DNA of 64,000 nucleotides, from contig NZ_FNJW01000008.1 in assembly GCF_900102725.1 (NCBI RefSeq), positions 2,082,501-2,146,500 on the forward strand, given 5' to 3'. Positions 1 through 64,000 of the stretch are shown in pieces. Below the pieces are notes generated by a model. The model ran no database searches. It saw only the letters and a program-made list of their open reading frames with translations, and was not told the DNA's origin. A program made the translations under genes and the position numbers. Position 1 is the first letter of the stretch. Each line of letters begins with the position of its first letter. Source of the DNA: Carnobacterium viridans. Its GTDB lineage: Bacteria; Bacillota; Bacilli; Lactobacillales; Carnobacteriaceae.

Positions 1-3480
<3,480 letters not shown>

Positions 3481-3570
3481 AGCAAGACCCGGTGTACGAA
3501 GGTAAGCAAACGAAACACACTTTAGACTTTATCCAGTTTTGAGAGTCCAACGGACTTTCGATTGAAATTG

Positions 3571-3686
3571 TGTGGTGATGAGGGCAAGAAGGTCACACCT
3601 GTTCCCATGCCGAACACAGAAGTTAAGCTTCTTAGCGCCGATGGTAGTGAAGGGTTTCCCTTTGTGAGAGTAGGACGTTGCCACGC
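3571..3686 (+). rRNA. rrf: 5S ribosomal RNA
   Basis: About 116 nt, starting TGTGGTGATGAGGGCAAGAAGG with conserved CCGAACACAGAAGTTAAGC in loop B/helix III, and ending GTTGCCACGC. The ends pair (TGTGGTGA with TTGCCACGC). It sits between 23S and the tRNA cluster, as in the B. subtilis and Enterococcus rrn operons. Confidence 0.96.
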
Positions 3687-3713
3687 AGATTCAATTAAAA
3701 TTTTATTTCCCAT

Positions 3714-3789
3714 GGAGGTTTAGCTCAGCTGGGAGAGCATCTGCCTTACAAGCAGAGGGTCGGCGGTTCGATCCCGTCAACCTCCACCA
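3714..3789 (+). tRNA. tRNA-Val (TAC)
   Basis: Acceptor stem GGAGGTT/AACCTCC, anticodon loop CTTACAA (TAC), T-loop GTTCGATCC. CCA is encoded. Confidence 0.95.
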
Positions 3790-3790
3790 T

Positions 3791-3863
3791 GAGTCATTAG
3801 CTCAGTTGGTAGAGCATCTGACTTTTAATCAGAGGGTCGCAGGTTCGAATCCTGCATGACTCA
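3791..3863 (+). tRNA. tRNA-Lys (TTT)
   Basis: Acceptor GAGTCAT/ATGACTC, anticodon loop CTTTTAA (TTT), discriminator A. CCA is not encoded. Confidence 0.95.
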
Positions 3864-3904
3864 TAACTAATCATTCAAGTAAGGTTAGTTATGCCAGACT
3901 TTAT

Positions 3905-3989
3905 GCGGGTGTGGCGGAATTGGCAGACGCACTAGATTTAGGATCTAGCGTCGAGAGACGTGGGGGTTCAAGTCCCTTCACCCGCACCA
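3905..3989 (+). tRNA. tRNA-Leu (TAG)
   Basis: Class II tRNA with a variable arm. Acceptor GCGGGTG/CACCCGC, anticodon loop TTTAGGA (TAG). CCA is encoded. Confidence 0.94.
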
Positions 3990-4024
3990 TTTTTTAGTTG
4001 AATGATTAGTGAAGTACCACTTTA

Positions 4025-4097
4025 GCCGGCTTAGCTCAGTTGGTAGAGCATCTGATTTGTAATCAGAGGGTCGAGGGTTCAACTCCTTTAGCCGGCA
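4025..4097 (+). tRNA. tRNA-Thr (TGT)
   Basis: Acceptor GCCGGCT/AGCCGGC, anticodon loop TTTGTAA (TGT), discriminator A. No encoded CCA. Confidence 0.95.
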
Positions 4098-4103
4098 TTT
4101 TTT

Positions 4104-4175
4104 GCGAAAGTAGTTCAGTGGTAGAACATCACCTTGCCAAGGTGGGGGTCGCGGGTTCGAATCCCGTCTTTCGCT
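4104..4175 (+). tRNA. tRNA-Gly (GCC)
   Basis: Acceptor GCGAAAG/CTTTCGC, anticodon loop TTGCCAA (GCC), discriminator T as is usual for Gram-positive tRNA-Gly. It lies only 6 nt after tRNA-Thr. Confidence 0.94.
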
Positions 4176-4225
4176 TACTAGTTCAACTAGTGAGGTCATT
4201 CGTAAGAATGAAAAGCTGTTCTAAT

Positions 4226-4314
4226 GCCGGGGTGGCGGAACAGGTAGACGCACAGGACTTAAAATCCTGCGGTGAGTGATCACCGTGCCGGTTCGATTCC
4301 GGCCCTCGGCACCA
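4226..4314 (+). tRNA. tRNA-Leu (TAA)
   Basis: Class II tRNA with a long variable arm (GGTGAGTGATCACC). Acceptor GCCGGGG/CCCTCGGC, anticodon loop CTTAAAA (TAA). CCA is encoded. Confidence 0.94.
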
Positions 4315-4317
4315 TTT

Positions 4318-4391
4318 GCACCCATAGCTCAATTGGATAGAGTACTTGACTACGAATCAAGGGGTTAGAGGTTCAAGTCCTCTTGGGTGCA
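4318..4391 (+). tRNA. tRNA-Arg (ACG)
   Basis: Acceptor GCACCCA/TGGGTGC, anticodon loop CTACGAA (ACG, expected to be read as inosine). No encoded CCA. Confidence 0.95.
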
Positions 4392-4421
4392 TTTCTTTTG
4401 AAAAAAAGAATAACTCAGTAA

Positions 4422-4495
4422 CGGGAAGTAGCTCAGCTTGGTAGAGCACTTGGTTTGGGACCAAGGGGTCGCAGGTTCGAATCCTGTCTTCCCGA
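4422..4495 (+). tRNA. tRNA-Pro (TGG)
   Basis: Acceptor CGGGAAG/CTTCCCG, anticodon loop TTTGGGA (TGG), discriminator A. Confidence 0.95.
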
Positions 4496-4505
4496 TTGAA
4501 ATTTT

Positions 4506-4578
4506 GGGGCCTTAGCTCAGCTGGGAGAGCGCCTGCCTTGCACGCAGGAGGTCAGCGGTTCGATCCCGCTAGGCTCCA
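4506..4578 (+). tRNA. tRNA-Ala (TGC)
   Basis: Acceptor GGGGCCT/AGGCTCC with the G3·U70 identity pair (alanyl-tRNA synthetase determinant), anticodon loop CTTGCAC (TGC). Confidence 0.95.
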
Positions 4579-4616
4579 CTTTTTATAAAATTTCATCTTT
4601 ATTACCTTATTATTAT

Positions 4617-4690
4617 GGCGGTGTAGCTCAGCTGGCTAGAGCGTCCGGTTCATACCCGGGAGGTCGGGGGTTCGATCCCCTTCGCCGCTA
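4617..4690 (+). tRNA. tRNA-Met (CAT), elongator
   Basis: Acceptor begins GGCGGTG, anticodon loop TTCATAC (CAT). The body closely resembles the B. subtilis elongator tRNA-Met. It lacks the initiator features seen at 4939. Confidence 0.85.
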
Positions 4691-4711
4691 TTATTATTTT
4701 TTAAAGATCTT

Positions 4712-4785
4712 GGACCTTTAGCTCAGTTGGTTAGAGCAGACGGCTCATAACCGTCCGGTCGTAGGTTCGAGTCCTACAAGGTCCA
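4712..4785 (+). tRNA. tRNA-Ile2 (CAT, probably lysidine-modified)
   Basis: Acceptor GGACCTT/AAGGTCC, anticodon loop CTCATAA (CAT). Its body resembles the minor tRNA-Ile of Bacillus, whose C34 is converted to lysidine by TilS so that it reads AUA. The assignment among the CAT tRNAs is inferred from sequence similarity. Confidence 0.75.
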
Positions 4786-4822
4786 TTAATCGGTTAAGAT
4801 TAAAGTAACCTTGTATCATTAT

Positions 4823-4912
4823 GGAGGATTACCCAAGTCCGGCTGAAGGGAACGGTCTTGAAAACCGTCAGGTGTGTAAAAGCACGCAAGGGTTCGAATC
4901 CCTTATCCTCCT
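4823..4912 (+). tRNA. tRNA-Ser (TGA), copy 1
   Basis: Class II tRNA. Acceptor GGAGGAT/ATCCTCC, anticodon loop CTTGAAA (TGA), long variable arm. The discriminator position is T rather than the usual G of tRNA-Ser. It is the first member of a duplicated block. Confidence 0.92.
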
Positions 4913-4938
4913 TTTTTAAAATGATTCATTTATATTAT

Positions 4939-5011
4939 CGCGGGGTGGAGCAGTTGGCAGCTCGTCGGGCTCATAACCCGAAGGTCACAGGTTCAAGTCC
5001 TGTCCCCGCAA
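4939..5011 (+). tRNA. tRNA-fMet (CAT), initiator, copy 1
   Basis: Begins CGCGGGG and ends CCCCGCA, giving the unpaired C1-A72 that marks initiator tRNAs. Anticodon loop CTCATAA is flanked by GGG/CCC stem pairs. Confidence 0.94.
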
Positions 5012-5047
5012 TTTATCTTTTGAAAAAAAGGTAGTTTTAAAAGTAAA

Positions 5048-5120
5048 GGTCTCGTGGTGTAGGGGTTAACATGTCTGCCTGTCACGCAGAAGATCGCGGG
5101 TTCGATTCCCGTCGAGACCG
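5048..5120 (+). tRNA. tRNA-Asp (GTC), copy 1
   Basis: Acceptor GGTCTCG/CGAGACC, anticodon loop CTGTCAC (GTC), discriminator G. Confidence 0.95.
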
Positions 5121-5125
5121 TTTTT

Positions 5126-5196
5126 GCGAGTGTAGTTTAGTGGTAAAACCACAGCCTTCCAAGCTGTTGATGCGAGTTCGATTCTCGTCACTCGCT
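5126..5196 (+). tRNA. tRNA-Gly (TCC), copy 1
   Basis: Acceptor GCGAGTG/CACTCGC, anticodon loop CTTCCAA (TCC), discriminator T. The second copy at 5946 has a compensated acceptor change (GCGGGTG/CACCCGC). Confidence 0.94.
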
Positions 5197-5204
5197 TTTT
5201 TTAT

Positions 5205-5278
<74 letters not shown>

Positions 5279-5318
5279 TTGAATAATTTTATAAATCAAT
5301 AATTATTTTAGTTGTTTT

Positions 5319-5406
5319 GGGGAAGTACTCAAGTGGCTGAAGAGGCGCCCCTGCTAAGGGTGTAGGTCGTTAACGCGGCGCGAGGGTTCAAATCCCTCCT
5401 TCTCCG
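5319..5406 (+). tRNA. tRNA-Ser (GCT)
   Basis: Class II tRNA. Acceptor GGGGAAG/CTTCTCC with one G·U pair, anticodon loop TGCTAAG (GCT), discriminator G. It occurs only in the first of the two duplicated blocks. Confidence 0.92.
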
Positions 5407-5431
5407 TATTTTTATTATTGTTAGTTTTCAA

Positions 5432-5503
5432 GGCCCGTTGGTCAAGCGGTTAAGACACCGCCCTTTCACGGCGGTATCACGGGTTCGATTCCCGTACGGG
5501 TCA
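5432..5503 (+). tRNA. tRNA-Glu (TTC), copy 1
   Basis: Acceptor GGCCCGT/ACGGGTC, anticodon loop CTTTCAC (TTC). Confidence 0.95.
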
Positions 5504-5548
5504 TAAACAATTTTGTTTAATTTAATAGCATCATCTTATCAGTCTTAT

Positions 5549-5638
5549 GGAGGATTACCCAAGTCCGGCTGAAGGGAACGGTCTTGAAAACCGTCAGGTG
5601 TGTAAAAGCACGCAAGAGTTCGAATCTCTTATCCTCCT
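5549..5638 (+). tRNA. tRNA-Ser (TGA), copy 2
   Basis: Nearly identical to the copy at 4823. The T-stem has changed as a pair (GGGTTC..CCC to GAGTTC..CTC). T at the discriminator position is kept. The following spacer is also conserved between the copies. Confidence 0.92.
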
Positions 5639-5664
5639 TTTTTAAAATGATTCATTTATATTAT

Positions 5665-5737
5665 CGCGGGGTGGAGCAGTTGGCAGCTCGTCGGGCTCAT
5701 AACCCGAAGGTCACAGGTTCAAGTCCTGTCCCCGCAA
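5665..5737 (+). tRNA. tRNA-fMet (CAT), initiator, copy 2
   Basis: Same sequence as 4939-5011, with the C1-A72 mismatch. The 26-nt spacer before it also matches that of copy 1. Confidence 0.94.
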
Positions 5738-5775
5738 TTTATCTTTTTAAAAAAGATAATTTTAAATGCAAAATT

Positions 5776-5848
5776 GGTCTCGTGGTGTAGGGGTTAACAT
5801 GTCTGCCTGTCACGCAGAAGATCGCGGGTTCGATTCCCGTCGAGACCG
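5776..5848 (+). tRNA. tRNA-Asp (GTC), copy 2
   Basis: Same sequence as 5048-5120. Anticodon GTC. Confidence 0.95.
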
Positions 5849-5863
5849 TTTAATTTAATACTT

Positions 5864-5936
5864 GGCCTGGTAGCTCAGTTGGTAGAGCACTTGATTGAAG
5901 CTCAAGGTGTCGGCAGTTCGATTCTGTCCCAGGCCA
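5864..5936 (+). tRNA. tRNA-Phe (GAA)
   Basis: Acceptor GGCCTGG/CCAGGCC, anticodon loop TTGAAGC (GAA). It occurs only in the second duplicated block. Confidence 0.94.
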
Positions 5937-5945
5937 CTTTTTAAT

Positions 5946-6016
5946 GCGGGTGTAGTTTAGTGGTAAAACCACAGCCTTCCAAGCTGTTGATGCGAGTTCG
6001 ATTCTCGTCACCCGCT
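5946..6016 (+). tRNA. tRNA-Gly (TCC), copy 2
   Basis: Acceptor GCGGGTG/CACCCGC, anticodon TCC. It differs from copy 1 by one compensated base pair in the acceptor stem. Confidence 0.94.
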
Positions 6017-6026
6017 TTTTTTTTTT

Positions 6027-6100
<74 letters not shown>

Positions 6101-6119
6101 TTGTACTACAATTTAGAAC

Positions 6120-6191
6120 GGCCCGTTGGTCAAGCGGTTAAGACACCGCCCTTTCACGGCGGTATCACGGGTTCGATTCCCGTACGGGTCA
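6120..6191 (+). tRNA. tRNA-Glu (TTC), copy 2
   Basis: Same sequence as 5432-5503. It is the last tRNA of the operon, followed by a terminator. Confidence 0.95.
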
Positions 6192-6207
6192 TAAAAATAA
6201 GCCGAAT

Positions 6208-6243
6208 AAAAAGGATAAGAGGAAACTTCTCTTATCCTTTTTT
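6208..6243 (+). terminator. Terminator of the rRNA-tRNA operon
   Basis: Stem AAAGGATAAGAG / CTCTTATCCTTT with loop GAAACTT, followed by a T-run. It lies 16 nt after the last tRNA. Confidence 0.9.
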
Positions 6244-6377
6244 GATTCAATAATTTTTAGTAGTTCTACGTCAAGTAACGTAGGTGAAGAATAATAGTCT
6301 TGTCATTTCAATAGTTCAGGCAGATTTCATGGCTTGCGTTAAGCATCCATGGAACCTGTTTCTTTAAGAGAATAGCC

Positions 6378-7217
6378 TCAAAAAGTATAAATGAAGAGCA
6401 TTATACTAAAAGAGATAAAAAAAGAAATGGCACAGAGTTGCAAAGTTCTTTGTGTTAATTTAGCTGAAATCGATTTTTTTTTGGAAAAAACTAATTGAAC
6501 GACTTTAACAGTAAAAGGTAAAGTAAGTATAAAGATAAATGATAGGCTCTTGAAAGTAGGAATAAAAGAGATGAAACTGACTGCATAGATCAGAATTAGT
6601 AAATATAAAACGATACGTTGAAAGTGTTTGTGATCTAAAAAAAGATTGTTTGGATCATGGTCGTTCAACTGTCCATTAATTTTTGTATAGTTTAATTGAA
6701 GTTTTCCCAGCTCAACTAAAAAGACCATTAGTATTAATGGAATACTCCAATAAAAAAGTGTATTAGGGATGAAATTTGCTTGAACAAAAAAACTTAGGTA
6801 GGTTAATATACCACCCTTAAATACACTAGAAAAAAATAACATCAGCCACGAATAACCCTGTTTAACAAGATAAAATTGTAAATGAATCACCAAACTATAA
6901 AAGAAACATAACAATCCTACTAAATAATGAATGTTGTAAGCAAAGTAATAGATGAGCAGTAAATTTAATACTTCAAAGATAAGAAATGGAATATGATTAA
7001 ATGAAAAAGGTGATTTAATCGTTTTAAATAAAAAATTTCCTAATAAGTGATTAAAAAAAATAAAACTATACAATAGGAGAAAACGTATAAAATTAAATGA
7101 ACTATACTGACTAGCATAAAGTGTACCTATTAATAAATAAGAGAAAGGAACAACGAGAACTAAAAATAAAGGATGATAAAGATAATGTGTAACAGTTTTA
7201 TAAATAGAGTGCACCAA
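6378..7217 (-). CDS. Multi-pass membrane protein of unknown function
   Basis: The 279-residue protein is almost entirely hydrophobic, with about eight or nine predicted membrane segments and short charged loops (an NDHDPNN loop near residue 185). It resembles prenyltransferase- or permease-like small membrane proteins in layout only; I see no diagnostic motif, so no function is assigned. It stands alone, convergent with the rRNA-tRNA operon and divergent from metK. The ATG start at 7217 has AAGGAG 7 nt upstream. The coding strand is very A/T rich, like its surroundings, so there is no sign of recent transfer. Confidence 0.7.
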   Translation of the reverse strand: MVHSIYKTVTHYLYHPLFLVLVVPFSYLLIGTLYASQYSSFNFIRFLLLYSFIFFNHLLGNFLFKTIKSPFSFNHIPFLIFEVLNLLLIYYFAYNIHYLVGLLCFFYSLVIHLQFYLVKQGYSWLMLFFSSVFKGGILTYLSFFVQANFIPNTLFYWSIPLILMVFLVELGKLQLNYTKINGQLNDHDPNNLFLDHKHFQRIVLYLLILIYAVSFISFIPTFKSLSFIFILTLPFTVKVVQLVFSKKKSISAKLTQRTLQLCAISFFISFSIMLFIYTF

Positions 7218-7371
7218 TGAAAAAACTCCTTTTAATGATTTGTCTAATCTTATTTTACCTAAAAAAGGGATAATGGTATAGAGAAATGAAGAATAAATAA
7301 GCTGAACGGCTAGAAAGTATGATGATTTTGATCAAATTCACTAATTTTAGTAGATTTAATACTAATAAAGT

Positions 7372-7388
7372 ACGAATTATGGTAAAAT
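7372..7388 (+). promoter_or_regulatory. Promoter of metK (extended -10)
   Basis: ATGGTAAAAT gives an extended -10 (TGG-TAAAAT, -10 at 7383-7388) just upstream of the riboswitch, so transcription would start at its 5' edge. No convincing -35 is visible, as is usual for extended -10 promoters. Confidence 0.5.
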
Positions 7389-7391
7389 GTA

Positions 7392-7477
7392 TAAGGTTTG
7401 CAAATCGGATTCCCGAGAGGATTCACTTTAGAAGTGGAGAAGCCTTGTAACCGAAAATTTAAAGGGGGAACAAAGTA
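7392..7477 (+). promoter_or_regulatory. SMK box (SAM-III) riboswitch of metK
   Basis: The leader contains GGTTTGCAA near 7394 pairing with TTGTAACC near 7445. The anti-Shine-Dalgarno GGATTCCC (7407-7414) is complementary to the metK ribosome binding site AGGGGGAA (7462-7469). The hairpin TTCACTTTAGAAGTGGA lies between. This is the layout of the SMK box known from Enterococcus metK. S-adenosylmethionine binding sequesters the ribosome binding site and stops translation. Distance to the ATG is 8 nt. Confidence 0.88.
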
Positions 7478-8668
7478 ATGACAGAAAGAAGATTATTTAC
7501 TTCTGAATCTGTTTCAGAAGGACATCCAGATAAAATAGCTGATCAAGTCAGTGATGCTATATTGGATGCAATTTTAACAAAAGATCCGGACGCACGCGTT
7601 GCTTGCGAAACGATTGTAACAACAGGTTTAGTATTAGTGGCGGGAGAAATCTCTACTACAACATATGTTGATATCCAAAAAACAGTACGTGATACGATTC
7701 GTGAAATCGGATATACAAGAGCTAAATATGGTTTTGACGCAGATACGTGTGCTGTAATTGTATCTATTGACGAACAATCAAGAGACATTGCTCAAGGTGT
7801 TGATGAGTCTATTGAATCTAAAGAAACGAATCAAGATGAGTTAGATCAAATCGGTGCAGGGGACCAAGGATTAATGTTTGGTTTTGCTGTAAACGAAACT
7901 CCTGAATTAATGCCATTGCCCATTTCTTTGAGCCATCGTTTAACAAAACGGTTATCTATCGTTAGAAAAGAAAAGTTGGTCTCTTACTTAAGACCAGATG
8001 CGAAAGCTCAAGTTACGGTAGAATATGATGAAAATAACAAACCATTGCGTGTTGATACTATTGTTATCAGTACACAGCATCATCCTGATGTAACCTATGA
8101 ATTATTGAAAAAAGATATGATTGAACTTGTCATTAAACATGAGATACCTAGTGAGCTATTAGATGAAGATACTAAGTACTTTATTAATCCAACTGGGCGT
8201 TTTGTTATTGGCGGACCACAAGGAGATGCCGGATTAACAGGACGTAAAATTATCGTGGACACTTATGGTGGCTATGCTCGTCATGGCGGTGGAGCTTTCT
8301 CTGGGAAAGATCCTACAAAAGTCGATAGATCAGCAAGTTATGCTGCTCGTTATATTGCGAAAAATATTGTAGCTGCCAAATTTGCGGATAAATGTGAAGT
8401 TCAATTGGCTTATGCAATCGGAGTAGCACACCCAGTCTCTATTTCTATTGATACATTTGAAACTGGAACCATTTCAGAATCAAAATTAATTGAAGCAGTA
8501 CGAGCTAATTTTGATTTGAGACCGGCTGGAATTATCAAAATGTTGGATTTACAAAGACCAATTTATAAACAAACTGCAGCATATGGTCACTTTGGACGTA
8601 CCGATATTGACTTAACTTGGGAACATACGGATAAAGTTGACGATTTAAAATTATTTTTAGCTAAATAA
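7478..8668 (+). CDS. metK: S-adenosylmethionine synthetase
   Basis: MetK makes S-adenosylmethionine from methionine and ATP in the cytoplasm. The 396-residue length is normal. Visible signatures are GHPDKIADQ at residues 15-23 (ATP and methionine binding), GAGDQG at 126-131, and the glycine-rich [16 protein letters not shown] loop near 265-280. The start is fixed by AGGGGGAA and by the preceding SMK-box riboswitch, through which its own product would repress translation. It is a single-gene unit ended by a hairpin shared with the convergent mnmM. The downstream SAM users in this window, mnmM and the yrrT-like gene, are not in the same operon. Confidence 0.97.
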
Positions 8669-8672
8669 TATA

Positions 8673-8714
8673 AAAATAAAGAGATGACGCTAAGCTGTCA
8701 TTTCTTTATTTTTT
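8673..8714. terminator. Bidirectional terminator between metK and mnmM
   Basis: AAATAAAGAGATGAC / GTCATTTCTTTATTT stem with T-runs on both strands. The mnmM stop codon lies inside the loop region, so mnmM's last codons form one arm. Confidence 0.85.
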
Positions 8715-9268
8715 TCAATAGCTATTAATAAAGGTGGATTGTTTTTTTGATTTAAAAAGTCATAACGTAAAACCGTGTAATCTGTTTGAGAAAGTGTTTG
8801 GACATAATTAAGCACACTTTTTTTTTCTTCTTTTCCGCCCTCGTGACCATAATAAACAACGAGTAAAAGCAATCCTCCTTTTCTTAGGCGAGGCAAAATT
8901 TCTTTGATGGCGATTAATGTAGTTTCAGCTTTTGTAATAATAGTCTTATCACCTTTAGGCAGATAGCCTAAATTAAAAACAGCTCCAGCTAAAAGAGTAT
9001 TTTTAGGCAGTACAGAACTAAGCGTCTCATGACCTTGTTGAAATAACACAACTTGATCCGCTAAGCCAGTTAAGAGTAGTTTTTCTTTGGTTTTTTTTAT
9101 GGCTTCTTCTTGTAAGTCAAAGCCATAAACTTTCCCAGTGTTACCTACTAACGTTGCTAATAGAACTGTGTCATTCCCACTTCCTATTGTGGCATCGATA
9201 ACAATATCCCCAGGTATAAGAGTATTTTTTAATAAAGTATGACTATAGTGTAGAGCATTTTCAAGCAT
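8690..9268 (-). CDS. mnmM: tRNA (mnm5s2U34)-methyltransferase, MnmM/YtqB family
   Basis: The 192-residue protein is a class I SAM-dependent methyltransferase, with the glycine-rich SAM loop DATIGSGNDT at residues 25-34 and an acidic strand end VYGFDLQ near 50. The N-terminus HYSHTLLKNTLIPGD and the conserved FNLGYLPKGDK segment identify the rRNA_methylase-like family whose B. subtilis member YtqB (MnmM) methylates wobble nm5s2U34 to mnm5s2U34 in tRNAs. The function is inferred from the family. Start ATG at 9268 has GGAAGGATG 7 nt upstream. It is monocistronic. Confidence 0.82.
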   Translation of the reverse strand: MLENALHYSHTLLKNTLIPGDIVIDATIGSGNDTVLLATLVGNTGKVYGFDLQEEAIKKTKEKLLLTGLADQVVLFQQGHETLSSVLPKNTLLAGAVFNLGYLPKGDKTIITKAETTLIAIKEILPRLRKGGLLLLVVYYGHEGGKEEKKSVLNYVQTLSQTDYTVLRYDFLNQKNNPPLLIAIEKNKEMTA

Positions 9269-9354
9269 GATTATTCATCCTTCCTATCCGATCAATGAAT
9301 GGACTTATTTATTCTATTTTATCATTTATAAATAAATATGGAATAATCAAAAAA

Positions 9355-9390
9355 GAAGGAAATTGGAGTGAGACGTCAATTTCCTTCTTT
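9355..9390 (-). terminator. Terminator of the PAP2 gene
   Basis: GAAGGAAATTG / CAATTTCCTTC stem, followed on the minus strand by a run of T. It lies 35 nt past the PAP2 stop codon. Confidence 0.75.
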
Positions 9391-9424
9391 CTATTTAAAT
9401 AATCTTGTTTAGGGGTCTATATGG

Positions 9425-10111
9425 CTAAAATGTAGTCTTTTTAATTCTGTTAATTTTTTTTAGTTTAATAGAGTAAAAGGCTGCAGAAAGAGCAAACCAA
9501 GAACCTGCTAAACAAAATCCAGCAACTACATCAGAAGGAAAATGTACCCCCAAGTAAATACGACTTAAACCAACAATACTAACAATGAGTACGGTTATTA
9601 AACAAGTTAACCACTTAATCCATTTTTTTTGAGTGAAGTGGATGATCAAAAAAGCAATTCCACCATAACAAATTAAGGAAGCCATAGAATGACCGCTTGG
9701 AAAACTATAACCGTCTTGTAAAACCAAATGTTCAATAGTTGGCCGAGTTCTCTGGAAAAAGAATTTTACGACTTGATTTAAGAGCCCAGCTCCTAGAGCA
9801 ACATGTAAAATAAACCAATATGCTGTTTTAGTATCTTTCTTTTGCCAAATAAAATAAAGACTGACGATCAACGTAAGAAGTACAATAAAAAAGGTTCCAC
9901 CCATATCGGTTATAAATGAATAAAAAGCAGTGCTTTTAGGAGAACGATTCATTAAGATAGGAGAGGCGATAAAGTGGTCAAACACATTGATCCACTCAGC
10001 TTGCTGTGCGACTCCATATGCAAGTACACTAAAAGGAATGAGTAACACTAGACACAATAAAAAATAATTCGAGGTAAAAAAAGATGTTTTAGATTTCATA
10101 ATTTTTCTCAT
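9425..10111 (-). CDS. PAP2-family membrane phosphatase
   Basis: The 228-residue membrane protein carries the three PAP2 signature blocks: KFFFQRTRP at 116-124, PSGH at 138-141 and SRIYLGVHFPSD at 183-194. The catalytic histidines fall in PSGH and GVHFPSD. Around six membrane helices surround the active site, which should face outside. Relatives dephosphorylate undecaprenyl pyrophosphate (BcrC) or phosphatidylglycerophosphate (PgpB); the substrate cannot be told from sequence alone. The start is uncertain: ATG at 10111 and ATG at 10099 both lack a good ribosome binding site. The gene stands alone. Confidence 0.9.
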   Translation of the reverse strand: MRKIMKSKTSFFTSNYFLLCLVLLIPFSVLAYGVAQQAEWINVFDHFIASPILMNRSPKSTAFYSFITDMGGTFFIVLLTLIVSLYFIWQKKDTKTAYWFILHVALGAGLLNQVVKFFFQRTRPTIEHLVLQDGYSFPSGHSMASLICYGGIAFLIIHFTQKKWIKWLTCLITVLIVSIVGLSRIYLGVHFPSDVVAGFCLAGSWFALSAAFYSIKLKKINRIKKTTF

Positions 10112-10306
10112 ACTTTCTATAAATTGGATATACTTATTGAAAAAATAAGTTTAGCATATTCTACGTATAGAATAAACTAAAAGTATTAAACAGAACAAAG
10201 ACTATCAGTAAAAAAATAATAACTTTTTTTAAAATTCACACTTTCTTATCTCTTTTTTAATAGTTGAAGAATATACTAAATGTAGTAGGTTAAGGGAGTG
10301 AAATAC

Positions 10307-10561
10307 ATGCTAATTGATGACAGTGAATATGTTCAACTAATAGGGACGTGTCAAATTAAGAGCATTCAATTTCCAAAAATTTTAGTACAAACAGAAAATG
10401 GAAAGAGCCTAGTGCTTAATACAACCAAACAACAACAAACAGATTCGGTGTTTTGGGACGCTATTATAGATATTATTGCAGCTGATCTTTGGATACCATA
10501 CAATAAAGATACATACTTTTTGTTGCAACAAGATTGGATAACAGATACTTCTTTTGCTTAA
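10307..10561 (+). CDS. Small protein of unknown function (84 aa)
   Basis: I do not recognise this 84-residue soluble protein (MLIDDSEYVQLIGTC...). It has an acidic N-terminus, a stretch with alternating beta-like segments (IKSIQFPKILVQTENGKSLVLNT) and no signal peptide or membrane helix. The start is placed at ATG 10307, because AGGGAG at 10293-10298 is 8 nt upstream of it and overlaps the alternative GTG at 10298. It has its own terminator, so it is monocistronic, divergent from the PAP2 gene. Confidence 0.7.
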   Translation: MLIDDSEYVQLIGTCQIKSIQFPKILVQTENGKSLVLNTTKQQQTDSVFWDAIIDIIAADLWIPYNKDTYFLLQQDWITDTSFA

Positions 10562-10576
10562 ATGATAAATGAGTCG

Positions 10577-10617
10577 AATCAACCTAATGTCACTATACAT
10601 TTAGGTTGATTTTTTTG
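10577..10617 (+). terminator. Terminator
   Basis: AATCAACCTAAATG-type stem (AATCAACCTAATGT / ACATTTAGGTTGATT) followed by seven T. Confidence 0.88.
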
Positions 10618-10797
10618 TCTATTTTAGTGAAACGCTATATGTGTATATTACGGTTGTGTAACGTATATTAAAAAAAGGTCTTCTACTTAACTTAACCTTC
10701 CATTCTATCTATGGGAAAGATATAATAAAATAGCAAGTGCTTTACAATAAAGTAGACCTTGAGAATGATTAAAGAATAAAAGTAGGAGGTACTCACT

Positions 10798-13700
10798 TTG
10801 GAAAAAACAAGAAAAGAAAGAATTTCAGCTGAAAAAAATAAAAAAAGTTTTGATCAATCAGGATATACTAATGGATTGATGAAAAAAGGCACAGCTGTTT
10901 TTAGCACAACTTTATTAGTGAGTTTACTAGCATTTCCAACTTTTTCTGCATCAGCTAGCGCAAATGAATTAGCTGATACAAGTAGTAAAAAATTGGAAGA
11001 AACGCTTGAACATAACAGCAATGTAACTAATGTAACCGAAGAAGCAACCACAAAGACAGCTGTAGAAACGGACAGTAGCGAGTACATATCACAAGACGAT
11101 TTAATTGAGAAAGAACAAAAAATTAAAGAATTAAAAACTATTATATCTACAGAAGATTTTGAAACTTTAAAATTTGACGAATTATCAGTTGAAGAAATTG
11201 ATGAATTAATTTTAACTGCTCTAGAAAAATTAACAGAAGAATCAAATGAAGAAATAGAAAATGAAGCAGGTACCGGAATAACTGATGAGTTAAATGATTC
11301 TACTACTGAACCAACCGAGGCAGTTAAAGATGAAAGCGATGTTTCAGAAGAAGATACAGCCGAAGAAATTGAAGTGTTAAAACCAGAAGTAGTAGAGGAA
11401 TCACTTGAGATTGAGGATACTATTTCAAAAGATGAATCTGAAAAAGTAGTAGAAGAAGAAATTGATCTTGTTGCTGAACCGAGCGAATCAGAAGTTGTAG
11501 AACTACCAAATGAAATTGAAAAAGATGTACCAGTAGTAGAAGCAATTGAAGCAGTAGAACAAGAAATTATAGAACCAGAAGTTGCAGAACTTCCAAACGA
11601 AGCTGAACCTAGTATTCCAGAAGAAGCAGAAGATACGGTTGAAACTATTGTAGAATCTGAAGAACCAGTAGTAGAAGAACCGACAATTGTAAAAGAAGAG
11701 GTTAAAAAGGAAGTTGTAAAAGAAACGGTTAAAGCCAAGGTAGTTGCTCCGAAAACTACAACGACTTCGGCTAAAACAACTGCAGTTACTTCAAAAGTTG
11801 CAACGACTTCAGCTAAAACAACAGCAGTAGCAACAACTTCTGTAGCAACAGCAAAAACGTACACAGTAAAATCGGGAGATACACTAAATAAAATTAGTAA
11901 AGCCAATAATGTGACTGTAGCAAACTTGAAAAAATGGAACAATTTGTCTTCAGATTTAATTAAAGTTGGACAAGTTTTAGCATTAAATGAAGCAGCAGCC
12001 AAGAACGTAACAACTCCAACGCCTTCTAAAACAAATGACTCTATTGCAAATGCAACAACACCAGCTGGTTTTGTTAATGCTATTGCCTCTTATGCAAAGC
12101 AAGTTGCAGCTAAAAATGATTTATATGCTTCTGTTATGATTGCACAAGCAGCTTTAGAAAGTGGCTATGGCAGCAGTAAACTAGCAACTAGTCCAAACTA
12201 CAATCTATTTGGTATCAAAGGAAGCTACAACGGAAATACAGTTACGATGTATACTTCTGAATGGAGTTCTTCAACAGGCTGGATTTACATTCCGCAAAAC
12301 TTTAAGAAATACCCGTCTTATGCTGAGTCTTTACAAGATAATGCAAATTTAATAAAAAATGGAACTTCATGGGATCATGGCTATTATTCTGGAGCTTGGG
12401 TAAGTAATTCATCAAATGCATTTGAGGCAACAGCTTGGTTACAAGGGCGTTATGCGACGGACCCAACTTATGCATCTAAATTAAATGCTATTATAAATGC
12501 ATATAACTTAACACAATATGATACAAAATCTTCAGGAGGATCAACAACAACTCCTGAATCAAATGATAATTCTTCAACAACACCAAGCACTGGAAATACA
12601 GGGTCGTCGAATACAGGCGAAACGTCATATACTGTAAAATCTGGTGACACTTTAACAGGTATTGGTTCAAAATACGGCGTATCTGTGTCAAACTTGAAAT
12701 CATGGAACAACTTAAAATCAGATACGATTTATGTGAATCAAACGTTGACGATTAAAGGAGGTTCAACTTCAGGCGGATCAACGATAACACCAAGTACACC
12801 AAGTACAGGAAACACAAGCAGCACATCGTACACAGTCAAATCAGGTGACACATTGACAGCTATTGCATCAAAATACGGTGTATCTGTGTCAAACTTGAAA
12901 ACATGGAACAACCTAAAATCAGATACAATTTATGTGAATCAAACGTTGACGATTAAAGGCGGTTCAACTTCAAGCGGATCAACGACAACACCAAGTACAC
13001 CAAGTACAGGAAACACAAGCAGCACATCGTACACAGTGAAATCAGGTGACACATTAACAGGTATTGGTTCAAAACATGGTGTATCTGTAGCGAACTTGAA
13101 AACATGGAGCAACTTAAAATCAGATACAATTTATGTGAATCAAACGTTGACAATCAAAGGCGGTTCAACTTCAAGCGGATCAACGACAACACCAAGTACA
13201 GGAAACACAAGCAGCACATCGTATACTGTAAAATCTGGAGATACGTTAACAGGTATTGGTTCAAAACATGGTGTATCTGTAGCGAACTTGAAAACATGGA
13301 ACAACCTAAAATCAGATACGATTTATGTGAATCAAACGTTGACGATTAAAGGCGGTTCAACTTCAAGCGGATCAACGACAACACCAAGTACACCAAGTAC
13401 AGGAAACACAAGCAGCACATCGTACACAGTGAAATCAGGTGACACATTAACAGGTATTGGTTCAAAACATGGTGTATCTGTAGCGAACTTGAAAACATGG
13501 AACAACTTAAAATCAGATACAATTTATGTGAATCAAACGTTGACAATCAAAGGCGGTTCAACTTCAAGCGGATCAACGACAACACCAAGTACAGGAAACA
13601 CAAGCAGCACATCGTATACTGTAAAATCTGGAGATACGTTAACAGGTATTGGTTCAAAACATGGTGTATCTGTAGCGAACTTGAAAACATGGAACAACCT

Positions 13701-14535
13701 AAAATCAGATACGATTTATGTGAATCAAACGTTGACGATTAAAGGCGGTTCAACTTCAATCGGATCAACAACACCAAGTACGCCAAGTACAGGAAACACA
13801 AGCAGCACATCGTACACAGTAAAATCTGGTGATACGTTAACAGGCATTGGTTCAAAACATGGTGTATCTGTAGCGAACTTGAAAACATGGAACAACCTAA
13901 AAACAGATACGATTTATGTGAATCAAACGTTGACGATTAAAGGTGATTCAACTTCAGGCGTATCAACGACAACACCAAGCACACCAAGTACACCAAGCAC
14001 AGGGAATACGAGCACCACGTCAAACACTGTGAAATCAGGTGACACATTGACAGCTATTGCATCAAAATACGGTGTATCTGTGTCAAACTTGAAAACATGG
14101 AACAATCTAAAAACAGATACGATTTATGTAAACCAAGCATTAACGATTAAAGGCGGTTCAACTTCAGGCGTATCAACGACAACACCAAGTACACCAAGCA
14201 CAGGGAATACGAGCACCACGTCACACACTGTGAAATCAGGTGACACATTGACAGCTATTGCATCAAAATACGGTGTATCTGTAGCAAACTTGAAAACATG
14301 GAACAACCTAAAAACAGATACGATCTATGTGAACCAAGCATTAACGATTAAAGGCGGTTCAACTTCAGGTAGTACAACGACAACACCAACTAGTGTAAAT
14401 ATGCATAAAGTCGTCAGTGGCGATACTCTTTGGGATATTGCTCAAAAATATAGTATGTCTATTTCAGATTTGAAATCAGCGAACTACTTAAAATCAGATG
14501 TTATATTTGTTGGTCAGTCTTTGATTATCAAATAA
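10798..14535 (+). CDS. Secreted multi-LysM N-acetylglucosaminidase (autolysin)
   Basis: This 1245-residue protein probably cleaves the glycan strands of peptidoglycan. In order: a signal peptide (1 to about 57, ending ASASANE), a Glu/Val-rich acidic stretch (about 58-330), one LysM (about 353-398), a GH73 glucosaminidase domain (about 419-575, with AALESGYG holding the likely catalytic Glu near 454 and NYNLFGIKG), then ten C-terminal LysM wall-binding repeats (610-1244) joined by Ser/Thr/Gly/Pro linkers. Relatives such as Enterococcus AtlA and lactococcal AcmA have three to six LysM copies, so eleven is high. The start is TTG at 10798 with AGGAGGT 8 nt upstream. The LysM array contains a recent 393-bp duplication. 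Confidence 0.95.
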   Translation: MEKTRKERISAEKNKKSFDQSGYTNGLMKKGTAVFSTTLLVSLLAFPTFSASASANELADTSSKKLEETLEHNSNVTNVTEEATTKTAVETDSSEYISQDDLIEKEQKIKELKTIISTEDFETLKFDELSVEEIDELILTALEKLTEESNEEIENEAGTGITDELNDSTTEPTEAVKDESDVSEEDTAEEIEVLKPEVVEESLEIEDTISKDESEKVVEEEIDLVAEPSESEVVELPNEIEKDVPVVEAIEAVEQEIIEPEVAELPNEAEPSIPEEAEDTVETIVESEEPVVEEPTIVKEEVKKEVVKETVKAKVVAPKTTTTSAKTTAVTSKVATTSAKTTAVATTSVATAKTYTVKSGDTLNKISKANNVTVANLKKWNNLSSDLIKVGQVLALNEAAAKNVTTPTPSKTNDSIANATTPAGFVNAIASYAKQVAAKNDLYASVMIAQAALESGYGSSKLATSPNYNLFGIKGSYNGNTVTMYTSEWSSSTGWIYIPQNFKKYPSYAESLQDNANLIKNGTSWDHGYYSGAWVSNSSNAFEATAWLQGRYATDPTYASKLNAIINAYNLTQYDTKSSGGSTTTPESNDNSSTTPSTGNTGSSNTGETSYTVKSGDTLTGIGSKYGVSVSNLKSWNNLKSDTIYVNQTLTIKGGSTSGGSTITPSTPSTGNTSSTSYTVKSGDTLTAIASKYGVSVSNLKTWNNLKSDTIYVNQTLTIKGGSTSSGSTTTPSTPSTGNTSSTSYTVKSGDTLTGIGSKHGVSVANLKTWSNLKSDTIYVNQTLTIKGGSTSSGSTTTPSTGNTSSTSYTVKSGDTLTGIGSKHGVSVANLKTWNNLKSDTIYVNQTLTIKGGSTSSGSTTTPSTPSTGNTSSTSYTVKSGDTLTGIGSKHGVSVANLKTWNNLKSDTIYVNQTLTIKGGSTSSGSTTTPSTGNTSSTSYTVKSGDTLTGIGSKHGVSVANLKTWNNLKSDTIYVNQTLTIKGGSTSIGSTTPSTPSTGNTSSTSYTVKSGDTLTGIGSKHGVSVANLKTWNNLKTDTIYVNQTLTIKGDSTSGVSTTTPSTPSTPSTGNTSTTSNTVKSGDTLTAIASKYGVSVSNLKTWNNLKTDTIYVNQALTIKGGSTSGVSTTTPSTPSTGNTSTTSHTVKSGDTLTAIASKYGVSVANLKTWNNLKTDTIYVNQALTIKGGSTSGSTTTTPTSVNMHKVVSGDTLWDIAQKYSMSISDLKSANYLKSDVIFVGQSLIIK
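12928..13758 (+). repeat. Near-perfect 393-bp tandem duplication inside the LysM array
   Basis: The segment 12928-13365 matches 13321-13758 at an offset of 393 bp with a single visible difference (GGAGCAAC near 13108 against GGAACAAC near 13501). Each unit encodes two LysM repeats plus linkers. The neighbouring repeats are clearly more diverged, so this is a recent in-frame duplication. Confidence 0.92.
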
Positions 14536-14539
14536 TCAT

Positions 14540-14578
14540 AAAAGGAGACTCAACATAAAATTTGAGTCTCCTTTTATG
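14540..14578 (+). terminator. Terminator of the autolysin gene
   Basis: AAAAGGAGACTCAA / TTGAGTCTCCTTTT stem with T-rich tail. Confidence 0.88.
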
Positions 14579-14606
14579 TTGCAAGATAACTAAAAAGGGA
14601 GTGAAG

Positions 14607-14939
14607 ATGATGATTATTACGACAACAACTTCTGTTGAAGGTTTTGAAATTTCTTCTTATGAAGGAATTGTATTTGGTGAAGTTATCTCTGGTATCAATA
14701 TGTTTAAAGATATGGGTGCGGGTTTGCGAAACATGTTTGGTGGACGCTCTCAAGGTTATGAGAACGAATTATTAGAAGCTCGTAGTAAAGCATTAGAGGA
14801 AATGGAAATAAGAGCTGACGAACAAGGAGCAGATGCTATTGTAGGGGTTAAAATGGACTATGAGACATTAGGATCAGACAATGGTATGATTATGGTTACC
14901 TGTAGTGGAACAGCAGTGAAGCTTAAAACAGTTAAATAG
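14607..14939 (+). CDS. UPF0145 (YbjQ-like) protein
   Basis: A 110-residue cytoplasmic protein of the YbjQ/UPF0145 family, recognised by [19 protein letters not shown] at the N-terminus, [10 protein letters not shown] near residue 85 and a C-terminal GTAVKL strand. Members form pentameric rings; their biological role is not established, and the 'heavy-metal-binding' label in some databases is weakly supported. ATG 14607 (or 14610) is chosen because AAAGGGAGTG precedes it. The longer reading frame begins inside the autolysin terminator and is rejected. Confidence 0.85.
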
Positions 14940-15054
14940 TAGACGAATAGTTGAATTGAAAAGAGGCTTTATAGATCAACTGTTAGTTTTTCTTATTGCT
15001 CCTATAGTCAATTTTTGTTAAAATGAAAACAATAGTAAAAAACAGTGAAAAGGA

Positions 15055-15315
15055 ATAGTAGAAACGATTTTTTTTTGAGAGAGTGCATGGGTGGTGGAAA
15101 TGCATAAAAAAGACTTTCGAACTCGCCTTTAGAGTTGCTTTGTTGAAAAAAAGTAGACAAAGACGTAACGCCTGCGTTAAGGGTATGAGGAGTCTTCAAT
15201 TATTCTATTAGCAAGAAAATGATTGTAGAAAACATAGGTGGTACCACGATAATCAATTGTTTAGTCGTCCTATGAGTACAGATAGTTATCTGCATTCATA
15301 GGGCGATTTTTTGTT
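15055..15315 (+). promoter_or_regulatory. T-box leader of leuS with terminator
   Basis: A typical T-box: stem I region from about 15055, a candidate Leu specifier CTC in GAACTCGC near 15120, the AAGTAGACAAAGACGTAACG...CGTTA stem II/III block near 15150-15180, the T-box core AGGTGGTACCACG at 15236-15248, and a terminator TCGTCCTATGA / TCATAGGGCGA with T-run at 15264-15315. Uncharged tRNA-Leu is expected to bind and prevent termination. The specifier assignment is my reading and was not folded. Confidence 0.88.
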
Positions 15316-15343
15316 TTTAAAAAGAGATGAAAGAGGGATAAAT

Positions 15344-17761
15344 ATGAGTTTTAATCATAAAACGATTGAAAAAAAATGGCAAAAATATTGGGCATCTAAT
15401 AATACATTCCGTACAACAGAAGATGCTGAGAAGAAAAATTTCTATGCATTGGATATGTTTCCTTACCCATCTGGACAAGGATTACATGTAGGGCATCCAG
15501 AGGGGTATACTGCGACTGATATTCTTTCTCGTATGAAACGAGCTCAAGGATTTAACGTACTGCACCCAATGGGATGGGATGCATTTGGACTTCCGGCTGA
15601 GCAATATGCACTGGATACTGGAAATGATCCAGCTGAATTTACAGCTCACAATATCGAAACGTTCCGCCGTCAAATCAATTCATTAGGATTCAGCTATGAT
15701 TGGGAGCGCGAGATAAATACAACAGATCCTGACTATTACAAATGGACACAATGGATTTTCACTAAATTGTATGAAAAAGGTCTAGCTTATGAAGCAGAGG
15801 TAGCTGTTAACTGGTGTCCGGCTCTAGGAACTGTACTAGCTAATGAAGAAGTGATTGATGGAAAAAGTGAACGAGGAGGACATCCAGTTTACCGTAAACC
15901 AATGAAACAATGGATGCTGAAAATTACAGTTTACGCTGACCGTTTGTTGGATGATTTAGAGTTAGTAGATTGGCCTGAAAGTATCAAGGACATGCAACGC
16001 AATTGGATTGGAAAATCGATTGGAGCAAATGTTGACTTTAAAGTTAAAGGAACGGATCATAAGTTTACTGTCTTTACGACACGACCGGATACATTATTTG
16101 GAGCAACTTACAGTGTATTGGCTCCAGAATTAGATTTAGTTAAACAAATTACTACACCGGAACAAGAAGCAGAAGTTAACGCCTATATTGAAAAAGTTAG
16201 CTTGAAAAGTGATTTAGATCGTACAGATTTAAACAAAGATAAAACAGGCGTGTTTACAGGTGCCTATGCAGTTAATCCAGTAAATGGGAAAGAAATCCCA
16301 ATTTGGATTGCAGATTATGTCTTGGCTTCATATGGAACAGGTGCAATTATGGCCGTCCCAGCACATGATGACCGCGATTACGAATTTGCTAAAACGTTTG
16401 GACTGGAAATCATCCCAGTACTTGAAGGTGGAGATGTAGCAAATACTGCATTTACAGAAGATGGTCCGCACATCAATTCTGGCTTTTTGGATGGTCTTGG
16501 CAAAGAAGAAGCAATTGAAAAAATGAATGAATGGCTAGAAGAAAATGGTGTTGGTAAAAAAGAAACGACTTATCGTTTGCGTGACTGGCTATTTGCTCGT
16601 CAGCGTTATTGGGGTGAACCTATTCCTGTTATACATTGGGAAGATGGCACATCAACAACATTACCTGAATCTGAATTGCCATTGATATTGCCTAAAACAG
16701 ATGAAATCAAGCCAAGCGGAACAGGAGAATCTCCATTAGCAAACATTACTGAATGGGTAAATGTAGTAGATCCTGAAACAGGAATGAAAGGCCGTCGCGA
16801 CACAAATACAATGCCACAATGGGCTGGAAGTTCATGGTACTTCTTGCGTTTTATCGATCCTAAAAATAAAGAAATGCTGGCTGATCCTGAAAAGCTGAAA
16901 CAGTGGCTTCCAGTTGATATTTATATTGGTGGAGCTGAGCATGCGGTGTTGCATTTATTGTACGCACGTTTCTGGCATAAATTCCTTTACGATATCGGCG
17001 TAGTTTCAACAAAAGAACCATTCCAAAAATTATACAATCAAGGAATGATATTAGGTGGAAATAATGAAAAAATGTCTAAATCAAAAGGAAATGTTGTAAA
17101 TCCTGATGATGTTGTCGAAAAATTTGGGGCAGATACATTACGCATGTACGAAATGTTTATGGGACCGTTAGATGCTTCGATTGCTTGGAGCGAAAATGGG
17201 CTTGAAGGAAGTCGTAAATTCCTGGATCGCGTATGGCGCTTGATCATGGATGAAAATGGTAAAGTTCGTGACCGCATCACGACATTCAATGATGGATCTC
17301 TAGATGTGGTTTATCATCAGACTGTCAAAAAAGTAACGGAAGATTTTGAACACTTACGTTTTAATACGGCTATTTCTCAAATGATGGTTTTTGTTAATGA
17401 AGCTTATAAAGCAACTGCTTTACCAGTAGATTATATCAAAGCTTTTGTTCAATTACTGGCACCGATTGCTCCGCATATGGGAGAAGAGCTATGGGCTAAT
17501 TTAACTCATAGTGGTGAAAGTATTTCTTATGTTGCTTGGCCATTGTTTGATGAAAAATTCTTAGTTGAAGATGAAATCGAGGTTGTTTTCCAAGTAAATG
17601 GAAAGTTAAAGGCAAAAGCTCAAGCTTCAAAAGAAATTTCTAAAGAAGACTTGGAAACATTAGCTATGAATAATGAAAAAATCAAAGAAGCGATTGAAGG
17701 GAAAACAATCCGTAAAGTCATTGTTGTTCCTGGAAGATTGGTAAATATTGTAGCAAACTAA
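15344..17761 (+). CDS. leuS: Leucyl-tRNA synthetase
   Basis: LeuRS charges tRNA-Leu in the cytoplasm. The 805-residue protein has the class I signatures: [12 protein letters not shown] (HIGH motif, near residues 40-50), a CP1 editing domain with the [12 protein letters not shown] threonine-rich site (near 245), [20 protein letters not shown] (near 485) and KMSKSKGN (near 576). The start at ATG 15344 has AGAGGGAT 6 nt upstream; an earlier in-frame codon lies inside the leader terminator and is discarded. Expression should follow leucyl-tRNA charging through the T-box. It is transcribed alone. Confidence 0.97.
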
Positions 17762-17802
17762 CTATTTTTTATGGACGACACTCTAGTGTTATCACACGTA
17801 TA

Positions 17803-17838
17803 GGAAAGGAGATGAGACTTTGGTCTTGTCTCCTTTTC
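17803..17838 (+). terminator. Terminator of leuS
   Basis: AAAGGAGATGAGAC / GGTCTTGTCTCCTTTT stem with loop TTT. Confidence 0.85.
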
Positions 17839-17971
17839 ACTTATCTAAACTGAATAGATTTTAATTTTTCTTAAAGTTCTGTTTTAAAGGTTCATTGAGC
17901 ATTGCAACCCACTTACTTAAGAAGTAAAATAGAGCTTGATATACAAAAGGATGAGAGTAGGTTTATGAGTC

Positions 17972-19648
17972 ATGTCAAAAGACACAGTCAGTGATAATAA
18001 AATCGAACAACCAATAAAAGAAATAAGTTCCAAAGATAAAATGATTAATGGATCAGCTTGGATGACAGGTGGAAGTATTTTATCCAGATTATTAGGAGCT
18101 CTCTACATCATTCCTTGGATGGCTTGGATGGGGAATCAAGATATAGCAGAATCTGCGAATGCTCTTTATACGATTGGGTATACTCCTTATGCATTATTTT
18201 TAAACATTGCAACAGCTGGTGTTCCATCGGCAATTGCTAAACAAGTTGCTTACTATAATAGCTTGAATGAATATGAAATAAGTCGGAATATTTACAAAAA
18301 AGGATTACAGATCATGGCGATTACAGGTGTTGTATCTGCATTGGTCATGTATGTTGCGGCACCATTTATAGCAGCAAGCAGCCCGAATATATCGGTTGAT
18401 AATGCAACACAAGTTATTCGATCGCTAAGCTGGGCATTACTTATTATTCCTTGTATGAGTGTGACACGTGGGTACATCCAAGGACATCATGTAATGAAGT
18501 ATTCAGCTATTTCACAATTTATTGAACAATTAGCGCGTGTTATTTTTATGCTTGCTGCCGTTTTCTTGATCCGTCAAGTATGGAACGGTTCAGTAGTAAA
18601 TGCTGTTGCAGCTTCTACTTTTGCAGCCGTTATTGGAGCTGTATTTAGTATTGGGTACTTATTTTACATTATCTGGCGTAAAAAGCCCGAGTTGGATGAA
18701 AGAGCAGGCCAGAGCTTGAATAAAGTTTCTATCTCCACAACTGAAATTTTTAAATCCATTATTCGTACAGCTGTTCCATTTATTATTATTGGTTCAGGTA
18801 TTACCCTTTTTCAAATGATCGATCAATTTACTTTCCAACAAATTATGACGTCTATTTCTGAGTTATCGCCAAAACAAATTGTAAATAATTACGGTGTGGC
18901 TTCAGGTAACGTCAATAAGTTAATTATGATCGTCATTTCCTTTGGAGGATCAATGGCTATTACTTCGGTGCCACTGATTTCTGAACTGGTCGCTAAAAAT
19001 GATTTGAACAAAATCGCCCGCCAAATTAGTGATAGCTTACAATTATTTTTCTTTATCATGCTGCCTGCTTCCATTGGCATGATGATAGTAGCCGAACCTT
19101 TATATACAGTTTTCTATGGGCATAGTGATTTTGGGACTACAGTATTACAAGTTGCTTCTTTCATGAGTTTATTTTTAGGTTTGTTTGTCCTGATGGGATC
19201 AACCATGCAAGCTGCAAATCAAACAAGACCTGCACTTTGGGCTCTTGTAATTGGGTTAGTCGTAAAATTAGGCATGCAATATCCAATGCTGGCATTAGCT
19301 GGTACGAACGGGATGTTCCTATCTAATATATTTGGATTTGGCGTTACAGTCTTATTAATGCTAAGAAAGATGTACAAGGTTACTCGTTTTGATGTCGGAT
19401 TGATTTTCAGACGTGTTTTATTGATGCTGATCATTACTTTAGCAATGGCTGTGGTCACTTTTGCAGTTAAAGAAGTTCTTTACTTAGTGATTGATCCAAA
19501 AAATAGGACTAGTGCACTTCTAGTAATGGGTATTTCAGCGGGATTTGGTGGACTTGTTTACATGTATGCCTCTTTAAAAACTCGTTTAGCGGATCGTTTA
19601 TTAGGAGCTCGTGTTGCGAATATGAGAACCAAGCTGCGCATTAAATAA
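17972..19648 (+). CDS. MurJ/YtgP-like lipid II flippase (MATE/PST superfamily)
   Basis: A 558-residue protein with about 14 membrane segments of the polysaccharide exporter / MurJ fold. GSAWMTGGSILSRLLGALYIIPW at the N-terminus is typical of the YtgP/SpoVB branch, whose streptococcal member moves lipid II across the membrane for peptidoglycan synthesis. The substrate is inferred from the family. The start ATG 17972 has only a weak GAGAGTAGG site about 11 nt upstream, and a closer out-of-frame ATG overlaps it. It stands between the leuS terminator and its own terminator at 19649. Confidence 0.82.
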   Translation: MSKDTVSDNKIEQPIKEISSKDKMINGSAWMTGGSILSRLLGALYIIPWMAWMGNQDIAESANALYTIGYTPYALFLNIATAGVPSAIAKQVAYYNSLNEYEISRNIYKKGLQIMAITGVVSALVMYVAAPFIAASSPNISVDNATQVIRSLSWALLIIPCMSVTRGYIQGHHVMKYSAISQFIEQLARVIFMLAAVFLIRQVWNGSVVNAVAASTFAAVIGAVFSIGYLFYIIWRKKPELDERAGQSLNKVSISTTEIFKSIIRTAVPFIIIGSGITLFQMIDQFTFQQIMTSISELSPKQIVNNYGVASGNVNKLIMIVISFGGSMAITSVPLISELVAKNDLNKIARQISDSLQLFFFIMLPASIGMMIVAEPLYTVFYGHSDFGTTVLQVASFMSLFLGLFVLMGSTMQAANQTRPALWALVIGLVVKLGMQYPMLALAGTNGMFLSNIFGFGVTVLLMLRKMYKVTRFDVGLIFRRVLLMLIITLAMAVVTFAVKEVLYLVIDPKNRTSALLVMGISAGFGGLVYMYASLKTRLADRLLGARVANMRTKLRIK

Positions 19649-19692
19649 TAGGAACTAGTTGGAACCCAAAAGGCTTCAACTAGTTCTTTTAC
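19649..19692 (+). terminator. Terminator
   Basis: GGAACTAGTTG / CAACTAGTTC stem followed by TTTTA, directly after the flippase stop codon. Confidence 0.8.
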
Positions 19693-19721
19693 TTGAATCA
19701 TATGAAATTGGAGGAGCGTAA

Positions 19722-20441
19722 ATGCGATTAGATAAATTACTAGCCAATATGGGCTTTGGCACAAGAAAAACAGTGAAAACTGTATTAAAATCAAAAGAAG
19801 TAACGGTAAATGGAACGATTGAAAAAGAGGGTAAAACGCAAGTAGATCCAGATAAAGATGTTATTGTTGTTTCAGGAGAAGCTGTTCATTACCAAGAATT
19901 TGTCTACTTTATGATGCATAAACCTCAAGGAGTTGTCAGTGCAACAACAGATAATTTACATGAAACAGTGATTGATTTGCTCCAGCCACAAGATCAAGTG
20001 TTGGATCCGTTTCCAGTTGGAAGGTTAGATAAAGATACAGAAGGATTATTGTTGTTAACTAATGATGGAACGTTAGCGCATAACTTACTCTCGCCAAAAA
20101 AACATGTGGATAAGTGTTATGAAGCGATTATAGAAGGTTTAGTGAATGAACAAGACATTCAGGCTTTTAAGGATGGCATCACTCTGAATGACGGGTTTAT
20201 CTGTCAATCAGCTCAGTTAGAAATCGTATCTACAGATAGTGAAAAAAAACAAACTCTTATTAAAGTCACGATACATGAAGGTAAATTTCATCAAGTAAAA
20301 CGTATGTTTGAAGCAGTAGGTAAATCGGTTAGTTACTTAAAGCGTTTGTCAATGGGCAAGTTGCAACTAGATGAAACAGTAAAGATAGGCAAGTATAGGC
20401 CTCTAACAAAAGAAGAATTAGAGTCGTTAATTGATGCATAA
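19722..20441 (+). CDS. RsuA/RluB-family rRNA pseudouridine synthase
   Basis: The 239-residue enzyme has an N-terminal S4 RNA-binding domain (MRLDKLLANMGFGTRK, 1-48) and a pseudouridine synthase domain with GRLDKDTEGLLLLTNDG at 100-116, where Asp103 is the expected catalytic aspartate. It should convert a uridine to pseudouridine in 16S rRNA (RsuA type, position 516) or 23S (RluB/E type); the short form without a long C-terminal tail favours RsuA. The start ATG 19722 has GGAGGAG 6 nt upstream. It follows the flippase terminator and is probably monocistronic. Confidence 0.88.
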   Translation: MRLDKLLANMGFGTRKTVKTVLKSKEVTVNGTIEKEGKTQVDPDKDVIVVSGEAVHYQEFVYFMMHKPQGVVSATTDNLHETVIDLLQPQDQVLDPFPVGRLDKDTEGLLLLTNDGTLAHNLLSPKKHVDKCYEAIIEGLVNEQDIQAFKDGITLNDGFICQSAQLEIVSTDSEKKQTLIKVTIHEGKFHQVKRMFEAVGKSVSYLKRLSMGKLQLDETVKIGKYRPLTKEELESLIDA

Positions 20442-20483
20442 GAAAAAAGGGAAATACAACAAATAGTGTTGACAGCATAAAAT

Positions 20484-20659
20484 AAATTTCTTCTGGAATG
20501 AACGATTTTGCTTGTGGAAAGCCTTGGAACCGTCTGAAGCCAAGGACGTCTTCAGACTTTCAAGCCTCAAACAAAACGTACTCGCTGAAGCGCTAACGCT
20601 TTATCATTCGCATTGAATTCAATGCAAGCTACAAGCAAAGTCTATTCCTCTAGAAATTT
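20484..20659. repeat. Interspersed structured element, copy 1 (176 bp)
   Basis: The ends form an imperfect inverted repeat: AAATTTCTTCTGGAATGAACG.. on the left against the reverse complement of ..TATTCCTCTAGAAATTT on the right, with an inner TTTGCTTGT / ACAAGCAAA pair. The interior holds a hairpin GTCTGAAG / CTTCAGAC and a second imperfect palindrome around AACGCTTTATCATTCGCATT. A second copy of nearly the same length is at 53764-53940. No coding potential is seen. Confidence 0.8.
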
Positions 20660-20707
20660 CGTATCATTAATGTAATTAAGCTATCCACACTAAAAATTAT
20701 TGAACCG

Positions 20708-20749
20708 AAAAAAGAGGAAGCTGAGATAAATCTCAACTTCCTCTTTTTT
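20708..20749. terminator. Bidirectional terminator
   Basis: AAAAAAGAGGAAGCTGAGAT / ATCTCAACTTCCTCTTTTTTT stem with T-runs on both strands. It serves the minus-strand stress-protein gene. Confidence 0.88.
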
Positions 20750-20756
20750 TAATTCA

Positions 20757-21368
20757 TCAGTAAAAATCTGATCTATCAGGTGATTCTGTAGGCGGAAAGT
20801 CGTCTTCAATTTCTAAGTCGCCATCAGTATTGATGCTGGGATCTAAATCAGTTTCGTCATAATCAAATTCTAAATGTTGATTTCTAATAGAGCGTGGTTG
20901 ACGTTCACCACGGGCTAAATCAGAAGGCTCATCTTCAAGGTAGACATCTGTTGGATAAATACCTGCTGTATCTTCTTCCATAGTATCGGTCTCAATAGGG
21001 TAGTGTGTGACTCTATTGCCGGCAATAGATGTTTCATTATCTAGAAGAACAACAATGTTACCTTGTTCAATAGCATCTTTATAGTCCGAAAAACTATCTT
21101 CACGATGTTTCAATGAATAAAGTTTTGTATCTTCATCAGCACCTGAAGAGAAAACTGCTTTTATTTTATCTCCTAATGAGTTTTCAGTAGTTGATTTAGA
21201 AGGCGGAACAAATACATCTATATCGGTTTGATTGCGAATGGATTGGCTGATTTTAGCATTTGTCACTAGCGTAATTGAATCCTTTAAACTTCCTTCAGAT
21301 AAAAGTTGATTAACTTTTTGCAATGCTGCTGTTTCAGATGAGTAACTTCCAATAACGCTTTTTATCAT
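20757..21368 (-). CDS. General stress protein 17M-like (YflT domain) protein
   Basis: The 203-residue protein begins with a YflT domain (MIKSVIGSYSSETAALQKVNQLLSEG, about 1-100), the 'heat-induced stress protein' fold of Bacillus general stress protein 17M. The C-terminal half is acidic and probably disordered (EDEPSDLARGERQPRS, then a Asp/Glu-rich tail). Its biochemical role is unknown. The start is ATG 21368, placed 9 nt after AGGAG; GTG codons further up overlap the ribosome binding site. A second YflT-domain protein is encoded at 43349. I place it in general stress defence by family only. Confidence 0.82.
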   Translation of the reverse strand: MIKSVIGSYSSETAALQKVNQLLSEGSLKDSITLVTNAKISQSIRNQTDIDVFVPPSKSTTENSLGDKIKAVFSSGADEDTKLYSLKHREDSFSDYKDAIEQGNIVVLLDNETSIAGNRVTHYPIETDTMEEDTAGIYPTDVYLEDEPSDLARGERQPRSIRNQHLEFDYDETDLDPSINTDGDLEIEDDFPPTESPDRSDFY

Positions 21369-21528
21369 ATACACCACTCCTCTTTCTCCTATAATTGGTA
21401 TTTAGTTATAGTGAGTATACTTGGAAAGAAAAGAGAATACAATTAATAAGGTAAGGCTAACTAATTGGAATAAAAAGAATGAATAAAATACCTATTCAAC
21501 AAGAATCTAACTAGATTGATCAACACGT

Positions 21529-22365
21529 TTAAAAAATAAACTTCGTAGAAAATTCCTTCATTGCAAAAGGAATAGACTCGATAATTTGTGAAGGAAGCAC
21601 AACATACTGTTTTTTAGCTAAATCATCTCCAAGTTTACTGTGTAGAAAAACAGCGGTAATAATCGCAAAACGATAATTTTTAAATTGAGCACTACAACCT
21701 GCTATCATACCGGCTAATGTATCTCCCATGCCACCAGTTGCCATTGCAGGATTTCCAGCACTGTTTTTCCAAACGTCATCTAAAAAATAAATTTCAGTTC
21801 GAGATTGTTTCAAAACTACAGTTGCTTTTAGTTCTTTTCTAGCTTGGACATTTAGGGTTTCATTTTGCTCAGCGGGCTTTAAGCGAGAGAGCTTTTGCCA
21901 TTCTCCTAAATGAGGTGTGTACGTTGTTTTAGCTATAGGAGTTTTCAAATTATTTTTAGCCATTAAAGTTATGGCACTGCCGTCAATAATTAACCGCTGC
22001 TCTTTTGTGACACTCTCTAGAACAGATTTCAAAATAGCTAGTGATTCAGCAGAGAGACCTAGTCCAGGTCCAATGACAATCACTGTAGCTGTCGACAATT
22101 GTTTAAGCAAACGATCTTCATTGTACATATCAATGACCATCGCTTCGGGAAGCCGAGCGTGTAAAGCGACATGGTTCACCTTAGCCGTGGCCACTGTGAC
22201 TAATCCAGCCCCACTGTAGACAGCTGCGCTAGCTGTGAGGATGATTGCTCCGCCCATATCTTCATTTCCGCCTATCACAAGTACACGTCCATAATCTACT
22301 TTGTGGCTATCTGTACTTCTTTTTGGAATCATGCCTTGAATTGTTTCTCTATTTATTTCTTTCAC
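21529..22365 (-). CDS. nnrD: ADP-dependent NAD(P)H-hydrate dehydratase
   Basis: NnrD repairs damaged NADH/NADPH hydrates in the cytoplasm, using ADP. The 278-residue ribokinase-like protein shows VIGGNEDMGGAIILTASAAVYSGAGLVTVAT (about 30-60), a GPGLG loop at 99-103 and the key GGMGDTLAGMIAG anion-hole/catalytic motif at 211-223. There is no N-terminal epimerase domain, so the epimerase NnrE must be elsewhere. The start is GTG 22365, with GGAGGG 8 nt upstream. It is monocistronic as far as the sequence shows. Confidence 0.92.
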   Translation of the reverse strand: MKEINRETIQGMIPKRSTDSHKVDYGRVLVIGGNEDMGGAIILTASAAVYSGAGLVTVATAKVNHVALHARLPEAMVIDMYNEDRLLKQLSTATVIVIGPGLGLSAESLAILKSVLESVTKEQRLIIDGSAITLMAKNNLKTPIAKTTYTPHLGEWQKLSRLKPAEQNETLNVQARKELKATVVLKQSRTEIYFLDDVWKNSAGNPAMATGGMGDTLAGMIAGCSAQFKNYRFAIITAVFLHSKLGDDLAKKQYVVLPSQIIESIPFAMKEFSTKFIF

Positions 22366-22552
22366 TTAAGACCCTCCATTAACGACAAATAAGTTGTAGT
22401 ATGTTCCCATTGATTATAGAATGAATAGGTATTTTTTGCACGAATCTTTCTTTGTAGTGTGAGTGAAATAAAAATTAGGACTAGTCGTTGGTCTTAGAAA
22501 CGAAAAGTGATATGATAGACGTGTTGATAAAATATTAAGGAGTGTTGTATAA

Positions 22553-23953
22553 ATGGCAATTGATTGGAAAAAAGAAGCAGCTGCTCGAAAAGAAGATTTT
22601 TTAGCAGACTTAATAGAATTACTTAAAATTGACAGCGTCCGTGATGATAGTAAAGCTACAAATGATGCTCCAGTAGGTCCAGGACCAAAAGAAGCGTTAG
22701 AAGCATTCTTGGCTTTAGGAGAAAGAGATGGCTTTGTTACTAAGAACGTGGGAAATTTAGCTGGACATATTGAATACGGTGATGGAGACGAAACAATGGG
22801 TGTTTTTGCTCACGTGGATGTAGTACCCGTTGGAACAGGGTGGGAAACCGACCCATTCAGTCCTGTAATCAAAGATAACCGTGTCTATGCTCGTGGATCT
22901 AGTGACGATAAAGGACCAGGTGTGGCAGCCTATTATGCGTTGAAAATGATTAAAGATTTAGAACTGCCAATTTCTAAAAAAATTCGCTTTATTATTGGAA
23001 CAGATGAAGAGAGCGGCTGGATGTGTATGGATCATTACTTAGCTCATGAACCAATTCCAGACTTTGGTTTTTCACCAGATGCAGAATTTCCTATTATTAA
23101 CGGTGAAAAAGGAATCTTGACTGTCTATGTAAATACAAAAGGAAATAACAAAGGCGGAAAAAATGAGTTGATCAGTTTTGATGCTGGTTTGCGTGAAAAT
23201 ATGGTACCACAAGATGCTACTGCTATTTTTACAACTCAAGAAGCTGAACAAATTGAAAAAGACTTTTATAATTTTGTTGAAGTTTCTCCAATTACTGGAA
23301 CGATTAAAATAATTGATGATCAAGTTGTGATCGAAGTAGGAGGAAAAGCGGCTCATGGTATGGCACCACATCTAGGGATTAATGCTGGAACTTATCTAGC
23401 TGCATTCTTAAATCGCTATTCATTTGGCGGAGATGCTAAAAACTTCTTACAACTGACAACAGACTATTTACACGAAGATACAAAAGCTGAAAAATTAGGA
23501 TTGAACTATATCGATGACGTCATGGGAGATCTTACAATGAATTCAGGCGTATTTACGTTCACACCTGAAGATGGTGGAGTGATTGCAGTGAATCTGCGCT
23601 TCCCTAAAGGTGTAACACCTGAAGGAATCGAAATCAAAATGGAAAGCGAACTTGCAGAATTTGGAGTAACGCTTAGCCGAGGCAAAGAACAAATGCCGCA
23701 TTATGTATCTGCTGAAGATCCACTAGTGAAAACATTGCTGGATGTTTATCAAAGACAAACTGGTCTAGAAGCTCATGAACAAACAATTGGCGGTGGAACA
23801 TATGGACGATTGTTAGAGCGTGGAGTAGCTTATGGAGCAATGTTCCCTAACAGCATTGATACAATGCACCAAGCCAATGAGTTTATGGCTATTGATGACT
23901 TGATGAATGCAATGAGTATATACGCAGAAGCAATCTACGAACTCATTAAATAA
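22553..23953 (+). CDS. pepV: Dipeptidase PepV (M20 family)
   Basis: PepV is a cytosolic zinc dipeptidase that frees amino acids from imported dipeptides, typical of lactic acid bacteria. The 466-residue length matches the family. Metal ligands and catalytic residues are visible: His87-x-Asp89 in FAHVDVVPVG, Asp119 in GSSDDKG, Glu152/Glu153 in TDEESG and a late His in NSIDTMHQANE. The lid domain spans roughly 190-370. The start ATG 22553 has AAGGAG about 10 nt upstream. A hairpin at 23957 ends the transcript and also serves the convergent racemase gene. Confidence 0.96.
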   Translation: MAIDWKKEAAARKEDFLADLIELLKIDSVRDDSKATNDAPVGPGPKEALEAFLALGERDGFVTKNVGNLAGHIEYGDGDETMGVFAHVDVVPVGTGWETDPFSPVIKDNRVYARGSSDDKGPGVAAYYALKMIKDLELPISKKIRFIIGTDEESGWMCMDHYLAHEPIPDFGFSPDAEFPIINGEKGILTVYVNTKGNNKGGKNELISFDAGLRENMVPQDATAIFTTQEAEQIEKDFYNFVEVSPITGTIKIIDDQVVIEVGGKAAHGMAPHLGINAGTYLAAFLNRYSFGGDAKNFLQLTTDYLHEDTKAEKLGLNYIDDVMGDLTMNSGVFTFTPEDGGVIAVNLRFPKGVTPEGIEIKMESELAEFGVTLSRGKEQMPHYVSAEDPLVKTLLDVYQRQTGLEAHEQTIGGGTYGRLLERGVAYGAMFPNSIDTMHQANEFMAIDDLMNAMSIYAEAIYELIK

Positions 23954-23956
23954 ACT

Positions 23957-23996
23957 ATAAAAAACAAGATCTCATATAAGAGATCTTGTTTTTTTA
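23957..23996. terminator. Bidirectional terminator between pepV and the racemase
   Basis: AAAAAACAAGATCTCAT / ATAAGAGATCTTGTTTTTTT stem with T-runs on both strands. Confidence 0.88.
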
Positions 23997-24698
23997 AACT
24001 TTTAGTTTCAATTGTTGAGCTAGCTGGTACGTTTTTTCTAAGAGGATTTCTTCAGCATCAATGACAGGGAATTTCTTTAAAGGGTCATGGCTATTAGCAA
24101 GGGAGAGTTCGGTGCATCCAAGTAGTGTAATATCGCTTCCCAGCTGCTGAAATTCTTCGAGAATTTCTTGATAGAGTAAGTGATTGATAATAGATTGCTG
24201 TTTTATATAAGTATAAACTAATTCATTGATTTTATGTTGAAGTGTAGCATCGGGTAGGATAACTTCGTGCCCGTTAAAGATAAGTTCTTGTTCGTATAAT
24301 TGACTGTCTAGTGTCCCTTGAGTCACCGCTAACCCAATTTTTTTTGTAGTATTAGAAGGAATCGTGGCTACTGTTTCTTTTATCATGTTGATGATAGGAA
24401 TAGAGGTAGCATTTATCAAATCATTAATAAAATAATGGGCAGTGTTACAGGGGATAACAATAAAGTCAGGTTTCAAGATATTCAGTTGCTCAATATCTGC
24501 TAATAATGCGGGTAGCGGACTAGGGGCTGAGTTATCAAGGATATACAATGTTCGATCAGGAATTTCAGCGTGATTGAACAACATGTAATTAAAGAAATCT
24601 TGATCCTTTGTAGGGGTATGTTTTTTGTTTAATTCGACTAAAAAATTAGTGGTGGCCAATGTACCCATGCCGCCTAAAATAGCAAAGAAATTCTTCAT
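23994..24698 (-). CDS. Aspartate/glutamate racemase family protein (probable aspartate racemase)
   Basis: The 234-residue enzyme belongs to the PLP-independent Asp/Glu racemases: FAILGGMGTLAT at the N-terminus, Cys84 in PCNTAHYF and a second Cys near 193 in LLGCTELSLA form the two-base active site. Its neighbour upstream on the same strand is an ATP-grasp ligase ending 22 nt before this start, so the pair is likely co-transcribed. The same pairing in Enterococcus faecium supplies D-aspartate for the peptidoglycan cross-bridge. I infer aspartate racemase for that reason. The start at 24698 avoids overlap with the ligase stop. Confidence 0.85.
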   Translation of the reverse strand: MKNFFAILGGMGTLATTNFLVELNKKHTPTKDQDFFNYMLFNHAEIPDRTLYILDNSAPSPLPALLADIEQLNILKPDFIVIPCNTAHYFINDLINATSIPIINMIKETVATIPSNTTKKIGLAVTQGTLDSQLYEQELIFNGHEVILPDATLQHKINELVYTYIKQQSIINHLLYQEILEEFQQLGSDITLLGCTELSLANSHDPLKKFPVIDAEEILLEKTYQLAQQLKLKV

Positions 24699-24720
24699 GA
24701 TTAAGACGACCTTTCTGTTA

Positions 24721-25956
24721 TTAGATAGGATCATAAAGTTGAGGAGGTTGAGGGTAAACTTTAAATTTCTTGAAATAATTTAATGTAGCAATAGTAACAT
24801 ACAGTTTTCGTTTCATACTTGGTTCTTCTTGACTTGCTAAAGGATGGTAAACTTCTTTTGATTTATACAATTGTCTGACGATTTTTTTTAGTTCATTTGA
24901 TTGAATGTTATCCAGTAATAATTTTTTTGGAACGGTAGAGTATAAAATTTGTTTATCTGCAACAGAATAGTCAATAGATTGATTTTCAATAAAATCTTTT
25001 ACATAGTAAGTAGCGGTATTTTTCCCAGCAGCAGTCACATAATAGTTGCTGCGTCCAAGGCGGGCATTGAGTTCGAAAAATTTATACGTTTGATCACGCG
25101 AATCGTATTTGACATCATAATTAGAAAATCCAGTCCATCCTGTAGCTTTGACCAATTTTTTTACATCACGAACAATTTGATCATCTTTTTTTGTTAAAAT
25201 AGCAAGGTGATTCCCAATAGCTGATGGAGTGTGGTCTTCAAGCAGCGTTTGGCCGAACGAAACAACTTTCACTTCACCTGTGCTATGAGAAGAATAAACA
25301 GTAGCAACTCCGACAAAGGAATCATCTCCTGCAATATACTCTTGCAAGATAATTTCATCATCGTATCCATTATCTTTGATGTTTTGGATGATCTTTTTGT
25401 AAGACTCTTGATTTTTACAAATATAAACCTTTTCTTTACCAGGGAAGTCAATTGAATGGTATTTCATACTATCAGCAGGTTTTATAATTATTGGAAAGTC
25501 AAATGGCAGTACTGCTTCATAATCAGTTATTACTAATGTCTTAGGGTATGGAACCCCTTCTTGTTCACAAATTTTATAAAAACTTGCTTTATTTGTTGCG
25601 GGATAAAAAAGTTCTTTATCCACATAAGGAATGACCCAGCTAACAGGAAATAAAATTTTATGATTGATGATCAATTCTACATAATTGTCTGTACTGGCCA
25701 GAACGATTTTTTTTGTGTTGGGATAGCGGTTTTCAATAGCGTTTAACAATTTGCCTAGTACTTCTGGTTGCATCATGTTAGGCTCAATTATAGGGTCAAT
25801 AAATATAGAATGATCTATAGGTCCAGTAATCATCGTACATAAAACAAGCGAAGTTGTATTGTAAGCTTCATAAAATGACCTTGCTGTACTATAGGCACCT
25901 AGATTGCCTCCTAAAATAATTGGAATAAAAGGCTGTAATTCAATAGAAGTTGGCAT
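24721..25956 (-). CDS. ATP-grasp D-aspartate ligase (peptidoglycan cross-bridge)
   Basis: The 411-residue protein has an ATP-grasp fold: PFDFPIIIKPADSMKYHS (nucleotide lysine, near 150-165), EIILQEYIAGDDSFVGVATVY (near 205-225) and FFELNARLGRSNYYVTAAG (metal-binding Asn/Glu, near 310). Length and context match the E. faecium ligase Aslfm, which activates the beta-carboxyl of D-aspartate and adds it to the side chain of L-Lys in the peptidoglycan precursor. The racemase follows directly. If right, the cell wall is of the L-Lys–D-Asp type. Start ATG 25956 with GAAAGGACTG about 6 nt upstream. Function is inferred from the pair, not proven. Confidence 0.78.
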   Translation of the reverse strand: MPTSIELQPFIPIILGGNLGAYSTARSFYEAYNTTSLVLCTMITGPIDHSIFIDPIIEPNMMQPEVLGKLLNAIENRYPNTKKIVLASTDNYVELIINHKILFPVSWVIPYVDKELFYPATNKASFYKICEQEGVPYPKTLVITDYEAVLPFDFPIIIKPADSMKYHSIDFPGKEKVYICKNQESYKKIIQNIKDNGYDDEIILQEYIAGDDSFVGVATVYSSHSTGEVKVVSFGQTLLEDHTPSAIGNHLAILTKKDDQIVRDVKKLVKATGWTGFSNYDVKYDSRDQTYKFFELNARLGRSNYYVTAAGKNTATYYVKDFIENQSIDYSVADKQILYSTVPKKLLLDNIQSNELKKIVRQLYKSKEVYHPLASQEEPSMKRKLYVTIATLNYFKKFKVYPQPPQLYDPI

Positions 25957-26190
25957 GATTAAACAGTCCTTTCAAGGAAAAAGATAAAAGATAGGAAACT
26001 CAGAGGATATTAAACGAAGATAGAGGACTATTTTATAAAAACGGTTTCTTAAATGACAAAATTATAGCATAACTAGTTGATAAAAGCGAAAGATATGAAA
26101 GAGAGAAAATGATAAGAGTTTACTTTGTTGCTGGATTATGAAAAAATGATATCAGAGTGTTCGTATGATGAAAGAAAAGGAGGAGTTTTA

Positions 26191-26976
26191 GTGGATTTAA
26201 ATTTAGCAGGTAAAACAGCTTTAGTGTTGGCATCTAGTCAAGGATTAGGTAAAGCAATAGCAACAGAATTAGTAAAAGAAGGAACAAATGTTATGTTAGC
26301 TAGTCGAGATGATGAAAAACTCCAAAAGGTTCAAAAAGAGTTGACAACCATTGGAAAAGGGAAGGTTGCCTTTTATCCCACCGATCTTACTGAGAATGAA
26401 GACATTCAACAACTTATAGAAGAAACACACAAAATTTTTGGCAAAATCGATATTTTGATTAATAATACTGGAGGACCACCCTCTGGTTCTTTTGAAGATT
26501 TCTCAGATGAAGATTGGGAAAATGCTTTTCATTTAAATTTACTAAGTTACATTCGAACGATTCGAGCAGTTTTGCCAGATTTAAAAGAAAACGGTGGAAA
26601 AATTATTAATATTGCCTCTTCTTCCATTAAACAACCAATTTCAAATTTGATTCTTTCGAATACTTTTCGTTTAGGAATTGTCGGTCTCAGTAAGACGTTA
26701 GCGGAAGAGTTAGGTCCATATAACATTTTAATCAATACGGTTGCGCCAGGGCGAATTGCAACAGATCGTATAACAACTCTAGATGAAATTACGGCTAAAA
26801 ATAAAAATGTGTCTATGGAAGAAATTACAAAAGAAGCTCAAGAAGCTATTCCACTTGGACGTTATGGAACACCGGAAGAATTTGCAAAATTTGTTACTTT
26901 TCTTGTATCAGATGTAAATACGTACGTTACTGGATCATCTTTAATAATCGATGGTGGAAGCATCAAAGCGATTTAG
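26191..26976 (+). CDS. SDR-family oxidoreductase with altered catalytic motif
   Basis: A 261-residue short-chain dehydrogenase fold: cofactor loop LASSQGLGKAIA near 12-23, NNTGGPPSG near 90, and the C-terminal VTGSSLIIDGG. The usual Tyr-x-x-x-Lys pair is missing: after the serine strand NIASSSIKQ the sequence is NLILSNTFRLG, with Ser/Asn and Arg where Tyr and Lys are expected. This matches the 'BKR-like SDR-like' subgroup, often annotated as 3-oxoacyl-ACP reductase without proof. The start is GTG 26191 with AAAGGAGGAG 5 nt upstream. It stands alone, and the true substrate is unknown. Confidence 0.8.
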   Translation: MDLNLAGKTALVLASSQGLGKAIATELVKEGTNVMLASRDDEKLQKVQKELTTIGKGKVAFYPTDLTENEDIQQLIEETHKIFGKIDILINNTGGPPSGSFEDFSDEDWENAFHLNLLSYIRTIRAVLPDLKENGGKIINIASSSIKQPISNLILSNTFRLGIVGLSKTLAEELGPYNILINTVAPGRIATDRITTLDEITAKNKNVSMEEITKEAQEAIPLGRYGTPEEFAKFVTFLVSDVNTYVTGSSLIIDGGSIKAI

Positions 26977-27064
26977 TAAAGAGATTAGTTTTAAACTATC
27001 CAATTATGCTCAATATAGCCTAGATAGATTTTAAGCAGTTGAACGTTTTCAAGGAGGAAAGAAA

Positions 27065-28072
27065 ATGTTGATAAGTGTCATCATGCCGGTATACAATACA
27101 AGTTCAACGCTAGGAGAAGCTGTGAAAAGTGTATTGCAGCAAAGGTATCCTGAATTTGAGTTGATCTTAATTAATGATGGTTCTTCAGATAGCTCCCCAG
27201 AAATATGTGATCTATTAGCGAAAACGGATAAGCGTATTAAAGTTGTTCATCAAGAAAATAAAGGCTTATCAGCAGCCAGAAATAAAGGGATAGAAGTAGC
27301 TTCAGGTGAATTTATTGCCTTTATTGACAGTGATGATCGATTTGATGAGGAGGCTTTTTTGAATTTTTATAAAGCGAGTATCCAATACAAAGGTATGACT
27401 TTATATATCATGAATTTTGATAAGGTATACGGCAGCATCAGTCTACCTAAAAAGAAAAGTAAAAAGAGAATTGTTGTTGAGCCCATTGAACTAATTGAAC
27501 TGATTTTTAATTCTTCTGGAGTAGCTTTCTATACGTGGAACAAGATTTATCATCATAGTTTGTTTCAAAAAGTAACTTTTCCAGAGGGGAAAATTTTTGA
27601 GGATATTGTGACAACTTATCAATTAGCCAAAAATTCTAGTAAGACGGTCATAACAAACGAAATTGGCTATCATTACGTGAGAAGTTCAAATACAATCGTC
27701 AGTAGTAGCTTTTCGCCAGAATACTACGATATCCTAACCAAAACGGAACAATTATACGCATTACTAAAAATAGATTTTCCTGAGTTAAAACATTTGGGTT
27801 TGCAAAAACTGATGGAAAGTATGATTTCTGTAGGATATAAATTAAGTCAAGCTCCTGAGAATAATGATACTGAAGTTTTTAAACAGAGACTCCAGCAAGA
27901 CATTGGACTTTATCAAGAAGACATCACTAACGATAAGAAAATACCACTTTATTATAAAGTAGGCATAAAATTGTTGCAGGGTGAGAGCAGTCTCTATAAA
28001 GAAAATGATAAAGATTCTTTAAAAAAGCGAATTATCGGGGATGCATCCGAGACAGAAGATAAGTCTTTGTAA
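27065..28072 (+). CDS. Family 2 glycosyltransferase
   Basis: The 335-residue enzyme has the GT-A fold at its N-terminus: ISVIMPVYNTSSTLGEAVKSVL (3-24), LINDGSSDSS (36-45), GLSAARNKGIEVASGEFIAFIDSDD (the DxD metal motif near 85-90). There are no clear membrane segments, so it is probably cytoplasmic or membrane-associated. It should move a sugar from a nucleotide donor to a cell-surface polymer, but donor and acceptor cannot be read from sequence. The start ATG 27065 has AAGGAGG 6 nt upstream. It follows the SDR gene by 88 bp and could be co-transcribed or alone. Confidence 0.88.
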   Translation: MLISVIMPVYNTSSTLGEAVKSVLQQRYPEFELILINDGSSDSSPEICDLLAKTDKRIKVVHQENKGLSAARNKGIEVASGEFIAFIDSDDRFDEEAFLNFYKASIQYKGMTLYIMNFDKVYGSISLPKKKSKKRIVVEPIELIELIFNSSGVAFYTWNKIYHHSLFQKVTFPEGKIFEDIVTTYQLAKNSSKTVITNEIGYHYVRSSNTIVSSSFSPEYYDILTKTEQLYALLKIDFPELKHLGLQKLMESMISVGYKLSQAPENNDTEVFKQRLQQDIGLYQEDITNDKKIPLYYKVGIKLLQGESSLYKENDKDSLKKRIIGDASETEDKSL

Positions 28073-28181
28073 GAAAAAGCAAATTTGTTAGTTATTTTGA
28101 CTAAAATTTCAAAATAAATAACAATAACTATTTGTTTTTGGTAAACTATAAGAAATCATCTGCCTGAGGAGGCTGTAACAA

Positions 28182-28889
28182 ATGCAAAATTATAAAACAA
28201 GAAAAGAATTAAAAAATGATACGAAAGCATTGTTTAAAGGAAGATGGAAAGATGCTATTTTATTAAATATTTTTCCAACAATAATTTCAATCGTTATTAC
28301 GCTACTCTTTGCGGCTTTGGTGGTTGCGTTAGTTAATTACTCAGATGCGGGTTCTAATTATTGGTTAAATGATTCTATGATGTCTGACGATGGAAATGGA
28401 ACAAGCAATATTGGTGGTGGAATTTTAACAACTTTCTTTACAGTGGGTATTTCATTTACCTTTTTAGATTGGTTTAGAAATCCCAGTATGGAGATTCAGC
28501 CAATAAAAATGGGGCTACAAGTATTTACGAAAAAATATTTTCTTAGAGTATTGTTGATTTATATTATATCTACAATTTTTACTACTTTATGGAGTTTGTT
28601 GTTTATTATTCCTGGAATCATAAAATCATATGCTTATTCTCAAGCTTACTTAATTTACAAAGATCGCTCTAATCTATCACCAAATGAAAAAATTTCTTCG
28701 CTAGACTGTATTACAGAAAGTAAAAACTTGATGAAAGGCAATAAATGGCGTCTATTCTTACTAGATCTAAGTTTTTTAGGTTGGGGTATATTATCCATTT
28801 TATCCTTAGGTATAGGGTTATTATGGCTGCTTCCTTATCAAAATGCGACAAAAGTTGCCTTTTATGAAGATTTGATTCAATCTAATTAA
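28182..28889 (+). CDS. DUF975 family membrane protein
   Basis: A 235-residue integral membrane protein with about five helices. The N-terminal motif (KTRKELKNDTKALFKGRWKDAILLN) and the FTKKYFLRVLLIYIISTIFTTLWSLLFIIPGIIKSYAYSQAYLIYKD central segment are typical of DUF975, a family of unknown function in lactic acid bacteria. No active-site pattern is apparent. ATG 28182 has GAGGAGG 8 nt upstream. It is closed by a strong terminator. Confidence 0.85.
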   Translation: MQNYKTRKELKNDTKALFKGRWKDAILLNIFPTIISIVITLLFAALVVALVNYSDAGSNYWLNDSMMSDDGNGTSNIGGGILTTFFTVGISFTFLDWFRNPSMEIQPIKMGLQVFTKKYFLRVLLIYIISTIFTTLWSLLFIIPGIIKSYAYSQAYLIYKDRSNLSPNEKISSLDCITESKNLMKGNKWRLFLLDLSFLGWGILSILSLGIGLLWLLPYQNATKVAFYEDLIQSN

Positions 28890-28893
28890 GTTT

Positions 28894-28936
28894 AAAAAAA
28901 GATGGACCGCCAGAGTTGGCTGTCCATCTTTTTTTA
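28894..28936 (+). terminator. Terminator
   Basis: AAAAAAAGATGGAC / GTCCATCTTTTTTT stem with T-run. Confidence 0.9.
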
Positions 28937-29011
28937 AACAAAATGGGAAACTACTACGGACTAGTGGTAAAATAAACAAGTGAATTTAATGCGAAACTAA
29001 AGAGGGATTTT

Positions 29012-30274
29012 ATGGGACGTATACTAAAAAAAATGAAAACTACAGAGATTGTACTAATAGGGAACTATTTTTTTAAATGGCTATGGTATAGCAGCCTAGT
29101 TGGGATAGGAGTAGGGAGTTTATCCGCATTTTTTCTTATCAGTTTAACATTTGTAACAAACTCTCGTATGACACTTCCTTGGCTGCTTTATTTATTGCCG
29201 CTGGGTGGAGCAGCTATTAGTTGGTTGTATTGGAAAGTTGGCGGCAATGCCATACGAGGCAATAACTTGATTATACAAGAAGCTCGCGGTACTAAAAAGG
29301 AAGTAGAATGGATTCCTAAAAGACTGATTCCACTTACTCTTTTTGGAACATTGGTTACCCATTTATTTGGTGGGTCTGCTGGACGAGAAGGTACTGCAGT
29401 CCAAATTGGAGGATCACTGGCCGATGCGGTAGGGCGCGTGTTTCATATGAAAAAAAATGAGAGACGTATTTTGTTAATTGCCGGAATGAGTGCGGGATTC
29501 AGTTCTGTTTTTGGAACACCTATAGCTGGAACATTATTTGCAATGGAAGTATTAGCTATTGGATTTGTCCGCCAAGAGGCATTATTTCCGAGCTTATGGG
29601 CAGCATTGGTCGGAAATTGGGTGACGACTTTTTTTGGTGCTGCGCATACGCATTATAGTATGGGAATTGTACCAGAGGCAACTCCTAGTCTTATCATCAA
29701 AATAGTCATTGCAGCCATTCTTTTTGGGCTTGCTGGGCGTTTATTTAGTTGGACTACGCGGATAACAAAAGTCATTATGACTAACTGGTTCAACAATCCG
29801 GTCATAAAAAGCTTTATCGGAGGAGTCATCGTTATTCTTCTGGTGTTCCTTGTAGGCACTAGAGAATTTCTAGGTCTAAGTCTGCCTTTAATTGATCAAG
29901 CTTTTCTAGGGGAAAGTGGTCCATTTGATTCCTTGGGTAAATTAATCTTTACAGCTATTACACTGGGATCTGGATTTCAAGGAGGAGAAGTGACACCTTT
30001 ATTTACGATTGGGGCCACTTTAGGCAGTACACTCGCTCATCTTTTCCATATTTCGGTTCCTTTCTTAGCAGGACTTGGGTTTATTGGTGTTTTTGCAGCG
30101 GCTAGCAATACACCCGTTGCCTGTTTTGTGATGGGACTGGAACTTTTTGGTTCAGGAGCATTGCCTTATCTCTTTTTGACATGTGTAGTTAGTTATCTCT
30201 TTTCAGGCAATCAAGGTATTTATGAAACTCAGCAAGTCTATTTACGCAAAGGAGATCTTTTTGAAGAGGAATAA
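29012..30274 (+). CDS. CLC-family antiporter, fluoride-exporting (CLC-F) type
   Basis: The 420-residue CLC transporter has the gating glutamate in GGSAGREGTAVQ (near residue 126). Instead of the chloride-type GSGIP it has GGNAIRGNNLIIQE, and instead of the GxFxP chloride site it has GGEVTPLFTIGATLG near 325. The GNNL segment and the Glu-Val-Thr-Pro segment are the signatures of the bacterial CLC-F fluoride/proton antiporters. I therefore infer fluoride export. No fluoride (crcB) riboswitch is visible in the 120 bp upstream. Start ATG 29012 has AGAGGGA 6 nt upstream. Confidence 0.82.
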   Translation: MGRILKKMKTTEIVLIGNYFFKWLWYSSLVGIGVGSLSAFFLISLTFVTNSRMTLPWLLYLLPLGGAAISWLYWKVGGNAIRGNNLIIQEARGTKKEVEWIPKRLIPLTLFGTLVTHLFGGSAGREGTAVQIGGSLADAVGRVFHMKKNERRILLIAGMSAGFSSVFGTPIAGTLFAMEVLAIGFVRQEALFPSLWAALVGNWVTTFFGAAHTHYSMGIVPEATPSLIIKIVIAAILFGLAGRLFSWTTRITKVIMTNWFNNPVIKSFIGGVIVILLVFLVGTREFLGLSLPLIDQAFLGESGPFDSLGKLIFTAITLGSGFQGGEVTPLFTIGATLGSTLAHLFHISVPFLAGLGFIGVFAAASNTPVACFVMGLELFGSGALPYLFLTCVVSYLFSGNQGIYETQQVYLRKGDLFEEE

Positions 30275-30406
30275 AATCATCAAATCTTTGGAAAGAGAAT
30301 TTTAAAACTCATTCTCTATGCATTATTGAGCAAATGATTTTTGGTGAAAGCTGTTTACTGTTAAGATGTAGTTATAAGTTGATATGGAATTGAGGTGAAT
30401 CATTTT

Positions 30407-30973
30407 ATGGTAGACAGAACTAAGCAAATTGAAATTTTCTTATTTATTAACCCAATCAGTAAAGCTTCATTGAAAATGGAAGAAGAAGTGCTTAAGTTTG
30501 TAAATGCTTATGAAGAGAACACACAAATAACAATTTATCCTTATCACAACACCCAGACTCTTTACCGATATATGAAAAAAAATGACTTGTCAACTGAAAT
30601 GGCTGTATGGAATAAGCTATACAATGAAAGTTTTCACTTATCATTGGCTTTTATCGCAGCTACTATCCAGGGAAAGAAAAAAGGTAGAGAATTTTTATTA
30701 GCTATCCAAAGAAAAATGATTATTCAAAAAAGAGCTCTTTCAAAAGAGTTACTGATTGAATCAGCTGAGCAGGTTGACTTAGATATGGAAATGTTCCTGT
30801 TTGATTTCCATTCTCCATTTGTTCAACATCTATTTGACCTTGACCAAGTTGCTTCATGTGCTACGGGAGCAACAGATACGCCATCTTGTTTATTAGTAAT
30901 AACAGGTGAAGAAAAAAAAGCAACTTTAATAGAAAGATTTGTCACTGCAGAAGACCTGTATCAGATGGTTTAA
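30407..30973 (+). CDS. DsbA-like thioredoxin-fold protein, possible SpxH (YjbH) adaptor
   Basis: The 188-residue protein starts with a thioredoxin-like strand (IEIFLFINPISKASLKMEEEV) in which the cysteines of the CxxC motif are absent. The rest is helical, with a cysteine-bearing ATGATDTPSC segment near 165. It resembles the DsbA-like SpxH/YjbH family, which hands the regulator Spx to ClpXP for degradation; the loss of CxxC is common in Lactobacillales. This is a family-level guess. The ATG at 30407 is preferred to the upstream GTG because GAGGTG is 9 nt before it. Confidence 0.6.
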   Translation: MVDRTKQIEIFLFINPISKASLKMEEEVLKFVNAYEENTQITIYPYHNTQTLYRYMKKNDLSTEMAVWNKLYNESFHLSLAFIAATIQGKKKGREFLLAIQRKMIIQKRALSKELLIESAEQVDLDMEMFLFDFHSPFVQHLFDLDQVASCATGATDTPSCLLVITGEEKKATLIERFVTAEDLYQMV

Positions 30974-30974
30974 A

Positions 30975-31031
30975 AGAATAAACTAAGGCTGTACTACTCT
31001 TATTAAGAGTAGTACAGCCTTAGTTTATTCT
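30975..31031. terminator. 57-bp perfect inverted repeat, bidirectional terminator
   Basis: Two 28-bp arms (30975-31002 and 31004-31031) are perfectly complementary around a single central base, beginning AGAATAAACTAAGG. The right arm contains the stop codon of the convergent acetyltransferase gene. It lies between two convergent genes. There is no long T-run at either side, so it may act as a barrier or cruciform as well as a terminator. Confidence 0.85.
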
Positions 31032-31456
31032 AATAGCATGGTAACATGGATAACTCCTGAATCCAGGTAGGGCTCAGCGATTTCTTTAAAGCCAAATGAA
31101 GCATAGAAATCTTTAATGTATTCTTCAGAATTTAATTCAATTGCTTTTTCTGGGTATTGCTCCTGGCAGTAGGTTAGTGTGTTACGGAATAATGTACGGG
31201 CAAAGCCTTTTCCACGATTTTTTTCTGTAACGAGAACACGTCCTATACGAATATTTCCATTATCAGTAACGAAGATGCGGGAATAAGCTAGCAGTTCTCC
31301 ATCCTCAATATAAGAAATATGTATACTATCAGGATCTCTGCCATCAATGTCGTGGTAAGGAGATTGTTGCTCAAAAACAAAAACTGCACTGCGCTCTTTT
31401 AAAAATAAATACAATTCTTCTTTAGTTAATTCATCAAACGTTTTGTATGTCCACAT
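31025..31456 (-). CDS. ElaA-like GNAT acetyltransferase
   Basis: A 143-residue GNAT-fold protein of the ElaA type: FVFEQQSPYHDIDGRDPD (28-45) is the family hallmark, and RIGRVLVTEKNRGKGFARTLF (70-90) holds the acetyl-CoA pyrophosphate loop (R/Q-x-x-G-x-G/A as RGKGFA). The substrate is unknown. Start ATG 31456 has AGGAGC 8 nt upstream. Its stop codon lies inside the right arm of the 57-bp inverted repeat. It is monocistronic. Confidence 0.88.
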   Translation of the reverse strand: MWTYKTFDELTKEELYLFLKERSAVFVFEQQSPYHDIDGRDPDSIHISYIEDGELLAYSRIFVTDNGNIRIGRVLVTEKNRGKGFARTLFRNTLTYCQEQYPEKAIELNSEEYIKDFYASFGFKEIAEPYLDSGVIHVTMLLE

Positions 31457-31618
31457 AAAGGTTGCTCCTGTCGCTTTGGATTATAGGAAGTGTTGCGAAT
31501 CGCTGCAACTTTTCTTCCTTGTGTATTTTCTCAAAAAAACCTCTGTATTGCAATGAAGAGTTTTTAAAGTAAGATGATGACAGAATAGTGAAATTGGTCT
31601 AGAAGTATTTATTTTTAG

Positions 31619-31647
31619 TTGACAAATAAAAATTGGATTGATAATAT
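31619..31647 (+). promoter_or_regulatory. Strong promoter of the cysteine leader-mcc operon
   Basis: A perfect -35 TTGACA (31619-31624), 17 bp, and a -10 TAATAT (31642-31647). Transcription should start near 31654, giving a leader of about 345 nt before mccA. Confidence 0.85.
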
Positions 31648-31716
31648 GAGTTTATATGAATGTGAGATTTTACTTACAGTGAATTAAAAAATAAACTAAG
31701 AAAGGAAGAAGCCCTA

Positions 31717-31818
31717 ATGAAAAAGATGAACTGTTTAGACGTGTGTTGTTGTTTATGTTGTATAGACCACTCATGTCGACAAGTATCATTTTTTAATCAA
31801 GCTTCTTCTTTTTTGTGA
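31717..31818 (+). CDS. Cys-rich leader peptide (33 aa)
   Basis: A short gene, ATG 31717 to TGA 31816-31818, preceded by AAGGAAG about 8 nt upstream. The 33-residue peptide has seven cysteines, all TGT codons, at positions 6, 10, 11, 12, 14, 15 and 20 (MKKMNCLDVCCCLCC then IDHSC). It ends about 180 bp before a cysteine/transsulfuration operon, and its codons 18-20 overlap a segment able to pair with a downstream anti-terminator. I read it as an attenuation leader whose ribosome stalls when cysteinyl-tRNA is short. It is not a member of a family I know. The alternative is a small metal-binding peptide, which the overlapping RNA structures make less likely. Confidence 0.78.
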   Translation: MKKMNCLDVCCCLCCIDHSCRQVSFFNQASSFL

Positions 31819-31957
31819 ACACAACTATTTGTTATACCCTATGGATTGCTATTAGAAAACAATTCATGAGTAGGTGTATTGAAATGGCTTTCATTAGAAG
31901 AAACTAAATTAAATTAGATGATTTGTGCATGAGTGTAAAACTCATGCACTTTTTTTG
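31769..31957 (+). promoter_or_regulatory. Putative cysteine attenuator with terminator upstream of mccA
   Basis: Three ACTCATG/CATGAGT-type segments compete. Segment 1, ACTCATG at 31769-31775, is inside the leader peptide codons 18-20. Segment 2, CATGAGT at 31865-31871, can pair with it (extended by ACC/GGT with one bulged A). The terminator at 31925-31949 has a perfect 10-bp stem GTGCATGAGT / ACTCATGCAC followed by seven T. If segment 1 is covered by a stalled ribosome, segment 2 is free to take the terminator's 3' arm (31940-31946). This is inferred from base complementarity; no folding was run. Confidence 0.7.
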
Positions 31958-32000
31958 TCCCTTTTTTTAAAAATTGAGAATGAAGATAAGGAGAAAAGAC

Positions 32001-34086
<2,086 letters not shown>

Positions 34087-34091
34087 ATAAT

Positions 34092-34736
34092 ATGGGACGT
34101 GAATTTTTAGATATTTTTACAGACTGGTCAAGTGACTATGATGATTTTGTTGAAGGAAATGACCCCGAATATAAAGCAGTTTTTGAAGGATATAGTAATA
34201 TCTTGAAAGAGATCGTTCGAAGAAGTGGAACAAGTGTTTTGGAATTTGGGATTGGAACAGGAAATCTAACAAAGCAGTTACTTTCCTCGGGTAAATGGGT
34301 TTTCCCGATAGAACCTTCTAAAGAAATGCGTAAATTAGCTAAAAAGAAGTTGCCAAGTGAAGTCATCATTTATGACGGGGATTTACAAAATTATCCGAAT
34401 CCTACCAAAAAATTGGACACCATTGTTAGTTCCTACGTGTTCCATCATTTGACAGATACAGAAAAAGGAATGGCTTTGAAAAAATATGCTAATCAACTTG
34501 AAATGGGAGGCAAAGTTATCTTTGCTGATACTATGTTTGAATCACAAGAAGCACTCAATCAAAAAATTATACAAGCTAAAGAACAACAATTTTATGCATT
34601 AGCCGATGATTTAGAACGAGAATATTATACTCTTGTTCCAACTTTATTAACTCTTTTTGATTTAGCAGGATTTAACGTATCTATTGAGCAAATGAATGAA
34701 TATGTTTGGATAATTGAAGGAGAGAAAAGAGCTTAG
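34092..34736 (+). CDS. YrrT-like SAM-dependent methyltransferase
   Basis: A 214-residue class I methyltransferase. The SAM loop VLEFGIGTGNLTKQL is near 45-60 and an acidic residue follows in FPIEPSKEM. The N-terminus GREFLDIFTDWSSDYDDFVEG and the operon context match YrrT, a methyltransferase of the B. subtilis mcc operon that has no proven substrate. It begins 5 bp after mccB and has its own ribosome binding site AAAGGAG. Possibly it feeds S-adenosylhomocysteine into the reverse transsulfuration route, but this is inference. The terminator at 34747 ends the operon. Confidence 0.8.
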   Translation: MGREFLDIFTDWSSDYDDFVEGNDPEYKAVFEGYSNILKEIVRRSGTSVLEFGIGTGNLTKQLLSSGKWVFPIEPSKEMRKLAKKKLPSEVIIYDGDLQNYPNPTKKLDTIVSSYVFHHLTDTEKGMALKKYANQLEMGGKVIFADTMFESQEALNQKIIQAKEQQFYALADDLEREYYTLVPTLLTLFDLAGFNVSIEQMNEYVWIIEGEKRA

Positions 34737-34746
34737 TAATGAAAAA

Positions 34747-34784
34747 ATAAAACGACACTAATTTATTTAGTGTCGTTTTATTTT
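34747..34784 (+). terminator. Terminator of the mcc operon
   Basis: AAAACGACACTAA / TTAGTGTCGTTTTA stem. Confidence 0.9.
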
Positions 34785-34961
34785 GGGTTTAGGACTCTTA
34801 TCCATAAGTATTTTGATAAACAAATAGTAGTCGTGAATAAAATTTGACGTTTGTCTAAAAAAAAAGTTTGTGAAAGCGTATTTCTTCTTTTAAATGAATT
34901 TAAATACGGTATAATAATTATATTGTTAAAAAGATAACAAACTAAAGGTGGGAATCAATTG

Positions 34962-35762
34962 ATGGAAACTCAAAACACTGGTTTAATGTACAATATTGAA
35001 AAAAGTATAATGAAAAAACAAAATTTATTTGATACCAGTAAACCACGTTATTTTGTACGTGCAATGTTAGCTTGTTTATTCTTAACATTGGGAACGGCGG
35101 TTGCTGTAATGATTGGCCAAGCTGGTGAAGAAATCGTACCTGGCCTAGGTAAAATGCTCTACGCATTTATGTTCAGTTGGTCACTAGTCATGATTATTTA
35201 TATGAATGCTGAATTAGGGACTTCAAATATGATGTATATGACAGTTGCGGTTCAACGTAAGTGGCTAAAACCTAAAAAAGCGTTAGCAATATTATTTTAT
35301 TGTATTTTATTCAACTTGATTGGTGGAATTATTGCAAGTTTAGTTATATCTTTCACATATAAGTTCCATGCTCTTCCGAGTGATCATTATCTCTTTACAG
35401 CTGTGGCGGGAAAATTAGCTAAAACTCCTTTACAGGTCTTTTCAGAAGGTATATTTGCAAATGTTATTGTTAATACAGCTGTCTTTTGTACCATACGAAT
35501 GAAAGATGATGCTGGAAAAATTATTGCTATGATCTTTATTATTTTTATTTTTGCTTATTTAGGTTTCGAACACGTTATTGCCAATTTTTCATCTTTTTCT
35601 TTAGCTTTCTTTGCTTCTGGCGGAACGGTTCCAGGTATGACCATAGGTGCTGTAGCACTAAATTGGCTCTTAGCTTTACTAGGTAATTATGTTGGTGGAG
35701 CATTAGTGATTGGAATGCTGTACTCATGGTTGAATAAGGATCAAACAGAGTATGTTGATTAA
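34962..35762 (+). CDS. Formate/nitrite transporter family (FNT/FocA) protein
   Basis: The 266-residue membrane protein has six helices and the FNT layout of short conserved motifs (LTLGTAVAVMIGQAG near 40-55, NAELGTSNMMYM near 85, and AVALNWLLALLGNYVGGAL near 230). These transporters move formate, nitrite or lactate as pentamers with a pore in each subunit. It stands between two terminators, away from a pfl gene. Start ATG 34962 has AAAGGTGGG 8 nt upstream. The substrate is most likely formate, but this is not determined by the sequence. Confidence 0.85.
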   Translation: METQNTGLMYNIEKSIMKKQNLFDTSKPRYFVRAMLACLFLTLGTAVAVMIGQAGEEIVPGLGKMLYAFMFSWSLVMIIYMNAELGTSNMMYMTVAVQRKWLKPKKALAILFYCILFNLIGGIIASLVISFTYKFHALPSDHYLFTAVAGKLAKTPLQVFSEGIFANVIVNTAVFCTIRMKDDAGKIIAMIFIIFIFAYLGFEHVIANFSSFSLAFFASGGTVPGMTIGAVALNWLLALLGNYVGGALVIGMLYSWLNKDQTEYVD

Positions 35763-35777
35763 AGAATAGCATTGCAG

Positions 35778-35808
35778 GAAAACCTGATACTTTAGTGTCA
35801 GGTTTTTT
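35778..35808 (+). terminator. Terminator
   Basis: AAACCTGATACT / AGTGTCAGGTTTTTT stem with T-run. Confidence 0.85.
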
Positions 35809-35914
35809 GTATACTTAAATGAGTAGGACTAAAGATTGACAGAAGATAAAGATAGACTACATAATAAGAGTAAGATAAGTCTTAAAAGTCAAGAAGGAAA
35901 AGGAATGGTGAAGT

Positions 35915-37714
35915 ATGAAATTGGTACAGAAGATTCAGGATAAGTTCCAAGGAATCATTCAAGCATGCAGAAGGTATCCATTAACAGTTGTGTTTCTACT
36001 TGCTTTTGCAGGGTTAAATGCGTTTTTGATTCAGCAAGAAGCAGAAAACTATACAAGGTATGTGTATAGTTTTTTAGTTGGTATATTTTTAAGTGCGGTA
36101 GCACAACAAATCTACGAACGCTTTTTTGAAAAAAATTCTCAGCGCATCCTATTGATGTTCGGTGCAATTATTTTGACCATCGCTTATTATTTTACAATTG
36201 GTTCTGCAGCTGATTATGATTTTGAGAGGACTGTTAAAACAGGTATTATCTTTTTTATACTAACCATTGCATTTATCTGGGTACCGACCATAAAAAATGT
36301 AGTTTCATTTAATGAAAGTTATTTATCCGCTTTTAAAGCTTTTTTTACAACACTCTTATTCACACTTGTTTTATCTGCAGGTATTGGGTTTATTCTATTA
36401 GCAGTTGATCAGTTACTATTTTCTGTAAATTATAAAGTGAATTTGCATGCGTTTAACTTAGTGCTTTCATTGTTTGCCCCTATCTTTTTTCTATCTTATA
36501 CACCTTTATATTTAAGCAAAAAAGAGGAATCATCTCTAACACCCGAAGAACGAACGGCTAAATTGAAGGAACTGAGAAGTGATGTTTCAGTTCCCAAGAT
36601 GTTTGAACTGTTGATTTCATATATCATCATTCCGTTAACAACAATTTTTACAGTTATTTTATTGGTTTATCTTTTACAAAATATTACGGGAGATTTTTGG
36701 ACCAATAATTTGCTGGAGCCCATGTTGGTTTCTTATTCGATTACGGTTATTGTAGTGTATATTTTAGCAAGTAATATAGAAACAAAATCAGCCATTCTTT
36801 TCAGAAGAATTTTTCCAAAAGTGTTGATTCCCATTGTTCTGTTCCAAACGATAGCATCTGTTTTAAGAATTCAAGAAACCGGTTTAACCTATGGACGCTA
36901 TTACGTTATCTTGTTTGGCATATTTGCGACCATAGCTGGAGTTCTTTTCAGCATTTTACCTATTCGAAAAAACGGCTGGGTTGCAGTGGTGCTTATGGTA
37001 CTTTCGTTGATTTCAATTGTACCGCCAATTGATGCATTCACTGTTAGTCGTGTATCACAAACGAATTTATTAGAAAGAACACTTGAACAAAACCAGATGT
37101 TGGAAGGAAATTCTATTATTCCGAATGCTGATATTCCTAAAGAGGATAAAATCAAAATCAGTCAAACGGTCTATTATTTAACAAGTATGGACTATGACGA
37201 AGATATTGAGTGGCTGGCACCCTATAACCAGCTGCTTTCCTATCAATTTGAGGAGATATTTGGTTTTCAACCTATTTATGATGAAAATGGTTTTTTGAAT
37301 GAGCAACCTGTGCAAGACTCTTATTATGCTTCTTTAGATTTGAGGGGTAGTCCCGTAATCTCAATCGAAGAGTATGATAAGATGGTTATATTTTCTTACT
37401 ATGATTCCAGTATACAACCAAAAATTGAAGTTGAAGTGGATGATGAGAGGTATACGGTATACACCGAAGAGATGGATGGAAAAGAAAAACTTATTCTAAT
37501 GGATGAAAGTGATGAGACTGTTATGAGTGTTGATATTCAAGCATTTATGGAGAAAATCGCTTCGTCTAGTGAAACAGAGAATATGCTCACGATTGATGAA
37601 GCAACAGTAAAAACTGAGAATGAACAAGCTGAATTGAACTTAGTCTTTACCTCTATTAATATTTATGACAATCAGTATGATGCGGAATTTTATCTATTTA
37701 TTAATATCAAATAA
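35915..37714 (+). CDS. DUF4153-like membrane protein
   Basis: The 599-residue protein has about 12 hydrophobic segments over residues 20-390 and a soluble, probably extracellular C-terminal part (390-599, rich in acidic residues, EYDKMVIFSYYDSSIQPK). The pattern of paired helices matches DUF4153 proteins of Firmicutes, whose role is unknown. Start ATG 35915 has AAGGAATGG about 10 nt upstream. It is transcribed alone, and its terminator at 37722 is shared with the convergent ABC transporter genes. Confidence 0.75.
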   Translation: MKLVQKIQDKFQGIIQACRRYPLTVVFLLAFAGLNAFLIQQEAENYTRYVYSFLVGIFLSAVAQQIYERFFEKNSQRILLMFGAIILTIAYYFTIGSAADYDFERTVKTGIIFFILTIAFIWVPTIKNVVSFNESYLSAFKAFFTTLLFTLVLSAGIGFILLAVDQLLFSVNYKVNLHAFNLVLSLFAPIFFLSYTPLYLSKKEESSLTPEERTAKLKELRSDVSVPKMFELLISYIIIPLTTIFTVILLVYLLQNITGDFWTNNLLEPMLVSYSITVIVVYILASNIETKSAILFRRIFPKVLIPIVLFQTIASVLRIQETGLTYGRYYVILFGIFATIAGVLFSILPIRKNGWVAVVLMVLSLISIVPPIDAFTVSRVSQTNLLERTLEQNQMLEGNSIIPNADIPKEDKIKISQTVYYLTSMDYDEDIEWLAPYNQLLSYQFEEIFGFQPIYDENGFLNEQPVQDSYYASLDLRGSPVISIEEYDKMVIFSYYDSSIQPKIEVEVDDERYTVYTEEMDGKEKLILMDESDETVMSVDIQAFMEKIASSSETENMLTIDEATVKTENEQAELNLVFTSINIYDNQYDAEFYLFINIK

Positions 37715-37721
37715 ACAAGGT

Positions 37722-37762
37722 AAAAAACGTGATTGATTCCTAAAGAATCGATCACGTTTTTT
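37722..37762. terminator. Bidirectional terminator
   Basis: AAAAACGTGATTGATTC / GAATCGATCACGTTTTTTT stem. Confidence 0.9.
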
Positions 37763-37794
37763 TGGTTCATTCATTAGAGTTGAACGAAAAATAA

Positions 37795-38610
37795 TTAGGC
37801 TTTTAAAGAACCGGTCATTCCGGCAACGAAGCTTTTTTGCATCATCAAAAAGAGAATTAAAGTTGGAAGAGTAGCAATGACGATGGCCATCATTTGAACG
37901 CCGTAATTGGCTACATAAGAAGCTGAAGAAAGGCCAGAGATCAGAAGCGTCATTGTGTATTTGTCTTCAGTCTGTAAGATGATTAAAGGCAATAAATAAC
38001 TATTCCATGAATTCATGAAGGCATAAATAGCTGCTGCTGCATAAGTTGATTTCATCATTGGAAAAACCAACTTAAAGAAAATTGTATAATTTCCAGCACC
38101 TTCTATTTTTCCTGAATCCATAATATCATCTGGAAATGATTTAAAGCTTTGTCTAAAGAAAAAAATAAGGAAAATGTTAGATATATAAGGCAAAATCAAA
38201 GCTAAATGTTGGTTAACTAAATTCAGCCCAGCCATCATCTTAAACAATGGAATGACAAGAGTGGCAAATGGAATCATCATAAACAGTAAAAGGATAGAAT
38301 AGATGAGTTCACTTCTACGAGTGTTAAATTTTTCAAAACCAAATGCAGCCATAGAGGTAACTAACAAACTTAATACAACAGTAACAAGAGAAATTTTTAA
38401 CGAGTTCCACATGATCAATGGAATGTTATAAGCACCTAGTAATGCACTAAGATTTTTTAAAAAATGAGTTCCTAGAGAAAGCTTTCCTTCAGCAATCTGA
38501 TTAGAGGTATTCGTTGCTCCTGCAATCATCCAATAAAAAGGGAATATGGAAATAAATGAACAGATAATTAAAAAAGTATATTTTAAAAAGGTTAAGGATT
38601 TTGATTTCAT
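37795..38610 (-). CDS. Carbohydrate ABC transporter permease (MalG type)
   Basis: A 271-residue binding-protein-dependent permease with six helices. The EAA loop near residue 160 reads GKIEGAGNYTIFFKLVFPMMKS, the site that contacts the ATPase. It pairs with the MalF-type permease and the solute-binding protein encoded just upstream on the same strand. No ATPase gene is in the cluster, so a shared MsmK-type ATPase elsewhere is expected. Start ATG 38610 has AGGAGTG 8 nt upstream. The sugar is unknown. Confidence 0.92.
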   Translation of the reverse strand: MKSKSLTFLKYTFLIICSFISIFPFYWMIAGATNTSNQIAEGKLSLGTHFLKNLSALLGAYNIPLIMWNSLKISLVTVVLSLLVTSMAAFGFEKFNTRRSELIYSILLLFMMIPFATLVIPLFKMMAGLNLVNQHLALILPYISNIFLIFFFRQSFKSFPDDIMDSGKIEGAGNYTIFFKLVFPMMKSTYAAAAIYAFMNSWNSYLLPLIILQTEDKYTMTLLISGLSSASYVANYGVQMMAIVIATLPTLILFLMMQKSFVAGMTGSLKA

Positions 38611-38637
38611 ACTTCTACACTCCTGACTAATATGAAA

Positions 38638-39510
38638 TTATTTTCGATTGGTAATAGTTAATTGAATAATGGATAGTATAGCTACGATCACTACTAATGC
38701 CCAAGATAAAGTAGCGGAGTAACCAAAGTTGGAAGTATAGACAAAGGAATGGTTGTAAATCAGTTGAGCTGCAGTTAATGTTTCATTTGATGGTCCACCA
38801 CCGGTTAGATTTACTACTTCATCAAATAACTGTATCGTACCAATAGTTGAAGTAATAGTTGTAAAAACAATAACAGGTTTAAGTTGTGGGATAACAACTC
38901 GGAAAAATTTCTGGAAATCATTTGCTCCATCTATTTCAGCAGCTTCTAAAGTATCTATCGAGATATTTTGAAGACCAGCAAGATAAAAGACCATATTATA
39001 ACCTGTCCATCTCCAACATAAAGCAATAATGATGGTAACTTTTGCCCAAAAAGGACTATTTAGCCAATCAATGGGAGATTGAATCAATCCAATTGTCAGC
39101 AGAAAATTATTAACGACTCCACTCATTTGAAACATCATTTTAAATAGAACTGCGTAGGAAACTAATGAGGTAAAACAAGGCAAAAAAATAGCTAATCTAA
39201 AAAAGGTCTTTCCTTTTAAGTTAGGTGAATTTAAAAGAAAAGCTAACAGTAATCCTAATAGCAGCATAATAGGAACTTGAAAAATCAAATAAATAAAATT
39301 ATTCATTAATGCTTTTCCAAAGACGTCATCTTGAAACATGCGAATATAATTTCCAAAACCAGTAAAGACTGAATTAAGACCTTTATAGTTGTGGAAGGAG
39401 ATGTAAATAGAATAAAAAATAGGATAAAGCAAAAATACTGAACTGAAAATAACGGCAAAAGATATAAATTTCCATAAATTAGATCTTTTTGATTCCTGTT
39501 TTAATTTCAT
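38638..39510 (-). CDS. Carbohydrate ABC transporter permease (MalF type)
   Basis: A 290-residue permease with six helices. The EAA loop ALEAAEIDGANDFQKFFRVVIPQLKP near residue 190 is the expected ATPase contact. The N-terminus KQESKRSNLWKFISFAVIFSSVFLLYPIFYSIYISF is typical of LacF/MsmF-like proteins. The start is taken as ATG 39510 with GGAGGTG 7 nt upstream. It lies 27 bp from the MalG-type gene, forming one operon. No genes for a glycosidase or regulator are nearby. Confidence 0.92.
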   Translation of the reverse strand: MKLKQESKRSNLWKFISFAVIFSSVFLLYPIFYSIYISFHNYKGLNSVFTGFGNYIRMFQDDVFGKALMNNFIYLIFQVPIMLLLGLLLAFLLNSPNLKGKTFFRLAIFLPCFTSLVSYAVLFKMMFQMSGVVNNFLLTIGLIQSPIDWLNSPFWAKVTIIIALCWRWTGYNMVFYLAGLQNISIDTLEAAEIDGANDFQKFFRVVIPQLKPVIVFTTITSTIGTIQLFDEVVNLTGGGPSNETLTAAQLIYNHSFVYTSNFGYSATLSWALVVIVAILSIIQLTITNRK

Positions 39511-39539
39511 AAGTTTCACCTCCATACATATTAAGGAAA

Positions 39540-39573
39540 GACTGCGGTCAGTAAGGAAAAAACTGACTGCAGT
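39540..39573 (-). terminator. Intercistronic hairpin (partial terminator or RNA-stabiliser)
   Basis: AGACTGCGGTCAGT / ACTGACTGCAGTCT stem with one G·U pair, placed 11 nt past the stop of the binding-protein gene and before the permease genes. Such hairpins usually keep binding-protein mRNA more abundant than permease mRNA. A T-run follows only weakly. Confidence 0.7.
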
Positions 39574-39583
39574 CTAATAAATA

Positions 39584-40903
39584 CTACTCTCCTATTTGCA
39601 TATTGTAATACTCTTCAGCTTGTTCAAGCATTTCGTCTAGAGTCAACTTATCATCAAAGTAATCTTGTAAAACAGATCTTAAGGCTTCATAGGCTACGCT
39701 AGTATTAACACCATAATCTACTCCAGGAATTTCTTCCGCCCAGCTAGAAAAATCTTTATAGATTTGAGCATCGTTAAAGTAGGGATCTTTATATTGATAG
39801 GCTTCACCTGTTTGGGATGGAAGATAAGTGCCTACAGCCCCATTATCTACAAGGATTTCTTGGTAAAATTCATCATTACCTGCAAATTCTGACTTAAGAA
39901 AGTCAATAGCTAGTTCTTTGTTTGGCGAATCTTCTAAGATAAACCAACTAGAACCTCCAAGATTTGAGTAGGGTGTAGCATTTTCAACAGTTTCTAATAA
40001 CGGAAGATTTGTATAAGCCCATTTTCCTGCTTGATCTTCGGCAGACTTAATGGTAGCGGAATACCAAACGGCTGAATTAACTGCGGCAACTTCGCCACTC
40101 GTTACAGCTCCGATACCTTCGGGTGCAAAGTAATTCACCGGTTTGGCTAAGTCATTTTTTTCAATTTCTTTTAATATTTCAGCCATTTCTCGAACGACGG
40201 TATTATTTTTTAAAAATATTTTTCCATCTTCATCAAAGTACCAGACACCTGCTGATTGCATAGCCATCTGAATGTAGTGTGTTCCTCGATTTGGAATAAA
40301 GGCTAAGAACCACTTCCCAGTCTTTTCTTTCACGTCTTTACCAATTTGAACAAATTTAGACCACGTTAAATTTTGCATGTCTTCTTCGGTATATCCTGCT
40401 TCCGCTAAATAATCAGTGCGATAATAGAGACCAGCTGAACCAGAATCAAACGGAACAGCATAAACTCCATCATTATGGGTCACAGCCTCAACTTTATAGG
40501 GAGCAAATTGTGAAAAATCAATTTCATCGGATAACTCAGCGAATTTACCTTCATAGTTGATTAAAAAATTTTGAGCAGCATAGTCTTCTACTAACACGAT
40601 ATCGGGTAACCCTTCTGAAACACCTGAAGTAAATCCAGAGACAAGTTTTTGTATAGTATCTTCATTTGACATCTCAACCACATCTAAATTAAATTCATCA
40701 TTACCATCTTCCACGTAGTATTCTCCAGCACGTTCCATAATGGGAATATTGAAGTTTGCATCCCAAGCCCATACCGTTAAAGTTGAATCATCTGGACTTG
40801 CAAATTCATCTGATTCACCTCCAGATTCAGATGAACCCGAACAAGAAGCTAACAACGCAATTGCAAATAGACTACTAGCTAACACAAAAGATTTCTTTTT
40901 CAT
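39584..40903 (-). CDS. Solute-binding lipoprotein, carbohydrate ABC transporter
   Basis: A 439-residue extracellular binding protein anchored by a lipid. The signal peptide ends in a lipobox, LLASCSGSS, with Cys21 as the modified residue. The body (VWAWDANFNIPIMERAG, LGGSSWFILEDSPN) has the two-lobe bacterial SBP family 1 fold for sugars. It is the first gene of the three-gene transporter operon. Start ATG 40903 has TAGGGGG 8 nt upstream. The ligand cannot be told. Confidence 0.93.
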   Translation of the reverse strand: MKKKSFVLASSLFAIALLASCSGSSESGGESDEFASPDDSTLTVWAWDANFNIPIMERAGEYYVEDGNDEFNLDVVEMSNEDTIQKLVSGFTSGVSEGLPDIVLVEDYAAQNFLINYEGKFAELSDEIDFSQFAPYKVEAVTHNDGVYAVPFDSGSAGLYYRTDYLAEAGYTEEDMQNLTWSKFVQIGKDVKEKTGKWFLAFIPNRGTHYIQMAMQSAGVWYFDEDGKIFLKNNTVVREMAEILKEIEKNDLAKPVNYFAPEGIGAVTSGEVAAVNSAVWYSATIKSAEDQAGKWAYTNLPLLETVENATPYSNLGGSSWFILEDSPNKELAIDFLKSEFAGNDEFYQEILVDNGAVGTYLPSQTGEAYQYKDPYFNDAQIYKDFSSWAEEIPGVDYGVNTSVAYEALRSVLQDYFDDKLTLDEMLEQAEEYYNMQIGE

Positions 40904-41264
40904 GACTACGCCCCCTAATAATTTATAAACTAAGCGAATGAAAAAAAGTAGAGTAAAATGAAATTATTTTGACAAAGAATAAAAGAAGGAAGAATACGGT
41001 TTCATTTTTTTGGGAAAAGGACATATAGAAGAGTGTAAGTTATAATTTGATTGTTACACAAGCATTTCATTAAGTAAAATAATAAGCCATGTGTATAAGA
41101 GCTGGTTTAAGTTGATAAAAAAATAGTAAGATAGATTCAAAATGAAGAGGAAAGACAAATAAAGACCAACTAATTACTGCTTCACTTAAGAAGGCTCAGC
41201 TGGTCTTTTCTAGCTCTATTAATAGGCTGTTGTTACACGAATAGAAGCCAAAAAGTACAAAATG
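40904..41264. other. Intergenic region between SBP gene and rpoN
   Basis: 361 bp. The left part holds the presumed promoter of the transporter operon (minus strand: TTGTCA, 17 bp, TCTACT, weak). A hairpin around 41162-41210 (AAAGACCA...TGGTCTTTT) probably ends rpoN transcripts. No open reading frame or RNA gene is evident. Confidence 0.5.
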
Positions 41265-42617
41265 TTAGTCAAATCGCTTGCGTTTTGGTGAACTAGAAAT
41301 AAAAAGAGCTTCGCGGTATTTTGTAACGGTTCTTCGTGATATTTCAATACCGTCTTTTTTTAAAAGATCTACAAGCTTTTGATCCGATAATGGTTTTTTA
41401 GGATCTTCAGCTTGAACGAACAGTTCAATTTTTTTCTTTATTTGATCAGAAGAGATGGAACCAGTACCCTCTTTAGAAGTTGTCACTAAAGCGTTTGTAA
41501 AGAATTTTTTTAACTCAAATACACCAAATTCAGTTGTGATGTATTTCCCATTAATGGAACGGCTGACTGTTGATTCATGAATAGCGAGTTCTTCAGCAAT
41601 TGTTTTTAGTGTTAAGGATTGAATTGGACGATCCTCAGATAAAAAAAACTCTTTCTGTGCATTTACAATGGCAATACCAATTCTGAGTATCGTTTCTTCT
41701 CGTTGAATCAGCGTCTTTTTAAGCCATTCATATTCAGCTTGTTTTTCATTAATGAATGTTGAAACTTCCTTATCCTGCAACATACTTAATTCCTCATAGT
41801 ATTCTTTTTGAAAAACAATAACAGGAAGCCCAGTTTTAACAGAATGCACAACAATCTCTTGGCTATCCGTTACTTTAACAGATAAATCTGGACGAATATA
41901 TTGTGTAGGTGCATTTGAAAAAATGGCTCCTGGGTGGGGTGTGAGCGTTTTGACAAAGTCAGAAATTTCTTGAACTTCACCTAATGAAATACCATAACGT
42001 TTTGCAATGTGATCCCATTTTCGGTTAGCAAAAGCTTCAAACTCTTCTTCAAGGATCAGGTAAGCAAGATTGGGCGCTTGACCATTTCGTTCTGTTTGAA
42101 GCATCAAGCATTCCTGTAAGTTTCTTGCACCGACACCAGCAGGTTCTAATTGCTGTAAAAGAGTCAATGCATCTAATAATTTTAACGGTTCAGCTTGAGT
42201 GAGAGTGCTCGCATCATCCAATGACAAAGTCAAATAACCGTTATGATCAATATATTGAGCCAGCCAAATAATTAAATCACGCAAAGCAGTATCTCTGAAA
42301 GACAAATGAATTTGATCAATGACCGCAGAATAAAGAGAAGTGGTAGAAGTAGTAGTTGCCAATGTATCCCAGATTGATCCGCTAGTAGATTGATTTGTTC
42401 TGGATTGATTGCTATTGTATTTTTCTGTCGAAATTCCTTGTATCTTGGGTGCAGATTTTACAGAAATAGAAATAAAAGGATTCTCTAGCGACTTTTGTTT
42501 TAAGAAATCAACTAGGTCTTTTCGGTTATATTGCAGCATCTGAATAGATTGTTGCAATTGAGGTGTCATGGTCAATTGCTGTTTTTGTAGTTGAGTATAA
42601 TTTTGTTCAAAATTCAA
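41265..42617 (-). CDS. rpoN: RNA polymerase sigma-54 factor
   Basis: The 450-residue protein has the sigma-54 order: a glutamine-rich N-terminal activator region (NYTQLQKQQLTMTPQLQQSIQMLQ), a core-binding middle, and a C-terminal helix-turn-helix with the RpoN box, here ISRRTVTKYREAL near residue 435. In Lactobacillales it usually drives mannose-type PTS operons with LevR/ManR activators, none of which is in this window. The start is TTG 42617, set by AGAGGTG 9 nt upstream. A near-cre sequence lies over the start codon. Confidence 0.95.
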   Translation of the reverse strand: MNFEQNYTQLQKQQLTMTPQLQQSIQMLQYNRKDLVDFLKQKSLENPFISISVKSAPKIQGISTEKYNSNQSRTNQSTSGSIWDTLATTTSTTSLYSAVIDQIHLSFRDTALRDLIIWLAQYIDHNGYLTLSLDDASTLTQAEPLKLLDALTLLQQLEPAGVGARNLQECLMLQTERNGQAPNLAYLILEEEFEAFANRKWDHIAKRYGISLGEVQEISDFVKTLTPHPGAIFSNAPTQYIRPDLSVKVTDSQEIVVHSVKTGLPVIVFQKEYYEELSMLQDKEVSTFINEKQAEYEWLKKTLIQREETILRIGIAIVNAQKEFFLSEDRPIQSLTLKTIAEELAIHESTVSRSINGKYITTEFGVFELKKFFTNALVTTSKEGTGSISSDQIKKKIELFVQAEDPKKPLSDQKLVDLLKKDGIEISRRTVTKYREALFISSSPKRKRFD

Positions 42618-42627
42618 AACGTTTTCA
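42614..42627 (-). promoter_or_regulatory. Near-consensus CcpA (cre) site overlapping rpoN start
   Basis: On the minus strand TGAAAACGTTTTGA matches the cre consensus TGWAANCGNTNWCA at 13 of 14 positions. It spans the ribosome binding site and the TTG start of rpoN. The site is suggestive only. Confidence 0.35.
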
Positions 42628-42827
42628 CCTCTAGTATTAACAAGTTTTAATAAGGTTATCATAGCATATCAAACTTTAAATGAAAACGGCATCTAAAATA
42701 AAGAAGCACTTTAGAGCCACTCGTGTGAATAAATGTTCATATCTTGCTTATGAGTAGCTTACAGCGGAATGGATGGTTATAATTAAAGCAACTAGAATAC
42801 GAGTAAATGAAAGCAGGCGTTGGACTA

Positions 42828-43307
42828 ATGAAACTATATATTAAAGAAAAACGATTTTCATGGCGTGACCAGCTAATTATCCGAAATGAAAAAGATGAAA
42901 AAGTTTATACGGTTAAAAGTGAGCGGATATCCATAGGGAATAAAGTGCACGTTTACAATCAGGCTAACGAGATAGTTGTATCTATTGAAGAGAAAAAAAT
43001 GGGTTTTTCACCTAAATACGTTATCTATCAACAAAATGAGAAGATTGCTGAAGTAAAAAGAGAAAAGAATATATTTGGTCCAGATTATGATATTGAAAAA
43101 ATAAATTGGAAAATCAAAGGAAATGTTGAAAAAGAGGATTATGAAATAAAAGAAGGTTATACCGAAGTTGCTTCTTTTAAGAAGAAATTATTTTCTTACG
43201 GGGATACATTTGTTTTAGAGACGAAAAACGAGAAAGACGCTCCATTAGCGTTAGGCATTGTTATTGCGATTTGGTGTTTAGAACTAGATGAGCAAGATAA
43301 GACCTAA
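42828..43307 (+). CDS. LURP-one-related (LOR) family protein
   Basis: A 159-residue soluble protein with repeated beta strands (MKLYIKEKRFSWRDQLIIRNE, then alternating strand pairs). This is the layout of the tubby-like LURP-one-related fold (YxjI in B. subtilis), which binds membrane phosphoinositide-like ligands in some relatives; the bacterial role is unknown. I use ATG 42828 because homologues start with this motif, although the preceding site (GCAGGCGT) is weak; an alternative start is ATG 42807. It probably precedes the stress gene at 43349 in one unit, 41 bp away. Confidence 0.75.
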   Translation: MKLYIKEKRFSWRDQLIIRNEKDEKVYTVKSERISIGNKVHVYNQANEIVVSIEEKKMGFSPKYVIYQQNEKIAEVKREKNIFGPDYDIEKINWKIKGNVEKEDYEIKEGYTEVASFKKKLFSYGDTFVLETKNEKDAPLALGIVIAIWCLELDEQDKT

Positions 43308-43348
43308 AAGTACACTAATTTTTTAGATATTATTAAGGAGGGATAAGA

Positions 43349-44248
43349 ATGGAAAGATATGTTGTGGGAAGCTATGCAAGTCCTCAAGAGGCAGTAAATG
43401 CAGTCAATAAATTGCAAGAAGAAGGCTATCAAAAAGAAGATATCACTTTAATATCTAGCACAGAATCTAAAAATTCCATTTCCAATACTACAGATATAGT
43501 AGGAACAACTAATAAAACTGATATAGACACTGAGGATAAGAAAAAAGATAAGGATAATCGCTCCATTTGGAAAAAGATAAAAGAATCCTTTTCTTCAAAT
43601 GACTCTAATGAAACTGATTCCTCTCAATCAAACGATGATCTTTTGGACGCTTATCAACAAGATATTGAAAATGGTAATATCATTATTGTCGTAAAGGGCG
43701 AACCAAAAAAAATTAGTAGTAATGAATCACAATCGACCGATCGCGTTACTCCATTAGATCCACTTTCTATGTTAGAAGCAGATCCATCAGCTCATCCTGA
43801 ACCAGTTTTAAATTCAGTTAAATATTCTGACAACCCAGTTTCCAAAAACGAAGAACAAATTGAAAAATCTGAAGGAGAAACAATTCAATTAAAAGAAGAG
43901 CAATTAGATGTCACAACTAAGGAAGTTCAAACAGGAGAAGTTCGAGCTAGAAAACGTATAGTAGAAGAAACCAAAACAATCCAAGTTCCTGTTAGACACG
44001 AAGAAATAGTCATTGAGCAGCATAACTTAAAGGATGACCATTCAGGTAATGCAACAAAAAGTAAAGAAGTGGTTATTCCCGTCACAGAAGAAAAAATTGA
44101 AGTAACGAAGCGCCCAGTGGTTAAAGAAGAAGTGTCATTGAATAAAGAGGAAGTAACAGATACAAAACAAGTTAGTAGAACAGTAAAAAAAGAAGATGTT
44201 ATTGTCGGCACAAAAGGCAACACTCATGTTAAAAAAAATAATGAATAA
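43349..44248 (+). CDS. YflT-DUF2382 general stress protein
   Basis: A 299-residue protein with two parts. Residues 1-110 are a YflT domain (RYVVGSYASPQEAVNAVNKLQEEGYQKEDITLIS), as in the protein at 20757. Residues 175-290 are a DUF2382 domain (QTGEVRARKRIVEETKTIQVPVRHEEIVIEQ, then a repeat of the KRPVVKEEV type). The linker is acidic, low-complexity. Such fusions are widespread in stress-induced Firmicutes proteins, and their function is unknown. Start ATG 43349 has AAGGAGGGA 7 nt upstream. Confidence 0.85.
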   Translation: MERYVVGSYASPQEAVNAVNKLQEEGYQKEDITLISSTESKNSISNTTDIVGTTNKTDIDTEDKKKDKDNRSIWKKIKESFSSNDSNETDSSQSNDDLLDAYQQDIENGNIIIVVKGEPKKISSNESQSTDRVTPLDPLSMLEADPSAHPEPVLNSVKYSDNPVSKNEEQIEKSEGETIQLKEEQLDVTTKEVQTGEVRARKRIVEETKTIQVPVRHEEIVIEQHNLKDDHSGNATKSKEVVIPVTEEKIEVTKRPVVKEEVSLNKEEVTDTKQVSRTVKKEDVIVGTKGNTHVKKNNE

Positions 44249-44255
44249 AATAGTT

Positions 44256-44312
44256 TAAACAAAAAGAAAACCAAAATAAGATAATCTCTTATTTTGGTTT
44301 TCTTTTTGTTTA
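44256..44312. terminator. Strong bidirectional terminator (26-bp perfect stem)
   Basis: A 26-bp perfect stem (44256-44281 with 44287-44312) around loop TAATC, A-rich on one side and T-rich on the other. Confidence 0.88.
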
Positions 44313-44334
44313 CTAAACGATGCTCTCGTGAAGA

Positions 44335-44847
44335 TTAAGATTTATGAGAACCGTCATCTTTTGGTTTAGCTGTACTCGAGCCATCTATTTGATATTCTTC
44401 TACATGAATGTCTTTGCTAGTAGATGGACGAGTTTTTGTACCAGTTGTTTCGGTAGTTTGTACAGTTGAAGTTTGTCCACTTTGCTGAGTTGTTTGATTT
44501 TCTTCTAAAGAAGCTAATCGAGTATTAAGACTTTGGATTTCAGCCTCTTTCTTTTGTAATTCCAATTGTGCTTCAGATTCTTTTTTAACTCTGTTAACGG
44601 CCTCATCTCTTGAAGATTCCGCATTTTTTAATTCATCATTTTTGTTTTTAATCACTTGTCTATTGCGCGCCCCTTTAGACAATGCAAATAGTGCAGCAAT
44701 CAACATACCGAGTAATAAAAAGCCGATGAAAAGTAACCATAATGGTAAATCAAAAGACATAAAATAAAGGTTCAAAGTAGCCATTTGCATATTTAAGAAT
44801 GCTACTATAGCAACTAAAACCAATAAAATAATCGCAATTATTATCAT
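44335..44847 (-). CDS. LapA domain (DUF1049) membrane protein with coiled coil
   Basis: A 170-residue protein with two N-terminal membrane helices (IIIAIILLVLVAIVAFLN and PLWLLFIGFLLLGMLIAALFAL) in the LapA layout, followed by a coiled coil (about 65-115) and a Thr/Ser-rich tail. In E. coli LapA takes part in LPS regulation, but Gram-positive members have no known function. ATG 44847 is preferred: AAGGAG is 11 nt upstream, while ATG 44856 is only 2 nt from it. The gene is convergent with the DUF2382 gene. Confidence 0.75.
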   Translation of the reverse strand: MIIIAIILLVLVAIVAFLNMQMATLNLYFMSFDLPLWLLFIGFLLLGMLIAALFALSKGARNRQVIKNKNDELKNAESSRDEAVNRVKKESEAQLELQKKEAEIQSLNTRLASLEENQTTQQSGQTSTVQTTETTGTKTRPSTSKDIHVEEYQIDGSSTAKPKDDGSHKS

Positions 44848-44856
44848 AAATTTCAT

Positions 44857-45195
44857 TCTCCTTCCTAATTTAACTTAATTTGACTAAAGGTAGTGTAAAG
44901 AAATGAGTAGAGCTTGTTGAAACAAAATACAGAGCAATTGACAATTGATCAAAGCGCTAGAATAGACTGCCTAACCAGTCAAAAAGATAGTTCTTTACTA
45001 TAATCCAATTATAAACGTTACAAGGTAAATAATGAAATGATAGCGCTCAAATAAAGAAAGTCTACGAATCTGTTTTATCTAACAGTTCATAAACTTTCTG
45101 ATTAAATTGATAGAGGGAAGAAAATAATTTTCCGAATTCTGTTGAATTACCTTAAAATAATAAAAATTTAATCATAAAAAAATTGAATAGGTTCA
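44857..45195. other. Intergenic region
   Basis: 339 bp. It holds the upstream region of the LapA gene and a moderately stable hairpin at about 45055-45103 (GAAAGT..CTGTT / AACAG..ACTTTC) that could end the MFS gene transcript or stand alone. No gene is evident. Confidence 0.4.
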
Positions 45196-46425
45196 TTAAT
45201 TATATTTTGCAATCCTTTCTTTACTATCGTATAAGCTAGAAATCACAAAATAAACGCCGGCTATTCCTAAAATAATGATGTAACCACTAATTAACCCAGC
45301 AGCAAGATAACCCCCTAATGTTATGCCTAAAGCGGCTAAAAGTTGAGATCCTTGGAAGGAAAGAGAGGCAAAACTTAAATAAGAAGCTTGTTTGTCTTCG
45401 GGTATCAAACTGACTTGTCGGGCACTTAGGATAGGCGCAGAAGCTAGCTCGCCAAACGTTGCTAAAACTGTTAACGGGATCAATAGATAAATACTATTGG
45501 CGGAAGCCATTAAGCCATATCCAGTTACATAAATCAGTAATCCAATGAGCACAACCGTACGTTCTTTTTTCTTCTCAGTTAATCGCGAAACAAGGAAAGT
45601 GAAACAAACGACCATAATAGTATTGATCACTTGTAAAATACTAAGCATTCTTACACCGTCGATAGAAACAGACAAAAGTGAAATCGGTTTAAACTCTTTT
45701 GATAAACGAATGCCGGTATAATTTTGTAACGAAAATTCTGCAGCACTATAAAGAGCTATTCCTAAAATTAACATGACCCACCGTTTATCTTTAGCAGCAA
45801 TGTAGTAATTAGTAAACAAATCATGAATAATTGTTTTCCCTTTAGTAAAAGAAACAGTATTTTTATAATTAAGGTTTTTTTGCAGAAAAGCAGAGACGAT
45901 AAATTGTAAAAGAGCAGCACCTAAAAATAAGTAAACTAGATAATGCTTAAACAAGAAGCCTCCAATTGAAGCACCTAAAGCCATTGATAAGTTAAATGTC
46001 CAATATTGTAGTTGATAAACCTTTTTACGTTCAATAGGAACAGTAGAATCGAGTAGAACCGCATCAAAGGCTGAATAATACAAATTATAAGTAACGCCAC
46101 AAATAAGATAACCAAAGATTATCCAAAAATTTTGTGGTAAGATACCCGCAAAATTTACTGCGACCAGAAGTAAGGATACCCCATATAGATTTTGAAAGAT
46201 CAACAAGATTTTTTTTCGCTGAAAATTATCTGCTAAATAACCGCCAATAATTCCAGCCATAAAAGAGGTCACAACATTTATCATAACCAAAAGTCCAATG
46301 GTTTCTTTGCTAAATATACCAGCTAAATAGATGATAAGATAAGGAATCGTACAAGCGTAAACTAAACTGCTAAAAAAGGAAGTGATTAATGTAGTTTGTA
46401 TATTTTTTGAAAAAGATGATAGCAT
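45196..46425 (-). CDS. MFS transporter
   Basis: A 409-residue transporter with 12 membrane segments. The loop GGYLADNFQRKKILL after the second helix is the MFS motif A. The layout resembles MDR-type exporters (YttB/YqjV-like), but no substrate is evident. The start is ATG 46425, with AAGGAG 6 nt upstream; the longer reading frame begins without a site. It is monocistronic. Confidence 0.85.
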   Translation of the reverse strand: MLSSFSKNIQTTLITSFFSSLVYACTIPYLIIYLAGIFSKETIGLLVMINVVTSFMAGIIGGYLADNFQRKKILLIFQNLYGVSLLLVAVNFAGILPQNFWIIFGYLICGVTYNLYYSAFDAVLLDSTVPIERKKVYQLQYWTFNLSMALGASIGGFLFKHYLVYLFLGAALLQFIVSAFLQKNLNYKNTVSFTKGKTIIHDLFTNYYIAAKDKRWVMLILGIALYSAAEFSLQNYTGIRLSKEFKPISLLSVSIDGVRMLSILQVINTIMVVCFTFLVSRLTEKKKERTVVLIGLLIYVTGYGLMASANSIYLLIPLTVLATFGELASAPILSARQVSLIPEDKQASYLSFASLSFQGSQLLAALGITLGGYLAAGLISGYIIILGIAGVYFVISSLYDSKERIAKYN

Positions 46426-46753
46426 AATAATCTCCTTAATAAATAAAGGAACAGTGAATAAGTAGTTAATCCTTGTCCTTATCTTTTTTTGTAAAGCCAC
46501 AAGAAAACAGATAATGGATTCTTCTTATTCAAGTAACTTAACAAAAAATAGCGTAACATAATTCTAAGAATAAGAGAATAGAAAGATTAGAATTCGTTAA
46601 CAAATCATTCTATGGATAAACAAAGTTTAGATAAAATTTCATGATTTTATCGTATCGTGTTATGATAGATTGATATAAAGTAGAGACTCATTTGAGCAGG
46701 TGAAATGAGTACTAGTTCAGCTAACTCAAAACTGATTTCCATTTAAAAAGCAT

Positions 46754-46793
46754 AAAAAGCCGCTACTTAGTCTGTACTAGGTAACGGCTTTTC
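46754..46793 (-). terminator. Terminator of the aldo/keto reductase gene
   Basis: AAAAAGCCGCTAC / GTAACGGCTTTT stem; T-run on the minus strand, 22 nt past the stop. Confidence 0.85.
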
Positions 46794-46815
46794 TATTTTT
46801 AAATAAGGGAAAGAG

Positions 46816-47631
46816 TTATTTACGTACATCCTCAACTGCGTCTAGTTTTTTAATATCTTCAGGAGAAATACTGAAATCTAATTGACTGTTTTCAATGATG
46901 CGTTCTTCATGTGTAGATTTTGGAAGTGGCAATGTTTCGCGTTCTAAACAATAACGAATACATAATTGTGCAGGAGTCACCCCGTATTTTTCTGCCATTT
47001 CTTTGATTTCTGGGCTGTTCAATGTTTGACCAGTTGCTAATGGTGAATAAGCTTCTACTACAATATTGTGTTCTTTACAAAAAGCAAGAAGTTCTTCTTG
47101 ATCATGACCAACATAGAACGGAATTTGATTAGCCATCGGTACGATGTTACAAGCATCAATAAGAGCTTGAATGTCTGTTACAGAAAAATTGGAAACACCG
47201 ATAGTGCGAATCTTTCCATCATTGTATAATTTTTCCATTGCTTTCCATGATTGAATGTTTCCTTCAGTATAGTCAGCACCTATTTCATCCCAAGGCCATG
47301 GAGCATGTATAAGGTAAAGGTCTAAGTAATCCACACCTAAATTAGTGATGGTTGTATTGAAAGCATCTAAGGTTTCATCGTAACCTTTAATTTGAGCGGG
47401 TAATTTACTAGTAATAAAGATTTCTTCACGTGGTAAATCAAAATCTTTGATTGCTTTTCCAACATTTTCTTCATTTTGGTAAGCTAATGCTGTATCAATA
47501 TGAGTATAGCCATTTTTAAGAGCCATTGTTACGGCAGCGTATGCTTCCTCATTTGGAATCTGCCATGTACCAAAACCGATAGTTGGAATCTCAACACCAT
47601 TGTGAAATACAAAAGAATTTTCTTTCATCAT
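46816..47631 (-). CDS. Aldo/keto reductase
   Basis: The 271-residue enzyme shows the aldo/keto reductase pattern: GFGTWQIPNEEAY, IDTALAYQNEENVGKAI (catalytic Asp and Tyr), FITSKLP (Lys), LIHAPWP (His), and the cofactor-binding C-terminal PKSTHEERIIENS. It should reduce aldehydes or ketones with NADPH. Lactobacillales members are often annotated as 2,5-diketo-D-gluconate reductase without proof. Start ATG 47631 (or 47628) has GAGGAGG upstream. Confidence 0.9.
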   Translation of the reverse strand: MMKENSFVFHNGVEIPTIGFGTWQIPNEEAYAAVTMALKNGYTHIDTALAYQNEENVGKAIKDFDLPREEIFITSKLPAQIKGYDETLDAFNTTITNLGVDYLDLYLIHAPWPWDEIGADYTEGNIQSWKAMEKLYNDGKIRTIGVSNFSVTDIQALIDACNIVPMANQIPFYVGHDQEELLAFCKEHNIVVEAYSPLATGQTLNSPEIKEMAEKYGVTPAQLCIRYCLERETLPLPKSTHEERIIENSQLDFSISPEDIKKLDAVEDVRK

Positions 47632-47735
47632 AAATCGTTTCCTCCTCATTTTTAAAGATGTTACTTTCTTATTGTATGCTTTTTTAGAAGCTAAGTAAAA
47701 TATTATTGTATCCGTTTACCAAGGTGTACCCCATC

Positions 47736-48188
47736 TTAGAAAAATTTTGAACTTAAAGCAGGTATCTTAAGCAAAGTATATCCCAATGCCCGAAACACTT
47801 CTGCTAGTTCGGGATTTGTTATCATATGGATATCTTCGTGAATAACAGAATAGAACACACATTTACCATTCAACAAGAAGAATACATCTATCGTTTGTTC
47901 TTGATCTACACTAATGAGAGAACGAGATTTTTTTAATAAAGTATAACTTGATTGATTGTACGCATAAAAATCGACTCTAGCTTTTTTGCTACTGATAGTC
48001 CCAGGCCATTTTTTCATCCATTCTGTTTCAAGATGGAAATTTTTTAATGATTTTTTTATGGCTGTCTCGCTATTGTCCGCTGTTGGATAATAGGTCACTA
48101 TAGCTATTTTATCTGCATGATCTTTTAAAGCTTTGAGTATGATTAAATAATCTTTTTCAAAAATAGGAGACAAGATTCGATAAAACAT
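47736..48188 (-). CDS. Hypothetical protein (150 aa)
   Basis: I do not recognise this 150-residue protein. It is soluble and mixed alpha/beta in appearance (KIAIVTYYPTADNSETAIKKSLKNF, QTIDVFFLLNGKCVFYSVIHEDIHMITN), without signal peptide. The coding frame is clean and begins at ATG 48188 with GAGGTTACC about 9 nt upstream. It lies between the reductase gene and a decayed small gene, so it may belong to a small accessory patch. Confidence 0.6.
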   Translation of the reverse strand: MFYRILSPIFEKDYLIILKALKDHADKIAIVTYYPTADNSETAIKKSLKNFHLETEWMKKWPGTISSKKARVDFYAYNQSSYTLLKKSRSLISVDQEQTIDVFFLLNGKCVFYSVIHEDIHMITNPELAEVFRALGYTLLKIPALSSKFF

Positions 48189-48431
48189 TTAATTGGTAAC
48201 CTCTTTCATAGTTTATTTTGGTATCTCTAACTAGCCTAATAAATTTGTATCAGAAACTGTAAAATAAAAACAGCTTCGAAAGCGCAATCAAAACTATTTT
48301 ATCATTTATAATACGAATTTCTAGTATGAATGATGAAAAAGTTAAGAACATGCCTACCGATATGGTTTGCTAGGATGTATACTGGTAGGTGCATTCATAT
48401 AAAAAGTTAATTTAGACAGTGGAGGGGTTTA

Positions 48432-48606
48432 ATGAACTACTTTTCAAAAAAAATTAGTTCTTGCATCACTATTTCTACTTATTAGTGGCTACATCCTTAT
48501 TTTTTCCGGTTTTACGCTTAAGGTGCAGAATAGAGTATTGGGTATTGTGATTATTAGTGTAAAAGTAATTAAATTAATCTTGAAAAATAAGTCAGCAAAC
48601 GAGTAG
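48432..48606 (+). pseudogene. Small membrane protein gene with frameshift at an A8 run
   Basis: A strong site GGAGGGG lies 5 nt before ATG 48432. The frame MNYFSKK then runs into eight consecutive A (48446-48453) and stops after 17 codons. With seven A the frame would be open to TAG 48604-48606: MNYFSKKLVLASLFLLISGY then IFSGFTLKVQN, a 57-residue protein with two likely membrane segments. Thus the gene is broken by a +1 slip in a homopolymer, is phase variable or slippage-decoded, or reflects a sequencing error. Confidence 0.65.
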
Positions 48607-48890
48607 AAAGATTTGTATAGTAGTACATAAGAAACTTATATAAAATTTAAAAAGACAGAGAAGGTTTATATTGTTATACTTGTCAATTGGTATGTGGTTA
48701 AGTATTATGGAAAAGTATGGTTTTTCTGTTAGCTGTTTATAGTATTAGATTCATCCGTATTCTTAATTTAGTTAAACATAACTAAAAATTAAACAAAAAG
48801 TAAAAAAAAATGTGTCATAATATTAAAAGCAGCATAAATAGAATAATAATCACTTTTTTTGTAAAGTGAGTGGAGGTAGAGTTAGTTTTT
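48607..48890 (+). other. Intergenic region upstream of popT
   Basis: About 280 bp, A/T rich. It includes a plausible -10 (CATAATATT near 48815) for the DUF368 gene. No open frame or repeat is evident. Confidence 0.4.
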
Positions 48891-49748
48891 ATGAAAAAAA
48901 ATGAAGGTATTATAGATTGGGTTTTTCGTTTTGTGAAAGGGATGTTTATTGGATCAGGTGCAATCTTGCCTGGTGTGAGTGGAGGAGCTCTAGCTGCTGT
49001 ATTTGGAATTTATGAAAGAATGATAGCCTTTCTGTCAAATATTCGCAAAGATTTCCTTGAAAATGTACGTTATTTTATTCCAGTAGGAATTGGTGGCTTG
49101 TTTGGTATATTTGTGTTGGCATATCCGATTGATTATTTTTTAAAAAACAATGAGGTTCAGGTTTTATGGTGCTTTATTGGTTGTATTTTGGGAACATTAC
49201 CGGCTTTATATAAAGAAGCTGGAAAGAATGGACGTAAGTCTTATCACCTTGTGATTACTATAGTTGTGGCGATTATTGCTTTTGTTGGTTTAGTTTATGC
49301 AAAATTTAATATGAACGTTGTAGTTGAACAATCTACATTGTCTTGGGTAATGGCCGGCGGGATTTTTGCCTTAGGATTTATAGTTCCTGGATTAAGTCCA
49401 TCTAATTTTTTGATGTATATGCATTTGTACGAGCCCATGACAGAAGGTATAAAAGATTTGAACTTTTCTATTTTGATTCCTGTTGCGATTGGTGCAGTAT
49501 TATGTATTTTGTTGCTGTCTAAATTGGTAAGTAAATTAATGGAAATCGCCTATGCCGGTATTTTTCACTTTATTTTAGGTGTTGTCATAGCCTCAACGGT
49601 TATTATAGCTCCATTACCTGAACAATACAGCGGCATATCAACTGGAGGAATTGCAGCGGCAGTTGTATTATTCTTTATTGGTTTAGCTGTAGGATTGCTG
49701 ATGGAGAAACTGGAAGTTGATTATAAACCAGCTGAATTAAATAGATGA
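48891..49748 (+). CDS. popT: DUF368 membrane protein, probable undecaprenyl-phosphate translocase PopT
   Basis: The 285-residue protein has about eight membrane helices in the two-fold DUF368 arrangement. The matching repeats GMFIGSGAILPGVSGGALAAVFGIYERMI (near 15-45) and GFIVPGLSPSNFLMYMHLYEPM (near 160-185) each carry the conserved Pro-Gly-x-Ser pocket. DUF368 proteins (PopT) were shown to return undecaprenyl phosphate to the inner leaflet in other bacteria. Function is inferred from this family. Start ATG 48891 has GGAGG 14 nt upstream, an unusually long gap; a GTG at 48870 is the alternative. Confidence 0.82.
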   Translation: MKKNEGIIDWVFRFVKGMFIGSGAILPGVSGGALAAVFGIYERMIAFLSNIRKDFLENVRYFIPVGIGGLFGIFVLAYPIDYFLKNNEVQVLWCFIGCILGTLPALYKEAGKNGRKSYHLVITIVVAIIAFVGLVYAKFNMNVVVEQSTLSWVMAGGIFALGFIVPGLSPSNFLMYMHLYEPMTEGIKDLNFSILIPVAIGAVLCILLLSKLVSKLMEIAYAGIFHFILGVVIASTVIIAPLPEQYSGISTGGIAAAVVLFFIGLAVGLLMEKLEVDYKPAELNR

Positions 49749-49766
49749 CAAATTTTAGTCCATCTA

Positions 49767-49804
49767 AAAAAAGTGTTGCTGAGTGTATCCAGCAACACTT
49801 TTTT
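49767..49804. terminator. Bidirectional terminator
   Basis: AAAAAAAGTGTTGCTG / CAGCAACACTTTTTTT stem. Confidence 0.92.
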
Positions 49805-49813
49805 TAGAATTAT

Positions 49814-50296
49814 TTATTTTTTTATTTTAGAGCCGACACTTTTTTGCAAGAGAACCGCGCCCAATGCTCCAACTATTCCTTGAAGTAAATTTCCAGGAAT
49901 AGAAATAGCTGCTCCAGCTACACCATACATAAAGCTTTCAGCCACAAAATAGCCAAGTGCCATAAATATGCCAGCAGGGATAGTAGCTAAAAGAGGTTTG
50001 TGATAGCCTGTTTTTTGGAAGATCCAAGCGCAAATGTATCCTTGAAGTCCTTTTACTATAAAAGTAATTGGAGCATAAAAAGCATAACCTGCAATAATAT
50101 CAGCAAGTGCGCTACCTAACCCACCGACAAGGAAACCAGCTTTCTTTCCTAAAAACAATGCAGCAAATAATAAAACCATATCTCCTAAGTTAATATACCC
50201 ACGAAATGTGGGAATACGAATAAGGAGTGTCATTACGATAGTCATAGCCATGAATAGAGCAACTGTTACAATTTCTTTTGTAGTAATTCTTCGCAT
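49814..50296 (-). CDS. ECF transporter S component, probably for vitamin B6
   Basis: A 160-residue substrate-capture subunit with six helices. RRITTKEIVTVALFMAMTIVMTLLIRIP and GGLGSALADIIAGYAFYAPITFIVKGLQG follow the S-component pattern. It should work with the shared EcfAA'T module encoded elsewhere. It is divergent from a pyridoxal kinase gene (156 bp between starts), a pairing typical of B6 S-components (PdxU2 type). The vitamer is inferred only from that neighbour. Start ATG 50296 has AAAGGATG 8 nt upstream. Confidence 0.78.
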   Translation of the reverse strand: MRRITTKEIVTVALFMAMTIVMTLLIRIPTFRGYINLGDMVLLFAALFLGKKAGFLVGGLGSALADIIAGYAFYAPITFIVKGLQGYICAWIFQKTGYHKPLLATIPAGIFMALGYFVAESFMYGVAGAAISIPGNLLQGIVGALGAVLLQKSVGSKIKK

Positions 50297-50452
50297 TATT
50301 CTCATCCTTTATATATATGTATAGAGCTATCTTATCTTTTTTTAGCGTCGATGTCATGAATTTTTTTAATTTTTGAAAAAAAGTACAGATTCTATAATAA
50401 GAATTATGCTAGACTAGATAAATAGAAGAAACGAGCGGAAAAGGAGAAGAAG

Positions 50453-51313
50453 ATGAAGCAGCCCAGAATTTTAGTTATCCAAGATATTTCAGCAAGTTGC
50501 CGTATTTCAATGAATGTGGCTGTCCCAATTCTGAGTTGTTTAGAAAATTGGGTAAGTATCTTACCTACAGCATTGTTGTCTACACATACCGGTAAAGGTT
50601 TTGAAGAGTATACTTTTTTAGATTTAAGTACTGAAATCCCAGCTATTTTAAATCATTGGCATTCATTAGGAATAAAATTTGATGGGATTGTTATTGGTTA
50701 TCTTGGATCGGTAGAACAAATAAAACTAATGAAAAGCCTAATAACTAAATTTGCTACTGAAGAAGCTCTAATTATTTTAGACCCAGTCATGGGTGATCAT
50801 GGACAATTATATCCTGGCTATACTCAAGAGCATGTGGAAGCTATGCGTGAATTATGTCAATTTGCGGATGTTTTGATTCCAAATGTCACGGAAGCTTGTC
50901 TGCTAACAGGTATACCCTATCCTGAAAAGCCTCATACGAAAGAAAGTATAAAAGCGATTATTGAACAACTAACTAAAAATGCCAAGCAAAGTATGATTTT
51001 ATCTGGAGTGATTCAAGATGAGAGCAAAGTTGGCACAGCTTTCGTTGCCAAAGGAAGTACAGAAGTTTCGTATGCTTTTTCAAAAGCTTATCCTGGACAT
51101 TTTGATGGTGTTGGAGATTTGTTTACCAGTGTTATAGCAGGATTTTTATTTCAAAACAAGGGTTTGAAAAGAGCGAATGAAGTAGCTGTAAATTATATTT
51201 CAAGAGTGGTCAAACGGACTATTGAAGAACAGATTAATCCTTTGTACGGTATTGCTTTTGAAAAAGACTTGATGTATTTAATGAAAGAACTAAAAAAAGA
51301 AACTTTAGACTAA
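50453..51313 (+). CDS. Pyridoxal/pyridoxine kinase (PdxY-like)
   Basis: The 286-residue ribokinase-like enzyme phosphorylates B6 vitamers to pyridoxal phosphate. Features: RILVIQDISASCRISMNVAVPILS at the N-terminus, ILDPVMGDHGQLYPGY (magnesium and substrate site, near 105-120), NVTEACLLTG (near 143-152) and the catalytic GVGDLFTSVIAGF (near 220-232). Start ATG 50453 has AAGGAG 6 nt upstream. It is divergent from the ECF S component, implying a salvage pair. The C-terminal GVGD gives the catalytic Asp. Confidence 0.9.
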   Translation: MKQPRILVIQDISASCRISMNVAVPILSCLENWVSILPTALLSTHTGKGFEEYTFLDLSTEIPAILNHWHSLGIKFDGIVIGYLGSVEQIKLMKSLITKFATEEALIILDPVMGDHGQLYPGYTQEHVEAMRELCQFADVLIPNVTEACLLTGIPYPEKPHTKESIKAIIEQLTKNAKQSMILSGVIQDESKVGTAFVAKGSTEVSYAFSKAYPGHFDGVGDLFTSVIAGFLFQNKGLKRANEVAVNYISRVVKRTIEEQINPLYGIAFEKDLMYLMKELKKETLD

Positions 51314-51318
51314 TATAA

Positions 51319-51362
51319 ACACTCACTATCGCAGGCTAATTGCCTATAATAGTGAGTGTTTT
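51319..51362. terminator. Bidirectional terminator
   Basis: AACACTCACTAT / ATAGTGAGTGTT stem with an inner AGGC/GCCT pair. Confidence 0.88.
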
Positions 51363-51368
51363 CTATTT

Positions 51369-52553
51369 CTAAATGTCGGTTCTTACTGAATAAAAAATCA
51401 AAAGGCACCCAATAATTGCCGCAATTGCTCCAGCACTTAACATTTGTGGTACCCCAGTATTATCTAGTAACCATCCGCCTACTAGGCTTCCTGCCACATT
51501 GCCAAGTGTAATAGCTCCAATGTTAAAAGCTTGCCCTTTAACATGATCTGTTTTTTGCATTAATTGATTGACATAATAAGTTGAAGCGGGAATGTAAAGC
51601 GCAAATGCTAATCCTTGGAATAATTGAGTAACGTTAATCATGAATACCGATCCTGAGAGCAAGAAAAGAATACTTCTTACCACAAAGAAAATAGCCGCTA
51701 CTTTCAACCAAATACCACTTTTACGTTTAGTTAATAAATAGCTAAATCCTAACATAGCAGGTAATTCACACAAAGCTGTAATCATCAAAGATAAACCAAA
51801 GTCCTTATCATTTCCTCCGAGCGAATGAATAATTTGGACTAAATACGAATTCACAATAGTATGAAAAAGAAATAAACAAGCTGCACCGATTAGAAAATAT
51901 AAAAAGCGAGGATATCTTTTGAAAAATAAATCTTTTTCTTTCGTTAAGGGTTTATCTATTTTTAAATCTAGAGTAGATGGTACTTCAGAAATAGGAGTTT
52001 CAGGAAATGTGAAAACAAGTGCTAAAAAAGCAATTAATAAAACAATACAGGCAATAAGTAAAATAGTTGTACTAAAATGTACTAACAATAGCCCTAATGT
52101 ATAAGAAGTTAAAGCGAAAGCTAAAGAACCAGCTCCTCTAGTTAAACCAAAATTAATTTTTAGGCCACTGTTAATAGTTTCAAATATGAAAGAATTGATA
52201 AAAGGCTGCATAGATAATACCAATGAAACTACAGCTATAAATAATAGGGCTTCAACTGCAGGAACAACTGTAGAAAAAAGGAGAGGAACCATAAGGCAAA
52301 TGGACAAAACTGAAAGGATAATTAAACTCCATTTCAGAGTTAGTTTTTCAAATCTGTCGACTACGGTACCTAAGGCAGGCTGTAAAATAACGGATAAAAT
52401 ATTAGAAAAAGCAAGAATAAGACCAATATCTTGATTTTCGAAATTCCTAGAAAGCAAAAATAGTGAAGAAAACCCATAGATGGAACAAAATACCATCCAG
52501 TATAAGCTTTGTAACAGAGCATATTTTATGGTCAGCGTGCGAATTGTTGTCAT
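51369..52553 (-). CDS. MFS transporter (LacY/nucleoside-symporter-like)
   Basis: A 394-residue 12-helix transporter. The pattern ILAFSNILSVILQPALGTVVDRF after helix 2 and the helix pairs typical of the oligosaccharide/nucleoside:H+ symporter branch are visible, but no substrate-specific residues can be assigned. Start ATG 52553 has AGGAAG about 10 nt upstream. It is convergent with the pyridoxal kinase gene and monocistronic. Confidence 0.85.
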   Translation of the reverse strand: MTTIRTLTIKYALLQSLYWMVFCSIYGFSSLFLLSRNFENQDIGLILAFSNILSVILQPALGTVVDRFEKLTLKWSLIILSVLSICLMVPLLFSTVVPAVEALLFIAVVSLVLSMQPFINSFIFETINSGLKINFGLTRGAGSLAFALTSYTLGLLLVHFSTTILLIACIVLLIAFLALVFTFPETPISEVPSTLDLKIDKPLTKEKDLFFKRYPRFLYFLIGAACLFLFHTIVNSYLVQIIHSLGGNDKDFGLSLMITALCELPAMLGFSYLLTKRKSGIWLKVAAIFFVVRSILFLLSGSVFMINVTQLFQGLAFALYIPASTYYVNQLMQKTDHVKGQAFNIGAITLGNVAGSLVGGWLLDNTGVPQMLSAGAIAAIIGCLLIFYSVRTDI

Positions 52554-52768
52554 AAGTTGTTATTCTTCCTCTCATACTAAAACAGAATTGAATTTCTTTA
52601 TTCATATAAGTATCATAGCATGTACTTAACTAAAAAAAAGAAACTAGATGAGATTTGTAATTTGAACAAATCATTAGGTTTTCTTTCTTTTTTTGGTTAT
52701 ACTTATTAATAGTAAGAAGTATGTTGATGAAAATGATGTAAAAATAGTAGTGTTTGGAGGAAAAAATA

Positions 52769-53710
52769 ATGAAAGCCGTTATTATCGAAGAATATGGTGG
52801 GAAAGAAAAATTGAAAGAAGCAGAAGTTCCGATGCCTAAGGCTGAAGCTCATCAAGTTATTGTAAAAGAAAGAGCAACTTCCATCAACCCAATTGACTGG
52901 AAATTACGTGAAGGCTATTTGCAACAAATGATGCCTTGGGAATTCCCGATTATTTTAGGTTGGGACGTAGCAGGTGAAATTGTAGAAGTTGGAAGTGAAA
53001 TAACCAATTGGAAAATTGGAGACCGAGTATTTGCACGACCAGAGACAACACGTTTTGGAACATATGCCGAATATACTGCAGTTGATGATAACCTACTAGC
53101 GTACATTCCTGAAAATGTAACTTATGAAGAAGCAGCAGCAGCCCCATTAGCTGGATTAACTGCTTGGCAAGCATTATTTGATTATGGCAAACTTGCTGAA
53201 GGCGAAAAAGTCTTGATACATGCAGGTTCAGGTGGAGTAGGGACGTACGCTATCCAATTAGCTAAAAGCAAAGGTGCTTTTGTGATTTCAACAGCCAGTG
53301 AAAGTAATCGCGAATTGCTAATGAGCTTAGGAGTAGATCAATTCATTGATTATAAAAATGAAGATTTTACTGAACTGTTAAGTGATGTAGACGTCATTTT
53401 TGATACTATGGGCGGAGAAGTTTTAGAAAATAGTTTTAAAGTTGTTAAACCTCATACTGGACGGATTATTTCAATTGTTGGGGATGCAGATAAAGAATTG
53501 ATTGAGAATGCTGATATCACGTTCAATAATATTTGGTTAGAACCAAATGGAAAACAATTGACGGAGTTAGCTCAATTAATGGAACAAGGAAAAGTGAAAT
53601 CGATTATTGGAGAAACTTATCCCTTAACTGAAAAAGGAATTTACGATGCCCATGCAATGAGTGAAACCCATCATGCAGTCGGGAAAATCGTGATCAAAGT
53701 AGGGGAATAA
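52769..53710 (+). CDS. NADP-dependent quinone oxidoreductase-like (zinc-free MDR) protein
   Basis: The 313-residue medium-chain dehydrogenase has the GroES-like N-terminus (SINPIDWKLREGYLQQMMPWEFPIILGWDVAGEIVEVG) and the cofactor loop VLIHAGSGGVGTYAIQLAK near 150. The zinc ligands of alcohol dehydrogenases are absent, as in the quinone oxidoreductase branch. It probably reduces quinones or enones with NADPH. Start ATG 52769 has GGAGG 8 nt upstream. It is followed by the interspersed element at 53764. Confidence 0.88.
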   Translation: MKAVIIEEYGGKEKLKEAEVPMPKAEAHQVIVKERATSINPIDWKLREGYLQQMMPWEFPIILGWDVAGEIVEVGSEITNWKIGDRVFARPETTRFGTYAEYTAVDDNLLAYIPENVTYEEAAAAPLAGLTAWQALFDYGKLAEGEKVLIHAGSGGVGTYAIQLAKSKGAFVISTASESNRELLMSLGVDQFIDYKNEDFTELLSDVDVIFDTMGGEVLENSFKVVKPHTGRIISIVGDADKELIENADITFNNIWLEPNGKQLTELAQLMEQGKVKSIIGETYPLTEKGIYDAHAMSETHHAVGKIVIKVGE

Positions 53711-53763
53711 CAAACTACAAATACTATTTTGGTTGTTTGACAAATAGTATTTGTAATTTAAAA

Positions 53764-53940
53764 GAAATTTCTTCTGGAATGAACGGGTTTGCTTGTATAG
53801 AGCCATGGTACCGCCTGAAGCCTTGTAGTCTTCCGGCTTTTAAGCCTCAAACAAAGCGTAATCGCTAAGCTCTAACGCTTTATCATTCGCATTAAATCCT
53901 TTACATGGCTACAAGCAAACCCTATTCCAGAAAAAATTCC
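53764..53940. repeat. Interspersed structured element, copy 2 (177 bp)
   Basis: It matches copy 1 (20484-20659) over its full length, with 20 to 25% differences by eye. The ends repeat as GAAATTTCTTCTGGAATGAA and its near complement TATTCCAGAAAAAATTCC, with an inner GGTTTGCTTGTA / TACAAGCAAACC pair. The internal hairpin is GCCTGAAG / CTTCCGGC, where copy 1 has GTCTGAAG / CTTCAGAC, so pairing is kept. No open frame. Confidence 0.8.
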
Positions 53941-54112
53941 AAGTAAGTGATCGAACAAATCTATCAACTCTAAAAATTGTAAATCCTTTTTTTATAAAAT
54001 TAGCGAAAGAAGTAACTGTATTATTCAGTTGCTTCTTTTCTTTTAGAAGACATAGAAACTCCTCTGAAAAATGGTATACTAGAATAAAGTACATTAATTT
54101 GGAAGTGATGAA

Positions 54113-54379
54113 TTGCCACAAGAAATCATGGTTCCATAAAAACGGCTGAACCTTTATTTTGAAGATGATCAAGGGAAAAAAATCTCAAATGAAATCACTT
54201 TAATTGCAGACAGTGAAAATAGTGTGAGTCAAGACAGAGTTAACCGAGAAAAATTTGTCTTGCTCAACCAAAATTACAATCGCAACACCTATTACTACCT
54301 AGTAATGGTGAATGTTAAAGACGAATTGGATAGACAAAAAGAAACTTTCACGATTGATATTGTGGAAGAAATAAATTAA
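54113..54379 (+). pseudogene. Remnant of a PglZ-like (BREX) gene 3' end
   Basis: The frame from 54113 to TAA 54377-54379 reads LPQEIMVP, then a stop (TAA 54137), then KRLNLYFEDDQGKK, ITLIADSENS, NYNRNTYYYLVMVN and IDIVEEIN. The first block resembles the S/L-QE-x-x-VP motif of PglZ alkaline-phosphatase-like proteins, and the last part fits their beta-rich C-terminus. The rest of the gene is absent. It is a degraded fragment, so no activity is expected. The family call is from memory of the motif and should be checked. Confidence 0.5.
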
Positions 54380-54381
54380 AT

Positions 54382-54424
54382 AAGACATCGCTGCTTTGTA
54401 TTTGAAGTAGCGATGTCTTTTTTT
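54382..54424 (+). terminator. Terminator after the PglZ-like remnant
   Basis: AAGACATCGCTGCTT / AAGTAGCGATGTCTTTTTTT stem. Confidence 0.85.
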
Positions 54425-54550
54425 ATTTCGCAATATAATGCTGATATATCAACGTCTTACTGTTTTTTTAGATGTTTTTATATTGTCTTATGATAGAATA
54501 AAGGGGTAGAAATTTAAGACGGTGGCTATCTTGGAAAGGTGGTGGTGCTT

Positions 54551-54724
54551 ATGGGAATAAGTGCTGAAATCTTAGAAAGGAGAAGCCTTTTGTCCATAGC
54601 AGAATCTTTACAGCTCATGATTGGTTTTGGAAGTCTGTTGATTTCCTTAATCAGTTTAATAGTTGTCTTGATAAAGCTGAATAATGACAAAAAAAATAAC
54701 CGTCTATTAACTTTAGCGAGTTAA
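54551..54724 (+). CDS. Hol-Tox-like type I toxin peptide
   Basis: The 57-residue peptide has a single hydrophobic helix (SLLSIAESLQLMIGFGSLLISLISLIVVLIKLNND) with a charged tail KKNNR. This matches the 'putative holin-like toxin' family (LMIGFG.. VLIKLN), small membrane toxins of type I systems such as TxpA. AAGGTGG lies 10-16 nt upstream of ATG 54551; a GTG at 54539 is the alternative. A terminator at its 3' end is bidirectional, and a minus-strand promoter lies 110 bp further on, so an antisense RNA is likely. It sits between a decayed defence gene and the CRISPR array. Confidence 0.75.
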   Translation: MGISAEILERRSLLSIAESLQLMIGFGSLLISLISLIVVLIKLNNDKKNNRLLTLAS

Positions 54725-54736
54725 CGGTTATTTTTT
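54692..54736. terminator. Bidirectional terminator shared by toxin mRNA and antisense RNA
   Basis: AAAAATAACCGT / ACGGTTATTTTTT stem with A- and T-runs on either side, overlapping the toxin's last codons. Confidence 0.85.
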
Positions 54737-54806
54737 ATCTATAAACTTGCTACCGTCATAAACGGTTCTACATCGAGGGCATGTTACTAGCATGTCCTCT
54801 TTTTCT
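54692..54806 (-). ncRNA. Probable antisense RNA antitoxin of the Hol-Tox gene
   Basis: A minus-strand promoter has -35 TTGTTT (54836-54841), 17 bp and -10 TAAAAT (54813-54818), so an RNA would start near 54806. It would begin with the hairpin GAGGACATG / CATGCCCTC (54774-54798), pass a second small hairpin and end at the terminator at 54692-54736. Its 3' end overlaps the toxin's 3' coding end, as in txpA/ratA systems. The RNA is predicted only from these signals. Confidence 0.55.
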
Positions 54807-54916
54807 ATTTCTATTTTATCATTTCAAAGTGGGATAAACAAATAAAACATAGAGAGGATCCGTTTGCTGTTTCATAATTAATTATGAAAGTTAAAAAGAG
54901 ATAGTGTAACTTTTTG

Positions 54917-57852
54917 ATTCTGCTATATTACAAGGTGTGAAGTATCAAAATCTGCAATCGATAAGGAAACATTCGTGCCGAGTTTCCTTATACCAAAAGA
55001 TGTGAGGGTATCAAAATTTGCTAACCAGTCAAAACGGTTACCTAAAGTTTCCTTATACCAAAAGATGTGAGGGTATCAAAATGCACCTATAACCTGGGGA
55101 AAGGGAATAAATGTTTCCTTATACCAAAAGATGTGAGGGTATCAAAATCTGTTTCAATTAGCTGATAGACAATCTCCGGTTTCCTTATACCAAAAGATGT
55201 GAGGGTATCAAAATTGAAGTAGATGACCTGTTAATAACTGAATAGGTTTCCTTATACCAAAAGATGTGAGGGTATCAAAATAACGTAAGCGATTGGTTAT
55301 TTTTTGACCGAGTTTCCTTATACCAAAAGATGTGAGGGTATCAAAATAAGTATAAAATTGATTATTAGTGCAATTGGTTTCCTTATACCAAAAGATGTGA
55401 GGGTATCAAAATAACGTAAGCGATTGGTTATTTTTTGACCGAGTTTCCTTATACCAAAAGATGTGAGGGTATCAAAATAAGTATAAAATTGATTATTAGT
55501 GCAATTGGTTTCCTTATACCAAAAGATGTGAGGGTATCAAAATCTTCATCCGATACTGTAACATAAGCTGTTTGTTTCCTTATACCAAAAGATGTGAGGG
55601 TATCAAAATAACCAGTGTATTTAGACTTCATGGCATCTAGTTTCCTTATACCAAAAGATGTGAGGGTATCAAAATTTAATTAATCGTTCTATTTCATTTT
55701 CTGATGTTTCCTTATACCAAAAGATGTGAGGGTATCAAAATCATACTCAACGCTGTCTGGGCCTTTCTTAAGTTTCCTTATACCAAAAGATGTGAGGGTA
55801 TCAAAATCGATTTGTATATAAACGAATATCGTAATTAGTTTCCTTATACCAAAAGATGTGAGGGTATCAAAATGCCCTAATCTAAAGCCCCCAATACCTG
55901 AGAGTTTCCTTATACCAAAAGATGTGAGGGTATCAAAATAACCTCTTGCTTTTCGGTTGGACTGACTTTGTTTCCTTATACCAAAAGATGTGAGGGTATC
56001 AAAATAACGGCTGTCAATTCGGTTACAGTTGTTTCGTTTCCTTATACCAAAAGATGTGAGGGTATCAAAATCTGAATGTGAAAATGATTTATAAAAGAAT
56101 GGTTTCCTTATACCAAAAGATGTGGGGGTATCAAAATTGTTGAGTTAGATCCTGCATTAAACAAATCGTTTCCTTATACCAAAAGATGTGAGGGTATCAA
56201 AATCCTAGAATGAATCTCTAATTCTGAATTTTGGTTTCCTTATACCAAAAGATGTGAGGGTATCAAAATCTTCTTTAGTATTCATTGTGATTGATTCTTG
56301 TTTCCTTATACCAAAAGATGTGAGGGTATCAAAATTTGTGGTAGGTTCTTTCTTGAATTGATCGTGTTTCCTTATACCAAAAGATGTGAGGGTATCAAAA
56401 TTCTGGTCCTAACTGGTGTTATCAAATGTAGTTTCCTTATACCAAAAGATGTGAGGGTATCAAAATATGATGAAATGGTTGTGTAACGTCCGATTTGTTT
56501 CCTTATACCAAAAGATGTGAGGGTATCAAAATCTTCATAACGATAGTTTGAACCAATTTTAAGTTTCCTTATACCAAAAGATGTGAGGGTATCAAAATTT
56601 CAACTTTCCATAAGCCATCAGTGTCCAAGGTTTCCTTATACCAAAAGATGTGAGGGTATCAAAATAAGAACTACTGTTTCTACTGGGTTGTGTATGTTTC
56701 CTTATACCAAAAGATGTGAGGGTATCAAAATACGTGTATAGGTCTCCATTATCGGGTACGAGTTTCCTTATACCAAAAGATGTGAGGGTATCAAAATAAT
56801 TGTGCCCCAGTTTTTCTAGGATTCTCAGTTTCCTTATACCAAAAGATGTGAGGGTATCAAAATATGAGGCAAAAAACGCTGGTGACACCCCATGTTTCCT
56901 TATACCAAAAGATGTGAGGGTATCAAAATTTCTTCTTCTTGTTCTAAAATCATTACTTGGTTTCCTTATACCAAAAGATGTGAGGGTATCAAAATCAAGC
57001 GATTGGGTGGGCATTGATGTTAGAGGTTTCCTTATACCAAAAGATGTGAGGGTATCAAAATATAGTCGTCCAGATAATTCTGAAAGTGTAAGTTTCCTTA
57101 TATCAAAAGATGTGAGGGTATCAAAATCTCATTGACATTTAAAATAACTGCGTATTTGTTTCCTTATACCAAAAGATGTGAGGGTATCAAAATCTAACAA
57201 ATGGTTGTACTTGTGGTTTATTTGTTTCCTTATACCAAAAGATGTGAGGGTATCAAAATGTCAAACCAGACCGAGATTATAAAAGGCGGGTTTCCTTATA
57301 CCAAAAGATGTGAGGGTATCAAAATTGAATTCTTTTGCGTTAATTTGTTTCTCAAGTTTCCTTATACCAAAAGATGTGAGGGTATCAAAATATGGTCAAT
57401 ATAATGTAAGTACTGGAATAAGTTTCCTTATACCAAAAGATGTGAGGGTATCAAAATTTAATAGATTGTAATCTCTTTCTCCTTTATGTTTCCTTATACC
57501 AAAAGATGTGAGGGTATCAAAATTTAATAGATTGTAATCTCTTTCTCCTTTATGTTTCCTTATACCAAAAGATGTGAGGGTATCAAAATATGGTCAATAT
57601 AATGTAAGTACTGGAATAAGTTTCCTTATACCAAAAGATGTGAGGGTATCAAAATTTCCATATAAAACTATTAAAGTATCTATCGTTTCCTTATACCAAA
57701 AGATGTGAGGGTATCAAAATCTCCTTAAAAGTGTTATCTGATTACTTAATGTTTCCTTATACCAAAAGATGTGAGGGTATCAAAATCGACCAACAAGAAG
57801 ATTATACAGAATTATTGTTTCCTTATACCAAAAGATGTGAGGGTATCAAAAT
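54917..57852 (-). CRISPR. CRISPR array: 44 repeats plus one degenerate terminal repeat
   Basis: The 36-bp repeat begins GTTTCCTTATACC and ends GGGTATCAAAAT on the + strand (first full copy 54982-55017, last 57817-57852). In crRNA direction (minus strand) it reads ATTTTGATACCCTC...ATAAGGAAAC. Spacers are 29-31 nt, mostly 30. There are 44 spacers. The copy at 54917-54951 is degenerate and marks the leader-distal end, so the leader side is next to csn2. Repeats at 56102 and 57092 differ by one base. Spacers C and D repeat as C-D-C-D (55282-55507), and A and B as A-B-B-A (57392-57619). Pairing with the tracrRNA anti-repeat fixes the orientation. Confidence 0.98.
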
Positions 57853-57861
57853 GTCATTTTC

Positions 57862-57891
57862 ATTATACCTTACTTTGAATGATATTATCAA
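57862..57891 (-). promoter_or_regulatory. Array promoter inside the 3' end of csn2
   Basis: On the minus strand TTGATA (57886-57891), 18 bp, TATAAT (57862-57867). The start site would be near 57855, within 3 bp of the first repeat (57852). The stretch also mimics the repeat: ATTTTGATA and GGTATAA occur in the same order. There is no separate leader. Confidence 0.7.
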
Positions 57892-58825
57892 AATAAGATG
57901 CTAAGTTTAGTGGAATACCTGTTAAATCAACGATCAAAGTAGTATCTGTTAAGATAAAAAGAGAATAAAGATAAGTAAACGCTTCTAAGTTATCCACAGT
58001 TTTCAAGTTTAAAAGAACCGTTTTAGTTTGATAGTTATCCACAAGCTTCATATACCAATTGCAAGCAGCCAAAAACTGTTCATCAGACCATGAAAAAGGT
58101 AAACCAGAAGCTAATTTTTCTTTAACTTTGTAACAATCCAATACATTTCGAATAGTTCCTTTGTATAGAACATTTATAGAACCATTAAAATGTTGTTCAG
58201 TTATAACAAGGTATTTTATTCCATTCTTTATCTCACTAAGATAGGAATCCAATTTTTCTAATTCATAACTCAATAAAAAATTTTCAGGAGAGATAATACA
58301 GATAATACGTTGTTTACTAGCAAGATCTGATTCTAAAAGATTTAATTGAAAAATTAGCTTATCAAAGTTAGAAAGTTTTAAATAGTTATTTTTTGAAAAG
58401 GTTAACTCATTACTGATCCATTTTTTATCAAAAGGCTCCAATTTAAAACTAATGATTTTAGATGAATTCTGTTGGTTTAAAAAATCAACTTCATCCACTA
58501 ACTCATCCCAACTGTCAACTAACCCTTTATAAAATGGGGAAAATTCAAGTTGATTCAAGAAAGTTTTTTTAAGCTGAGCTACGACCTTATCTAAAGCTGC
58601 AGAATCAAAATGTTTATTTGGAGAAAAAATAATAAACTCAAAATCATTACGAGGTAAAAGTGTTTGATCTTGATATATTTTAAGTGCAGTACCTTTATGG
58701 CTAAAATAATTTTGAAAAGAATCAATCAATTGCTGCCAAAGTAACTGATTTCCCTTTAAAATGGTTACATCATCTATTAAAATAGTAGAAGTTTGAGTGG
58801 TTTCTTGAATATGCCATTCTTTCAT
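57863..58825 (-). CDS. csn2: Csn2, long (Csn2-St) type
   Basis: Csn2 is the adaptation protein specific to type II-A, forming rings on double-stranded DNA ends. At 320 residues this is the long form seen with S. thermophilus CRISPR1-like systems, against about 220 for the short form. I find no simple motif beyond alternating helices and strands, so the call rests on the position, length and neighbours. The start ATG overlaps the cas2 stop by 4 bp (ATGA), implying coupling. The stop codon is 10 bp from the first CRISPR repeat, and the array promoter lies in its last codons. Confidence 0.85.
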   Translation of the reverse strand: MKEWHIQETTQTSTILIDDVTILKGNQLLWQQLIDSFQNYFSHKGTALKIYQDQTLLPRNDFEFIIFSPNKHFDSAALDKVVAQLKKTFLNQLEFSPFYKGLVDSWDELVDEVDFLNQQNSSKIISFKLEPFDKKWISNELTFSKNNYLKLSNFDKLIFQLNLLESDLASKQRIICIISPENFLLSYELEKLDSYLSEIKNGIKYLVITEQHFNGSINVLYKGTIRNVLDCYKVKEKLASGLPFSWSDEQFLAACNWYMKLVDNYQTKTVLLNLKTVDNLEAFTYLYSLFILTDTTLIVDLTGIPLNLASYFDNIIQSKV

Positions 58826-59151
58826 AGAATCACCATTGGATCATCAGTTAATGCTTGTTCAGTTATCGTCTTGTCACCTACAAGCATAAACATATTGGTG
58901 TATTGTTTTTCAGTTACCGCCATGGCACGAATGGAGCCATTTTTTGGAAGATTATTTCTTAGACCCATCATATAGGTATCCAGACTTGAACGATTTGGAA
59001 ATATCTTTGCATAAACGGAGAATTGGACCATTGTAAAGCCATTATTAATCAAGTATTTTCTAAATCTAGAATAAGTCTTACGTTCACTTTTTGTGTTCAT
59101 TGGCAAATCAAAAAATAAAATCAACCGCATAAATCTATAAGGAGATGCCAT
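58822..59151 (-). CDS. cas2: Cas2
   Basis: The 109-residue protein starts MASPYRFMRLILFFDLPMN, the Cas2 beta-strand with the conserved Asp, and has KYLINNGFTMVQFSVYAKIF, matching the St1 Cas2 pattern. It pairs with Cas1 for spacer integration. The start ATG 59151 overlaps the cas1 end by 17 bp; the next ATG (59130) is a candidate too, but the S. thermophilus protein also has residues before MRL. There is no good ribosome binding site for either, suggesting coupling. Confidence 0.92.
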   Translation of the reverse strand: MASPYRFMRLILFFDLPMNTKSERKTYSRFRKYLINNGFTMVQFSVYAKIFPNRSSLDTYMMGLRNNLPKNGSIRAMAVTEKQYTNMFMLVGDKTITEQALTDDPMVIL

Positions 59152-60037
59152 TGGCAGGGTAGACCAATAGATCTGGGTTATTTTCGTTCATCCCTTTAAT
59201 GAATGATTGAATAAGTATTTCTATTGCATTTAGAATAGTTTGTTTTTGATTGCCAATCAATATTTTGTTATTGCTAATTAAATGAACGATTTTTTGTTTT
59301 GTTTTTAGATCCAGATAAGTATCCTCGTTGCACATAACACTCACCCATAGATCAATAATTGGACGGAAAGGTTCAATCAAATCATCGGCTAAATTAAAAG
59401 CATTGTATTGATTATGATGACCGATTCCAAATGAAGGCTGAAGGCCATAAGCAACGATCGTTCTGGCAACTGTTGAACGCAAAACGATATAGCCGTAGTT
59501 TAAACCAGAATTGATTCCATCAAAACTATCTCGGTCACGAATAAATGAACTGCCAAATAATGTTTTAAAATAAAGCTTAGCTGCATGACCCTCACGATTT
59601 GTTTCATCTGAGAAGCCAACTTCTTGTGATAGGTACTGGAGCATTTGAATAGAATCAGGTTCCTTCTTTAAATGTTCAAGAACAGAGGCTTGATTATTGA
59701 TTTTTATCTGGATAATTTTTTGCCACATAGTTCCTTTTGTTTGTTCATTCCACTGAACTTGTCTTTCTAAAACTCTTGATGATTGGTGATGGCTATGAGG
59801 AGAGAGGGCATAGATATTTGGTAAATGTTTTTCATCACAAAAAATTAATAAAATATGATATTCGGCTAATTTATTCAACAATCTTGCCGTTACAACTGTT
59901 TGTTGATTATCAACAATAATAGTATGTATATCAGAAAGCGGTATTAAAATTTCAGTTTCTTCTCGAACGACTTTTAAATTATCTAAATACAATTTTAAAT
60001 AGTCGGATTTTTCAATGTAAACAACACGCCAACTCAT
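59135..60037 (-). CDS. cas1: Cas1 integrase
   Basis: The 300-residue Cas1 catalyses spacer integration with Cas2. Its metal-binding region includes EGHAAKLYFKTLFG (Glu near 145), GIGHHNQYNAFNLADDLIEPFRP with His near 204 and Asp/Glu near 215. The N-terminus MSWRVVYIEKSDYLKLYLDNLKV is typical of type II-A. The start ATG 60037 has GGGGTG 6 nt upstream; an earlier reading frame would overlap the tracrRNA and is rejected. It lies directly downstream of the tracrRNA gene. Confidence 0.95.
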   Translation of the reverse strand: MSWRVVYIEKSDYLKLYLDNLKVVREETEILIPLSDIHTIIVDNQQTVVTARLLNKLAEYHILLIFCDEKHLPNIYALSPHSHHQSSRVLERQVQWNEQTKGTMWQKIIQIKINNQASVLEHLKKEPDSIQMLQYLSQEVGFSDETNREGHAAKLYFKTLFGSSFIRDRDSFDGINSGLNYGYIVLRSTVARTIVAYGLQPSFGIGHHNQYNAFNLADDLIEPFRPIIDLWVSVMCNEDTYLDLKTKQKIVHLISNNKILIGNQKQTILNAIEILIQSFIKGMNENNPDLLVYPANGISL

Positions 60038-60065
60038 TTGTTCACCCCATATGATTAGATTTAGA

Positions 60066-60163
60066 TACAAAAAAAGCCCCATAAATGGGGCGATTTCGGC
60101 ATAAAGCCTTATTTTGATAGGTCCTCACGACCCTTTAGTATAAGGAAGTCTTCCGTCGAAGAC
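60066..60163 (-). ncRNA. tracrRNA
   Basis: Transcribed on the minus strand in the cas9-cas1 gap. The anti-repeat (60111-60149) pairs with the crRNA repeat at both ends: ATTTTGATA (repeat) with TATCAAAAT, and TATAAGGAA with TTCCTTATA, with an internal mismatched region. Then follow the nexus AAGGCTTTATGCCGAAATC, close to that of S. thermophilus CRISPR1, and a terminator hairpin GCCCCATTTATGGGGC with seven T (60069-60090). The predicted RNA is about 98 nt. Confidence 0.93.
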
Positions 60164-60169
60164 ACTATC

Positions 60170-60198
60170 ATTATAACAAGACTTATATATTTTGTAAA
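60170..60198 (-). promoter_or_regulatory. tracrRNA promoter overlapping the cas9 stop
   Basis: -35 TTTACA (60193-60198), 17 bp and extended -10 TGTTATAAT with the -10 at 60170-60175. The -35 lies within the last codons of cas9. Transcription should start near 60163. Confidence 0.8.
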
Positions 60199-63100
60199 CC
60201 CTTTATTGAGGAGTTTTTGGTAATAGATTGTTCATTAAGAAAAGGAGTGAAAACTTCTTTTTTAACTGGATACTGATTGCCAAGAACATCCACATGTACC
60301 TTAGTTAAGTTAGCTAGAGGTCCAAGAGTTGGTAGCTGTCTTTTTATAGTTTTAAGTTCAAGATCTTCAACTTCAATCATATTTTGTCTAGGATTATTAT
60401 CTCCTCTAAACAATTTATCATATTTTACTAATTTATTATTACTTTTTTCAGTAACAGAATCTTTAATCTTTTCAACTTTATCATAAGAAATCATATCATT
60501 CTTGTACAAACTAAACTGAAACTCATAGCTCTCATCAATTTGCTTATAGGGAGCGTTTCTTCCATCTTTTCCATTATACAGACTCATGTCCAATGTATAA
60601 ACTCCATCAACTTTTCTAAACCAATTATATGGAACACCAAGATACTTATATTTACCTCCATCATTCATATAAATATCTACACGAATACTTTTTCTGCTCA
60701 ATAGAACGACATTATTTTTCTTGCTATTGTACTTGTCTGTAATATCTACATGAATCCCTAGTTTGCTATCTAAAAATTTCAAACTCTTTACTGGAACTTT
60801 ACCATCTTTAAGAATGTATCCGTGCTCTTTATAAAAATCTTGGAAAGGATTGTCTGCATGGCTATGAGCATTCATAACATTCAACAGCAGACTCCATGTT
60901 TTGGGATCATGCTGAGCCATTAAGAAATTGTCAGGATTGGCATCAATTTTTTTCTTTAATCCGTCGAATCCCTTTTTATCCAATTGATAAATGTTTTTGA
61001 CTTTCCCCACTACATACTTCTCGTTATCTTTCTCACGGGTAGAGTAGAGTGTCTGATTTGACATCGTCCGGTTTGGTTTACGGTCGACTTTATGTGAGTA
61101 CTTGATTCTGTCTTCGTAGTTTCTTAATTGGCTGATAAACTTCAATGATTTATTATCAAATAATTGACCTTCTTCTAAAATTTCACCTGTATCTGTGTCG
61201 ACTGCAAGACCCTCTGTGCTAAAAGAAGTGTTTTTCAATTGCTTAAACAATGGCATCCGACCAATAGCAGCAACAATCAAAGCATCGATAGCATGATGAT
61301 GGTGTCCGTCATCTCTAACTTTTCTTAGTTTTGTGCGTCTGCGCAATGCTGCTGTAAAACTGCCACGAATAGACAATACTTGTGTAGGAATAGCATTGTT
61401 TTGGTAAAAAGTACGAAGCGAACTGGAGAAGCTTCTCATTGCATACTGTGTATCAACCAAGTTTCGGTTAATAAAGTCTTTTTGAATCTCTTCATCATGT
61501 TGGACATCCCGTTGTTCTAGAAGGTAACCCAATTTTTTATTACTGATTCTACGAGATTTAAATAAATTCAGACAATCCAATTTGTATTCTTCAAACGAGC
61601 GGCTTGCTTTCCCACTTTGGAAATATTGCCATGGAGTCAATTGTCCTTTAAGTTGATTTTCTTTATGGTAAACCAGTACTTTGTTTTGTTGGCTGTCATC
61701 AAAAGAATAGGAAAGAGGAATAATATGATCAATTTCGAATTTTGTAAAATCATAAACAATATCAGATATTGCGATGTGTTTTCCAGAATAAGCACATTTT
61801 CCATCTTGGGCATCCCATAATTTAAGAGCCATGTGTTTGTTCCCATTCAAACGTAGATCCTTTAAGTTTTTAACTTCTAACAAATCACATATTTTCTTTT
61901 CAAATTTCCCTTGATTTCTTTGAGCATCATTATATTTTGTTCTTTCATCTTCACTGTTCTTTTCCCGTGCCATTTCAACTACAACATAATCCAGTTCACC
62001 ATATTGTTTACGGACAGCATTTGTTACTTTTATCGCTTCACGATGGGCACGTTTAGCAACAGTGCTTAAAATCGCTTCATCGTCAAATTGGATTTTAGTT
62101 CCAGACTGCAATTTTTCCATGCGGCTTTTACCTAAGCCGTGTTCAGTAAATAATTGCATTTGATTTTTGCTCGTTTCCCATAGTTCTGGCAAAATCAATT
62201 GAATCGCTTTTTTGGATAAAGCGTGGTATTCCTTGAAAGCAGTATCATTTAATAATGCCTCTGTAATTTCTTTTAGGTCATCTTGATAAGCAGTGTTGAA
62301 AACGTCGGTGAGCTGTTCTTTACGGCGAATTAAGCTTTTTTCTGCTGTCAATATTTCAGCGATGTCATCCAGTACATCAGTGTTGTCAAAGAATCCTTCA
62401 GGAACGGAAACAGATTCTAGTAATTTTAATAATTTTTTAAATCCAATAAAATCAGTAAAAATGGGTTTGTTTGTTTTTAAATCAATTCGAGCACCTTTAA
62501 TGTCATCTGGGTTAGACACGTCAAGATACTTAGCAATAATATTTAAAGTGACTCTTTTTCCTTTTTTAATAAAATTATTGATTAGGTACTGTTTATCTTT
62601 CATTGAAAGGTGATCCATTTTTCCGGTCTCTGAACTTGGGTATTGGATATTGTTTAAATCATTTAATACATTATATAAATCGGCAGTATAAGACATCTTA
62701 GCAATTCTTGGTTCATCTGGAAGATACGTGCAACGGCCACGCATTTTATTGATCATGGTTTCGTGTTTTAATGTCCCGTCGGCTCCTATAAAATATTGTC
62801 CAAATGGAGTAGGGGATTTTTTAGATCCTGGTCCATCATAATACATCCGGCGACTAGTGATTAAACTTAAATAGCATTCTTTAAATTTTTCAGTGATCTC
62901 AGGATAGACTTCTTGTTGTTTCTCTAGGATAACAGTAGCTTCTTTTACATAGTCGGATGTTTTAAAACGATTGGTGTGATCACGAATGACTTCACCATTA
63001 TGTAATTTTTCTAATTGAATTTCACAAATAAATTTATCTTTTAATTTTTCACCATTTCTCTTCAATTGTTCTTTGGTAGATAATTCATTGCCGCTTGTCT

Positions 63101-63473
63101 TTTCCTCTTCCAAAGGTGTATCTAAAGTTGTCCCTCTGCGTTTCACCAAGTGATATAAAGCTGCAGCCAATTCTTCTTTAGAAACAGACTCATAAATTGC
63201 ATTATAACGAGCTTCATACGGATTAATAGGTTGGATATCGATAGTTGAAAATCCACTTTCTTCCAATAAATCCTTTGTTCGATCCAAACGATGCTTGCGT
63301 CTTCTTTTTAATCGTCGTGAACTTCTAAATGAGCGTCTGTCCTCATTAGCGTTTCTAGTGGCTTCTTCAAATAAACGGACACCAGCATCTTTAATATCAC
63401 CAGTTTCTTCATCAATGATTCCCCAACCGACACTAGAAATACCAATATCCAAACCTAAAATTAACTTTGTCAT
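60183..63473 (-). CDS. cas9: Cas9 endonuclease, small type II-A (S. thermophilus CRISPR1-like)
   Basis: The 1096-residue protein is the crRNA-guided nuclease. RuvC-I is LGLDIGISSVGWG with Asp9; an arginine-rich bridge helix follows (about 45-70). RuvC-II is VVVEMARE with Glu500, HNH is FEIDHIIPLSYSFDDSQQNKVL with His583 and Asn597, and RuvC-III is HHHHAIDALI with Asp730. The C-terminal KVHVDVLGNQYPV motif also fits the CRISPR1 branch. All nuclease residues are present, so it should be active. The ATG 63473 has AAGGAGG 7 nt upstream. The PAM cannot be deduced from the sequence. Confidence 0.97.
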   Translation of the reverse strand: MTKLILGLDIGISSVGWGIIDEETGDIKDAGVRLFEEATRNANEDRRSFRSSRRLKRRRKHRLDRTKDLLEESGFSTIDIQPINPYEARYNAIYESVSKEELAAALYHLVKRRGTTLDTPLEEEKTSGNELSTKEQLKRNGEKLKDKFICEIQLEKLHNGEVIRDHTNRFKTSDYVKEATVILEKQQEVYPEITEKFKECYLSLITSRRMYYDGPGSKKSPTPFGQYFIGADGTLKHETMINKMRGRCTYLPDEPRIAKMSYTADLYNVLNDLNNIQYPSSETGKMDHLSMKDKQYLINNFIKKGKRVTLNIIAKYLDVSNPDDIKGARIDLKTNKPIFTDFIGFKKLLKLLESVSVPEGFFDNTDVLDDIAEILTAEKSLIRRKEQLTDVFNTAYQDDLKEITEALLNDTAFKEYHALSKKAIQLILPELWETSKNQMQLFTEHGLGKSRMEKLQSGTKIQFDDEAILSTVAKRAHREAIKVTNAVRKQYGELDYVVVEMAREKNSEDERTKYNDAQRNQGKFEKKICDLLEVKNLKDLRLNGNKHMALKLWDAQDGKCAYSGKHIAISDIVYDFTKFEIDHIIPLSYSFDDSQQNKVLVYHKENQLKGQLTPWQYFQSGKASRSFEEYKLDCLNLFKSRRISNKKLGYLLEQRDVQHDEEIQKDFINRNLVDTQYAMRSFSSSLRTFYQNNAIPTQVLSIRGSFTAALRRRTKLRKVRDDGHHHHAIDALIVAAIGRMPLFKQLKNTSFSTEGLAVDTDTGEILEEGQLFDNKSLKFISQLRNYEDRIKYSHKVDRKPNRTMSNQTLYSTREKDNEKYVVGKVKNIYQLDKKGFDGLKKKIDANPDNFLMAQHDPKTWSLLLNVMNAHSHADNPFQDFYKEHGYILKDGKVPVKSLKFLDSKLGIHVDITDKYNSKKNNVVLLSRKSIRVDIYMNDGGKYKYLGVPYNWFRKVDGVYTLDMSLYNGKDGRNAPYKQIDESYEFQFSLYKNDMISYDKVEKIKDSVTEKSNNKLVKYDKLFRGDNNPRQNMIEVEDLELKTIKRQLPTLGPLANLTKVHVDVLGNQYPVKKEVFTPFLNEQSITKNSSIKGLQNI

Positions 63474-63507
63474 AAAAATCCTCCTTCTACTATTTATTTA
63501 TGATGTT

Positions 63508-63516
63508 ATTATACCA
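63508..63516 (-). promoter_or_regulatory. Extended -10 promoter of cas9
   Basis: TGGTATAAT on the minus strand, with the -10 at 63508-63513, about 35 bp before the cas9 start. The -35 region is poor. It shares the TGGTATAA core seen in the CRISPR repeat and the csn2 3' end. Confidence 0.6.
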
Positions 63517-63847
63517 TCGAAAGATCAAACTAAACCATTTTTTTTGAACCGGTTACAATTTTTAAAAATGAGTCAGCTTTACATGCTTGCCAATATATTT
63601 AAATAGAAAATTAAAGACATATACGTAGAACTAGTTAAATATCCTACTAAATATGAACAAAATATGGCTAAATATGCAAAACGCGCGTTTCTTAAATGAA
63701 AAACAATATGTAATCGATTGCAGAAATGAAAATGTAATAATACCGATGAGTTTGTTAAAGAATTAACATCATATTTTTGTGATTACTATGCTATACTAAT
63801 CTGCGTGAGAGAAATAAAAGGGTATAAAAAACCACGGAGGGTATGCT
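63517..63847. other. Intergenic region upstream of cas9 and the secreted hydrolase
   Basis: About 330 bp of A/T-rich sequence holding divergent control regions. A possible -10 TATACT near 63792 precedes the + strand gene. No further gene, repeat or tracr-like sequence is evident. Confidence 0.4.
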
Positions 63848-64000
63848 TTGAATAAGAAATTGATAACTGGGATGATTGCAGCATTGTTATTTGCAACTCC
63901 AATTATAATGCCGACCGCGACAGAAGCAGCGAGCATTTCAGAACTTGAAAATCAAAAAGCAGAATTAGAAAACAAATCAGCTGACTTAAACTCAAAAATC
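63848..64000 (+). CDS. Secreted peptidoglycan-hydrolase-like protein, N-terminus (truncated by window end)
   Basis: Only 51 codons are in the window. They encode a signal peptide (MNKKLITGMIAALLFATP, cleaved after TEAAS) followed by a coiled-coil start (ISELENQKAELENKSADLNSK). This is the layout of the PcsB/P45/Usp45 family, whose coiled coil regulates a C-terminal CHAP or NlpC/P60 hydrolase domain. The start is TTG 63848, with GGAGGG 7 nt upstream. Domain content beyond the window is unknown. Confidence 0.7.
   Translation, partial: MNKKLITGMIAALLFATPIIMPTATEAASISELENQKAELENKSADLNSKI

Follow-up and report, generated by a model that had tools for sequence, protein, structure and literature searches.

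A type II-A CRISPR-Cas locus in Carnobacterium viridans

The window, by which we mean the whole 64,000-nucleotide stretch analyzed here (contig NZ_FNJW01000008.1 of Carnobacterium viridans, positions 2,082,501 to 2,146,500), contains a complete type II-A CRISPR-Cas locus. All of its parts lie on the minus strand, in the order cas9, tracrRNA region, cas1, cas2, csn2, and array. The product of cas9 (60183..63473) has 1096 amino acids and matches TIGR01865 with 655.6 bits, whilst the type II cas1 (59135..60037) matches TIGR03639 with 314.8 bits and cas2 (58822..59151) matches TIGR01573 with 74.4 bits, all three above the respective cut-off. The long-form csn2 (57863..58825) encodes 320 amino acids; residues 1-320 are covered by the PADLOC Csn2 model PDLC02128 (E 1.9e-116), and an NCBIfam profile search with the same product gave no match. 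With cas9, a type II cas1, and cas2 in one cluster and csn2 beside them, the locus belongs to type II-A.

The tracrRNA region (60066..60165) was recognized by inverted repeats that it forms with the array. We placed its boundaries by eye, as well as those of an anti-repeat at about 60147-60107 (inverted repeats I6-I17 and I22-I24) and of a terminator-like stem at about 60091-60076; judged in the same way, the anti-repeat tracks the changes of the repeat across relatives. The tracrRNA promoter overlaps the end of a gene, as does the promoter-like element at the csn2 end described below: its TTTACA (60198-60193) lies within the last cas9 codons and its TATAAT (60175-60170) directly past the cas9 stop codon. 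A hairpin upstream of the anti-repeat (60148-60198 region) is kept in 11 loci, the window and 10 relatives, with compensating changes (GTCTTCGACGGAAGAC, GTCCTCGACGGAGGAC) and with different letters in Listeria costaricensis (L033).

The CRISPR array (54982..57852) comprises 44 intact 36-nt repeats, of which 42 are identical and two differ by one change; they are separated by 43 spacers of 29-31 nt. One more spacer and then a degenerate terminal repeat (54916..54951, as read by eye) follow, and this degenerate repeat at the far end suggests that the csn2 side is the leader end. Spacers 4-7 (57356-57655) have the order A-B-B-A and spacers 36-39 (55246-55543) the order A-B-A-B, which we regard as signs of recombination or duplication.

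Between the csn2 stop codon (TAA, 57865-57863) and the first repeat ATTTTGATACCCTCACATCTTTTGGTATAAGGAAAC (57817..57852) there are only 10 bp, as a preliminary description of the region had noted; we call this sequence, TGAAAATGAC (57853..57862), the remnant leader. The same description had proposed a promoter firing into the first repeat. The match is indeed present, with a TATAAT (57862..57867) that overlaps the stop codon and, 18 bp away, a -35-like TTGATA (57886..57891) within the Tyr-Phe-Asp-Asn codons of csn2. It scores 11/12, but taken alone it does not go beyond chance, since a promoter scan of this csn2 end gave two promoter-like sites against 3.0 in shuffled sequences. The case for a promoter therefore rests on comparison across relatives.

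Loci compared

A Csn2 profile search detected this Csn2 in three of 18 genomes of the family and 13 of 395 genomes of the order, the window's own genome being counted in both, and a Cas1 alignment search of the genome collection gave 45 named loci. The window's clade includes Pisciglobus halotolerans, Atopococcus tabaci, several Alkalibacterium, Lacticigenium naphthae, and Listeria costaricensis. With flanking sequence there were 13 clade loci, the window among them; the csn2 end is masked in one (the G063 locus, L018/L030, with its named copy L159), which was left out of all junction counts, leaving 12 readable loci. A type II cas1 was present in 143 genomes, from which we took 100 loci outside the clade. 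Where no array was detected the locus was left out (10 of these 100 and 11 of the 45 named loci), and so were the masked L153 and L158. We grouped the remainder as Bacillaceae, Erysipelotrichales-type, St1-type (the Streptococcus thermophilus CRISPR1 kind), Sp-type (the S. pyogenes kind), and other loci; those labelled 'other short' mix short-Csn2 and other type II kinds.

Further searches left the group unchanged. Csn2 searches in viral contigs and plasmids gave no match, a second Csn2 model (PDLC01598) returned only already-known members from the same order sample, and genus searches around two relatives yielded no further clade member. A class-wide test outside the order, for which 20 of 26 listed loci were fetched (the rest being partial or at a contig end), placed one locus in the group; its Cas1 is identical to a known one (L216 = L177), and it is therefore no independent addition.

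In Cas1 trees, from which most Sp-type rows and, in one tree, also 15 long or distant rows were left out, the clade and the Bacillaceae form one group (support 99 and 100) and the clade alone reaches 92 and 96. Support for adding the Erysipelotrichales group is 85 or 55, and a 114-row tree, which has long branches, does not recover this grouping; the link to Erysipelotrichales is therefore weak. Because the deep branches are unstable, the trees do not distinguish one origin of the features described below from several.

The csn2 stop codon lies inside a -10 element in every readable clade locus

We compared csn2 3' ends and repeats across relatives, as the preliminary description had suggested, and found the csn2 stop codon inside TATAAT in all 12 readable clade loci, window included (L027, L031, and L033, whose arrays are masked, are counted here). 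A csn2 gene with such an end but without an adjacent array was not found among them: the repeat begins 10 bp downstream of the stop codon, or 9 bp in Listeria costaricensis. In ten divergent clade csn2 genes the last codon, the stop codon, and the next base spell TATAAT without exception, the last codon always ending in A (GTA or TTA), the stop codon always being TAA, and the next base always T. Given codon use, this choice of last codon has a chance of 1.7e-6 if the genes are independent, which they are only partly. All ten genes also have TTG at 18 bp from the TATAAT, a match that is compatible with the protein sequence as well. Closer to the array, T(-4) and G(-3) before the repeat are nearly invariant in 30 loci. 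The junction logo was drawn without the near-copies L028, L172, L175, and L194 and the outlier L192.

The -10 element keeps its distance from the first repeat where csn2 does not

In the sister loci csn2 ends further from the repeat, at 16-36 bp in Bacillaceae and 26-60 bp in Erysipelotrichales-type loci. We scanned each locus for the best extended -10 as a function of distance from the first repeat, using -10 weights that are our own approximations; the three clade loci with masked arrays and seven named 'dup' loci, which come from the same genomes as G loci, were left out. The best -10 lay at 9 bp in nine of nine loci of the window's clade, in five of eight Bacillaceae (with one more at 10 bp), and in 14 of 18 Erysipelotrichales-type loci (with two more at 10 bp). 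None of 20 St1-type, 54 Sp-type, and 16 other loci had it at 9 or 10 bp; it was found 31-43 bp from the repeat in several St1-type loci and was spread in Sp-type loci, mostly over 77-125 bp. Many Bacillaceae and Erysipelotrichales-type junctions carry the extended form TGnTATAAT, and Compostibacillus (L160) has no -10 at the junction. The position of the -10 is thus conserved, like its overlap with the stop codon within the clade, and it stays put even where csn2 ends 16-60 bp away. Because this position is mostly constant while the csn2 end varies, the promoter appears to be tied to the leader-repeat junction and not to csn2.

What differs in the window's clade is the gene. Past a shared Tyr-Phe column, Csn2 has eight residues in all eight full-length clade rows versus 3-5 in seven of seven Bacillaceae rows (L162, with a broken csn2 frame, was left out of this alignment). 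The earlier suggestion that an ancestral leader was absorbed into the gene gains support from this, since the Bacillaceae -10 is mostly at the same distance but intergenic, whilst clade Csn2 proteins carry about four extra C-terminal residues, whose codons run into the -10. In the simplest history, whose direction we infer, csn2 would have been extended by about four codons and some ten bases lost, shortening the gap and bringing the stop codon into the -10.

A TATAAT close to the first repeat is also found outside the window's group, in one family, at 10 bp in L206 and L207 (near-copies) and at 12 bp in L200. Three of the four array-bearing loci of this family have it at 10-12 bp and L209 has none there; in L201-L203 no array was detected. 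A junction promoter may therefore be wider than the window's group, possibly including SaCas9-like systems, or may have arisen more than once.

Leader-repeat pairing

Liao et al. reportedly described, in 2022, a leader-repeat hairpin in type II-A systems of the S. pyogenes kind. The first repeat of type II-A arrays, having no spacer before it, would give rise to an extraneous crRNA with leader sequence as guide, and leaders are reported to block this by forming a hairpin with that repeat (PMC12080349, PMC13187072). Lactobacilli produce such a leader RNA, whose guide consists of 20 nt of leader sequence (PMC6070500).

We measured the pairing of the 100 nt upstream with the first repeat as a z score against shuffled sequences. 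Sp-type loci showed strong pairing, with a mean z of -2.60 and 41 of 54 loci below -2. In the window's clade the mean z was -0.10 and none of nine loci fell below -2, the window itself having z +0.4; neither the window nor its clade has a leader-repeat hairpin by this test. Bacillaceae (mean z -0.66, one of eight below -2) and Erysipelotrichales-type loci (mean z -0.18, two of 18) behaved similarly, so that pairing was seen in 3 of 35 junction-promoter loci together. This absence is not unique to them, as St1-type loci likewise pair little (4 of 20 below -2; other loci, 4 of 15). Long leaders thus show a strong hairpin signal, and none is seen where the promoter sits at the junction, which fits a hairpin made unnecessary by a transcript that would start at the repeat.

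Erysipelotrichales-type loci (L169-L194) have a structure of a different kind, in which inverted-repeat arms (TCAAA.../...TTTGAG) flank the junction -10 within the 30 bp that precede the first repeat. The arms co-vary across species (TCAAAAGT/ACTTTTGA, TCAAAACT/AGTTTTGA, TCAAAAATAT/ATATTTTTGA), and only one of 300 permutations of the arms gave better pairing than the loci's own arms (15 loci, three of them without arms; L175, L194, and L192 left out). In read-through RNA the arms perhaps fold into a hairpin and so lock up an extraneous crRNA's guide.

Readings of the junction element

Taking these comparisons together, we consider it probable that the csn2 3' end and the following 10 bp form a junction promoter for the array that would give a nearly leaderless pre-crRNA. 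The reading that competes best, though we think it unlikely, is that TATAAT-N9 serves chiefly the Cas1-Cas2(-Csn2) integrase, as an extended site on the DNA that anchors the leader. Transcription of the array would then be supplied by read-through out of the cas operon or by a promoter within csn2. The bases adjoining the repeat (TGRC or TGAG) show high conservation and lie at the place known to be recognized by the integrase (PMC6895254). However, St1-type loci share the end ATTTGAG without a TATAAT at 9 bp, the conserved bases are those of the extended -10 seen in many Bacillaceae and Erysipelotrichales-type loci, and these loci have no other -10 at a common position. The junction -10 could nevertheless be partly an integration signal.

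It is less probable still that every repeat is a promoter in the manner of type II-C arrays, the csn2 end being one more copy. The window's repeat does contain TTGATA-16-TGGTATAAG, and TGn or CGn followed by TAnnnn occupies repeat positions 23-31 in nearly all relatives, reading TGCTAGAAT in several Erysipelotrichales-type repeats. But the hexamer of clade array repeats never ends in T (TATAAG, TATAAC, TATAAA, TATTAC, TAAGAA, and, in Listeria costaricensis, TATTAA), whereas that of the csn2 end is always TATAAT. With TATAAG in the window's own repeat and the T at position 6 absent from all clade array repeats, we disfavor a promoter in each repeat.

The preliminary description had also called the csn2 end repeat-like and considered that it was built from a fossil repeat. 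The words ATTTTGATA and GGTATAA do occur in the same order in the window's csn2 end and its repeat, but this order requires a 2-bp gap, and in ungapped matching of the repeat against the 60 bp upstream 33 of 300 shuffles did as well or better. The shared ATTTTGATA, the -35 part of the match, is a coding run of Tyr-Phe-Asp codons that the repeats of relatives do not share, and the TATAAT of the csn2 end remains unchanged where the repeat hexamer is TAAGAA, TATTAC, or TATTAA. Two of 16 tested loci did exceed shuffles (L026, 4/300; L161, 9/300), which does not make it a pattern that the loci share. A fossil repeat is therefore not supported for the window, and we regard this origin as very improbable. 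Coding constraint or chance, for which one could cite the promoter scan of the window alone, deserves almost no credence, because the position is fixed both in divergent genes and in loci whose site is non-coding. At the level of sequence, the comparison confirms the junction as a real feature, neither chance nor fossil repeat.

A model for a leaderless pre-crRNA

If the junction promoter is active, a sigma-A-type RNA polymerase would use the TTGATA and TATAAT at the csn2 end. The -10 ends 9 bp short of the repeat, which puts the expected transcription start about 3 nt ahead of the repeat, at about position 57855 in the window (a G; range 57853-57857). The RNA would begin GAC-AUUUUGAUACCC, making a pre-crRNA practically without leader RNA. 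The same few bases would be the leader-end site for spacer integration, each new spacer entering downstream of an unchanged promoter. In S. thermophilus a 10 bp leader is enough to guide integration (PMC6895254), and 10 bp is the length left in the window.

From such a transcript the first repeat, which has no upstream spacer, could not yield a full extraneous crRNA, because no 20-nt guide would be transcribed. With no guide, a leader-repeat hairpin would not be needed, which we propose as the advantage of the arrangement. Promoter activity, the start site, and the effect on extraneous crRNA are all predictions. More tentatively than the promoter itself, we suggest that there may be a type II-A lineage in Bacilli without leader RNA, in which some 16 bp accommodate the promoter, the integration site, and, in the clade, also the stop codon of csn2, and pre-crRNA starts from the first repeat; this would be a further route against extraneous crRNA, besides hairpins and mutated or insulated first repeats.

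The fate of first-repeat RNA in CRISPR arrays is an active question, and a natural type II-A lineage without leader RNA, if it exists, would directly test whether the hairpin serves against extraneous crRNA or for the ranking of spacers. The model makes a sharp prediction, a 5' end within a few nucleotides of the first repeat; it would have promoter, integration site, and coding sequence packed into about 16 bp, and it would offer compact arrays for engineering. Should the promoter reading be wrong, a strongly conserved 15-bp junction element would still have to be explained.

Comparison with known systems

The preliminary description took type II-A leaders to be usually about 100 bp or longer, which holds for Sp-type loci (mostly 85-150 bp) but is not general: leaders measure 54-72 bp in one St1-type set, 16-40 bp in another, and 19-32 bp in lactobacilli-type loci, and a short distance between csn2 and the array is in itself common among Lactobacillales. 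St1-type loci resemble the window in the order cas1-cas2-csn2-array, the long Csn2, the array beside csn2, and a related repeat (GTTTTTGTACTCTC versus ATTTTGGTACTCTC). However, in those with 54-72 bp gaps the -10 is mostly 31-43 bp from the repeat and the leader ends in ATTTGAG, whereas the window has its -10 at 9 bp, a TGRC end, and a repeat starting with A. Systems of the S. pyogenes kind share the pathway and the problem of an extra first repeat; their leaders pair with that repeat, whilst junction-promoter loci are predicted to make almost no leader RNA. Type II-C arrays with repeat promoters are likewise transcribed from at or near a repeat boundary (PMC12080349), but the window would have a single promoter, placed at the integration end ahead of the first repeat, and clade repeats lack the final T of the -10.

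Van Orden et al. 2017 distinguished three leader ends (ATTTGAG, CTRCGAG, and CG), all next to repeats that begin with G (PMC5382924). Like those groups, the window's clade has a leader end that is short, conserved, and in step with the Cas1 lineage; unlike them, it has TGRC before an A-starting repeat. With TGAAAATGAC beside ATTTTGATA, and a clade consensus of TGgC/ATTTTGg, the window falls outside their Groups 1-3, in which the end adjoins a GTTT repeat. In the text of that paper the word promoter appears once, in the introduction. Feussner et al. 2025 discarded leaders under 30 nt (PMC12080349), and the tightest junctions would consequently be missing from that survey. A full-text literature search, mostly of papers outside subscription, returned neither a description of a junction promoter nor one of an overlap between csn2 and an array promoter.

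A different element is shared by the long-Csn2 loci L125, L128, L134, L137, L146, and L147, which have 17-30 bp between csn2 and the array: the sequence AGACGTC, located within the 3' end of csn2 some 50-95 bp ahead of the repeat, which may reflect a DNA signal or a protein constraint.

In two clade members the first repeat is damaged: that of Pisciglobus (L024) lacks its first six bases and that of L025 carries an 8-bp duplication of TTTTGGTA. Spacer uptake may have ceased in both arrays. Most clade repeats hold TTTTGGTA or TTTGGTA twice, 18 bp apart.
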